A DNA stretch of 64,000 nucleotides. Source: Owenia fusiformis. Taxonomy: Eukaryota > Annelida > Polychaeta > Sabellida > Oweniidae. The position numbers and the translations under genes are program-made. Of this stretch, positions 1-64,000 are shown piece after piece (position 1 is the first letter of the stretch; every line of letters starts with the position of its first letter). Below the pieces are notes generated by a model, which was not told where the DNA came from, searched no databases, and was given only the letters and a program-made list of their open reading frames with translations. The stretch covers positions 32,480,166 through 32,544,165 of the forward strand of contig CAIIXF020000011.1 of NCBI GenBank assembly GCA_903813345.2, read 5' to 3'.

Positions 1-184
1 ACCGAATCAACTGAAATCTTTATAGTTCTCCTATAGCTAGGGCTGGCACAATTTCTGAATTTACACAGAGATGTAGCCCTTTCTATTCTATATTGGTGCT
101 ACTAAGTAAATGCATAATATGTTTGTAGATCAGGCTGTCCTGCATGTTTATTCACTTTTTTGAAACAATTTTGAATGTTTTTAG

Positions 185-229
185 AAAACCTCTAGTGGGG
201 AGGTAACATCCTCGAGATCGAAGCAGCAG
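185..229 (+). CDS. CFAP47: possible additional upstream CFAP47 exon
   Basis: A 45-nt open segment (KTSSGEVTSSRSKQQ) lies between an acceptor (tttttag) and a donor (gtctgt). It is phase 0 at both ends, so it joins in frame to the exon at 959. Its length is a multiple of three and it is Ser/Lys-rich, so it could be an optional linker exon. It is too short to confirm by homology. The rest of 1-958 shows no other coding segment. Confidence 0.4.
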
Positions 230-3200
230 GTCTGTCATAGTTAGAACCCTAGATAAAATATAGTAAAGTTCGCATATTTATACATGTAGTTCATTGTTCT
301 TTGATAATCTCCATTTAATTTATTACCCAGACGGTGATTTTGATATAATCATTGTCACAAAGGATATGTACTGTTATTTGCTTCTGAGTACCAATATGAA
401 TAATAATGCTGATTTTACATAATATTATACTAATAGATAGAATGAATAGCTAATTGTATCATAATCGAAGATTACTGCCCAAATTATGCTTAGCTTTTCA
501 TGTGACTTAAAATCATGGCACATTTAGAGTTTATAATTGGATAGAAAATAATAATATAGAAACTTATTAGAAGACATAACATCAACTACATAAGGGTGTC
601 TGAGAGACTGGGCCCCAGGGTCAGAATTTTTCAGAATCTAAATCAGGGAACTCTTGACTATAAGAGTTAGTAATCAGGGAAAAAATTAGGAATCAAGGAT
701 TCTTGCAAAATAACTGATATAATTTTTCATAGGCCTCTGTTGTAACCCCCGTCATAAAATAATCATAAAAATAATAAATTCTCTCAATAATGTAGTTAAA
801 ATATTATACATGTACTGATATTATTACATACATGAAAATAGGCATTTTAAAAATTATAATAGGCATTTTTGGCTTTATGCAATTTCTATAAAATCTGTAA
901 AATTGGGTTCCCTCCTGAAGAGAACTGGCCTGCAGTATGCATATATTTTGTATTCTAGGGCACAACACTCAAGGGCCGCAAGACCATGTCTAAGGAAAGT
1001 GTCAATGTGGGAGAGGCAGTGTTTGTCCCATGTGTGTCCCCAGCACGCCCCTATAGTAGAAGAAGCACCACAGCTACCAGCTCGCAGTTTGAATGCTCAG
1101 AGTCAAGCTATGAGAGCACATCACATAGTGCTACAGGTATATTCATTGGAGCTCATATTTCTCAGGAATTTTATATAATTTTAAACAGGTTAAGAGAGAA
1201 TAATGGGTTACATGAAAAAGGTTTTACTATATATGAAATCCCTCAGTGATGTCCCCACTGTGAATGTAAAGTATCATGTGAAGTTTAACTGATATATTTA
1301 CAGTGTTTTGGATATTTTTACTCGGATTACTCAGAACTCTCCAGTTCAGAAAACTGCTGAAGCACATTCCTGTATTCCAACATTGTGTGAAACTAAATTT
1401 ACTCATATGTCTAAATGATTTCAGATTGTTGCCATATAAGGAATTACTATAATTATTCCCAAAATTTTATTTCTGATTTAGAGTCTACATACCAACCCAG
1501 TACTCCACGAGATGGCGCTCATGGCAGAGTTGCACCCATCTCCGTTGCAGCTGTCAAGAATAGACAAGACATTGCATCAAGATCACTAGGCTCTGCCCTA
1601 TTTCCCGATGAAGACACAGAAGAGGGGATATTCCATACAGAGGTTTTGCTAGCTGTACAGCGGTGGTTCTCGTCCCAGGGATGGCCTGGGGGCCCCCACC
1701 CAATATTTGTCCCACACTCTCTTAGAACGTAAGTGAAATGATATTCACAATCTTTATGAAAACCATTTAGAAATCTTTGTTGCAAGTAAAATTTTATATT
1801 AAAAAATACTTGTATAATTCATGTATAATATGTATATATTTGAAGGGAATATGATATTTAATGAATTGATAAGCTGCATTTTTATTATCATTATAGATAT
1901 TATTGATCTAATTCTGCCTAACATATATCATACATTAATTTATCTGTTAATCAGTGGCATATGCAAGAAACCTCCTGAAGATGGAACCCCTAAAAAGAGA
2001 GTTGGCAACAGAGTACTAGAAGCTAACAATCTTAACAGAGAGTTCAAGACTGTCTATGACATGATAGCTCATCTCTGTGGCCGGCAAGTTCCAGGAATCC
2101 CTATTAATTCTCCCCTTCCATCTGACCCTGAGGAGAGAGCTAAATATGTTCATTGGATGCACTCAACTCTGCTGACTTTCTTAAAGTAAGTGTTGCTGCC
2201 AGTCGATGAACTGTTTAGATGTCTTCTTTTCATAAAATACACAATGTAAAAGTGTATTATTTGTACTGTATCAATTTTCAGTAAATTATTGATTTGCTTG
2301 TGTTAAAGTTAACGTGAGAACAAACTTTTGATCCTATCATTAGTTCATTTATGAAGCATGATATATTTAAACAGTTTGCATGGATTTTTGATATGTCCTT
2401 GTGTAAATATTATAGGAATAGTTGTACAGTTTTGAATGAGGATGTGTTCTTGATGATGTAAATAGGATTTCAAATGTACACTAAAGAAATGGAATAGATA
2501 TGTATAAAACATACAACAATGTTTTTCATTTTTTATTCAGGAACCAGGGAGCCTGTGTTGCTGCAGTAAAGCCTGAATATCTCATGGAACCTGCCGATTA
2601 CAAAAGGTGGATAAAGCTCCAACAGGACCTAGAGGCTGCTAAAGGTTAGTTTTTAAAGTTGGCCTTTTGGGATATGTGTGGGAACCAGTTGCACATGGTG
2701 TCTGTATACAAGTTCATTTGTTTAAATGGCTCGGTTAATGAGATAGTTGACTCATTCTACCTTTCTACTTTAAGTGTTACAATGATAGGAAGTGACATAT
2801 TATGCTATGAGTAACGCTTTTTTAGGTCAATTCTAGAATTTGAAAATTATAAAAATTAAAGGGTATAGCATATTACCTTCCTAAATGTAAAAAATACAAT
2901 GTTTACCATAGGAAAAGATGGCGTTAGTGAGTACAAAGTTATAACAGAGGAGGACCAGGCAATAGAAGATGAATTATTTGAAGCTGTGTCTAAACGAGCT
3001 TGGGTCGACATTCTGCTGCAGATACTCAAGGTAAATGAATTAAAGTGCTCTACATTTCTTTTTGTAATTATTACTTATCGTTAAGAATTAAGAAAGTTTA
3101 CAATTGAATTTGATAATAAACATGTAAGTTGAAAATTCATAGAACAAATATAGACTCGAAATAGCCAAAAAATTAATTTTAGAACAAAAATATCTCATGT

Positions 3201-6200
3201 AATTCAACCTGTATTGGAAATATTATAGATAAATAATAAATGTTGCAGATGTTTAAACATATACATTGATATTTTTTCAGATTCTGGTCATGGGTAGAAT
3301 CACACCCCGTCAGTTGAAAAACATGCCAAACCCAAACAAAAACATTGAGATGCCTACAGTGAATCCTGACCCCCTTTGTAGCAACATCTACTCTGTGGGG
3401 GAGAGAATAATCCTGGCATGGCTGAACCACCATTATGAACAGCAGAGATATAATATATGGCAGAATTGCTCAAAAGGTGGAGTGCCACCATCTCGCTGGA
3501 TCGTGAACTTTGATTTTGATTTACTGGATGGGTTGGTGTTGGCCGCAGCTTTGGGAGCTCATCTTCCCTTTTTGGTAAGAATAAGTTCTGGTGATATTTA
3601 ACAAAATATTTTGTTTTATTTATTCTTTTATTTATCTTATAAACAAAATAAAAAATTACATTCTTGATTAAATAGCTAATAGATTTAATAATGTGCTGAA
3701 ATTCAGTTTAGGATGTTTTAAAGCTAGATGAACTTCTGATTCTTAAATCAGTCAATGTTACCCAAAACAGATATATTTCAAGGCCCTATTATAATATATC
3801 ACCAAGCACATATGGCAACATTTAAAGACCAGAAATGCACCATAAACCATATGAACTGATAGCACCAAAAACTTAAATGACTTGAATCATTTTCCAGGTG
3901 AAGACCCACTTGCAAGACATGTACACTCAGCCCAACACAGCAGAACAGTGTCTCCACAATGCCCTGAAGCTTGTGAATGCTTTGAGATACATCGGGATAG
4001 ACTATGATATACAGGTAAAATATACAATATAAAGTGAAATCCATTTCATGTTTTTACTATGTTCACTTTCTCTTTTCAAGCTCCACGGCATAAAATCCAC
4101 GTTGTATTGCCATTAATCTACAGCACCAATTTTTCTTATATCAAATTACTTACTGATCAATATCAAAAGTTATCTAATTTGACCCCATGTTTTGGTGCAT
4201 GTCATATGTAAATCATATTGCGATTGTGATTTTCTGAAGTCTTTAAATCTGTTGTTTATCACGTTTTCATCATTATTGATTAAAGCTCACTTAGTGTAAT
4301 GTGTGCAGTAAAGAATAACCTTTACATAGCGAACAATTTAAAAATGTTCACATTACATTGACTGCTAATAAGCATTAATAAAATTCAGTACATTACATAA
4401 TTTCTTGTGTATGATTTCAGGCCATAGATATCACAGACCCTAACCCAATATCTCTGATGTTACTAGTGGTCTACTTGTACCAGAAGTTGCCTCAATACTT
4501 ACCTAAGAGTAATTTGGAATTTGTCAGTAGTCTGCATTCTACTGTTATGAGACAGGTAAGGGAAAGGTTCCCTGAATACTTCTCTAATAATCATGGGTTA
4601 GAATTTGTGATTTTGCTACATGAATGATAATGGAAATTCAGAAATTGTGATTTATGAATTTTTGAGGATTGGCTCACTGGAGAAAAAGTTAAAGGAATGA
4701 TTGAAAAATTCCATGTTGAATCATGGCCAACATTTAAACATTTGGGCCAACATTTGTTTTTTTTACTTAAAATTTTTTGTTAAAACCTTTTTAAAGTTAT
4801 GTCATTATAGTTTACATTTTCTTTTTTTATTTCTTTTTCTCATTATTTTTGTGGATGGTGCTTGGTGTTCGGCGGCCAGCGCCTCACAAATGGCAGGTTG
4901 TAACATTTTGCATGTTAGTGCTTTGTTGATATTGTGAGCAAATAACCTCCTTGTGTAAAATCATATTTATTTGATTATTTCCAGGTGAAACTGAGCAACC
5001 CTAGTGGCAAACCACTCACCTACCATGTCTTAATAGCTGGCCATGATGCACAAGATTTCTCCACTCCTAAGGGAGATACAGTTATCATTGCACCAAAACA
5101 GACAATTATGTTGACAGTCGAGTTCACAAGTAGATTCTTACGTCCTGCTGAAGCTGTGCTCGTCCTGGTTGGTCGTAGGGCAGGCTCGGCTGTTGGATCA
5201 ACACTTGTGTTCAATCTACGAACTACGATTGATAATATATCGCCAAAGGTAAGGAGTGGTTCAACCCCAAATGACATGATAAAGTGAACAGATATTTCAA
5301 GAAATTAACTAAAAGAAGTTTTGAACCTTAAAACATTATGTACTTTTAGCCATTTATTTTGTTTTGGAAATTATTTTTATTTTTATTTAAAAAATTATAA
5401 TTTGCCTATGCTTATTATTTCTTAAATGAATGTAGCTTTACACGGTCTTCCTTTTTCAGACTACAATCAAATGCGAATCTCCAGCATATGAGTTAACAAA
5501 TGTACCAATAGATGTCGAAAACCCATTCAATGAGGCTGGCGACTTCAGAATTGTTCTCGTTGAAGCCAAGAGCATTCTTGGAGATACAAAAAGTCCAATT
5601 TTCAAATCTCCAGAAAAGAAAACTAAAAAAGTGCGCTCTAAGATTGATAATGGGAAAAAACGTGCTGAGACACCAGAAGAGAGGATTTCTACCAAATCTA
5701 AAAGTTTATTAGATGTCCAGACTGAGGCCAATCAAGGTGAGATACAAGCTCTCAAATAATTAGATGAAATAGTAACATGTTGTGAAGTACACATATTATT
5801 TCTTTACTTGTACATAATTAATTCATGGAGTATCTCTGAACTTATTGTACCCATCTCATTAGAACTCTTCACTTCTTACCATTTTTAAATCTGATGGGTT
5901 TTCTGTCTCATGGATAGAGTTCACCTTGAGGTCAACTGTACCTCCACTTCTTACCATTGTTAAATGGTCTCTCGGTATATTACAGAAGATGCGTCTAACC
6001 TGATGAGTGCCTGTTTCTGTCCCATGGATACAGTTCACCTGGAGGCAAATGGTACCTCAACAATCGAACTCCACTTTTTACCATTCCACACTGGCAAGAG
6101 ACAGTGCTCAATAATATTCATCAATGAGAAAGTAGGAGAGTTTTTGTACTCGATTGAGGCGAATGCAACATTGCCGTTATCATCACCTCTGCCACATAGG

Positions 6201-9200
6201 CCATCACAGAGTAATGTCAGGATAACTAGTGCTTATGCTGCAGGTAAAACTTTCACTTAATAGTTCACACTTAAATTACATAATCAAACGGTGCAGAAAT
6301 TAAGGCATTTTGATTTTGTGAATAAGATGTATTGCAATATGATGCAGTTTCATCATAGAAAGATTCACAATTTGTGCAGGTCAACAAACAAAAGATACTT
6401 TTGGAGAATAATATATGTTCAATTTATATTTTGCAAGTTTGTTTCTGTAATTATCAAATGATTGGTAAATAGAATCCCTGTATTGTCAATTTTATTTTAA
6501 CCTAATTAGCTGATTGTTATATCAGAAGCTCACAATCTCTGTCCCAAGCATGGCCTTCAATATCAAATCTCTTTTTGTAGGTCATGGACGTGGCATGTTT
6601 GGTGGTAATGACAGTGTGATATACTGGAAATGTGAGTGTGGTCAGTCATTGAAGGAATCATTAAGTATTCCTGTAACAAATGCAGCCAGGGAGAATGCAC
6701 TGGTGGTGGCAGCCCAACAGGTAAAACGGATAAGATATTAGTTTCCCATGTTGGTTATTGTTGTAAGCCATTTATTGTTAAGCGAGGAAATATAGCCCCA
6801 ACATCCCATCTGAAGATCAACATAATGACATTGTCAAAAGACTGCCTCTTTCTATTTATAATAAATAAATCTCAAATTTAATATATCATGAAATTTGAAT
6901 ATAACACAGTACAGTAAAACCTGAGTTAGTGAACACATCTCTCTAGTGAACACCTATTAACAGTGAACGTTTTTATTTGGCAAAACCTTTTTCTCTCACT
7001 GACTCCCATGTTAAAGTGCAATCCTATAGTGAACACCTACCAACTATGAACAGTGAACACTAAACCCTGGCAAAATCAATTGAATTATCCTGTCTCTAGT
7101 GAACATTGAATCAGATATAAGATTTCTCGTGGATTTTCTGCAACTGCCTTATCAGAGTTAAGCAGTTTATGTTTATATTACCTGCCAAAAATAATTAAAA
7201 GGTCAATTTGAGATCTTGATCTCTTCTATTGAAACAGGTGTGACTAATTATAATTCTTAATAAGCTTTGTTTTTGTTACAAAGGATATGCGTCTGGGATT
7301 GATTGCTTGGAGATAATCTGGTTAACTATTATTACCTCTATCTGCTAAGTCCCAACTTAATATTTTTTCTCATCCCGTCAATTTAAAAAAATGATTGGAT
7401 CAAAATTATAATTCATGATCATTTCACTATTAACTGCATCTATCATGTCCTTTAACTAATTCAATAAAGTCCTTTAACTGACTCAAATGTCTCAAAAATT
7501 CCACTATTTAAAGGACCATCTTGATGAGATAAAAAGAATTATATAGAGATAAAAATTTGACAATAAAAGGATGAACATTCAGATGACAGTCAGTCTAAAA
7601 TAAGTCCGTTTGTATATAGCATTACAACAAATTAAATACTTAACGCTTGAGTGGCATGGGTTAATATGGGTAGAAAATACAATTTAAATGTATTATTCAA
7701 ATATGAATATGTTTTAATTCTTTTTAAGACTCATTTTAGTTTAATAAAATGTGCTGTTTTAACCAACATGGAATTGTGGATATTTTTCGATTACATGCAC
7801 CTTAATGTAAGAGTGCCACTGTTAAAAAAGTGTATATCTAAATAAATAAATAATTAAATAAATATTCCCTCCTCTCTTTTAATAGCTGGTCTCTTTATAT
7901 AATACGGCAAAATGCCGCGAAATCAAATCATTGCTGTAGTGAACACCTACCAACAGTGTTCACTATACGCAGGTTTTACTGTACTTGATTGTTGATGTAC
8001 ACGGGCCGATATGATTTTTACTTATTTCAATCAATAGTCCTTATGGAATTCCTGGCAATCTTCTTCATGCTGTTATTCTAGATATCTATTAATTATTTCA
8101 GCACATGAGTGAACTTGAAATCAAACGTCGTCGTGCTACAGGCACTCTAGCAAGTGCCACTGTTACGGCCAAGACTGTGTCTCTACTTTCCACCAACCCA
8201 ACAAATGTAGTGAGACAACCTATGGTAAGGAAGCAGTAATTCACATTGTGTATTCTTGTATTTCCCTTAGTGAGCCTATGTTCCCGCAATTTTGGGTCTT
8301 ACTCTTTTAAAACAAAAATGTACAAAAACCAATGATGGACTGCCCATTTAGGCATTTCAGTGATCGTCATTAACACAACTGTCGACAATATTTCGAAAAT
8401 TTCAATATAATGAACTGCAAGTTGTAGATGCTTTAACCCAATATCAATGCATCATCCTCATTAATGACTTTTGTATCTTCCAGATCAACCCTGATGGCAC
8501 AGTGTTCCGTGTTGAGGTGGACTCAGAGTTTTATAAAGCTCCCAAAAAGCTGTATGTCCCTAACCCAGTCAATGTAAAGTCATCCATAAATGGGAAATCT
8601 GCACGTTCTACAGCCCTGCAAGGAAATACAGGTAAGTTTTCTCAATTATTTTTCATCTGTGTCAATAATTTGTTCTCCAAATATGTTTTAGAATACAAAT
8701 GGAATGATATGAATTGAAACATTAAAAGATGTACTCTTCATCACCAATTATCTTGTTTACTCAGTTAATTACTTGGGTTAATACTAAAATTTGTCATGTA
8801 TCTCAAGTAGTTTATCTCAAAAAATGATTTTATTCCTCATAATATCCAAGGTGTAATATTGGATGATGGAACGGTGGATCTTCCAATGAGCTTCAAGGCC
8901 AAGAACCCTGGTCACTATCCATGCAGGGTTATATTACGAGCCCCTGATGACATACGTGTCTACCAGATTGAGTGCACTGTGAACCCAGAAGGACATGAAG
9001 CACATCTAGAGTTCACATCACCCGTACATCAGAGTGTCACGCAGGATATCCCAATTGTGAGCAACATCCATTTTTACAATTACTGATTTTATCTCATGTT
9101 TCTCCTTGGATTTTGTTAAATTCTCTATTTTTGGACATACTGTTTATTTGAGTGAATAACTAAGTATGTGAACTAATACATGTTAGTTTTATCTAGACTG

Positions 9201-12200
9201 AGTAAATTTTCAAAACCAGTCAAATTATTTAAATTTTTTCATGGATTTTCAGACTGTCAATTACCCTAGCAGCACTACCTATAAGTTGCTTAAATGTTAA
9301 GGTAATCAATCATAACTTGAACTTGCTCGTATAATACTGTAATATATAATAAGGAAGTGCTCATTATTTAGATAAACGAAACAAACCATGACTGGCCATT
9401 GAAAGCTGAATTAACAGGAGAGGGTTTCTATGGACCACCCACCCTGATTGCCAAGGCTTTCCAGACCTCCTACTACCCACTCATGTTTAGACCCATGTAT
9501 GAAGGAGATATTCAGGTGAGACATGTTTATAATCAAGCTCCCTAGTGTATTTGCTGGTAGGGGATAACAAATCGGGAAATTGAAGACCATTGTAGCTTTG
9601 TCATCTATAAAGAAAAGGATTGTAAAGAACCTTGAAATTGTAGATCAACTCAAAAATGTATATCACAAAAACTGTAAATTTCAAAATATGTTTACGATCT
9701 TTGTAGAATTGGACCCCAGTAAATTGCAAGGTAACAAATTGAACAAACTTTTTGCATGGTGAATGATTATTTTTTATTTGCTGCTGATATGCATGATTAT
9801 TTAATATAAGTGCTTATAATATGAATGGCTGCTATGTAGTTGTGGTATCCACAGCATCCACTATCCTCTTGAAGAAAGCACAATTAGTTTAAGATAAAGA
9901 AGAAATTTTGTAAATTAGAATTCTGCTCTGAAGATATTCTTTGGAATTATTATGCTGATTTATAGATGATTTGCATTTGCATGTGAGAGTGATGTAAAAC
10001 TCAATTGTTTCTACATAATGTATGAGTTTATATTCAAAATGCTATTTTGATTTGAAGATCTTCAATTGAAAACATGACATGCAATTAGTCAAAAGGGTCA
10101 ACGAAAGTGCATAGGACCACTTTCCTCAAACTATGTTCAGAAAATGTCTTCCCAAAAAGTATATCCAGAAAAATGCTGCCGTGTCTTGAACTTTTGGTCA
10201 AATTTGATAATTGAATAAATTGCTGAGAAAAACTGATTTTAAAATGTAAACACCCCATGCAAAAGCTATAGCCTCTTGAATCATTAGAACCCAACAGATA
10301 AAAGATTTGCTGGTTGCTAGGCTTGTATGTTGTTGTATTGCAATGATTTTACTACATGTATCTTTCATCTTCTTCATTTTACAAAACAATCATTTCACTC
10401 GATGTGCAATGTTATTCCTTAAAGGACGATTCTCGGTTTGGAGAACGAAGTTCATCAATCTAAATGAGCATTATCCCTGCTTCGGACAAATTTGATTTTT
10501 TTACATAATATAGATTTGAATGTCTTCTTTTGAATAGTCATAATTTAATTTGGGTAATATTTCTAGATTTTTCGCCAAAAAAATATTAGCGCAGTACACT
10601 GATGAACTTTTTCCCCCAAATAGAGACTTGTATTTTATCGAATCGGTCTAATTGAACGTTATCCCTGCTTCAGACCAATTTGTTACTTTTACATCTTATA
10701 GATTTAAATGTCCTCTTTTGAATATTCATAGTTTAATTTGGGTAATATTTCTATATTTTTCATAAAAAATTATTAGCCCAGGAGACTTTTCTCCAAACCG
10801 AGAATCGTCCTTTCTAATTATTTTTTTCTCTGCAAGGTCAACAAAAGTTAAACCAACGGTTCAAAATGTTTAACTCAGTCTCACATTAATTGTTTCATTT
10901 AAAGCCTACATGTGATCACAGTACACTTCAAGCCTTTTCAGCTATGCTATAGTCCATGCACATACACTTTAGTATAAATTATGTTTGCTTTGAATTCTAG
11001 GGCAAAGTTTTACTGAAAAACACAGCAGATAATACAGAACATGTGTTCCATCTCAGTGGCCAGGCTACTAAACCTCTGGCATTAGAGCACATTGTCATCA
11101 ACTGTGAAGCAAAAAAGAGGTAAATAAATCCACACTAGTTTCAAACAGTACTTGCCAATGTAAGTTTTGCATCACATCTCTGGACCCCACTCTCTTTATC
11201 TACTTCACATTGTGGGGATGAGTTGTGTAACAGTGGTGGTGGGGGGACATCTCAAGGGCTTGAAACAAGGTCAAAATTGGTTTTATGTCATTTTGGTTCT
11301 TTCAAATATTGCCCCTTGTGTTTTTCATTTTATCTACAGTAAGCCTCACTAAAGAAATAATGTAAATGATTGAGAGGTCTTTGGATCATGTTGATGCATT
11401 AAACTGGGACCTTTAATAATTAATATGACCTCTAAATAGATGTGTCTGTTTTAGGGGCTGTTCAAACACACACATTTTACTTTTCTTTATCACTTATTAA
11501 CACCATGAAGCATTTTGTCCAAATGAGGGAAATATCAAACACTAAATTGGGTATATGAAATATTACATTGTTATTTTAGTTAAATTGCTTTGCTATTTTG
11601 ATTTATTGCTTTGCTGTTTCAGTGTTGGGAAGCAGCTGGTCATTCCTAATGTCACGAAGAAGAAGCTGGCCTACAGGGTGAGTTATTGAAGTTTGCCTCT
11701 TAGGGCTGGACATGTTACTATTTTCTAAGGCATGAATTAAATGCTTACCACAAGATAGTGAAGAAATTACCAATAATATAGGTTCACACAGTTGACTATT
11801 TGCATAGAAATGCTTTTTCAAGGATGAGTCTGATCTTCCTTTTTGACTATAACTTCACTGTTGTGCATACAGTAAAACCTGTAAAGTGGAACACCTCTAG
11901 AAGTGGAACACCTCTGTTAGTGGAACACATCAGAGTACAGAGACCAACTGACTAAATGTTAAATGAATCTCTGTAAGTGGAACACCTCCCAAGTGGAGCA
12001 CTTTTTATTAGAAGTACCAAAGGTGTTCCACTTAAACAGGCTTTACTGTATAATGTATTATTTTCAATATTCATGTATATATCATATATTTTTCAAGGTT
12101 GAGTCAGACATTCCATTTTTGAGTGGTGTACCAGTTGTCACAGTTCTATCTGGGCAGACAGCACACTATGACTTCACAGTGGCACCTCTAAGACATGGTC

Positions 12201-15200
12201 GCACCAAAGGTGTTATTGCATTCATTGCAGGGACAAACCCAATTGTGTAAGTACATAATCTACATTTACACCAGCGTGCAAATAGTTATCTAAAACACCA
12301 GAGATTTTATTCTTGCTATATCAATGACAATGTCATATCTAGTTAATTTGAACTTTTCTGTTTGATGACATGACTCATTATTAAATAAAAATGGCAGACC
12401 AAAGATGAATACAAATCCAGACCATAGATGAATCAAATACTGTATAAGTGGTATTTAATCCGAGTGGTTAATTTTCCCAATGGTCAAATTTCATCATTTT
12501 CCTAATTTTAGTTTTCCTAATGACAAGAAACCTCCCATTGGATAACATAATAAAGACAATATTTCCGACATTTAATTTTCCGAACCTGGCAAAAATTAGG
12601 AAATAGGCAAATTAAATGATTAGGCAAAATTACCACTTATACAGTATGTACCTTTTTTGTTGACAAAATAATCATGTCGTATACTTTAAATGACATATCA
12701 GTCACTAGTCAATACAGTGTACAAAAAACATAAACGACATACCTACCCTTTTACTCCCCTTGTGATGAGTGATAATAAAATGGTCTCATTGGTTTTGGCT
12801 ATTTAAAAAAATCCCTCTTAAAATATTAATGAATTGAATGGTTTTCTTGCATTTTTAAACAATTTAAACCCATACATGCCAATATATTTCAGCACTCAAA
12901 GTGGGAGAATTCTTCCTCCAAATATAGTGTAAGGCTATAGATAAGATGTTCACTTATTAATGATTTATTTATAAGTTCTACATTCAAAATTGGTTTTATT
13001 TGGATTGTCAATATGTTAAGTCTTTTTCCAACCAAGTTGGTTTGTATGATTAATAGGGGGTTTCTTTTTGTTGTTTTCAATTGTTGCCCTTTGTGTTTCC
13101 TCATTTGAAGTGATGAGGAAGATATATTCTCATTTGGAATGTCTATGTTGTTTCAGTGAGGTTGACAGTGATGGGGAAGAGATACCTGGATCTGATGATG
13201 AATCTGAGGAATACCATGGTTACCGCATCTGGTATTCCGTAGAAGTGATCTGCACACCCCCTCCCCCAGAGAAAACCCTGCAGATTAGATGTGCATGTCA
13301 GGTATGAACTGAATCCCTTTGCCCTGCTCAAACATGTTAACATATTTCATTCAGAAATTATGAAAAAACGATTTATATACCATATAAACTGATGCCCTGA
13401 TGACAAAAAATTAACTTACTGGAAAATACAAATGACTTTACTTTACTCAATCACAAATATCATCATTGCCTCAAATATAAACTAATAAGGAAACGTGTCA
13501 TATCTTAAATTATCTGATGTAAATTCACTTTTACAGAAACAAGCTATACTTGAGGTGGGTGTGACAAACCCTGTAAATGAACCAATCACATTAGAGGTCA
13601 TGGTTGAAGGTCAGGGTATATCAGGTCCAGCAGAAATAACTCTACCAGCATTTGGGCGATCTGTATATGAACTGAAGTATTTCCCAGGGGCAATTGGGAA
13701 GTCAGAAGGAAGGTATGTTAGTTTTAATGATGCTATACCATAGATTTCAGTGAGAAATATTATAAGAATCCCAACAAGTTGTGGTCTGCGGAAAGTCTTT
13801 TATTTCAACCATTGTACAATTTAACTATTTCTGCAAACCAATATGAATTTGAAATTTCAGATGTTTTGCAATATCACTGTAAATTATTCGTAATTTTCAT
13901 GTAACCACCACAAGTGGTGACATATATTTTTTTTGCATGTTATAATGCCTTGTATTGTACATGTATTGTTACTTTTCAGTTTGACATTCTTCCATAAGTT
14001 GATTGGTGAATTCTGGTACAAATTGGACCTCATAGCAGAGCAACCAGCACCTACCACCTTGCCCCACATGGAGTGTGAGCTTGGCAGGTAATAATCCTTC
14101 ATTCTGGTCATGGCCATACTCACCATTTCTCTCTTAGATTTGGATCCTGGAATTTCCATAGAATTAAGAGAGTTGGCTACATTTTTTCTCTTGGCTTATT
14201 TCTTGAAAATTCCATTCTGTTCCTTCGATTTATCATTTAAAAAACAAAATCTTTTGTTCATTTGCAATGTCATTGTATTAATGTTATCAATGTTCAACTA
14301 TTATTGTGTCATTAATAATTTCTCAAATGTGAACATAAATATTTATTGAATTCTGTAAAAAAAAGTCAAATGCAAGTTCTATAATAAATCTTAATGATAT
14401 ATTTCAGTGGATACATATACGCCAAAACATATGAGTAAATATGTAGATATTTTTAAAGTTAACTGTTATTTTAGGTTAGCCAGTGATATGAAGTAAGGTT
14501 GCATGTTAAATTTTGTTATGTTGTTTGCCTCATGCATCAAATCATTCATTGCCCCTCCCCCCCAGGGAGGAATAGATTCACTCCCCTCCAAAAGTTTGAA
14601 AACTGGAAGTCCACTTTTAGAGCACATGTCAAAGACATGTTTATGACAAATTGATCATTTGTCATAGATTTCAACCAATACCGGAACATTTTTAGATATA
14701 GCCATGCTTTAACATGCTTTTCAATGGGGACTTACTGTTGCCAAACTTATGGAAGGAGTGGATATTAATTAGATACTTAAATTCAGTATTCGGGTTTCAT
14801 AATTCACATGCGCTTAATAATTATATCACTTAGGTGCCATCTCATATGTTTTACCCTAAATTCTACCTCAAATAAATTTTATTCAGCAAATTGCTTGGGT
14901 TATTTCATAAGCTAAGAAGTTAAAAGATCAATTTAAGCCTACAATGTTTTATTTTTATACAATCTGCATTATCAAAAACCTGTAGCAATAACAGGGGTGG
15001 GTCAATCATCTGCAGTTAATGAGGTGGATTGTGTGTTGAACTTTTGAGATGGCTCCTTATTGGGCAGATGCAAGGCATGTTATATATTTGTTCTAACTTG
15101 AAGTTCAAGGTTTTGCAGGCTTTCTAACATTTGTTGTAGCCTTTAGTATAATTGGCTCTGTTTAATTCAGTGATTCAAGATTTGAGATAATATTGTGTTT

Positions 15201-18200
15201 CAATCCAAACAAAAGTCACACTCACAAATTGATTATGATTTAGTTTTGCATCTACATACAGTATAAACCTACTAAAAATGACCTAAGTCTAATAATAGTT
15301 TAATTTTTTTAAATAGGGGCTGATGTTAATTGAAAATTTGTTGATGTGCAAATTCAATGTACATTTCAGGACAGAATTAGTTACGGAAATGATTTCTAGA
15401 TAATTTGGTGTAGTCTTTAGATATTAAGGGGAACAGAGTGATACAATTTGGCATCTATTTGCACATGATGTCAATAGCCAAGCCGCTAAAGAGTTAGATA
15501 ATCTCTCTACGTTCATACCTGGCAGACTTGAACTCTTTATTTAGACTGTCATCGAGTATACTTGTCAATTATACAATTATACTCAAGACATGTTATTCAA
15601 AAATAACCAACCACAGGTTCAAATCCAGGGAAATGATCAAGATTAGTTAGAATTTAAAAGCATATGCAAATTCAAGAAAATTATGAAAACTGTAATATAC
15701 ATTGACAACTTCATTGCTATAATTTGATGTTATAGGTGGTCTCGACAGTTTATCACTCTGAACAATCCAACAGATGATCCTTTGGAGTTGTTCCCGACAA
15801 TCTCAAATACAAACAACTTCAAACTAGAGCGAGACAGTGAGCGCCCTCTATTAATACGTCCACACACTTCAATCCAGGTTCCATTGAATTTCATGCCATC
15901 TACCCTCGGCCAAGGAGACCATGCTGCAGAAATAACATTCTACTCCGAGAAGGTACATTTTAGTTATATTATAACTCGTAGCATATCAAATAATTTGACC
16001 GAGATAGTTTTTGATTATAATTAGATGCAATAATATAGTTTAGTTTAGTTGACAGTTAAATGTAGTTTAATAGAGGATATTCTATAGCTTTTGAGGGATA
16101 TGTTCATCCACACTACAAGTGAATACGTGTATATCTACCAGGAAGGAGATATAGGCCTTCATCACATTCTTATGTGGATATTAACCATATCCTGAGAAAG
16201 TTCTTTTTTATTATTTATTTGACCTAATCCAATGTATAACAACCACTTATATCTTGATTTTTTATTATTTTTTAGCTGAAAGAGGTATATTTTGATTTTT
16301 AATAAGGCATATTTGCACTGGGTTTTAAAAGGTTTGAAATGCTGGCTTTTTAACACACACTTGGCTTTTTATGGTTTGGGTCTGCGTGCCTACACTGATT
16401 TGCTTTGGCATTCAATGTGCAGATATACAAATATATGTATATAACAAATTGAGAAAAGCAAAGTGAAATACAGGAGTTGTTTAGCACCATGAATTTTTCC
16501 TCACCTTAAGATAATAGGTACATGTATATTGTATATCTTCTACTTATTTACATGTAGAGGGAAATGAGGATGAATAAGCATTTTTAATTAAATAACTGAG
16601 CACTATTATTGTGAGATTTTCATGCACACTTTAAATGGGGTTATGTAATATCATTGTTGGCTTCATGCCTCACCTATTTGTGTTTGCCTCACCTGTTTTG
16701 GGATCCTGGCTATGCCTGTGATTTGTGTGTTTTCCATCAAGTGGCTGATCAACAGGTCAAGGTCATGTGGAAGAGTCAAGGTCACCAAACAGTCATGAGT
16801 CAAATGTAGGCTGGTATAAGTTACTTTGTAGATGTCATATTTTAAAGGTCAAAAAACATGAATGGCAAAAATACATTCCTACTTGACTATATCACTCATT
16901 TATTGATCAAATACATAAATGCAATTTAACAGAGTGTAATTTATAACAGATCTCCTTTCTAACAAGAAATCATCGCTACAACTGGCCGTAACCAGATACA
17001 TTTTCCATGTCATTGTCTGACTATTTAACATTCACATATATACATAATAGATGATCCCTGGCAAATGTGAGATCTGGGGACGCTCACAAATAAAACCTGC
17101 TAGGGCTGAGCAATGAATATACACCCCATTTATAATCCTTATTGTGCCATAATGCAATGCAGTGGTCATCATCATTTGGAACTGGTTCATGATCACCCCA
17201 CGCAAAACATGTTGCACTTATCCAAGATCCAGTCCAGATGTAGTCATTTGCCACAGCTCTGTCATTGAGGCCAACATAATAGTATAGATCTAAAAAATAT
17301 GAAATCATATATGAGCACAGCTTGGTCATTGAGACAATAGGGCATCATATGAACAAAATAAAATTGTTAACAGAATTTGGACATTGAGGCCACGATGTCA
17401 CAATTAAGGTCTTTAATCGAATGCGTATTACTCCAAGTTGATTTAAGACCTTTGATCTGCTTATCTTATCAATTGTAACAAAGGCCTTAATTTCATGAAA
17501 TTGGGAAACTTTTTATATGCTGTATACTTTATATCTTACCTTGGCCAAAACTCAATACATGGTTCACCAATGCTGTTTGTTCACCTTCTGTCTCTATGGT
17601 AACAAGATGTGCCCCATACTCAAGGCATTCATACTCTGCCGATGTCCAATTTATATACCTTGTGTTGAAGCAATAAGCTGAGCCGCTGTAGAGTGTTGTA
17701 TTAAAACCTCCTTCACATTCTTAAAAACAAAATTCAAAGATTATGAGGCCTCAATTTGAGGAGCTTGAATAGTAAGTAGTTAGGGTTATTTTTGAAGACA
17801 AATGTCAAAACAGACATGCTCAAGAAATTTAGTGAAGGTAATGCTTAGTTTGAAATGAATTTTGATTCTGCAATTGAATTTCTGGAAAACTTGAACTCTA
17901 AACGCCTACTTTTGTTCTCTAACTATGTTATACATCATTATCATCCTTCTGTGCAAGTACTGGAGCGCTGAATTACTTCCTTTTCGATCAAGACTTGTAA
18001 TTGTTAGTCGAGTGAATGTTTTTACTGCCGAATTCCAATATGGCATTTTCTGCTCGGACATTTTCGTGAATCTCCGGAGGTTGTCCGAACCTAACTAATT
18101 CTCAAAATTCATTTTGTTCGTTGCGTATCTCGCTCCTAGCAAACCGCCATATTGGAAATAGGTCTAAAAAACATTCACTCGATGAACAATTTACAAGTCT

Positions 18201-21200
18201 TGATCGAAAAAGAAGTATTTCAGCGCTCTAATACTTACACGGATTGATGATACTGATGTAAGACACAGTTAGAGACCAAAAGTAAGCCGCTGATCGACTT
18301 AATTCGATTTCAAAGGTCACAATCATTCAGCTGTCCAAATGCTCCGTAGGAAAGCTATTATATCAAAATCCAAATAGCTCTCGCAGGAAGTAAGATGAGA
18401 ACACATCCGATCAATGTGTACTGTGTAAGAAATTAATATATCCTCATTTCATTGTCTTGAATATGTATTTCTCACCTCTTAACTTCATGGTGTAATGGTG
18501 ATGGTCTGGCCTGCTTGTTTTCGTACCTGTACCTAATCCAAACAAATCACATTTCCATGTTGTCTTTGTCACTTTTTCAACACTTGTCTGGACACAATTG
18601 GTTGTTTTTACACATTCTTCATTGCACTCCAACTGGGAATGTGTTACTGTGCTTCTTAAATGCCCAATCTCGGGTATCATGTTGTCGGCTATAAATTGCT
18701 CATTTTTTGTTTTGTAAAATAAGTCTGTAATACCAGTGGAATTCGAACTATCTGCTATAGAAATGTTTGTTGTCATGGAAATGAGGATGATGATTAAACA
18801 AAGTATTATTTTCCTCATATTTGAATCATTTAATTCCATATCATGATTCTGTTCTTTATAGACATGTATGTTATTCAGCTAATGAATTTTATTTTATGAA
18901 CAATTCTTTCATTTTGAAATTATATGCGTTGTCTACAATTCTACCATTTAGACAAAGTATTTCCATTTGATATCTACATGACCTAGACTGTCAGCTCTCA
19001 AATCAATTGTACTACTCAGTAAATGCAATTAAATCTGTTTACACATCTCTCGTTTCGTCATATGAAGTGCAAAAAGGAAAGTGAAATCGCACCAGGCATC
19101 AACTACAACAATATGAAAGTCATTATCACACTTAACTTAACTATGTTCTAATAAGTATATATTGAAACAATTTGATTATCAGTACATTTTATAGATTTTC
19201 TTCATTTTTTCTATTTGACAAACCTTGTAAAAGCTTGGACATGGAAGTGCTTTGTCCCATATAATGGGTCTTGAAATAAGGCATTCAAATCAACCCATCA
19301 GTGTCAGGATATTGGGATGAAAAATATTGGGATTTTAAAAGTACTTTTTTGTTACAATTAAAGGAATATTTGAAGAAAATCAATTAGGCAGAAATCTTGA
19401 AACATGGTCAGAGATAAACATTTTGAAAAGGTGCTCAATGATATTATAATGCCTTTCAAAATGCTTATCTCACCATGTTTCAACAATATTTGTGGCATTT
19501 ATTTTCATCGAATTGCCAATATTTTTTTCCCTATATCATGACATGTATAAATCTTTGAGAAAAAATATGATTTTTGTTTCTCTTCGACATTTACTGCTTG
19601 GTATTATCACATTTTTTGGTAGCGAGAATTAAAATTTTTTTGAGCCTAAAATATATTTTATCCTGAATAATTGTGGATTTGAAAGAATGATATATTGTGT
19701 CTTATCCACTGATTTTGTCTGCTGAGAAATTCTCTTCTTTTGTGACACATGGTTGATTGATCATAAAACCACAATCAAATGTGCTAAATGATTAAGAAAA
19801 AACTGCTTAACAGCTTAACATTAGACATGTATTTACAGCATAAGAGGTATTATCCAATTTTTTAATTTCATATTTTTTTAGAAAAGAAAGGCTGAAGAAC
19901 TATTGTTTCGACATAGTTTTTAAACACTAATAATCAATTCTATTGTTTTAGATGTTTTACTATTTCTAAAAAAAATATTGATTATGATATTGCAATGATT
20001 AATGCAGAAGGTTTATATTTTATTTGAAACTTGCATTAAGAGACCTGAGATCAAATTTTTCACTTGAGATTGATTTTCCCATTTTTTGTACAAACATTAT
20101 CCAAACAAGTGAATAGTAGAAATACTCATTATTATTAGTTGTTGTAGTCAGCAAAATCAATGTCATTGAGAGGTTTCTCTTTTTTCATAAATGTTTGATT
20201 TTTCCATAAAGTCTGATTCTCATCACAATCAAAAGCTAAGACAGTGGATGAAGTTGAGGTAAACTTACATCTTAATAAATTATGACATATTACACATGCT
20301 AGATATATGTCGATATAAAGTCTCATATAAGAAATACTGTATCATACCTTAGTATAGTTTTTATTTGGGACTATTAGCTTTTCCATTAATAGCTATCTAA
20401 ATAATGCTCACAAATAAAACCTCTTTTAAGAGAGCATGAAATATCAACCCATTTATAATCCTTATTGTGCCATAATGCAATGCAGTGGTCATCATCATTT
20501 GGAACTGGTTCATGATCACCCCACGCAAAATATGTTGCGCTTATCCAGGATCCAGTCCATATGTAGTCATTTGTCACAGCTCTGTCATTGAGGCCAATGT
20601 GGTAGGCTCCACCTAAACATATATATGAAATCATGAACTCAGCTCTGTCATTGAGGCCGATGTGGTAAGCTCCACCTAAACATATATATGAAATCATGAA
20701 CTCAGCTCTGTCATTGAGGCCAATGTGGTAGGATCCACCTAAACATATATATGGAATCATGAACTCAGCTCTGTCATTGAGGCCAATGTGGTAGGATCCA
20801 CCTAAAGATATATATGAAATCATGAACTCAGCTCTGTCATTGAGGCCAATGCAGTAGGCTCCACCTAAACATTTATATGAAATCATGAACTCAGCCCTGT
20901 CATTGAGGCCGATGTGGTAGGCTCCACCTAAACATATATATGGAATCATGAACACAGCCCTGTCATTGAGGCCGAGTTGGTAGGCTCCTCCTAAACATAT
21001 ATATGGAATCATGAACACAGCCCTGTCATTGAGGCCGATGTGGTAGGCTCCATCTAAACATATAAATAAAATCATGAAAACAGCCTGGTCATTGAGGCCA
21101 ATGCGGTAGGCTCCACCTAAACATGTATATGGAATTATGAACTCAGCTCTGTCATTGAGGCCAATGTGGTAGGCTCCACCTTAACATATATATGGAATCA

Positions 21201-24200
21201 TGAACACAGCCCTGTCATCGAGGCCAATGTGGTAGGCTCCACCTAAACATATATATGGAATCATGAACTCAGCTTTGTCATTGAGACCAATTGAATTTGG
21301 TAGTATAGATCTGAAGAAATGCATCAAAATCATTGAACATGGTGAGGCAATTGTATTCTCTGTGGCTTAATTTTTGCTTTGACTATTTAATCCTGGGTTC
21401 CCCATATTGGATCAAAGATTCTAATGTTAACTTTGTATCATTCATTGCAAAAGTTCTAAAATGATTCATGTCTCACCTTGGCCATAAGCCATTGCATAGT
21501 TTACCAAAGCTGTTTGTTCACTTTCGGTTTCTATGGTAACCAGATGGGCACCATATTCAAGGCATTTGCTTTGGGCATCTGTCCAGTTCAGGGATCCTTG
21601 GTTGAAACAATAAGCAGAGCCACTGTAGAGTGTGGTATTAAAACCTCCTTCGCATTCTGAAAAAACAAATAGAAATTAAGTCAAAATAAATAATGTAAAG
21701 GTGGTGAGAGAGATTAGGGAGTTTAAGCTCGAATATAAAATCGAAACGCCAACCTAAACGTATGACCAAATCGCCCATACAAATGCATCACTTAAATAAC
21801 TTTTGTTTACGTTTAGGTTGTGAAAAACAGTGCAAGCTTAAACTCCCTTATGATTAAATATACAGTTAAATGTTTATGTATACTTTCTTTGACAAAACTC
21901 ACCATTAAACATCATGCTGTAATGATGATTGCCTTGGCTGCTAGCTTTTATACCTGTGCCCAATCCAAACATATCACAATTCCATGACATGTCTGTTAGT
22001 TTTGCAACGTTTGTCTGGGCACATTTGCTTGTTCTTAAGCATTGTATGATGCACTCTAAAGGGGAAAATGTTACAGTGGTTTTTAAATGTCCTTCTTCGG
22101 GTACCATGTTGTCCGGTATGAATCGCACATCTTTTGCTTTGTAAAATAATTTGTCAATTTGACTAAAAGAATTCAGACTCTTCGTTTCAAGAATGTATGT
22201 TATTATGCAAATTGTGATGATTAAACAAAGTATTATTTTCCTCATATTTGAATCATTTAAATTATAATTCTGTTCTGTGCTAGCATACACTATACTTCGT
22301 GGACACCATGCACTAATAAACTCATAATTTGAATGATTCTTTCATTTCAAAACTATGCTCTTCGAATGTCCCATTTAGACTGAGTTAGACTCTCTCACTA
22401 TCAGAAGCAAAATAAAAACAAACAGTAAATCCTCTATTGGTAATTTGGTAGAGATTTGAGTCAGTTGATTTGAAGTTATTTCAAAGTTATGCAATCAAAT
22501 CTGTTTACACATCTTTTTATATCATAAAAGGTCCTAAAAGGAAAGCAGGTTACACAATCATCATATTTCAGAATCACCGTGGTAGCTAATAGGCCTATAC
22601 ATAAATAATATATAATTCATTATCACTAATGGGTATATATTTTAAAGTAAGATTCTCTCATAACCAATCTCGCAATTATTGATGCTCTATTAGCTTTTTC
22701 CAATTTTTTAAACAATAAGCAGTAATATCTTTGAATAAAAAAGGTTATACAATGGCCAGGATTGTACATGAACTTCATCGTTCCCAATTTTTTCTTTTTA
22801 TCCCACCACCACAAGTGGTATTGCTATAGTCTCCTACTATCAATTTACATGTGTATTTAGACACAATTTGATTTATTTATGACTGAAATAACTGAAAGTG
22901 TAATGATTATGAAATAAGATGTTCTTCTACTCAAACATGAATTTCATGTTTAAAGACTTTTGTTTATTTTTTGCAGCTTGGAGAGTGGAAATTCTATGCC
23001 TCTGGGACAGGATTGCTTCCTCGTGTACAGGACCCTGTTAGTATAAACTCCCCTGCTGGGTCTAATGCAACTTTGATCATACCATTCCGTAACCCTCTGG
23101 ACCATTCTGTGCTCGTTGATGTTATATTAACAGGTATAGATTACGAACATATTTAATGTTGTGATGATTTCAATATTTTTTCATTATTTTTGTTATATTT
23201 TCTGTGAATATTATAATAAATAGTAAAAATTCATGTCATTAGGACCTCCCTTCCCTATCTACTTTACCAGTGTTGTGTTGTGTTGGTGAAGTACAAAGGG
23301 GGGGGGGGGAGGGTTGTACACAATCTTGAAGCAAAACTATCAAGTCATGTTCTATCTGTGACATACATTTCCATTTATATTTCGTTTACTGCATGCAATT
23401 TTCAACAAATATTCACTGTTTTTTTCTAGACAAACAACAGCAGTGGGAGAAAGTTTTCAAGAATGGATTACCACACGACTCACCATTCTGTCTGCTACTC
23501 AAGCACAGTAATGGCATCCGCCTAGGCCCCAAATCCACCTTAGATATCCCTGTATCATTTGCCCCTGAGGAGATGAGTATGTTTGAAGCACTCTGTGTTG
23601 TTGCTGTGAGGAAGGAAGATGGAGGCAGTTGGCATTATACACCAGTGGATGATAGGGGGTATGTTGAAATTAATAGTCATATATAAAAGTGAGAAGGGCA
23701 TAGTGTAGGATAATTTGAATCTAATGTTTATACAGTAACATTACTGAGGGTCATGACACAGTGTAGGGTATATTGAAATTAATGTTCATATATCGGTAAA
23801 GAAGTTTGGCTTTGCTTGTTAGTAAGGGGGTGGCATGAATTAAATGTTCCTTTTTTATGTCAACACCACAAGTGTTGACATATTGTGACAGTCTCCAACT
23901 AACCTATTTGTGGTGGCGGTTGGTGGTTGGTGTTTTGCATTTGGCAATTGGTGTTTTGCATCTGTAACAAATAGCAAGTGGTGACATTTTGCAGGTTATT
24001 GCCTAGTTTCAAATGTGGTTACATTGTATATTTCAGAAATCGTCTGCCAAGGAGTCGTAGCGGAGGTTTACATGAGATCCGCTGGTTGTACCCAATAAAT
24101 GGTATTCCAGAGGTTGAGGCTGTTAAAGACAATCAGGGTGCCATCATAGAATGCCAGGCCAGAGAACGTGTTGAGGAAAGACTAGAGGTAGTTCACTTTG

Positions 24201-26727
24201 AGTTTATATGATATAAAGTGTTTGAAACTCATAATTGTTACATTTCTATGGCATTTGGAATTGAAAACATTGGTTAATTATTATTCTGTCATAATTTTTC
24301 AGGTGACACTCTCAGGGGTTGCACCAAGTTCTTCAGGCCCTCAAAAAGCTATCAGGGCAAGGGCTGTAACTCCCAAGGACACCCGCCCTAGCGTACCAGA
24401 AGGCGTTATAGTAGGAGAGGGCAATATGATTGCAGAGGAGTTCACTTACAGGTAAGCTGCCATCTTAAATTCCACAATTTATTTTCCATGATCTACCTCA
24501 AACTACCTCAGAATTAAACTCATGAAACTCATATATCTGTATGCGAGACCTGCATGAAGCTTAGGATTCTTTTTGCTTACTCAAAAGTATCACTTAAATG
24601 TTAGATAAGGATATATATCTGTTGTGCCAGGCATAAGAATTGAATCTTTTTTGCCCATACTGCTGTCCAAGAAAAAATCTGAGATCAAATGTCGAGGTGT
24701 TCTCTACATTTTTTGAACTTGTATGAAAAAGCTTTTCTATGTAAGACCACACCTGAATCGCAAAGTTTTTCGTAGATACATAATAATATTTCTGTTAAAT
24801 ATAAAATGCACCTTCTCAAAATTAATTTACAATTGTAAATAACATTTCTTTGTTGCAGATTCATATTTGAAGGAGATAACACCAAAGAAGACCTAGAAAA
24901 TGCCTGTGTACTAAATCTTGTGCGGTCTCATCGTGAGAAAATATCTGGACTCGTTGATCTTGTATTCAACGTGATTTTCTCTCCATACAAACAAATGACA
25001 CATGATGTCCAGCTCCTTGTTCAAGCTGCTACAGGAGGTATTTAAGTGATTTTATTTTATGGAAAACTGTATCATGCATTGAAGATATTACCAGATTGTT
25101 ACATGCAAAATTGTGAGAAAATAGGTTCTGTATATGATAATAAGGTTTGTTTTTCAATTCTCACTATTTGATTGTATTGATGTTCAGTTATCTTTAGGTT
25201 TTTATGCCACCAGAAGAAGTGGTGACATATTGTTATAGTCTCCAAGTTTTTTGTGGATGTTGTTTGGCATTCAGCGTCTGTAACTGCATTCAGTTCGGCA
25301 GTCAGTGTCTGTAACAAATGGCAGGTGGTGACATTTTGTATGTTAATGCCTTGTATAAGACAATACTTTAGCTTTATTGAATATTTTTCAACAGGTGTGT
25401 GGAAGTTCCCCGTCAGGTTCATAGCTACAGAGCCAGTGCCTGATGACACCATTGTAATTGATGCTGTTGGTCTCAATAAGCAATCATCTGTAGGGTTCCG
25501 CCTCAACAGCCAAAGCAGGTATGGTTTTATTACATTTACAATTGCAATTGGAAGTCCCCATTAGAAAAGGTGTTAGATGTTAAACCCTGTTTATGTTTGA
25601 ATCTTAATTTTGTTTCCCAGTTACAAAGGGTCGAAAACATGAATTTGTTTAATTCATATGAATGAACGCATAACCCAAAAGGGACATTCTGATCGGTGCT
25701 GTGAAGAAACAATAAGGTGTTTAAGCTTGCAATGTTTTTCACAACCTAAACGTGAACGGAAAATATTTAAGCGCTGCATTTGTATGGGTGATTGGTCATA
25801 CATATATGTTGGCGTTTCGATTTTATATGCAAGCTTAAACTCCCTAATAATAGCAATTTTTGTATTGCCTAGATCAATATCTTCAAATTCACTGCTCATT
25901 TCTAATTTCAAAGTTATGTTTTTCAGACATCCAGTTCTTTATAACGCATTCTTCGTTTGTGGGAGTGATCCAGAATTCTCCGTCAGCCCACAAAATGGTG
26001 AACTGCTACCAGATGGCACCAGTGGTACATTAATTACAATATCCTTCATGCCGACAATCTATGGGAAAACCTACAAAGCTAAACTTGTCATTCAGGTAAA
26101 ATGTGTTTTAGTCAATGAATTTTAATTGATAAATTGTAGTACATTTTTCAGCGATAATCTGAAATTATAGGATTCTTGCAAAATGGACATAATTACTCAA
26201 ATCAATATATATGGACGTGTAACCTCCTATGAATCAATTTATCCTCGGTTTGAAAGATTTGAATAAAAAGTGAAGCAGTAAACATCATTTTTTGTTGTAT
26301 ATGGGGAGATTGCAAGTTTTTATTAGCCACCAGGGGGCCATTAACAGAAACTTTGTAAAGTTAAGAATTGGTAAAATCCATTGTTCTCTAACTGTGACTT
26401 CATCCATGGTTACAACAATTGATTTACAGATTCATGACTTTACTAAGTTTCTGTTAATGACCCCCTGGTTACTAGAATATAGTATCTTAATTAATTAACT
26501 ATTTTCAATAATTCCAGAGCCCTGATATGCAGTGGACATATGCTGTCAAGGGGGTGCTACCAACATATACCCCACCCAGGGGGCAATCATCTCGACCAAT
26601 GGCAGGGCCCCATAGTGATCCAAGGAAACGTGGCGAGAAACCAAACTACATTCGTGACAACTTGAAATTATCAACCACTGCTGTTTCTTCTCCTATTAAA
26701 GGAGCACCAATATTAAAACGACAGTAG
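185..26727 (+). CDS. CFAP47: CFAP47, cilia- and flagella-associated protein 47 (C-terminal part; 5' end outside window)
   Basis: Large axonemal protein of motile cilia and sperm flagella. Exons read from splice sites: 185-229(?), 959-1136, 1482-1728, 1955-2185, 2541-2644, 2912-3030, 3281-3574, 3898-4014, 4421-4555, 4985-5248, 5460-5736, 5986-6243, 6581-6720, 8102-8224, 8484-8631, 8851-9056, 9372-9515, 11001-11119, 11623-11677, 12098-12246, 13157-13301, 13537-13712, 13980-14087, 15736-15952, 22977-23133, 23430-23658, 24037-24187, 24303-24451, 24859-25037, 25395-25518, 25927-26095, 26518-26727 (TAG). From 959 the exons sum to 5,322 nt, exactly 1,774 codons with every phase matching. A calponin-homology domain (WLNHHYEQQR, then FDLLDGLVLAAAL) is followed by a long series of ASH/Ig-like beta modules such as ITLNNPTDDPLELFP, the CFAP47 order as I recall it. 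The tail NYIRDNLKLSTTAVSSPIKG also looks like the family. The missing N-terminal half lies left of the window. HYDIN-like proteins were considered, but the single internal CH domain favours CFAP47. Confidence 0.9.
3281..4555 (+). other. CFAP47: calponin-homology domain region of CFAP47
   Basis: Three consecutive phase-0 exons (3281-3574, 3898-4014, 4421-4555) encode a CH-type fold. It begins near GERIILAWLNHHYEQQ and continues through VNFDFDLLDGLVLAAALGAH, NALKLVNALRYIGIDYDIQA and ITDPNPISLMLLVVYLYQKL. The order of helices and the late DPNPISLMLLVVYLY segment match the last CH helix. This domain is the strongest single piece of evidence for naming the gene. Confidence 0.8.
4844..4937 (+). repeat. 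copy of dispersed ~150-bp repeat family (partial)
   Basis: Lies in a CFAP47 intron. Shares the run 'gtggatg...ttggtgttcggc...acaaatggcaggttgtaacattttgcatgtta' with copies at 23859, 25203, 32931, 36851, 37203 and 61785. The 5' palindromic end is missing. Confidence 0.6.
5870..5963 (+). repeat. decayed partial duplication of the next CFAP47 exon
   Basis: Just upstream of exon 5986-6243, the intron holds degraded copies of that exon's interior. 'catggatagagttcacc' matches exon 'catggatacagttcacc', and two copies of 'cacttcttaccattkt' match exon 'cactttttaccatt'. No open frame or donor remains, so this is a relic and not an alternative exon. Confidence 0.65.
6908..7985. mobile_element. non-autonomous TA-flanked inverted-repeat transposon, ~1.08 kb
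   Basis: Ends in inverted repeats tacagtaaaacctg (left) and caggttttactgta (right). Inside both ends are several copies of 'agtgaacacct'. There is no transposase frame. The TA flanks and CAGTAAAACCTG-type end resemble pogo/Tigger-like (Tc1-mariner superfamily) elements; this assignment is an inference. It fills most of a CFAP47 intron (6721-8101). Confidence 0.65.
10419..10813. mobile_element. ~395-bp MITE with 20+ bp terminal inverted repeats, copy 1
   Basis: Starts aaaggacgattctcggtttg and ends with its inverse complement (caaaccgagaatcgtccttt). The two internal halves are related direct repeats, each carrying 'ttatccctgcttc' and 'taatttgggtaatatttct'. A second copy lies inverted at 39737-40131. 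It is in a CFAP47 intron and has no coding capacity. Confidence 0.85.
11868..12051. mobile_element. ~180-bp MITE with CAGTAAAACCTG ends
   Basis: Terminal inverted repeats tacagtaaaacctgt / acaggctttactgta flank five or more copies of 'agtggaacacct'. It is related to the 1.08-kb element at 6908 and to degraded copies at 33180, 54381 and 59740. It lies in the CFAP47 intron just before exon 12098-12246. Confidence 0.75.
12437..12655. mobile_element. ~217-bp MITE with TACTGTATAAGTGGTA ends
   Basis: Left end atactgtataagtggtattt and right end aattaccacttatacagtat are inverse complements with one mismatch. The interior is AT-rich and non-coding, in a CFAP47 intron. Confidence 0.75.
13899..13957 (+). 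repeat. internally deleted copy of the ~150-bp dispersed repeat
   Basis: Holds only the two ends of the family: 'accaccacaagtggtgacata' and then 'ttgcatgttataatgccttgta'. The middle is lost. It sits directly upstream of the acceptor of exon 13980-14087. Confidence 0.55.
14088..15735 (+). other. CFAP47 intron with no recognised element
   Basis: A 1.65-kb intron between two well-supported exons. No coding segment, inverted repeat or tandem array was seen. Confidence 0.5.
17084..18818 (-). pseudogene. secreted PAN/apple + C-type lectin gene A, frameshifted in its last exon
   Basis: Three exons on the - strand within a CFAP47 intron: 18818-18476 (signal peptide MRKIILCLIIILIS and a cysteine-rich PAN/apple-like module), 17719-17540 (first part of the CTLD: ECEGGFNTTLYSG...AYCFN...WTSAEYECLEYGAHLVTI) and 17289-17084 (GLNDRAVANDYIWTGSW...EPVPNDDDHC). 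All introns are phase 1, as in the paralogue at 20386. After ...KDYKW a run of four G (17124-17127 as cccc on +) replaces three in the paralogue. The frame shifts and ends ...SLLSPSRFYL, losing the last two CTLD cysteines. Those cysteines are readable one frame over (HCSALAGFICE). It is either a young pseudogene, a variant with an altered C-terminus, or a homopolymer sequencing error. An in-frame ATG seven codons upstream (18839) is an alternative start, but the paralogue lacks it. Carbohydrate binding cannot be predicted. Confidence 0.75.
17895..18293. mobile_element. ~395-bp foldback element in lectin A intron 1
   Basis: Long imperfect inverted repeat. The left arm from about 17901 (cctacttttgttctctaact...agcgctgaa...cgatcaagacttgtaa) pairs with the right arm ending about 18290 (ttacaagtcttgatcg...cagcgct...agttagagaccaaaagtaag). 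Arms are about 150-170 nt around a ~90-nt loop. It has no coding capacity. Confidence 0.75.
18840..20385. other. spacer between the two lectin genes
   Basis: AT-rich and non-coding. It should contain the 5' flank of lectin A (right of 18818) and the 3' flank of lectin B (left of 20386). No recognisable element was seen. Confidence 0.4.
20386..22245 (-). CDS. secreted PAN/apple + C-type lectin gene B (intact, 249 aa)
   Basis: Three exons: 22245-21903, 21656-21477 and 20612-20386 (750 nt including stop), all with phase-1 introns. A signal peptide (MRKIILCLIITICIITYI) is followed by a PAN/apple-like region (about residues 45-114; GHLKTTVTFSPLECIIQCLR...CAQTN...WNCDMFGLG) and a CTLD (115-249). 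The CTLD has ECEGGFNTTLYSGSAYCFN, the WIGL-type strand HIGLNDRA (179-186), WTGSW, EPVPNDDDHC (209-218) and closing cysteines at C234 and C242. EPVPN resembles but does not equal the mannose-type EPN motif. The first Met is placed at MRKIIL because this is conserved in gene A, whereas upstream codons are not. The gene lies wholly within a CFAP47 intron on the opposite strand. The last exon's acceptor belongs to a 12-unit repeat array, so longer in-frame forms are possible. Confidence 0.85.
20578..21300 (-). repeat. 63-bp x 12 tandem array carrying duplicated splice acceptors (lectin B intron 2/exon 3)
   Basis: Units begin at 20578, 20641, 20704, 20767, 20830, 20893, 20956, 21019, 21082, 21145, 21208 and 21271, an exact 63-nt period. 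On the - strand each unit reads intron-like sequence, an AG acceptor (usually tatgtttag|gt) and then the first CTLD codons of exon 3 (GGAYHIGLNDRA). The unit is 21 codons (ICLGGAYHIGLNDRAEFMIS plus Y), and the frame stays open from the stop at 20386 up to a TAA near 21183. The unit farthest from the gene's end (21271) is the most diverged. Gene A has one degenerate second copy (17300-17345). Confidence 0.9.
21717..21850. mobile_element. ~130-bp MITE with GGGAGTTTAAGCT ends, copy 1
   Basis: Ends gggagtttaagct / gcttaaactccct, in intron 1 of lectin B. The interior 'tgtttacgtttaggttgtgaaaaaca' recurs inverted in copy 2 at 25707-25850. Confidence 0.75.
22800..22838 (+). repeat. short relic of the ~150-bp dispersed repeat
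   Basis: 'ccaccaccacaagtggtattgctatagtctcc' matches only the 5' end of the family. Confidence 0.45.
23859..24006 (+). repeat. ~150-bp dispersed repeat, full-length copy
   Basis: Starts with a palindrome (gtcaacaccacaagtgttgac), then 'atattgtgacagtctccaact', a variable Gly/Thr-rich stretch, and ends 'acaaatagcaagtggtgacattttgcaggttattgcct'. It lies in a CFAP47 intron. Confidence 0.7.
25203..25358 (+). repeat. ~150-bp dispersed repeat, full-length copy
   Basis: Runs from 'atgccaccagaagaagtggtg' through 'attgttatagtctccaa', 'tctgtaacaaatggcaggtgg' to 'ttgtatgttaatgccttgta'. It lies in a CFAP47 intron. Confidence 0.7.
25707..25850. mobile_element. ~140-bp MITE with GGGAGTTTAAGCT ends, copy 2 (inverted)
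   Basis: Left end gtgtttaagcttgc, right end gcaagcttaaactccct. The interior 'cacaacctaaacgtgaac' is the inverse of copy 1 at 21717. It lies in a CFAP47 intron. Confidence 0.75.
26325..26473. mobile_element. ~145-bp MITE with CCAGGGGG ends
   Basis: Left 'ccagggggccattaacagaa' and right 'ttctgttaatgaccccctgg' are inverse complements over about 27 nt. It lies in the last CFAP47 intron. Confidence 0.8.
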
Positions 26728-29143
26728 ACATTAAAGGACTAACTCTCCCGAAACAAAAAAGACATTATATGAGTCGGAATGTTTAGATTGAAACAACATT
26801 ACACGTCTGATATGTTCATACAAGTAAAATGTATTTTATGTATATACAGGAATCCATCCAATAATTTTGAAGTATTATACATATTCATTGAATATATTGT
26901 TTCCAGTTTTATTCTAACTGTTGAATTTGTGTATTTACATGCACAAAAAAACTTCCGTCCAAGTTTTTAAAATAATATGATTGTACATTTGAAACTGTGA
27001 TATACATCATTTTTGGCAAACTCATGATTATTGGCATATATACAAATACATGTATGTATATTTTATGCCAGAACAATCTGGCCAAGTTTCATGATTAAAG
27101 TTTTTATTGAAACTTTCAAATACTGCTTTATTATCACTGAGATTATTGAATTTCTTCATATTAAATAGAATGAAATATTAATGATTTCTATTTCTAAGTC
27201 TGATAACCATTTATTTGTACAAAGTATTTAAAATATATGTAACTATGTATTAAAATAATATAAATATATTTTTTGTTGAGTTATATAGTGATGATCCATT
27301 CATCAAGTGGCAATAAAATCTTAGGAATCATGGGAAGTGACATGCTGCCAAATTCAGAAATTGTTGGTGAAAGTTAGTTATAATTAAAATACTAAAGCAA
27401 CACATTGTGTTTGAGAAATAAGGCCTTTTTACAAGCAGTTGGATAATTGGTTTAACATTTTTAGTCTTCAATATATGGTCTAGCACAGAAGAAGTGAGTA
27501 GCTTCCATAATCATTTCATATTCTTTTCTAATTCGTGAACATAATTTTTTATTTAAATCACGCCCATGCACAAAGTGAAATTTGAAATCCTGGAAATGGC
27601 GTTTATTTCAGTTTAACATCAGTTCATCGTCATCATTTCAAACTATGGTAATACTATTTCAGTTACTTGATCCAAAAATGTAGAGAATACGCATAAAACA
27701 ACAGCAAACATTCTGAAATCAATTTCAATGGCAAATGAGGCCTGTTTATAAAATTGGTTATCGAACATGACAATACCAATGCTCATCTTTGGAAAATCTT
27801 CCCCTTTGGTCTAGCACATGTATTTCAATCAATTTCTTGTATTTGGTAATCGAATAATTTTGCAGTGCTCTTTCCGCTGGAATTATGTTTTTTGAAGTTC
27901 AATCTATTAAAGATTTTTCTTTGTTTTTAAATGTGTGCAATTGATACTAATGTGCATTTCTACTTTCATACAAATCTCTGTATAATAGCTATTTATTTGT
28001 AAAAACACTATAATTTGCATAATTTGTACATACTGAGACTTTCATGATTTTATTATCAAATTTTTCTAATCTATTGATGTTTGACAAGTTTTTTTCAAAA
28101 CCCAGCCCCATTTTAGTGCAAGATTTTCTGGCTTCTTCCCAAATTCCTATGATCATGATACATCAAGTAAATATTAGTAAAATATATATATTCACAATTT
28201 TGATAATAAAAAAGATGGCTATAGACTATACTACCTACAGACTGCCTATAGACTATACTAACAGTAATATAGCTTTTTACCAAAAATGATGAAAAGTTTT
28301 GCTTTTTAATAGCTCTTTCTGGTGGTATTGCGTCACATGTCTTGCATCAAGCAAAAATAATTTAAACTTGCATGTGGATTTTTGCATCCTATATTTATAT
28401 TTGTTGAAATGATCTCTTCTTCAATGTCAATGCTATATACTGATATATTCCTCTTATACTGACAATGTCATGGGATAAAACAGATAATATACAGATGTAA
28501 TACATGTTCTGTTATCAGTTATCATGTCAGGGATGCTTTCAAGAATATCAGCTGATATGCATGCTTCAAGTAATAACATGTTACAATAGATTGGATACAA
28601 GTTAACCTTTGCATAAAAACCACTTAGGGCATTCTAGTTCATGTTTTTATATCACCAGAAACTGAATATTTTTTTTTCATTTTTATACAATTTAATTCAG
28701 CTTCAAACGTGTTTATTTTGTTTAGTGCTTGTTTTATTCTTTTGCATAACTGCTGATGATTTTACGTAATTGTTGTAATATTTCATTTAAGGAACAACAT
28801 CTGTATGTGTCAATGTCATTTGCACCTAAAACAACGTATTTGGGGATATTCATTTCACAATTTCTTAAAGAACTTTGACAATAAAGGTACATTTTTAGTA
28901 TTCAACATTACAAAACACTTAAACAATATAGATAGGATACGCTTTTCACATTTTATAAAAAAAAATTCATTGTTAAAGTTGTCTACAGCTTTTATTATTT
29001 ACATATACTTCATGTTTACTTTTTATACAGAATGAATAGTGTTCACTCTGTTTAAGCATTAACTGAAGGTGAGTATTCAAATACAATTTGCATTTTGCAT
29101 ACAAAGGCATACATTGACTCACTTCGTCTGATATTTTTGATAG
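26728..29143 (+). other. CFAP47 3' untranslated region and intergenic spacer
   Basis: No coding segment. Candidate polyadenylation signals for CFAP47 are attaaa at 27094-27099 and aataaa at 27312-27317. The right end should hold the promoter of the oxidase gene; no core promoter motif was convincing. Confidence 0.45.
29069..29143 (+). other. possible 75-nt intron in the 5' UTR of the D-aspartate oxidase gene
   Basis: A good donor (actgaag|gtgagt) at 29069 and an acceptor (tttgatag|aatcc) ending at 29143 lie just before the ATG at 29175. It is only a splice-signal prediction and the intron would be short. Confidence 0.35.
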
Positions 29144-29174
29144 AATCCAGTCAAGGACTAGGCTGTTAATCAAA

Positions 29175-31826
29175 ATGGTGAGAATTGCTGTTATTGGGGC
29201 TGGAATCGTTGGATTATCAACAGCAGTGAATATACAACGGAAGATAGATGGTGCTGAGGTGATAATTTATGCTGATAAGTTTGGAGTTGACACAACAAGC
29301 GATGGAGCTGCTGGGATTTTCCTAATGGCACAACCTCCTCCAGGTGTACCTGATGATATTGTGAAGTAATAAAAACTTTTACTTTCTCTTGCATCTTCAT
29401 TTTGATTCAAGCATTTTTTCACCATTTAAAATTTTGATATGTTCGGTGTCTGAAAATTCCTAATTTTAAACTAAATGGTGCAGTTAAAAAAATCATTATT
29501 ATAGAGGAATTTTTATGATTATTTTGTTGCATTGGATAAAAATTAAAATATAGTTTCTATAATACAGCAATTTTAGTTATCTACAAGGAAAAAGTGCATA
29601 ATACATAATACATGTATGGTGATATGCTACATTACAAATTATAATATTGAGGCAATTTCATTGGAGAGGTGCTCATGTGTCACAAGTCTTTAAGTACAAA
29701 TTTCTTGTAGACTATGGCTGGGTGAAGGATGGAAACATTATGATTCTATAGCATCCTCAGCTGAGGCAAGTTCTGCAGGGATACATGTTTTATCTGGCTA
29801 TGTATTATACAATGATGGACCAAAAGTAGGTATTTGTACTGATGAATTTAATATATAATATAAAAGGGTTGTCGCATGGGAAAGATTAGAATTGATTTAT
29901 TTCATATCAGGTCTCTCTGGGAAATTGTGAACATATTATTTATGCTTATACAGTATAGTAGAAATAATCTTGTATTTTATCATCAAATATTGAAAAATGA
30001 ATCAAAATGATGTAATCTCGTATATGAGGTTTCCAAATCAAATTGCAGAAATGTGGTTTTAAAATATAATTCAAGAATTTTGAATTTTTTTTTGAGGTTT
30101 TTAGCTCTAGTCTAAAAGTATCAATGAAAACTGGATATGACCTTTTCTTCTGGGAGGGGTGATGTGGTCTCCCGATGCTTTCAGTCAGATATCAAATCAT
30201 ACCTGTGATAAAACCCATATATAAAGCTTCCTGGTGTAAAACCTGTATTTCGTAGGAATGTGAAATTTATAATTGTGCTATCTAATGCAGAGTCCCTATA
30301 ATTCCAAGCTATTTATATTTCTTTGATATTTTTTCAGGACCCACTTTATAAGGATTATGTATACCACTATAGAAACTGTACAGACAAAGAGCTCCAAAAG
30401 ATGGGTTTCAAATATGGTGAATTTGCGACAACACTTATTGTGGAGGGTCGAAGGTATCTTCCATGGATCACTAAGGAGTTCATTAAAAATGGTGGTAAAT
30501 TTGTCAAAAAGAGGCTTTCAACGCTTGGAGATATAGGCGACTCATATGAAATCATAGTAAATTGCTCAGGACTGGGAAGTCGGGAACTAGTTGGTGATGC
30601 CAAGACTTATCCAATACGGGGCCAGGTTATAAGGGTAAGATTGAACATTTCAAAATAAATTTCTATTCAGGGGCAATTTTGAATGAGACAAATAATTTCA
30701 GTATTGCAATATATTTTAACAAATCTAACTGTTTCTTCACTATAGGAAAATTTGTTTTTCCTGAAAGTGAAGCTTGAGATACAGCAGGAGACATGATATA
30801 ATTTCTATATCCTGCTCTACCTGAACCTTCACTAGTCATAGGATATATCAATATACTAACAATGCATGTTCACAATTTTTCATCATTGTAGGTGAAGGCT
30901 CCCTGGGTTAAACATTTCTACTATGACACACAAAATGTTGTATATGTAATTCCTGGGTAAGATAATAAGAGTTAAAGTGCCCATGAAAAGTTCAATTTTC
31001 AAATGTTATATCCTTAGGATTTAAGAAAAGTTATTCTTAGGTACCGTATGAGTACTTATTTTTTATGTAATCTGTCAATTGACTGAATAATCTGACTTTT
31101 CACAATTTTAACAACAAAGTCCCCCCCATTCAAGAGTTGACAACACCTGAAAGTGAATTTTTTTTCAGTTTCATATAAACATAATATTTCTAACTCCAGT
31201 GTAGATAATGTGACACTTGGAGGCACAAAGCTGGTTGGTGATGAAGATAAAGTTGTAAGAGTAGAAACTAGAGATGAAATTCTTCAAAACTGTTGTACAC
31301 TTGTGCCAAGTTTAGCCGTAAGTAGATACTTTTAGTCTGTCGCGCATCAAGCACTTTTCATTTTCCACCTTCTGTCATTGTGTTTACATATTTGTATTTA
31401 AAACAAAACAAATGACATTTTCATTTCAGAAAGCAGATTTCCAATGGGATTGGGTGGGCCAGAGGCCAGGCAGGTCAACTGCAAGAGTTGAGGCTCAAAT
31501 CGTAAATATCAATGGCAAAGCACAGAAGGTATGTGCATGTATGCTAGTATATTAACCCTTCTGTAAGTGAACACTGAATCATTTCATGTTAGATGATCCA
31601 AACTTTGACTTGCACTGATACCAAGTGGATGAACTAATTCCTAGTTCTTACCCTTTCTCCTATATTAATTTTGAGACACCTGGTTTCTATAGTAACATAA
31701 CCGTATTTTCAGGTGGTGCATAACTATGGCCATGGAGCAGTTGGGATCACCCTAAGCTGGGGTTCAGCAGTACATGCTACCAACCTCCTTAAAACTCTTC
31801 TAAGCAATACAAACGCTAAATTATGA
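29175..31826 (+). CDS. DDO: D-aspartate oxidase / D-amino-acid oxidase family flavoenzyme, peroxisomal
   Basis: FAD enzyme that oxidatively deaminates D-amino acids, giving 2-oxo acid, ammonia and hydrogen peroxide. Seven exons: 29175-29365, 29711-29825, 30338-30634, 30892-30956, 31200-31317, 31430-31528 and 31713-31826; 999 nt = 332 aa, near the family's usual ~340. N-terminal Rossmann motif VIGAGIVGLS (GxGxxG at 8-13) and DTTSDGAAG. The active-site tyrosine is in YVIPG (Y219), the substrate-carboxylate arginine in GQRPGR (R274), and HNYGHG (298-303) closes the FAD site. The last three residues AKL form a type-1 peroxisomal signal. DDO is preferred over DAO on overall resemblance, but the acidic-substrate residues cannot be assigned with certainty. 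The FLMAQPPPG segment is unlike vertebrate enzymes. It converges on CYB5R4, 890 nt away. Confidence 0.85.
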
Positions 31827-32068
31827 AACATTAGGAAAATTTTTTAGCAATTTTTTATATCAAACATTTCAAAACCATGGTTTTACCAGCACATTATATC
31901 ACGTATTAACCAAAGGAAAGAGTTGCAATTTAAATTTAACTGTTAATTTTGAGATAGCAAGCTCCTGAATACAAGACATTCATTATACAGTACATAGCTG
32001 TTCATATCACTATATATTATTCTAATATGATACAGTATATGCACCAACTTAAAATATGTACACACATA

Positions 32069-32074
32069 AATAAA
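32069..32074 (+). terminator. candidate polyadenylation signal of the D-aspartate oxidase gene
   Basis: AATAAA about 240 nt past the stop codon in AT-rich sequence, before the convergent CYB5R4 3' end. Other AT-rich signals are nearby. Confidence 0.4.
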
Positions 32075-32715
32075 CGTTTAATTGTTAAATTATAGATAAG
32101 AACTTATTTTAATGAAATTAATTTTTATTCAACATATTTTGTTATTGTGTTTGTTATATTATTTAATTGATTAAACATCAAATTATTTTAATAAAATTAA
32201 TGTTTATTTTTACATCTTTGTTATATTATGTTTGTTATCATATACAATGTACATTGCTCTTTAGGAAAGTAACAAAATTCCAAGAATTGAAAAATTTCTA
32301 AGAGTTAAAGGATATTTGATTACTTGTGAAAATTTACAGACCCTTGTAATATACATCGTAAAAATATGTTTTTCATAAGAGGTAAGTAAAGTGCACAATA
32401 AAATAATATATCCTTTAGATAGTATAATAATTATATCCAAAATCTTTATAAATTGTCATTAATTTCGAGCACTCTTCTTAATAATCGACCATCCCTAAAA
32501 TCATTATCCATTGCCAGGCTGACCTGAAAGTTATTCTCTGATTTTTTGGCATGTTAACAAAAATCCAGTTTGTCTGTGAGCCATTCAATTTTGGCAAGTA
32601 CATGTATGTCTGCAATAATGCATCCTGATGAAATATGGATCTTTCAATATAGCACACTTAACTGGCCCTCCAAAGTTTGCCTACATTTCATCCTTTCCTT
32701 GAAGAAATGTGATGG

Positions 32716-35700
32716 TTATCCAAGAAATGCATGTAGCTGTGTATCTCCATATCCAATATCTTTCAGAAGCCTGGAAATAATAAAGTAATCAACCACTAAA
32801 AACACTTTAAATCTGTTGAACTATCATTTAACAAATATTATACAGAACTATACATGGGCAGGTAGTGTAAAGCATGTTAATGTCCTCTTGTACTAACTAA
32901 CTATAACTATATTTTAAAGCAAATACAAAACAAGGCATTAACATGTAAAATGTCACCACATGCCATTTGTTACGCACACTCCAGCTCCAAATGCTGAATG
33001 CACTACACTGTCCAAATGCCGAACACTGTCCATAAAAGAGACTATATCACCACTTGTGGTGGTGACAAAATTGTATTTGTATATGCTATATATGAACTTA
33101 GAAATGTATGTAATTTAATCTATTAAGCCTATACAATATTTTATATATTCATGTACATTAAAAACGTTTGTAGATCAAAAAGGTGTTCTGCTTATGGAGG
33201 TGTTCCACTAACAGAGGTTCTTTTTATATTAAGTTAATGGATAACAGAACTTGGAAAAGTGTTCAACTTTTACAGTATCATATATATCATAGTTGTCATA
33301 CCTAATAGTCTGATTGGTGAAAGCAATTGGGCCACACACACATACGAGTGTGTTGTTAATATTTTGCTGGGATGTACATTGCTTCAATAAGTCCAGACTG
33401 ACTCGTCCTGTTAATCCAGACCAGTCAGAACCAGCCTGAGAAAGTACATGAGACACTGCAAATCTGTAGAAGAAAAAGGGGGAAAAATTACAAACAGTAA
33501 AAGCTATTGAACAATGCCAATATGTACTAGATAGTAAGTATTTTGCTGAATGGAGTCAAACTGGAAATTTTTGAAAAATTTCAAATTTACAGATTGGATC
33601 AGATGAGGTCTCTAAAGTTATGAACCTAATGAATGGTGCCCTTTATTTTATTTTGTTGTCAAACCTGTTTACACTTTGAGACATATTACTGAAAATCATT
33701 GAAACCATAATTTAACAAATCAATTTGATAGGCAATTGGACACTGATATTTGCATCTACATTCTTCGAAAACTTACGCCTTGACTTTTCAACATTTTAAA
33801 GAAAAGCTTGTAGACTTCAGCATTCCGAAGTTGACATTTTTGAGCATTAATTGAAAACTGACCTTTCATTAGCAGCTTCTAGTTCATTCAGTTGTTCATG
33901 CCATAGAATATCCTTTTCTGTTTTGTTGAAAAACATCAACTTTGTATCTCTGAAAAAGATTGGAGCATACAAAATATTAACATACCTATGTCATATTCTA
34001 CAACTATTTAAATTATGTGAAAGTTTGTATAGATCTTGATATTCAAGTTTACTTACAAGTTTACTGTTTACTACCCAAAGTGGAAAACTTTGTCACACAA
34101 AGAAATTAACATCAAGGATTAAAAGTTTGTAAAGGCAAATCTCTGAGCTACTTTATATCAGATAATAATTTCATAAACGATAACTTACTTGATTGACTTG
34201 TGTTTATTTGAGACAGTTTTGTTGATAAGTTTTATCATTGGCGTAAAGCCTGTTCCCGCAGCTAGTAGCACCAGATTGGTAAAACTATCTAATTTCTTTT
34301 CTAAAAAGTTCCCATCGCTGTTACTAATTTCTAGAGTGTCCCCTGCAATGGATAGTATCATACATTCAATGATTTACAGTACATTTATATTAATATTGTT
34401 AGAATTCAAAGTTATGTTATTCCCTATATTGAGGACCATAATTTCCTGAATTCTCACAAAAGGATAGGTATCGATATGGAGAACTGAATTCAACAATGTT
34501 TTTCTCTTAAACCAATCATTGAAAACATTCTGTAAAAAAACATGGTATTTTATGTAATGTTGACTGATTGACAACAATTTAATGCGAAAATTATTTAGAA
34601 ATATTTTATGTAACTGTTTTTGATAACATTTTTTGTTTTTTTAGTGGAACTGTTTTTGCTCCATTCTACCAATTCTTGAAAATGAAATAAAATGTCTTTC
34701 CGAACCTTGTTGGAACAAAATAGCATATACAACATGTTTTTAGACCTCTCAATATTAAAGTTATACAAAGGAATTTTCGGTTGATTTGAAAAAAGTATTC
34801 AAAAAATTAAAACAAAATCCCCTAAAATAGATAAAAACCAAGAAAAACCTTTTGTGTCATTAACAAGATACTTTGTACAATTACAATATTGAGAGACCTA
34901 AACATGTTGTGTTTATGTCGTTTTGTTCCAATGAGGTTCGGAAAGATGTTTCATTTCACTCTGGAAACATGATACCAAGAACAAAACAAGTGTTCGATGT
35001 GTTGTTTTAAACAATATAGATAACAGTATGCATATCTATTTCAAATTATATTGTTACCATTTAAAAGATGGCCATTAAATTGACAATTTGTAAGATTTTC
35101 AGAAATTTTTCATGACTGGTTTAAGAGAAACGTGTGTTCAAAAAGTTTGCCATATCGATACCCATTCTTTATCAAGATAGAGAAAGGTATATTTTGCTTT
35201 CTCATGCTCTCAGATACCCATGATCTATGAGCTTGACATACTTCCATTGTACAATTAACTGCCCAGCTTCAGTTGTTACAACTCTTAATGAAACTGGCAT
35301 GAGAATGGTATTTGTCAATTCTGAAAGTTATGTGCTAACAAGTGTAAAGGTGGAGTGTTATGAAATACACACCTATATTTAAATTTCCTATGTGAGGTGT
35401 CATGGCACCATCCAGGTACACTTTCACCATGAGGTAGAACACCCTCCCCTCTAGCAAACGAGTATCTTGCTCTGTGGACACCAGAGATGGTAGAACAACA
35501 GTGTAACTCCGAACTACCTCAGTACCTACAATTAACAAAGAGTAAAGCCATGATAAGTAGTAATAGGTAATGATTGTTTAGCATTAAAGCTGAAACAGAC
35601 AATAAAATACACTGAACTCGATACCATAAATTCAAATCTGTTTCTGGACCAAATCAATAAAGATTTGAGTTTGGGCCTTTAAGTATCTAGAAACCATTGT

Positions 35701-38700
35701 TTTGAAAAAATATTTGATAGGTAATCATCCATAAGAGTAAATGTATGTACTTTATTCATTTGGATAAGCAGAGAGAGTTGTAAAGCAATACCTTGGATAT
35801 TCCGTCTTATATAAACATGGTGCCCTACAGGCACACACATTCTACAGCCCTGGGGCAACTGGAAGCCAAGTAACAGCGTATCGTGACTAACGTCACATCT
35901 TTCGATGAGTTCACAAGATCTGTAGTTTCGCTCTAAAACAATACAATACAAGGAATTTAAGAGCAAAAGTATAATTTAAACAAAGTACTTGTCTTTGCAT
36001 TCATCAAACCACTGAATTGTCCCTCTAATATTCATTCACAAAATATGGTATTAAAGTATAAACTGGACCTAAATATTCTTATATGTTGTAAATATTGCAA
36101 TTGTTGCATAGCAATGGTAGACATCCCTTGTGTAAATCTTCTTTCATTTTGGGCCTAAAATTAACTTTAATAAAGTCATCTTATTTTCAGTAATAAGCCT
36201 ACTTTTTGGAAAAATTGGCCTTCTTTAGAATGATTCTAATAAATAAAGAATAATTTTCAAAATAATTTTTTACAGGAAATTTTGGGGCGCACCCTCGTCA
36301 GATTCCAAGTCTGTTCTTGCATAGTCATCACAAATATGATAAATTTTTGGAAAAGCATCACCTTATTCATTGGACACTTACTTTTTTCTACTGACTTGAC
36401 TAAAGACTGGTGTTGCATTAGTGGTCTACCCAATGTGGGCCAATGGATCCCTTGTTCAGATTTTCTTAGGATCAGCTGGCATTTACCATTTGGATAAGTT
36501 TTAACTGAAATATATCAAACAATTAACAAACGCGACATGAGATAATCAGCTGAATTTCAGAGATTTCAATTTTCATTAATAAAGCAATTGCATGTTATGT
36601 TCAAATGTAGTTAACTGCCATAGAACAAAAATTGACTTATTTAAACTATTAAAATTGAATTGTAATTGTTGAGACCCCAAAACAAATAGATAAATTCCAC
36701 CTACCTTTATATTCATATTCCAGTTTGTTCTCTAAATCTGGAAATAAAAAAATAATTGAATGAAAACAAAACAAACACTTGTCACTCAAAAAAAACATTT
36801 CAAAATTTGCATTGTAAAGATTTAATTATCATTGAATCAAAAGTTATAAACAAAGCATAAACAAACATGCAAAATGTCACAACCTGCCATTTGTTACAGA
36901 AACCAAATGCCAAACTCCCAACTCCAACCATTGAAAAACATCCACAAAAAAAGTTAGAAACTAATAACAATATGTAGTGTGTAACATTAAAGGGATCAGA
37001 TGTCCTTAAAAGAAACAACAGACCACCTACCTAAGTGTATGGTGAATATGAGATCTAAGAGGGTCATGGTGACCAGGAACTCTGAGCCTGAGTAGTCAAT
37101 GATGACATCTTCATGCTGTATAGAGGGATGCTTCGTATATACCTCAATGTGTATCTCGGAGTCAGTCTGCAGCCAGTCATACCTAAATAATAAAACAGAA
37201 TTAACAAGGCATTAACATGCAAAATGTCACCACCTGTTGTTTGTTACAAGCACCAACCGCCGAACACTTACTGCCAAACATCAACCACCGATCGCTGCCA
37301 CAAAAAAGTTGGAGACTATAATGATAGGTCACCATCACTAGGGACTCATAAAAACGTGGCATTTACTTCAGCCTATCATCTTGGAATTGATTACAATGTT
37401 ATTTATTTGTCATATTCACTGAATAAATGCTACAGATAGCTTACCTAGGTTTGGTGGGGGTCTCAGCCTCTGTAGCCTTTCTTACATTTTGTGGAACTGG
37501 AGGTGCTAGACCTGAAATACAAAACAATACACATTTAGAATACAAAGCAATACATACTTATAATACAAAGCAATACACATTTAGAATTAAAAAGCAATAC
37601 ATATTTAGAAATACAAAGTGATATATATTTATAATACAAAGCAATACATATTTAGAATATAAAGCAATACACATTTAGAATACAAAGCAATACACATTTA
37701 GAATACAGAGCAATACATATTTAGAATACAAAGCAATACAGATTTAGAACACACAGTGATAATCATTTAAAATACAAAGCAATACATATTTAGAATGGAA
37801 AGCAATACAGATTTTGAACATTAGAATGTAAAATAATACACATTGTTAGTTTACACATACATACTTATAATCAAAACCTAAACTACTAACTTTTTTTTTC
37901 ATCAAGAGATTTTATTGCCATTAATCATTAAAAGTACATATCATACATGAGGGACCCAATCGCCAGTGGCATTATAGGTGTCCCTCAATGTAGTAATTAC
38001 AATTTGTAAACATGGTTTTAATACACAATTATATATTAGAAAAAAATAGAAAAGAAAGCATCTGCATTTTAATTGGAGTGTGGGGGGGGGGCTGCTGCCT
38101 CTGCCTATAGGGTCCTGGAAACAAAGATATAGTAGTATGAGTAGGGAAAAGAGGTTCACGCCATAGTCTCCCATGGCTAAATGGCTGATCTGTACTTTCT
38201 ATGTGGCACAAAGAAGACTTCATGGTGCTACAGTATAATATAAGAAAATGAAACAAGGGGAGAAAAGCAGTAGAGATAAGGAGTGGTAGGGCTGAGAACA
38301 AAAGTAGACCAGCTTCCAACTACATGTAACTATGCATGCTCAATAAGATATAGGCTCACCACTGATAAAAGATTGTCAATTTGTTCCTGAGTAAGTGAAG
38401 GGTGAGCAAATAAGTAAAGATTTATTTTGTCCATTTGGGTCCTAAACTGAGATTGGTTTCCAGTGATTAGTTCAATATCTCTATTAAATTTAAGAATTTG
38501 TTCAGTTTTCAATGGGCATTTAAAAAACAAATGGCGGAAAGTCTCAGGGGCTCCGCATTCGCAGTTTGGAGAGTCAACAGTTGTCCAGTTGTGGGCCTTG
38601 AGTTGTGATTTGAGAATGAGATCTGATCTGGCACGATTTAGAAAAATTTCTTGTTTCCTTGAGAGTTTTAAGGTCATTGTTGAGATTGTGCCTTGGAAGA

Positions 38701-41700
38701 GTAATTTTTTCAAGTTGTACTTGAATGATGCTATACTTGGTAATGATTTAAGCTCTCTTGGAATTTTATTCCATATATTCATCATATTATAAACAGGTGA
38801 TTTCCTTGGCATTGTGATTGGTATACTATAGTCCAGTGTACCTCGCAACATTCTATTGTTTATCTTTTTAAAAGGATGAAATATGTCGCTAATGTATGAT
38901 GGAGTATTTTGATTAAATATATTATACATTTGCTTTTTGAAATGAAAAATTCTTCTTTCATTTAGACTTGACCAGTTTAGCAAATCAAGGACTTTCTTTG
39001 CATTAGATCCTGGTAAGCAACCAGAGACAATCAATGAAGCTTGGTATTGGAGCTTGTCCAGTCTCTTTAGATTGGCCTGTGTTGCACAGTGATAGAGTAT
39101 GTCACAGTAATCAAAAAGTGATTGGATATAAGAATTGTACATGATGTTGAGCTGTTTTGATTTAAGTTTGCTTTTGAGTGGTTTCATTGGATTTAGAGCT
39201 TTTTGAATTTTGTCAACAAGATAGTTTATATGTTCAGAGCCGCTGAGTTTACTGTCAAAGTAGAAGCCTAGATGTTTATGCTGATTATGCCTAGATATTG
39301 GCTGATCATTCAAAAAGACTTGTTCATAATTATGGGTGTTTTTCTTAGAAAAAATGACTTCTTTACTTTTTTCAGGTTTGAAATCTAACTTCCAGGATTT
39401 AGACCACTGTTCAATGGTCTTCAGGTCATTTTGTAGCAGTTGATGAGATTCTCTATCATTTGGAGTACATGGGACAAAAATAGATGTATCGTCAGCGTAA
39501 ATAAAACATTTTGAGGTCAGGTTGTAAACTACTAACTCACCATTTAGGTTACCTGCCAAGGAGGGAGGGGACTTTTTAACACCTGAAATAGAGTTCATGG
39601 TAAATTCAATTGCATTATATTGAACTTATGTAAAATTGAAGTTGAATTTATTAATTGATAATTTAAGGTTCAATAATTAATTCCATCTTCTTATATTATT
39701 AACAGTTGGATACATTGACCCAATAAAGCATATCACTTAAAGGACAATTCTCGGTTTGGAGAACAGTCTCCTGGGTTAATAATTTTTTTCATGAAAAATA
39801 TAGAAATATTACCCAAATTAAACTATGAATATTCAAAAGAGGACATTTAAATCTACAAGATGTAAAAATAACAAATTGGTCTGAAGCAGGGATAACGCTC
39901 AATTAGACCGATTCAATAAAATACAAGTCTCGATTTTGGGAAAGAAGTTCATCAGTGTACTGCGCTAATATTTTTTTGCGAAAAATCTAGAAATATTACC
40001 CAAATTAAATTTTAACTATTCAAAAGAGGACATTCAAATCTATATTATGTAAAAAATCAAATTTGTCCGAAGCAGGGATAATGCTCATTTAGATTGATGA
40101 ACTTCGTTCTCCAAACCGAGAATCGTCCTTTGAAGCATTTCTTGTAGCTGTGTTTATTTAAATGTGTGATTTCTAACCCTGGTCAACTCACTCTATTTAA
40201 TCAAATGAACTCACTTTTAACAGGTCTGGTCTCCTGTAGTTTTCCAATGAGGCAAGGGGCAAGCATAGATTCTATATTCACCCAGCGATGAATCTGAAAA
40301 AAAATTACACTACAGTAAAACTTAGAGACTGGACATATTGAGCAAATGAGAAGGTTTGAAACTGTTCCCACTTTGATAAATAGCATGCTTCAATGGATAC
40401 ATTGTTGATTTATTCAATAGAAACAAACTACCTTTGTAACCACATTGATTAACCAAGGCAAATAATACTCGAATTTCAATTCATGAAAAATAGATGTCAT
40501 GTGAGTCTTAACCTCTCCAAATAAGATTCAGATGGGTCTGCTGTTAAATGATCTATTCTGATATTGCTCTATCAACCATCTGTACATCCTTCATTCAAAG
40601 GGCTTCATTTATTTTTTTAATTCGGAAAGAAGTGAAATACACTTGGATGAGAAATGCATTGTATACACTTTACTGTTGGTTGATCTGAGTAGTTTGTTCT
40701 AAATTGAGTCTAGTTGAGTGTATGATTATTGATTAAATGAGTTGATTGTTGACTGATTTTAAATTGAGTTATGGGACTCTGATAGCCCATGATTCATCTG
40801 ATTTGATTGGTCTAATTGATTTAATATTTTATGAAGTTTGTCTATTTATATAATACAAATAAAATATTACCTCATCAAATAATCTGGTAGCATCTATTCC
40901 AGCTCCACGCATCAATTCATCTAATCCCCCTGGGTGGAACTCCATATATGGTGTTACATTATAAACACGTCCTGTAAATCATATACATGTAATTAGATTA
41001 TCAGTTCAAAAATAACTGACACACAATGTACAATGTCAAAATCAATTCAGTTCAAAATTTCAATTCTTTAAAAAATATAATATATACATTTGGAATAATG
41101 TAACATAACTGCTAAAAGGTAAGCTTGGAAGAAAAATTAAAACATCTCAAAAACACATCCTCTGAACACATAGCTAGAGGACTCATTCCTCCAGAAAATA
41201 GAAAGACGATATTCTGATATAAACTGAAATCTAAGATTATTCAATCAATGCCAAAAATCTCCATCTTGATTAGCTTTTGTTACAACATAACACATCAGCT
41301 TAAGTGGGTGTAAAATTGGAATTTTCACACTTGGATCTTTGGTTGTAATCCTGTAGTTATAGAAGAGATGTATGAATTATTACCAAGCTTCCTCTTTGAA
41401 GTTGACAAGGGTCATAATTTATGCCTGACAGATCTTTGGAAACAGAAGAATGTAATATCATTCTACCACTGCTTTATGTAAATCACTTTCCAGAAGCCAT
41501 AGATTCAAAGATGTCTTACCTCTAACACTTATCCAAGCATCATCCACTTTATTATGTTGTTTCAAATCCTCTATTGAGACCTCTTGCCTACGTACACCGC
41601 CAACACCCGTTAAATCCTTTCCACTTTTCCCTAATTTAATCCAGTCCATTAGAGACCTGCCTGGCTTCAAGGCGAACTTATTTCTACCAGATCCCGTGGC

Positions 41701-41781
41701 ATTCGATGTTCCTACCGTCAGGTTTCCGGTTCCTGCCCCTGGTAGCTGGGTAGGAACAGAAAGGCCTCCACCGGGCAACAT
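32716..41781 (-). CDS. CYB5R4: CYB5R4 (Ncb5or), cytochrome b5 reductase 4
   Basis: Soluble ER-associated NADH-dependent flavohemoprotein. Fourteen exons: 41781-41520, 40971-40871, 40293-40215, 39582-39553, 37511-37445, 37182-37031, 36737-36705, 36504-36382, 35932-35792, 35525-35373, 34342-34189, 33949-33863, 33463-33302 and 32770-32716. They total 1,599 nt = 532 aa (human ~521), with all phases matching. Start is at MLPGG; upstream codons lack an ATG in frame. After [21 protein letters not shown] comes the cytochrome b5 domain with HPGG (H100) and H123 as heme ligands. A CS/p23-like domain (about 181-275, [18 protein letters not shown]) follows, then the FAD domain with RSYT (335-338) and the NADH domain with AAGTGFTPM (408-416) and CVCGP (502-506). 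The C-terminal exon ends DTQLHAFLG. Exons 4 and 7 are microexons (30 and 33 nt). Confidence 0.93.
32931..33068 (-). repeat. ~150-bp dispersed repeat, inverted copy
   Basis: Reads on the - strand from the 'ttgtcaccaccacaagtggt' palindrome to 'catgttaatgccttg'. It lies in the last CYB5R4 intron. Confidence 0.7.
33180..33222. repeat. fragment of the CAGTAAAACCTG MITE family
   Basis: 'aggtgttctgcttatggagg' and 'tgttccactaacagaggttc' match the internal repeats of the element at 11868. The ends are lost. Confidence 0.4.
34460..35180. mobile_element. ~710-bp foldback (inverted-repeat) element in a CYB5R4 intron
   Basis: The left arm starts 'aggtatcgatatgg' and carries 'tttctcttaaacca' and later 'tctttccgaacct...gacctctcaatatt'. 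The right arm has the inverse in mirror order ('aatattgagagacctaaaca', 'aggttcggaaaga', 'tggtttaagagaaa', 'ccatatcgatacccattc'). Arms are about 300 nt. It is non-coding, between exons 10 and 11. Confidence 0.8.
36851..36985 (-). repeat. ~150-bp dispersed repeat, inverted copy
   Basis: 'acatgcaaaatgtcacaacc', 'tgccatttgttac' and 'caatatgtagtgtgt' align with the family. It lies in a CYB5R4 intron. Confidence 0.6.
37203..37345 (-). repeat. ~150-bp dispersed repeat, inverted copy
   Basis: 'aacaaggcattaacatgcaa', 'aatgtcaccacctg', 'ttggagactataatg' and 'gtcaccatcacta' align with the family. It lies immediately upstream of CYB5R4 exon 6 in the gene's reading direction. Confidence 0.65.
37516..37845. 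repeat. 23-bp minisatellite, ~14 copies
   Basis: Unit close to 'aatacaaagcaatacacatt' + 'tag', repeated with point changes and 1-nt indels. It sits directly next to CYB5R4 exon 5 (37445-37511), starting 4 nt past its acceptor. Confidence 0.85.
37891..39525 (-). mobile_element. 5'-truncated non-LTR retrotransposon (LINE) with 12-bp target-site duplication
   Basis: Insertion is bounded by identical 12-mers taaactactaac at 37879-37890 and 39526-39537. On the - strand the 3' end shows an AATAAA signal and an A9 tail (tttttttttc at 37891 on +). The 1.63-kb element starts inside the reverse transcriptase just before its YADD motif, as expected of aborted reverse transcription. It lies in CYB5R4 intron 4, in the same orientation as the gene. 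Confidence 0.92.
38330..39525 (-). CDS. reverse transcriptase C-terminal fragment of a LINE
   Basis: About 398 open codons with no stop or frameshift. The fragment begins [19 protein letters not shown], with the catalytic YADD (fingers and first palm motifs absent). The RT thumb region follows ([20 protein letters not shown], then [14 protein letters not shown] and [15 protein letters not shown]), then the C-terminal zinc-knuckle-like [16 protein letters not shown] typical of the Jockey/CR1/I group. It cannot be active without its 5' part and endonuclease. The clean frame indicates a recent insertion. The frame is continuous upstream through the TSD and intron into CYB5R4 exon 4. Confidence 0.9.
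39737..40131. mobile_element. ~395-bp MITE with AAAGGACRATTCTCGG ends, copy 2 (inverted)
   Basis: Same length and structure as 10419-10813, but reversed. It lies in CYB5R4 intron 3, just upstream of exon 4. Similarity is high along the full length, suggesting recent mobility. Confidence 0.85.
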
Positions 41782-42082
41782 TTTCCCGTTGCGATCCTCC
41801 CCCACCCCCTCCCCAGAGAGGGGAGCTTTCCGGGGACTGTCGTCAGTTTTGGACTTCCCGCAACCCAGTTTGAAGTTAATCCAAGTTCATTGTTAAAGAT
41901 GTCTAGTAATTCTAGCTATGGCAGATTCTGTCAGCTTATCCTGAAGATATACAATGAAAAATTGTTATTACATTATTGTACTCCCTGATTATCTGTGTGA
42001 ACCTCTTAAGAATTGTTATTCTATTGTTCTTTTAATCAATAAATCAATAGAAAGATGTCAACAAAGGATATTGATATTGACC

Positions 42083-44327
42083 CCTGTTACACAGGCCAGT
42101 TGAAATGCTTCGTTACGAAGCAATTTGACAAAAAGCTTTGGGCCAGTGTAACACCTCCGCCTTCGTTGGAAAAGCTTAGTTGATAACGAAGCAATTGAGT
42201 AGAAAATTCAACGAAGGTTAGCTCCCAACGAAGCTTTTTTGGCCTGTGTAACAGGTACCTTCGTTAGAAAATGCTTAGTTGGCGGTTTGCGCATGCGCGT
42301 AATAAAGAGCACATTCATCATTTTGTATTAAATGAGAGGAATCGCGAGGAGAGAACATGTTTTTAAGTACGTATTATTATAATGCTACGTTTTGATTAAA
42401 ATAATTACCTATTTGCGTCACTGATTGACGCTAACTCAAGCCCTAAACGCCACGTACAAATGTGATTTACCGTCTTTCGTAGCATTTCATTCGATTTCCT
42501 GCCTTTCCTCGCATTGATATGACAAAAAGTATTAAACTAAAAACGCAGGTTTTACCGTATATATTTTTGGAACGTTTATCTGATCTATAGAGAATAAACC
42601 TAGAATATTTAAATGTCCCTCTTTCGGAAAACTCCGTCTCAAGTGTGGAAGGGTAAACTTTTGAAATTACATAAGATATGCTTAAACTAAATAGAAAGTT
42701 GTGGCATACATGTTTAATATAATTTTTTCTTGCGCCTCGAATAATTATACCTTGAATGTAATTCTAAAGATGTTAATACCATGATACTGATACAATTGCT
42801 TCCCGGTGAACCCGGCCGGTGAATCACATCAGAGAATATAGCCGATTTGATTGGTTCGAAAATGTCTCTCTTCAGAAATCGTATTCAACTGGCTATCGCC
42901 CCATTGCAATACATGTACTTGTACTAGTCGTTCCATTATTTTATTCTTCGACGATTTTAAATTGTAATTGAATTTAAACTTCATGTTGAAATATATTGAA
43001 TTAATTACGTTTCAAAACTTCCGTATACAAATACGGTAAAACCTGCGGACAAGGAACGGTGGCCAAAATTGTTTCTTGTCGACAGATATTTGCCACAGAG
43101 AGGCTGCATGTTTTAGGCCAGCCCCAAACACTATTGATGTGTCGTAAGACGATGCTTACAACTGGTATTCAAGTTTCTTCCTATTTGCGCCATTTTCGAA
43201 TTCAACGGACGGCTGATGGATTAACATACTAATTTATGTCAAACTCACTCAAATATGCATGGAGTATTGGCGAGATGGGTAATATTCATATTAAAATGAA
43301 TTGGTCATGAAATAGTAGTTACACGCGGTCCTAACTTCGACCGTTAATTTAAATTTTTGACCTACCGGATGTTTGAAAATCAAGGATTACGAGTCTCATA
43401 CTGCACCGTTTTTCTTCAAACTTGTTCCATTCAAAGCATAACAAAAATCCCTTTCTGATGGTACATTATTCTCTGAAACAGAGTCCCTACTTCCAGCGGC
43501 ATTTTGGTCCCCAGCTGTAAGAAGGCCTTCTAACAGCTGGGGACCAAAACGCTGCTAGAACGAGGGACTTTTTACAATAAAGTAATGCACCGACAGAAAG
43601 GCAATTTTGTTTTGCTTTTAATGGTATAGCTTTGAAGAAAAACGGTGCAGTATGAGACTCGCAATCCTTGATTTTCAAGCATCTGGTAGGTCGGAAATTC
43701 AAATTAAAGATCGAAGTTAGGACCGCGTGAGTTAAACCACCAGACGATCACCGAGATATTTTAGTAATGGCTACACTATTTGAAATATAACTGAGAAGTC
43801 CATTTGGAAATTGAACGTTTTCATACGATATTACATACTAGTCGTCTGTATAAACCCCAAATCCAATTCCTCCTAGTAATTAACATAGGCCTATTTTTAT
43901 TCCATATGTTTTCCAAAGGAAATGATAGAAAATGAATATTGTAATCGTATTGACAGCTGAAATATATAAAAATCGAAATGATAGGAAAAATGTACGGACA
44001 TGTGTATGGAATGATCACATTAATCTTGTTTTATTTTCCCGAGAATTTTGAACTAGTCTTTTTCTGTGCTGACTTATTAAAATAAAGATTAAAAATTAGA
44101 TTTTTGAGTTTGATCAATGGTTTATATCAAAAGAATAAAAATATTAATCATAATAAGTGGATGGGGCAGATGAGTAATGCGCACGCGCAACGAAGCATTT
44201 TATGTGCAGTGTAACACCAAATAATTGCTTCGTTAGGGTTGGATAAAGCCAGTGTGGACACAATTTTTTCGCTAACCTTCGTTACAAAAATGCTTCGTTA
44301 GACTCAACCCAGCAGTGTAACAGGTAC
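42083..44327. mobile_element. ~2.2-kb terminal-inverted-repeat element with GCTTCGTTA motifs
   Basis: Left end 'cctgttacac' and right end 'gtgtaacagg'. Both subterminal regions are packed with 'gcttcgtta'/'taacgaagc' in both orientations over about 170 nt. No transposase frame was found. It lies upstream of CYB5R4 (300 nt from its ATG), so it may affect the promoter. Confidence 0.65.
43318..43736. repeat. ~415-bp near-perfect palindrome (foldback) nested in the 2.2-kb element
   Basis: Arms of about 190 nt mirror each other around 'gaaggccttc' (43521-43530). Pairs include 'cgcggtcctaacttcga' with 'tcgaagttaggaccgcg', 'atactgcaccgtttttcttc' with its inverse, and 'ttttggtccccagctgt' with 'acagctggggaccaaaa'. 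A transcript would form a long hairpin. Confidence 0.85.
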
Positions 44328-44329
44328 CA

Positions 44330-46740
44330 TTGACTTCTATGTATGTATTACATTGAAATTGTGGAAAGTTTTAAATAATGGGGAGGCTATCTCTTAAAAA
44401 GGAAAACAGGAGGAAGGAGTAACGATTAAATTTAATTAATTTTTGAACAATTATAAAAGGATTTTTTGTAAGCTAAAATAAAAGTTCATGCTTTTTGAAC
44501 AATTCCAATTGAAGACATTTAAAGTTAAAATGAATCTTCAAGCTTTATCGATGATCACATGTAGATCAGTGGTCTTGCCAACAATTCCAAATGAAGACAT
44601 TTTAAAGTTGAAGTGAATCTTCATATCTTATCGATGATCATATGTAGATCAGTGGTTCTGGGAGAACACAGTGAGTGAATAATAAAGAAGTTTTCCTCTA
44701 GTTAACCAGAGTGAAAGATATTGATTGTAGAAGACAGACAAGACTCATCACTCAATTATTGTTGAATAAATGAATAATTTGCCAGTTCATCAATACATTC
44801 AATATCCATGATTTGATATACATGTAATTAATTTGATCCTTTGAGGATTTCCTTGTCATTGAGTATACTCGGGGAGTAGAAGTGTACTTTGTAATTTTGT
44901 CTTCCCCAGGATGCTCAAATGGGCGCGCAAAAAGAGAATTTAACCAATTCTAAATGACGCAGCTTAAAATTCCACTTTCCATGATTTTTCAAATTTCCAA
45001 CTGGGTGGAACTTCAAGTGGGTGGAACTCTATAGTAACTTTGATTTGGAAGAAATCATTAACTTCCTTTTCCCAAATACTACTCCTAGAAGCCTGTAATT
45101 ACTCATAATAAAGAAACAATACAAAAAATATCATCCAAGAAATTCTAATAATGATAAATTATCTTTTTTGTTATATCTATTTGCTCCTTTTCAGTGTGAT
45201 GGCTTCTATATTGCTGTGTTTCAACATTATAGCTGAGGTTGTTTCCTGTGATGTGAAAAAATCTATCATTTTCATGAAATAAAACCCTACACTGTGAAAT
45301 TGCTAACTATTTCTTACCAAAAAGGTTCAAAATATTACCATTACCTTTATTATATCCCTACATGTTTGCTGTGTATATTCCACAGTTAGTAAAATATAAT
45401 CCAGTCTAATCAATCTAAGATCAAGCTATGGCAATGTTATCCACAAGCTAGTTAGGTTTTAGCTGTTTTCCTGTCTATGCAATATATTCTATTAAACGCT
45501 AGAGGAAGTGCTTGCAATATAAATCGTATCTCCAAGGCAAAAAATATGTAATAGTTTAATATAATATGAGTCTGTAATGTCTTTCATATATTTACTTTTA
45601 TTTCCCTTATACTTAATAAACAACATACTGTAGATAATCCTCCTCATTGATCTTTTTAATGGTGGTTCATCAGAGATCTTTGCAACCCAACATGGGGCAT
45701 AAAAATATTTTTGATTTGGGTAAAAAACAAAATGGTTACACCAATCTCATGCTTTGTTATTAAACATAATTATGTCACAAACATTTCAAATTGGAAAAAA
45801 TATGTGCAATTAATCATTAAATATTCTATGCCTCTATGACAGCTTGGTGATCAGAAATAAGAATTCATTTCGTGGCCTATTCAGACAAATGCATATTAGT
45901 TGTAGGTATTAATTATTTGTGTTTTCATTTTCCATTGCAGTTTTTGTCATTATTTTGACATATGAGATACATTAATAAAATGTCTATCGCAAACTCCAAC
46001 TGTTACCCTAATGGCAAATTAACAACATTTAGCATTTACATGTAGCCTGGATTTTTCTTAACTGGATGCGAAATCACATTTAACCTTCAGAAAACCTTCA
46101 AAAGTGTTGATATCCAGATTTTTACATCTTTTCATCAAGGGTGTGATAGAATTTCAACTGTGTACAAAGAAGTTTTAAAATGCTCACTTATGACTAGATA
46201 GTGCAGCACTTGTCCCGACTTCTAGCTTATAACTTATTTTTTTTATTTTTTTTTATTAAGTTATTCATTTGTACAAAGAATACAATACAAAAATACAGTG
46301 TGAGTGGCTGTGCTTTTAGCATTATTAGCCACGTTCTACAATTACAATATACAATGTATTCAATCAATACTATTGATTACAATAAATGAGATACAATAAG
46401 ATAAAATTGTTTATAACTTATTCTGATTAGTAAAGACTAGTTTTGAAGAATTATCTATGATTCAGAGTACAAGAAAGGTCAAGTTCTTGTGAAGGGTACA
46501 ATATATGGTTAGTTGAAATAAGAGGAAGTGTAAGCTTTATAATTAATTGGCTTTTTGTGTTTATCATCTACTGCAATGTAGCAACAAATTAATAATAGCA
46601 ATTTATCTTCATCATCTTACTCTATCATATGCAAATCACTCTTATAAATATTATAAATAAATATAAGGCATTCCTTTTAATCAGTTGATGAGAGAAAAGG
46701 AAGAGCAGAAACTGAAGATACCACATATTATGAGGAACAT
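44330..46740. other. non-coding AT-rich spacer
   Basis: Includes a local direct repeat at about 44500-44660 ('ttgaagacatttaaagtt...cgatgatcacatgtagatcag' twice, ~110 nt apart). Around 46235-46250 there is a T-rich run. No gene was seen. Confidence 0.4.
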
Positions 46741-46744
46741 GTTA

Positions 46745-46862
46745 ATGGTGCTTGTAGGAAATGCTCAGTGCCTTTGTGTGGCTATCATAATTTAAAAATG
46801 ACTGTTAACTTCTCATCACATATGCATGATATCTGCATCGAGCATTTTCTGCAAGCACCAAC
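46745..46862. mobile_element. ~115-bp MITE with GGTGCTTG ends
   Basis: 'ggtgcttgtaggaaatgctc' and 'gagcattttctgcaagcacc' are inverse complements with one mismatch, about 70 nt apart. Confidence 0.65.
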
Positions 46863-47393
46863 TACAAAAAAATAATGAAGTTTAGTAATATATAAACTAT
46901 ACACTGGCGGATCTGGGGCTGAATAAGGCCTTAAGGCCCCAAAAAGTGGGCCTTTCTAGTCATTACTGGGTCTTTTAAGGCCTTATTTTTAATTTCAGGC
47001 CAAATTTTAAAGATAATAGGCCTCAAAATTTGGGCCCACTTTTGGGTTTTAGGGGCCCAAAATCTTTTTGGTACATAAAATAGGATCTATCTCAAATAAA
47101 AATGAATTCATTATGAATATAACTTGGCAAATCTTAGTGTCTGGAAATAAGCAATCAATTTGGAAGTTCTTCAATAAAAGCAAATTTGACATCAGATCTT
47201 ATCTCTTCAGCTGAGATATTTTATTAAAGATTTTATTGAATTATATACAGTAAATGATGGAGAATATACAATTACAAGTGAACATTCCCTATCGGTCAGA
47301 CTATTTCTACCACCAGGTCCAAATGAAGATAACAATTACAGAAAAAACTGTATACAGTAACAAATATGAAGCAACAAAACATATTCAATGTAA

Positions 47394-47516
47394 GTTGGTG
47401 TTCATTACAGAAAGGCAATTTTATACAGGAGCTAGTGGAATATGTGCTGAAAAGGGGTGTTCACTAGAGACAGGAGTACACTAGACAGAGGTGTTCACTA
47501 GGACAGGTTTAACTGT
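47394..47516. repeat. degraded copy of the AGTGAACACC MITE family
   Basis: 'ggtgttcactagagacagga', 'ggtgttcactaggacaggtt' and the end 'aactgta' match the right half of the element at 6908. The left half is unclear. Confidence 0.45.
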
Positions 47517-47663
47517 ATGTCAAACCAAAACATATATCTGTTGAGTAATAAAGCTTTTTATCCTATGCCAAGTAGAGTTTTAGGGAGATAAGTTGGTAAG
47601 ATATATCCCATATCCTGATTTTGAGGTTCAACCCCAAATCCAAATCCTCCCAGTACATAACCC

Positions 47664-48507
47664 TTAAAGTCCCCGTCTAAAGTTTGAAAATATTTTTTTA
47701 TCATTCATTCACTATTTGTCAGGACTTAAAAAGTGATTTTAGAGATTTTTGAACAAAAAAAAATTTTGGAAAAAAAAGTTGTGAGCATTTCATTTCTCAA
47801 ATATTCAAATTTCCCGCCATTTTTCTAAAAAAGTTGAAATTTCTTAATCATCGAATATTTCTTAATGCATTTCAAAAGAGATTATCTTTTTAACACCAAT
47901 GCAAAGATTGAACAAAAGACACACTATTTCAATAATAAAATGTCATATTTAATGGGCCACTTCAATGTTTTAGCTTATCAAAAATATTTTGAAACATTAG
48001 TGATGTCACTAAGGTACCAAAAACTTTTTGAAAAATATTGAATTTTTTTTTTCAATGTCAATCTTTTCTAAATATGCTAGACTTTCATAAAAAACCAATG
48101 TTGGTTGTCTAACCGGGTTAAAAGGAAGAATAAATTATGTTTTAGATATCATTGTACCATTGGTTTCTATGAGAACTAAAATTTTGAAATGCATTTTTCT
48201 CAGAACCATTTTCATGCACTGATAAGTTCATTTCTCGCTTGTTTATCAACCGATTTTCTTAATTTTTTCGGCAAAAAACATGGGAGGATGAATGCTATGC
48301 ATTGGTACGAATTGTGGCTAATTAGAAGATATGAGTGACCTCTAAAAGTTGGTTTTAAATAAATTCACAAATTTTGGAACAAAAAGTCTATCGAAAACCA
48401 CTTTTTGAAATTAAAAAAAAAAGTTTCACATATCACACTTTGATATCATTGGGTAAGACTACAATATAAGCCAAAGTGGTTTAAACTTTACATGGGGCCT
48501 TTAATAA
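47664..48507. mobile_element. ~840-bp TTAA-flanked inverted-repeat element
   Basis: Left 'ttaaagtccccgtctaaagt' and right 'actttacatggggcctttaa' are inverse with a few mismatches over ~24 nt. TTAA at both edges suggests piggyBac-type target duplication; this assignment is an inference. No coding frame. Confidence 0.65.
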
Positions 48508-50075
48508 TAACAACTCTGACAGGTCAAACCTGTGGTACAACTAGTCCAAACATGGAAATCAATATAACTTCATTAAAGTGTAATATTAGGAAAAGATGAA
48601 GCAATCAAAGTCATACTCCATAATTTTGTTTAATGGAAAGATATTTCCTACTCCTGTAAGCGATAATTGATTTAAAAATGAGATAATGTTAAAAGGTTGC
48701 TAAAAGCAAGTGTTTATTTTGATGAAAATTATAATGTTTTGATTTTTCTATAAGAAATTGGAGGCAGAATAAGAGACCTATAGGGGTGACAAAATTGCAA
48801 CCAACATGTAAACTTGACCTACTTATGCATTCAAACTTGACCTACCCGATACATCCAATACATGTATGATTTCATTTGTATTTAATATATTTTTCGTTTT
48901 AGTGTATTAAAATGTCAATGTCATGCTCCAGCTCTTTACCAAGGTAGGACATTCCAATCTAATGTTTATAGAAAAAAAAGAAAATATAGAAAATAAAGTA
49001 AGTTCTTTGGGGAGTTTAGAAAAGATTCCTGGATAAGGAATACTGTGAGGCAAAATATTCTAAAATTAAATAACTTTTGGAGAAGTTGCGAACAAGATAT
49101 GATTCTGCCTTAAAATGCACCATATACAATCAAATCTATAGGACATCTGCTATTGACTTGGAAATCGATAAGACTTCATAAAAACATTCCAGGAAAATGA
49201 AATGTTGAAAGAACATAATTAGTCGCCTCTCTCTCCACACCGTGTTAAACCTGTTGAGAACACTGGTCTGATTTATATAATGGTTAAATGCTTTCAGATG
49301 TTCCTATTACAGAAGTACATTACACGCTTCTAGTTGACTCATATATTTTTTAATTAGTTTTGCTAAAAAGCTATCTAAACTAGACACCTAATAAGTAGTT
49401 TAAATGTCAAGAGAAACTTAATAAGAGAATAGAATGTGAAAATTCCACTCTCTCAAAGGAGAGTGAGATTTATATTCAATTAAGTCAGCTTATGGAGTTC
49501 TCCCAAGGGATGAATCAACATTTTTCTCTCCATAAATATAAAATTTTGTTAACATTCTGATACTCATCTCATAAAATTCTATTATACAGATACATGACAT
49601 GGGTGAGAAGATGAGATGTCATGGTTTATCATTGTGCTGAAAATCTTATTTCTCTCTTCTGGACTCACTAACACCCATGAAGGCCCAAATACCCCCAACA
49701 AAAAAGTTCAGATCACTTATCCATATCGATCCTATTAATCACATTAAAACAAAAACATTTTTATAAATCTCTTTTGATTTTTTGATTGAATTGATTTATT
49801 TACTTCCCTTTGCATTCATTCGACTTCACTTCTTAAAAGAGAGCTTCATCTTCACTCTTTCAGTTCACAATAAATCTCTGATCTCATCGAGCCAATCCAA
49901 GTTCCTTGTCGAAATACAGACGACTTTCTATACGGTCATATCCTAAGACATCGCATAGTTAATGAGCACGTATTTAGCACACTTTCTTTCCACTTCGCTG
50001 ATTGGTTGAGAAAGGATCAGTGTGGTAGATTTGAAATGCTTTATTACCCGGGCTGTCACAGGCACCAATCTTTGA
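48508..50075. other. non-coding spacer
   Basis: No gene, array or inverted repeat recognised. Confidence 0.35.
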
Positions 50076-50177
50076 GTGGGGCTAGTCTATTCTAGGCAGA
50101 GGGTAGTTATAACTAGATTTGTGAAATTGAACAAGTTCAATTTAAGACTCCAGATTTATTTGACCTAGATAGATCAG

Positions 50178-50402
50178 TAAAGAGCTGAGTAAGTAATTGA
50201 GTAATTAGCTGAGTAAGTACCTTAGTAGTAGTTGAGTAAGTAGCTGAGTAAGTAACTGAGTAAAAAGCTGAGTAGGTAGCTGAGTAAGTAGCTGAGTAAG
50301 TACCTGAGTTAGTAGCTGAGTAAGTTGCTAAGTAAGTAATAACTAATTAAGTAATTGAGTAAGTAGTCAAATAAGTAGCTGAGTAGGTAGAGAGGTAAAG
50401 TA
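50178..50402. repeat. 12-nt minisatellite (GAGTAAGTAGCT)n
   Basis: About 18 imperfect units of 'gagtaagtagct', with variants such as ctgagtaggtag. Confidence 0.85.
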
Positions 50403-50459
50403 GGGTATGCAGGAATTTTTGAAAGTATATTTGATCAATCTGCATCGTGAATACTGGCA

Positions 50460-52960
50460 AGTGCGAATTTCAAACTTCAAAATGGCGTAGAATCTAAACC
50501 GGGCGTCGGATTGCAATTTTAATTTCAGATCCGGATTCCTGAGGAAATTCTACCCCTAATTCATAACTCATAATTTAAAATTGGAGAACTTTTTATTTTG
50601 ACTTACATTTCGGACACCATATCTCAAAAGTGGGTCAAAAAACTTATTGACGGCAAAATGTTAACATTATTAGCACACTCTTTGCTACAAGTATACAAAA
50701 TTTCGGAGGATATCATTGAAGTGTAGTGTCAGAATCGCAAAATAAAAAAAAACTATGAATTTGACCTAGATTTTGAACTAGGTATTTTGGTGTCCAAACT
50801 TTGAAGGAAAGTAGCTTTTGAGGTCCCCTTCTATGGGCTTTCATTATGTTTAGCTGTACTCATTCTATATCTCGTATTTTTACACTTCAAAAAATTATTC
50901 GGTCCCATTGATTTAACATGGGGCACCAAATTTAGCGATTTTTGAGATTTCAAAACGCCATAACTTCAGAACAAGTAGTCGGATCAAAATTTGGTTTGCA
51001 GATCTAGATTTCTGAGAAAATTCTACCCTTAATTCATAACTCATACGTTAAATTTGGAAAACTTTTTACTTTGGCCTACTTTTCGGACACCATATCTCAA
51101 AAGTGGGTCAAAATACTTTCTGACGGCAAAACGCTAACACTATAAGCATACTCTTTGCTACCTGTATACAAAATTTTAAAGCAAATCATTTAAATATAGT
51201 GTCAAAATCGCAAAAATAAGGGAAAACTATAAATTTGACCTAGATTTTGACCTAGGCATTTTGGTGTCCAAATTTTGGAGCTAAGTAGCCTTCGAGGTCC
51301 CCTTCTTTAATAGGCTTTCATTATATTAAGCTGTACTCAGTCTATATCTCGTATTTTACACTTCAAAAAAATCTTTTTTCCCATTGATATAACATGGGGC
51401 AGCAAATTTAGCGATTTTTGAGCTTTCAAAACGCAATAACTTCCGAACAGGAGGTCGAATCAAAATTTGATTTGCAGATTCGGATTCCTGACAAAATTTT
51501 ACCTCTTATTCATAACTCATACGTTAAATTTGAAGATTTTTTTATTTTGACCTACTTTTGGGCCACCATATCTCAAAAGTGGGTCAAAATACTTTTTGAC
51601 GGCAAAAGGCTAACACTATTAGCACACTCTTGGCTACATGTATACACAATTTCGAAGAATATAATTAAAGTGTAGTGTCAGAATCGCAAAAATAAGGAAA
51701 AACTTTGAATTTGACCTAGATTTTGACCTAGGCATTTTGTTGTCCAAATTTTCAAGATTAGAAGGTTTTTAGGTCCCCTTCTTTTATGGGCTTCCATTAT
51801 GTTTAGCTGTACTTAGTCTATATCTCGTATTTTACACTTCAAAAAAATATTTTTTCCCATTGACATAACATGGGACACCAAATTTAGCGATTTTTGAGCT
51901 TTCAAAACGCCATAACTTCTGAACCGGAAGTCGGATCGAAATTTGGTTTGCAGATTTGGATTCCAGAGAAAATTCTATCCTTAATTCATAGCTCATACGT
52001 TAAATTTGGAAACTTTTTATTTTGACCTACTTTTCGGACACGCCATAACTTCCAAACCGGAAGTCGGATCGAAATTTGGTTTGCAGATTCGGATTCCTGA
52101 GAAAATTCTTTACTTAGTTCATAACTCAAACGTCAAAATTTGAGAATTTTTTATTTTGACCTACTTTTCGGACACCATATCTCAAAAACGGGGCAAAATA
52201 CTTTCTGACGGCAAAAGGCTTACACTATTAGCAGACTCTTAGCTACATGTATACAAAATTTCGAAGAATATAATTAATCTGTAGTGTCAGAATCACAAAA
52301 ATAAGGAAAAACTTTGAATTTGACCTAGATTTTGACCTAGGCATTTTGGTGTCCAAATTTTGAAGCTAGATGACTTATGAGGTCCCCTTCTTTTAAAAGC
52401 TTTCATTATATTTAGCTGAACTCAGTCTATATTTCGTATTTTTCACTTCAAAAAAATTTTTTTTCCCATTGACTTAACATGGGCACCAAATTTAGCGATT
52501 TTTGAGCTTTCAAAACGCCATAACTTCCGGACCAGGAGTCGGATCGAAATTTGGTTTGCAGATTCGGATTCCTGAGATCATTCTACGCTTATTCCATAGC
52601 TCATATGTTGAATTCGGAGAACTTTTTGTTCTGACCTACTTTCCGGACGCCATATCTAAAAATCGGTACGAGTAATTAAAAATCTGATGGCATATCTTTG
52701 AAAGAGCTGTTTCTAAGCTACATGATGAAAAAAAGACAAAGTTGTTTCAATAAATAACGACGAAGATAATTGAAAGAATGTTGAAAATGCAAGATTTGAC
52801 CTAGTTCTTGACCTTTGACCTAGATAAAAATTTGACCTAATTTCCCAGAAAGCCAGATTCAGTCTTTAGTTGGTCATGTAAACAGCTTAAAGTAAGCTCT
52901 TCTAGTTGGTGAGAAATCTGGGAAGGAGGAAGAATAATAATAATAATAAAGAAAACTGGC
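50460..52960. repeat. ~475-bp tandem array, about five units
   Basis: Unit landmark 'tcaaaacgcmataacttc' occurs near 50951, 51425, 51902 and 52511, with a diverged first unit near 50471. Other landmarks are 'ggacaccatatctcaaaa', 'ttgacctagattttgaccta' and 'gaggtccccttc'. The fourth unit has an extra ~132-nt partial copy (52039-52170), which makes its period 609. Confidence 0.9.
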
Positions 52961-53005
52961 AAAAGCAATAGACTCCAGATTTTCATCTGGAGTCTAACTA
53001 GAATC

Positions 53006-56000
53006 TGCACGCAGGGTATTTATTTACACATAAATCTTGCAGTTCAGGTTCCAAAAATAACCGTATGTCAGAGTGAACATTGAATAAAACCATTTCTTTG
53101 ATTCATCAGGCAATCAAATGCATCAATCAATTCAGTCTACTGACAAACATGAAGATATTTTTAGAGTATTTGTACTGTAGAGTAGAACCTAGAAAACCAA
53201 TGGCTAAATCTCTATCCTTAAATGTGGACATGAATACTTCAATGTCACTGACTGAAAAATTGTTTGGGCCTTTCTTGATCTCTATTATTTGGAAGATTAG
53301 TGCCCCCTCATAAATACAGTATGCATGTTTGTCCAGTATGTACATGTATGTAAAAACAAGAATCTTAAAAGAAAATGAATATATACCTGATCAATCCATC
53401 AATAATATATATCCATCCATGTCTATGGGATCTGTTTTCAATTAAAACTTTAATAAATATGCTTTTTCCAGTCTTGAATATCAAAGCGGTCTTCACTAGA
53501 ATATGTAAATTAAGTCTGTCTTCATCATCTTTTATATTCAAGCCTATGATCGGATTCAATATCAAATTCTATAAGAAGGCTTCACATCAATTCATTGAAA
53601 AATGACATATTCCAATACCTAAATCATATAATATTTCCTTAACGTAAAAGCCATTGTACATCACTATTATGACAGTAACATACATCAGCAACATAAAAGA
53701 GGGTATCTCCCATAATTCCTCAAAAAGTTCACATGAATCCTCAGAGGAGGTACTTAGCACATAGATGTATGTATAACGTCATCTTCATTCTTAGGAATAA
53801 AGTCTGAGTGATCAAATGACACAAAATTATATATCCAATTATTTACTCAGACTACATGTAAATGAATGCAGACATATCGTTAATTCCTGTATAATGTCAA
53901 TGGCCGAGTTAATCATTATTAACTGCTCAAATGCACATTTGTAAGAATTGCTTCATTTACTCCACAGTCTGTATAATGGTAAAGATAATCAATGGGTTTC
54001 TGACATATGTGTTGTATTGTTGTATATATGAGTACCTTGTAACCTATAGATACAAATGAGGTTGCAATACAATACAGTTTAAATTAGACGGGCTTTATTG
54101 TACATCAATTAAATGGACTTTATTGTAAATGTCTAAAAATCCATTGGAATACTTTCTCCAAAATCAATATGTCCATGGAAAAAATAATTACAAGGAAAAC
54201 TCACTTAAGTGATTGTATTTTGAGAAATTACTGGCAATATCCATTTAGAATGAAACTTCACAGGCATGTAATGAGTGAATGATTATGCCAGGTACTGTAA
54301 ACAATTCTTAACCTTATAGAAGCCTTAGTAGTAATTCCATCAACACTACAGAAGTTCAAACTGTTGATAATAATTATAGTAAAACCTGTCTAAGTGGAAC
54401 ACATTTGGTACTTCTAAAAAGTGCTCATTTGGGACTTATACACAGGCAGGTATCCCAAAATTTTTTCCGCCGTGACGGAACATGCTATTTTTCATAAAAA
54501 CACTAAAGAAACTTCGAAATTTATTTTTTAACTTTTATATTTCGTTATACTGTGTTATAAAGCTTCATTTAACAATAAGTCAGTTGATTCTGGTACTCTG
54601 AACAGTATTTCACTAACAGATGGGTTCTATTTCTAGAGATTTATTTCTTACGGATTTCACTACTTTAACAGAACGTGTATGTAATATTATGACATTGGTA
54701 CTGTTTTAAATCTCTTTACTTGAACTTTGAACTTTGTCAATAAATATTTGTGTTTTATTTCTTTACTTGAAGATTCATGGCTTACTCTAAAGTGTTTCTT
54801 TTGTCCCATCAACTAGTACTTGAACTCTTATGGACTGCTCTATTGAATGTTAGATAAAAATTTTATGACATTTTCTGTGTTCTAAAATATGGTTTGATAG
54901 AAAAAGATACTAGGAGGAAAATAGGGTACATCAGAAAAAGCATTTCTGGTCACAGGGAGATATATTGGCTTCCGAACAATCAGATATTACTGACTTAATT
55001 TAGATAGGTCAATTTTCAAAGCAAGCCTTGGAGAGCAGAATTTGGGTAAATCAGAAACGTTTTCAACATAATAAATGCATCTAAGCTAATAAAAGACCAA
55101 ATCAATAATATCTATGCCCAAGGATAAAGTATCATAGGACCTTGTTTTAGATAAGGGAGTCGAACCATCACATCCTATCAAAGAATTTGTTAATTCAATT
55201 CACTCAGGCCATCCCCCTAAAAAATAGAACCCAACATTGAATTCCCAGAATGGCACATGAAGCCTTGACACTGGACAAAGTCCAGTCTATAAACGGTCGC
55301 AGTTTTTTCAAAGTATGTACAAATTGGCACAGACACATAAAGGATCAATGCCACATTGATCTTCTCAATGCCATTTTCTGGAGTCAAATAGCCTTAATTT
55401 CACCAAGCGAGAGTAACTTGTTTGAACAGTGATGGTATCCCTTAGGAAGTGAGGCAGACAAGCTTACTTCAAGGATGTCCAGTTCTATTACACATAAATT
55501 TCTCAAACTGTCGTCTTAATTCAAAATAGTTTGAAAATAAGTTAAAGTATGAAGAAAACAATCAAAATTATGAAAATACCAGAATATCAAATATTAGAAA
55601 GAAATCAGGCAAAATAAGTAAGACTAGTGAGATTTTAGATGTACATCTAGAAACATCATTATTAGTTATAATTACATTTGGGGAGGAGGTTAAAGACATT
55701 AATGTTTGGATATTGAAAACATCAATTTGATAAAAATTCAATTACATTTTTTTGGGAGGAGGGAGAGGGTCAATCTCAAGTATTTAGTTAATTGTTTTTT
55801 GAACACATTGAAATAGGCTGAATCCCAAGAGAGTGACATTTCAAGATTGATTTCTTGTTGAAATGCTCAGCATCATAGGTGAAAGGAAACATCTTATTTA
55901 AGCGAATCTAGCAATATAATCGAGGAACAAATTGATTTCTTGATTACACATATTCAGCTCTAGCCTAAATAGTGAAGAAATTTGTATATTTGTATTCAAG

Positions 56001-59000
56001 CAAGTGTTCATTTGATCAGTAAATGATTAACACATCATTTCAATTTCATTCATTTAAGCAAGCCAGTTGAATACAATCAAGAATTCTATTTTTCTCACCT
56101 AAATGTAGACCAGAAAAGTTGCTGTTTCCAAAATCTCCTTTTAAAGCTACAGTTTATTTTCATTTTTCAAGGGGAAAAGTTGAAAGACATGTGGTTGTCA
56201 CAATGAAACCAATTATCAAATCATTGGTCTTACATACTTATGATAATATTTATAAATATGAAACTATATTTTTAAAATAGCTGTTCCTTTTTGGTTATAA
56301 ATCCACAATAAATTATGGTAGTAATACTTTAAACTGAATGGAAAACAGTTTCTAGTTCAATTGATATAAAGCAGCAGCTTATACAAAACCAAATTGTTAT
56401 AGAAGCTATAGAGTTATATACAGATTGACTCAAATTAATCAAAACTGTGATACGATGAATCTAATCTAATCTAATATTTACAAAAAATCTATTCTGTGTA
56501 TTCTCTAATCAAATAACTATGTTAAAACCCTGTAAAAGCTCTATTAACTGACATGTTCCAGTTTTTCTAGTGGAAACACTTTGCTTTATGATTAAACAGA
56601 CTTCTTAGATGCCCTATTTCCCATGAATTGATAAGATTAATATTTCTACACTACTTAAATTGAAGTTTCAGGGTTATATCCAGATTTTTATGAAAAGCAA
56701 AACATTGAGAAGATTTTACTTGCACTTTTAGCCTGTAAACAACATTTTGTTATGTTTCAAACCAAATATTTGGCTTCCCCACAAAATCAATTACAAAGCA
56801 TTTACATTATAATTATACATTTATACAGTAAAATGCAAATGCTTAAGGACATCAAAACCTATTCTGCTCTCAGCCAAAATAATGCATATGTTTTGATAAG
56901 GTAAATGCAAATGCAGTGAGATAGGAAAGAAGAGCTTTTTGGTAGAATGAATGGACATAAAGGGGTTGCATTTAAATTTCATGTGCAAAATTATTGAATA
57001 ATAGTAGATGGGATAGAGTTTATATTATAGAAATTCCAATATGCTTGAGGTGACATCTATAAATATTATACAAATATTTCATTCTATCGAAAACAGCCAG
57101 AGTGACTGCCTTTTTATGGCTTTTATGGAAGTATAAACATTTGCTATATAAAATTGATCTCAGCAGACAAGCAAATTTATATATTATTATCCTATTTATA
57201 TTATATTATATTAAATGGAATCATATATTTTAGAGTAAGGTACGCTATAAAGTTTTTGTGAAACATCCGAGTAAAAACAAGTTGTGAGATTTTCAAGCAT
57301 TTTTACCCAAAAATAGTGTGATTTCCCATAGCCAACGATCCCATTATGATAATACTGTATGCTTTGAAACTAACAACAATCCATAAAATGAGAAGTACAA
57401 GTACTCATAATGTGTCTATTGCCAATATGGCAGCTCATTTTATAAAAACTCAAAGTTTTAAAGCATTTCTAGCTTAAATCATATCAAAATCAATTTAAAC
57501 AAACTTCCACCTATAATGTAAGAAGATAGAAAGCCGTTTTTCAAATAAAAACACTTAACTTTACAAAATCTAGTGATATCTAGTGGATTCACAGGCGAAT
57601 TCCTTGTGTTTACGCATAAAAAAGTATTTATTCAAATTTTTTTGAAAATGCCACCCCCTTTAATGGCTATCTCCATATAGCCATTATATGGAAGTAAATC
57701 ACCAGATTCAATTTTCACAAATGTTCTGTAATTTATCATATTGAAACTTCCGGAACTTACTAGGAAATCATTCATTTTCACGATCCATAATTTACCTCTT
57801 GGATATTGTGCTAAATGCTCTATAGTTGACGCAACAAAGGTGATAGGGTTTCATTGAAATGTGTGTTCTAACCTCTAAAGGGTAAGTAAGACTCCTAATC
57901 TTCAGGTAAATCTTATTTTTCAAGTTCTACCGACGAAGTCAGGCCATGAAATCTACTCTAGTTTTTGAAAAATCCTATAACTGGGTATTGTTTTTTGGAA
58001 AAATCGCCGGAAGTGGGTCTTGTTTTTTAAAAATTACCTTGAAGTGGGTCTATTTTTGAGAGAAAACCCCCCGGGGAAAAACCCTGGGTCCATTTTTAGT
58101 GAAAAAAACCATTAGATGTGGGTAGATATTTTGAGTCTCAGCGGCACCCCCTTGTACAAAAATTTGACCAGTACCGCCCGTCCCCAGGTGTATATTACAG
58201 GTTATTCCCCTTCCCTGAAAAAATCATGAATCATTCAAAAATTAACTTTTTGAAATCTTTCTTTTTTGGCACTTTTCGTTTAGAAAAATATCTATTTGTA
58301 CTTACCATGATAATCAAAGTTGTTATCTCCAGGAACTGATGGGGTTCTTTTGCTATTATTTAGTGTAATATTCGCATAAATCGATGAAACATTGGCGAGT
58401 AAGTGTTTGTGTAATTTGTTACCCGATAAGAACAGCCAAACGAACAAAAAGTTTATCTTGGCTAAAGCGACTTACAAAGAAGTTTTGATCAGTCACGAAA
58501 TTCGTCTCAATCAAAATTGTTAAAGACGATTTTAATCAGAAATCTGAAAGGCCCACACTAAAGAATCAACTCTTGAGAAAAGTGTACAGAAAATATCAAT
58601 CTCAGAATAACTCTTCAGCAGTGCAGTTGTTTTATGCTAGTCTCAGATGACAGTCATCATCAGATCATTGATCATCAGGTTACACGATACAATCATTTGC
58701 TGATTATTACATCGGTGATTAGTATGAATAGTAAAAGATAAAAACAATGTTAAAATCAATTTAAAAACAGCGCTACACAATAGCAAGAATTAAGTAATGG
58801 TATAGAGTATAGTGCTAGTAACTAATCAGGGTCTGAAAGCCATCTAATGTCTCAATATCACTTTTGAGTCTGGAAGAATACTCCATGTTTTCCCTAATTG
58901 TGTTTGGGAAAGGCTGTTATGTATCTTTGGTGTATCAGTAGTGGACGAAGGCCTGGCTTTTAGCTCAGTGTAATCATCTGGGTCAATAAATTGCTTCAAT

Positions 59001-59735
59001 AGAAATATTGGTATTGTAAAACTTGCTGACATCTACAGATCCATTCATTTCATACAGGGTATCCATAAAGTTTTTCAACACTAATCCACAATAGTGGGAC
59101 CAGGGCCATTGAAATCCTGGGATTAAAATAATTGCATCCAAAACAAAAGTTTCATGTTTAAAGGTAGCAAAATTGAAAAATTTGACTTCATATTAAAATT
59201 TTTGAATGATTTTTTTCACTATAATGAAAAATTTAAATGGGGGCATTTTCATTTTTCTACTTCAAATGAAAAAGGTTTCTACTTTCGACCCGTGACTTTC
59301 GATAAATACATTATAAAGCTTATAGCATCTTAAATATTTTGAAATGAAGGAATAAAATATAGTTTTTGTTTTATTTATTTATTATATATTTCAATAATAA
59401 TGATAAAACTCTACACAAACATATAATAATATAAAGTTATTTAAAAATATAAAAATACATTTAATCTGTAGTCAGTGACATGATGTTACAAGAAATGAGA
59501 GTTTAAATAAGACATTGAACATGCAAAAATATCATCTCATGTAGTTACAAATGTAACAATTGTTACAAAATGATGACAATTACAACGTCTGTCACAAAAA
59601 CTGGTGGCTTTAACAATTTGCTATCATATTATATGTATATTGCAGTCAAATAAAACAGCTATAATTTTGTCATATAAAACTCAGAGTGTCCCTTCATCTA
59701 TAATATATAGGAGCATGTCAAGAGGCCCAGTATAT
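53006..59735. other. gene-poor AT-rich region
   Basis: No exon set or recognised gene in about 6.7 kb. It contains a fragment of the CAGTAAAACCTG MITE near 54381 ('tagtaaaacctgtctaagtg'). Short open frames here lack codon or homology support. Confidence 0.4.
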
Positions 59736-59737
59736 TA

Positions 59738-59918
59738 ACTGAAACCTGTAAAGTGGAACAACTCTGGAAGTAGAACACCTCTCTTATTGGAACTATTGGA
59801 AGTCGCAACACCAACTGACTTATGCTAAATGAACCTCAATAAGTGGAACACCTCCTAAGTGGTACACTTTTTAGAGGAACCACCAAAGTTGTTCCACTTA
59901 GACAGGTTTTAATGTCTT
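59738..59918. mobile_element. CAGTAAAACCTG-family MITE, diverged copy
   Basis: 'gaaacctgtaaagtggaaca' at left and 'gttccacttagacaggtttt' at right, with internal 'agtggaacacctcctaagtgg'. It follows the 11868-12051 element along its length. It lies in the 3' flank of the GMC gene. Confidence 0.65.
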
Positions 59919-60175
59919 AAATGCTGAACTCTTTATTTTGATGTACATGTTCCTTAAAGTGGTTGAATGCACAGATGTCACAGATATGTATCACACCAAT
60001 ACTGTATGCATACAAATGTGTCCTGAAGGAGCAGCGTCTTAGCCAGCTAAGGTGCATTATAAATGTCCCATCCTTCAAAAGGTACAGTATATAAAAATTG
60101 TGATTTGGTCTAAAATTCAATTTTGACTAGTAGATCTTTAGTCCTTGACATGCACTGCTCTCCTTATATCTGGTG

Positions 60176-63100
60176 TCATGATGTTGAAGAGAGAATCATG
60201 TCAGAGGCTTTCTCAGCTATCATTGTCACTGCTGCATTTGTATTACCCGAGATGATCTTGGGCATTATTGAAGCATCAGCCACACGTAAACCGATAACAC
60301 CCTTAACTCTGAAAAACACAGTCAACCAATAAATGTATATACCCTGTATACACGTTCCAAGGCATTTTCGGAATAAAAATAAAATAACATGGTACATGAC
60401 ATGAACGAAATCTTAACACAAAAAAGGCAATAGGTATGAAAAACTTCTAAAATGGCTAGATTGATTTCTTGATAAATAGTGCAGTGCATGAATATACATA
60501 CCTGAGCTGTGGATCCAACACTGCAGTAGGGTCATCCCTGTGTCCCATCTTACATGTTCCTACAGGGTGGTACACAGTCAGTGTCTGCTGTCTTACATAA
60601 CATTCCCAGTATGCTCTAGAGCCATACAATATACCTACAAATACCTACTGTATTTAAAGGGGAAATCAGACAGAGAGCATATTTTCAAATTAATGTTCGG
60701 TCTCTGGGCTGAAAACTCTACATACATTGCGTTTAGATATTATATTAGGAATCACAAATGTTCTTCACAAATCAACAAAAATATAACATTTTACTTCAAA
60801 TATTTTCATCACATTGGAGCAAACGTCATAAGACAAAATAAAGTAAACCGTGTTGTTTATATGAGATATTCTTTGAAATCTATTTTATTTAGGATAGATC
60901 ATGTTAGATTTGTAAATATGTGAGATGCTTGTTTTACAACAATAGTGAATGAATATGTTTTGCATACCCTCACATCCCGGAATGGTCCTTTGTACCAGCT
61001 TGGCTCCAATCTCTTCAAATGCACTTGTCTTCTCTAACTTCATTGCATTCTCAATACCTAATAAAGAAACAGAATCTTATCAACAGCCTTATTTGTCTGA
61101 AAGTCCACACAATGCAAACATACATATTCAACTTAACATTTCCATTGAATATCTAACATTGTTATTATGATCGATAGCATTATGTGGTCATCGATTTTCT
61201 ATCATTGGGGAAATCCAAACTTTTGTGCAAAATTCATGTTTGTTTTTACCTTAGTGCTAGGCCTAAATGAAAAATTTATTTGGTAATTATTTTTAGCCCC
61301 TATGGAATTTTGATGGAAGGTTTCAAGCAGAAAATTTATCATCGATTTTATCATGAGCATTCAACTTGATAATGTGGCTAACTTTGATAAATATTTATGT
61401 TCCACAACTCAATGTATCTTTCTTAGCATAGATTTGAAACGGAACTGTAAATAAAACTACACTAATCAAGTTCTCATTTACAAATCTGTAGACCTACCAT
61501 CTATGAGTGTCTCAATATCTTCTTGATGGGATAGATACTGTGGATCTATGATGGGATGCTCTAAGGGGTCTATAGACTTAAGGCGGATTCTACCATGGCT
61601 CTTAGGGTGAAGTAAGATTGTTAATATCTGTAGCCCTCTTTTTCCAGCATTTGCTCCATAAAGACTGTTATAAACCTGAAAAAATCAATGATTATTGATT
61701 ATTACATAGAGTGTGAAATAAGTCCCGGGCATTTCATAATATGAGCTGAATATTTGGTTTTTGTTAATGATGAAATTTAATTCAAACAAAGGCATTAACA
61801 TGCAAATTGTCACCACCTGCAATTTGATACAGATGAGACGCTGACCACCAGCCGCCAAATGCTGTCCACAGAAAAGTTAGAGACTATAGCAATATGTCAT
61901 CACTTTTGTTGGTGACATAAAAATGTAACCATTTGTTATATATGCAGAATTCCAACATAGAATTTAAAACAGAAAAACAAAGGTGGCTAAAACATGGAGA
62001 GGTGACATAAAAATCGTGAAATCACAATTGTGGCTAAAACATGGAGAGGTGACATAAAAATCGTGACATCTCATTCAAACACTGCAGTCACCATTTGCTT
62101 TAAAAAACATACCTCTGATTTCATATTGGATATCTCCAAATAATTGTTTTTTATCAATGGTTCCCCGCCAAATAGGACAGATGCAGCAAAGTATTGCACA
62201 TCTGGTTGTTTGTTTCCCAAATATGGTTGCTTGTTTTCTGTATTTGATTGTTTGATATCTTTGGAATGTTGTTTGCTTTCTGCATTTGTTTGTTTGTTTT
62301 CTGAACCTGATTGTTTGTTTTCTACATCTGATTGTTTGTTTTCTACATTGGCTTGTTTGTTTTCTTCATATGCTTGTTTGGTTTCTATGTCATGTTCTAT
62401 GTTAGATGGATTATGCATAGTTGAAAGTTTGGTATTGATGAGGCCTGTGGCAGCCAACATAACGGGAGAGGCCAAATAACCTGAAATGTACAAATGCATA
62501 TATAAAATATAAAATAGGTTACTGGGTTGGATTGAATATAGGGTTTATTCTGAGGGGCAATATGATATTGACCAAAGGGTAATATGATATTGACTTGACA
62601 TCAATTAATATAGGTTACTGAGTTGGATTGAATATGGGTTTATTCTGAGGGGCAATATGATATTGATCAAAGAGTAATATGATATTGACTTGACATCAAT
62701 TAATATAGGTTACTGAGTTGGATTGAATATGGGTTTATTCTGAGGGGCAATATGATATTGATCAAAGAGTAATATGATATTGACTTGACATCAATTAATA
62801 TAGGTTACTGAGTTGGATTGAATATGGGTTTATTCTGAGGGGCAATATGATATTGATCAAAGAGTAATATGATATTGACTTGACATCAATTAATATAGGT
62901 TACTGGGTTGGATTGAATATGGGTTTATTCTGAGGGACAATACGATATTGATCAAAGAGTAAAATGATGGAGTGTAGCGACTTTGTGTCAATATCAAGAT
63001 CAATATCAAGGTCAATATCATATTGTCTGAGGATAAACCGTTTCTTTTTTCTATGAAATAATCTTTAAAAAGCCAATAAATATCGAGAAGACATAAATAT

Positions 63101-63512
63101 GGCAACCCAGCATTCACATGACAAAATGTCACCCCCAGCTGCAATTACAAAATGTAACAATTCGTTACAAATGCTGAACCATAATGAGGAAAATGCCACA
63201 GAATGACAGTAACAAAAAACAATGGCTCTAACAATACATGTTGATGATGACAACAAATGAGGGAAACAGTGGATAGAGGAGGAGAGGAAGAAGGGAAAGT
63301 GAAATTGAGCTACATATAGAGGGATGAGATAAACAGGAGTTCAATCATGGAATCTTACCTAGTCCATGGTAGAAATACTGCAATAACATTGAGAAGCTGA
63401 TGATTTCAGATGTTGTTGGTACCAATGGGGACTCTGTCTCAAATGATGGCGCATCTGTCATGACATGATCTTGGAGGTTATCACCCACTGGTAGGTCAGC
63501 AACCACAGGAAT
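60176..63512 (-). CDS. GMC-family FAD oxidoreductase (choline/glucose dehydrogenase-like), C-terminal part
   Basis: Six exons: 63512-63359, 62480-62113, 61675-61498, 61057-60968, 60634-60502 and 60308-60176; 1,056 nt = 351 codons plus stop, all phases consistent. The 5' exons with the FAD-binding GxGxxG lie beyond the right edge. In order: [14 protein letters not shown] (GMC family signature region), [14 protein letters not shown], a hydrophilic repeat insert, [29 protein letters not shown], and the catalytic-site motif [10 protein letters not shown]. The end has [20 protein letters not shown] and [20 protein letters not shown], where H of YHPVG and N of GNTNA are the expected catalytic pair. 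Substrate (choline, glucose or other) cannot be decided from this half. No membrane or targeting signal is visible. Confidence 0.9.
61785..61921 (-). repeat. ~150-bp dispersed repeat, inverted copy
   Basis: 'aaaggcattaacatgcaaat', 'tgtcaccacctgcaatttg', 'gagactatagcaatatgtc' and 'acttttgttggtgacata' align with the family. It lies in a GMC gene intron, and is followed by a short direct repeat 'tggctaaaacatggagaggt' (about 61984 and 62031). Confidence 0.65.
62194..62382 (-). repeat. nine 21-nt coding repeats (heptapeptide NKQxxxE) in the GMC gene
   Basis: Nine tandem seven-residue units with K-Q at fixed positions: [63 protein letters not shown]. It inserts about 63 polar residues between the hydrophobic YLASPVML segment and PDVQYFAAS, a loop position where GMC enzymes usually have only a few residues. 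Confidence 0.9.
62515..63030. repeat. 95-bp minisatellite, five copies
   Basis: Landmark 'actgrgttggattgaatat' occurs near 62521, 62617, 62712, 62807 and 62902 (period 95-96). Units contain 'ggcaatatgatattgatcaa'. The last copy decays into 'atatcaagrtcaatatca' repeats. It lies in the GMC gene intron. Confidence 0.92.
63090..63176 (-). repeat. diverged copy of the ~150-bp dispersed repeat
   Basis: 'cattcacatgacaaaatgtc', 'acccccagctgcaatt' and 'tgtaacaattcgttacaaat' resemble the family's 3' half. Confidence 0.4.
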
Positions 63513-63760
63513 CTATAAAACAACCAATGATATTACACAGTGGGGGGGGGGGTCTCAAAGGATGGCGCATCTGTCATTACATGATCTTGGAGGTTATCAC
63601 CCATTGGTAGGTCAGCAACCACAGGAATCTATAAAACAACCAATGATATTACACAGTGGGGGGGGGTCTCAAAGGATGGCGCATCTGTCATTACATGATC
63701 TTGGAGGTTATCACCCATTGGTAGGTTAGCAACCACAGGAATCTGTAAAACAACCAATGA
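63436..63760 (-). repeat. ~115-bp triplication of a GMC exon's 5' edge with its splice acceptor
   Basis: 'gtctcaaakgatggcgcatc' starts at 63436 (the true exon), 63552 and 63666. Each unit runs through the first ~75 nt of the exon, its acceptor (ataaaacaacc on +) and ~35 nt of intron, then a poly-G run. Units 2 and 3 lack the 3' half of the exon and a clear donor. Confidence 0.9.
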
Positions 63761-64000
63761 TAGTAACTACTGGTAGCTGACCTGTCATTATTACATGAGC
63801 TTATACTATGTATATGTGATCAGATATTCACTAATGGGTTGGATATAAGAATGCCCTAATGAAGCTAATACATATTGAGGTTATTTATAGATACATACAT
63901 GTAAGGTACATAATGTCCCCAAAATGAGAGATGAATAAAAGGGTTGTAAAAAATTATTCACAAAAATTCCCAATAGACCCCCAATACATTGAGTTCTCAG

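Follow-up and report, generated by a model that had tools for sequence, protein, structure and literature searches.

A probable mirage-type minisatellite across the intron 2/exon 3 boundary of a C-type lectin gene of Owenia fusiformis

In the 498-Mb genome of the annelid Owenia fusiformis, a small C-type lectin gene, here called gene B, carries between its second and third coding exons a tandem array whose units extend across the acceptor site of exon 3. The gene lies on contig C11 in a stretch of 64,000 nt, referred to below as the window. The array is most probably a minisatellite of the kind termed "mirage" in amphioxus, in which the proximal acceptor, with its first exonic base at position 20612, would be the one mainly used, the upstream copies would be spliced out and the remainder would be neutral. 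This reading is supported by the anatomy of the array, tests of substitution whose outcome looks neutral, arrays of the same kind elsewhere in the genome, and the amphioxus precedent.

Gene B and the anatomy of its array

Gene B is encoded on the minus strand and has three coding exons. The exon ends and the acceptor boundary were placed by homology, by comparison with paralogues and from the sequence itself. The features of the gene, of the array and of the neighbouring paralogue A are as follows.

21904..22245, minus strand: exon 1 of gene B, encoding an N-terminal region with Cys residues and, as judged by eye, a putative signal peptide (ORF call)
21477..21656, minus strand: exon 2 of gene B, with donor CAAG/GTGAGA in phase 1 (ends by reading the sequence)
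20386..20612, minus strand: exon 3 of gene B, the terminal coding exon, carrying the second half of the C-type lectin domain (ORF and Pfam)
20577..21269, minus strand: mirage-type array of 11 units of 63 nt, between exons 2 and 3 of gene B (TRF and a second repeat finder)
21144..21206, minus strand: unit 9, in whose intron part a change of TTA to TAA creates an in-frame stop for the product from acceptor 10
21270..21332, minus strand: unit 11, a diverged distal copy with first exonic base 21310, out of frame and reading to a TGA
17253..17333, minus strand: in paralogue A, a decayed unit copy (17297-17333) and after it the real start of exon 3 (first exonic base about 17289)

The conceptually spliced protein of gene B matches Lectin_C in Pfam (2.6e-15), and the best PDB sequences found with phmmer are C-type lectin-like domains (CTLDs) of the phospholipase A2 receptor, of an IgY receptor and of mannose receptors; in Pfam nothing matches the N-terminal region. 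The place and phase of the exon 3 acceptor are similar in the paralogues, and an earlier note on this DNA had the proximal acceptor correctly at 20612 and in phase 1.

At 20577-21291 TRF reports a period of 63 bp with 11.3 copies, a match of 91% and 0% indels, and a second repeat finder locates 12 positions in register, each exactly 63 from the next. Each unit joins the last 27 nt of intron 2, including the AG, to the 36 nt with which exon 3 begins, and the units are arranged head-to-tail. The intron part resembles the intron ends of the paralogues and terminates in TTTAG, or TTAAG in unit 9, and the exon part codes for GGAYHIGLNDRA or a close variant. The AG is present in all 11 units and also in the diverged distal copy, which in its exon start resembles, by eye, paralogue A: CAG/ATCTATACTA. 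The acceptor of this distal copy lies 698 nt from the proximal one, a distance that leaves a remainder of 2 on division by three. A DNA search with three of the units, a kind of search that may miss repeats, found the array at one place only.

Two statements of the earlier note are modified by this anatomy. Its exact 63-nt unit is regular in length and in spacing, but the copies are not identical in sequence, different units agreeing at 51-61 of 63 positions. Its twelve in-frame copies comprise 11 in-register units with an acceptor, numbered 0-10 from the proximal end, whereas the twelfth is diverged and out of frame. Mirage arrays are characterised by a tandem repeat that crosses an exon-intron boundary and by splice signals within the copies; both are found here, the boundary having been located by paralogue comparison. 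It is in this anatomical definition that the array and the amphioxus mirages are alike.

Reading frames, acceptors and the evolution of the units

When exon 2 is conceptually spliced to each copy in turn, acceptors 0-9 (10 of the 12) keep the frame to the lectin stop codon and would add 0-189 residues, whereas acceptor 10 would lead to a stop after 20 residues, owing to the TTA to TAA change in unit 9, and acceptor 11 to a stop after 16. The open array with frame-keeping additions of n x 21 residues that the earlier note described is thus real for acceptors 0-9 and breaks down at the two most distal ones. Its in-frame and mostly open state would follow from the 63-nt period and the open 27-nt linker and not from selection: a random local linker in the 63-nt unit is open with a probability of 0.66 and one period in three is divisible by three, so that the chance of being both in frame and open is about 0.22.

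The acceptors were scored with a matrix built from 31 homology-placed acceptors of the same lectin family, which is small and illustrative only. Acceptors 0-10 reach scores of 3.6-7.7, and the distal copy, at 0.9, falls below the family range, the leave-one-out scores of the family acceptors being 1.5-16.5 with a median of 9.1 (n=31). For comparison, of the 540 minus-strand AGs at 14-24 kb, among them those of the array itself, 90% have scores below 3.0. As the scores of acceptors 0-10 are similar, sequence alone cannot tell the proximal acceptor from its copies. That acceptors 0-10 all lie within the family range, with the proximal one not singled out, is an observation that counts against a neutral mirage.

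Substitutions among the 11 units were counted with each derived state taken once, which gives a minimum of 23 events. They are distributed 6/10/7 over codon positions 1/2/3 (p = 0.57), and 5 of the 13 events in the exon part are silent, where 26% would be expected without constraint. A single stop is observed in the units against 0.91 expected, and the density of events is equal in the exon and intron parts, at 0.36 per site and 0.37 per site, respectively. The real exon 3 compared between A and B yields a dN/dS of 0.16, from 52 codons and only 9 changes; other values are 0.19 for B and C, and 0.16 and 0.58 for exons 2 and 1 of A and B. For the array, an omega of 0.16 is rejected (five or fewer silent changes), at p = 0.02 in the exon part and at p = 2e-5 over the whole unit. 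Constraint of the copies as protein, as a splice ladder would entail, was not found among these 23 events, a number of limited power. The array thus behaves like non-coding DNA, with the p values weakened by homogenisation between units, since this leaves the events not fully independent. Of the two readings given in the earlier note, it is the second, a neutral expansion in which the proximal acceptor is used, that is favoured by the neutral pattern of substitution and by the rejection of an exon-like constraint.

No indels occur among the 11 units. The number of indels per substitution is 0.20 and 0.27 in near-identical paralogue pairs and 0.50-0.84 in nine more diverged pairs, and from these ratios about five or more would be expected in the 63-nt array, some five to six on the values of the near-identical pairs, which could hint at frame keeping. 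Arrays of an 80-nt unit in related lectin genes, for which frame is irrelevant, are likewise without length changes in two cases, g030 (25 of 25 units) and g041 (19 of 19), and so the lack of indels in the 63-nt array was not taken as frame keeping. A 25-nt array of 25.8 copies flanking the locus L017 (match 88%) also has 0% indels, and the candidate proof of frame keeping was rejected on these three arrays together. Length changes are present in the 80-nt arrays of g036, g035, g037 and g032 and in a C346 copy. The indel-free state of the 63-nt array remains an observation that counts against a neutral mirage, though one that frame-irrelevant arrays share.

Boundary arrays elsewhere in the genome and the origin of the duplication

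Boundary-spanning minisatellites recur in this genome, and the others found are not frame-preserving ladders. Exon-2 loci were examined with TRF in the best 26 of at least 32 related lectin matches, A and B included, and in 9 of the 26 the exon 2 acceptor is spanned by an 80-nt array, namely in six genes on the contig C4 and in three counterparts on C346. The copy numbers on C4 are 25.9, 20.0, 40.0, about 26 (13.3 + 12.6), 41.0 and 3.9, five of the six having been measured together with their flanks. Since 80 is not a multiple of three, these sister arrays change the reading frame and cannot act as splice ladders. Upstream acceptor positions were followed irrespective of whether they retain the AG, and not one of the 151 leads to a product that is open as well as in frame (132 positions without g041 and 19 in g041; g031, the counterpart of g030, supplies 5 of the total). 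Conservation of the AG in the 80-nt arrays was weighed as possible evidence of function and is unremarkable, at 104 of 113 units or rank 43 of 79 dinucleotides, in a count that omits g031 (a C346 copy), g041 and the units that step by other than 80 (19, in five genes). Counted apart, g041 keeps the AG in 19 of 19 units.

One of the sister arrays has 25.9 copies on C4 versus 18.8 + 6.5 on C346, where a 1308-bp stretch lies between the two parts, and no clear difference in copy number is seen. An apparent allelic change in copy number at a sister array (6.5 versus at least 19.5) was dropped when the flanks gave these figures. At the exon 3 acceptor, TRF revealed no array in any of 18 exon-3 loci besides A and B, drawn from at least 35 matches. 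The lectin locus L018 has a 111-nt array of five copies spanning the stop codon and the end of the coding part of exon 3.

Some history of the gene B array can be read from paralogue A, which spans 17.1-18.7 kb. The decayed copy in A has the exon/intron junction of the B units: the unit scores 35 against the intron of A alone, a value reached by none of 2000 shuffles of either type, and 52 when the real exon start of A is included, and a comparison of A with itself is borderline (26 versus a shuffle maximum of 27). A junction common to A and B shows that the first duplication predates the amplification in B. The earlier note had taken the single decayed copy in A as a sign of recent expansion; the decayed copy is there, but the shared junction makes the first duplication older than the amplification. 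It either precedes the separation of A and B or has moved between them by gene conversion. Exon 3 shows signs of such conversion, A and B being 94% identical in it (dS 0.20) as against 78% in exon 2 (dS 0.93). Judged by eye, the exon start is A-like in the distal copy of B, and a different one is common to the other 11 units; the present start of exon 3 in B may therefore be a replacement brought about by turnover of the array. An older origin common to paralogues C and D (L008 and L009) was also considered. In both, GCCTTAATGAC occurs about 47 nt before the start of the match (p about 0.004 each in a short-motif test); in a whole-unit test on their introns 34 and 35 of 300 shuffles score as high, which is not significant, and this origin was not established.

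The favoured neutral reading would then run as follows. A tandem duplication of the intron 2/exon 3 boundary preceded amplification, after which the array in gene B was expanded to 11 regular copies, presumably by slippage or unequal exchange involving direct repeats. Being contiguous with the remainder of exon 3, the acceptor at 20612 would be the main choice of the spliceosome, and the copies upstream of it would leave with intron 2, any occasional splicing to upstream acceptors being noise.

Alternative readings and known systems

A possible though doubtful reading, which overlaps with the neutral mirage, gives such noise the greater weight, with upstream acceptors used at a low level and a tolerated minority of functionless longer or truncated products. 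It is consistent with the similar acceptor scores across units and with competition between nearby acceptors, which is said to have been established by Smith in 1993 and by Reed and Maniatis in 1986. The amphioxus mirages speak against it, since the reports describe them as not disturbing splicing (PMC3087553, PMC3902484). The splice-choice ladder put forward in the earlier note, in which acceptors 0-9 would all be used to produce isoforms of the lectin lengthened by n x 21 residues ahead of the WIGL-type strand, is very unlikely. The sequence signals for it are present, in that 10 of 12 acceptors give in-frame open products, units 0-10 are alike in acceptor score and the array is free of indels, and human tandem repeats at gene boundaries can give alternative splicing (PMC2812944). 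It is nevertheless unsupported, because the units are without visible codon constraint, the two most distal acceptors would yield truncated products, the in-frame open state could arise by the chance estimated above and the sister 80-nt arrays, which shift the frame, are unable to work in this way.

That the array is always translated as 21-residue repeats, within a long coding exon spliced to a distal acceptor, is scarcely credible. An open frame of 264 codons would allow it, but constraint like that of omega 0.16 is rejected for the whole unit, and acceptors 10 and 11 read to stops; a coding repeat under selection was rejected on the tests of codon position, silent changes and omega. Nor is the copy number likely to be an artefact of assembly, an extremely improbable reading: the DNA search gave the array at a single place, without a second copy for comparison, but the units for the most part differ in sequence, and the array occupies only 0.7 kb inside a 37-Mb contig.

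The neutral mirage reading has its precedent in amphioxus, where such minisatellites are known in Adh3, the globins BflGb6 and BflGb9, PGBD5 and troponin C (PMC3087553, PMC3902484). In BflGb6 the 3' end of an intron and the 5' part of an exon are duplicated, with 6 and 3 units in two haplotypes, and RT-PCR on Adh3 and the globins suggests regular splicing although many copies hold splice signals (PMC3087553); PGBD5 carries arrays of 60 and 108 bp, and Adh and troponin C are cited as further cases (PMC3902484). Unlike these mirages, the lectin family has arrays at two different acceptors and reaches 41 copies. Judged by titles and the beginnings of abstracts, which is weak evidence, the literature yielded no mirages outside amphioxus. 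As to the affinities of the host, searches for GFP, COX1 and bindin gave no match, those for GFP and bindin being run without a positive control, and a tektin exon comes closest to the sea urchin entry 8snb in PDB (307 bits versus 264 for the next), leaning to sea urchin rather than to vertebrates.

Other repeats resemble the array in part. Internal tandem repeats at exon-intron boundaries in human segmental duplications can yield alternative splicing (PMC2812944); like the lectin array they are minisatellites at gene boundaries of duplicated genes with possible alternative splicing, but they are backed by transcripts there, whereas the lectin array is known from sequence. The Rlec C-type lectins of prawns have variable coding repeats of 30/33 bp within an exon (PMC7536079), and share with gene B the lectin family and a tandem repeat length divisible by three, although the units of gene B contain intron sequence and are without coding constraint. 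NAGNAG and short tandem acceptors also present competing in-frame acceptors; in gene B, however, the spacing is 63 nt and not 3 and each unit contains a whole acceptor region, which sets the array outside that class. Intron gain through tandem duplication of AGGT has been described (PMC4974935), and most units of gene B have AG/GT at the boundary, from which new intron ends could arise, although the array gives no evidence of a new intron having formed.

Taken singly, the array of gene B is one more case of a repeat type already on record. What goes beyond this is that one lectin family has arrays of three periods (63, 80 and 111 nt) at gene boundaries, one of them with 41 copies of the whole acceptor region, in a host that may fall outside the group from which mirages are known. 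Such arrays constitute natural experiments on how the spliceosome chooses among near-identical acceptors. An extended proposal, that arrays of near-identical acceptors are a recurrent device of the lectin family, with up to ten in-frame isoforms from B and with the sister exon 2 arrays of 20-41 copies tuning or aborting expression through splices that shift the frame, is very unlikely indeed; if it held true, secreted lectins would possess a heritable splice dial in the number of their acceptors. Genes of this kind may be misread by automatic annotation, for example by calling a spurious 264-codon exon.

The window also holds a GMC-oxidoreductase gene with a 114/116-nt array of three copies that repeats an acceptor and an exon start. 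A 51-residue piece of this gene has no match in Pfam or PDB, and three pieces from exons neighbouring the array match GMC_oxred_C in Pfam.

Acceptor arrays in the window and in the related cluster

The 63-nt acceptor array of lectin gene B is not the only mirage (a minisatellite spanning an exon-intron boundary, a term known from amphioxus) in the window, since a second one is present in a GMC-oxidoreductase-like gene, with its units out of frame and separated by C runs.

63436-63762, minus strand: array of acceptor plus exon start, GMC-oxidoreductase-like gene, present three times at spacings of 114 and 116 nt

Related lectin genes located elsewhere in the searched genome, G000, are clustered on contig C4 and have counterparts on contig C346.

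C4:31.79-31.94 Mb: lectin gene cluster (loci L030, L032, L035-L037, L041, L056 and L058-L061)
C346: counterparts of the cluster (L031, L033, L034 and L057)

Six of the C4 cluster genes carry an 80-nt unit that includes the exon 2 acceptor and is repeated from 3.9 to 41 times, and this repeat was absent from L039 and L040 on C4 and from L038 on C346. At L031/L057 on C346 the 80-nt array is split by a stretch of 1308 bp (2584-3890 in the joined and oriented sequence), with a tail rich in AAATA, and in the C4 counterpart the array is uninterrupted. Judged by eye, the interrupting stretch has a reverse-transcriptase-like reading.

Arrays placed differently at other lectin loci

Two further loci carry arrays around exon 3, and that of L022 stops about 100 nt upstream of the exon 3 acceptor.

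L018, 1633-2182: five copies of a 111-nt unit, spanning the lectin exon 3 coding end, the stop codon and sequence beyond
L022, 584-1394: long array with a unit length of 15/30/45 nt (ATTGGGTTTCGGACC), lying within the intron that precedes lectin exon 3

Paralogues A and B and their setting

Over 17126-17281 and 20449-20604, exon 3 of A and B is 94% identical with a dS of 0.20, whereas exon 2 shows 78% identity and a dS of 0.93, and this may reflect conversion of exon 3 between the two genes. The protein match to exon 3 of A ends at 17126, and an apparent one-base frameshift was seen by eye near the exon end, at about 17100-17125, such that A may be a pseudogene or contain a sequencing error.

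About 22980-23130, plus strand (opposite to that of the lectin genes): CFAP47-like exon (match to PDB 9ijj, E 1.1e-7)

The lectin genes may lie within an intron of this CFAP47-like gene.
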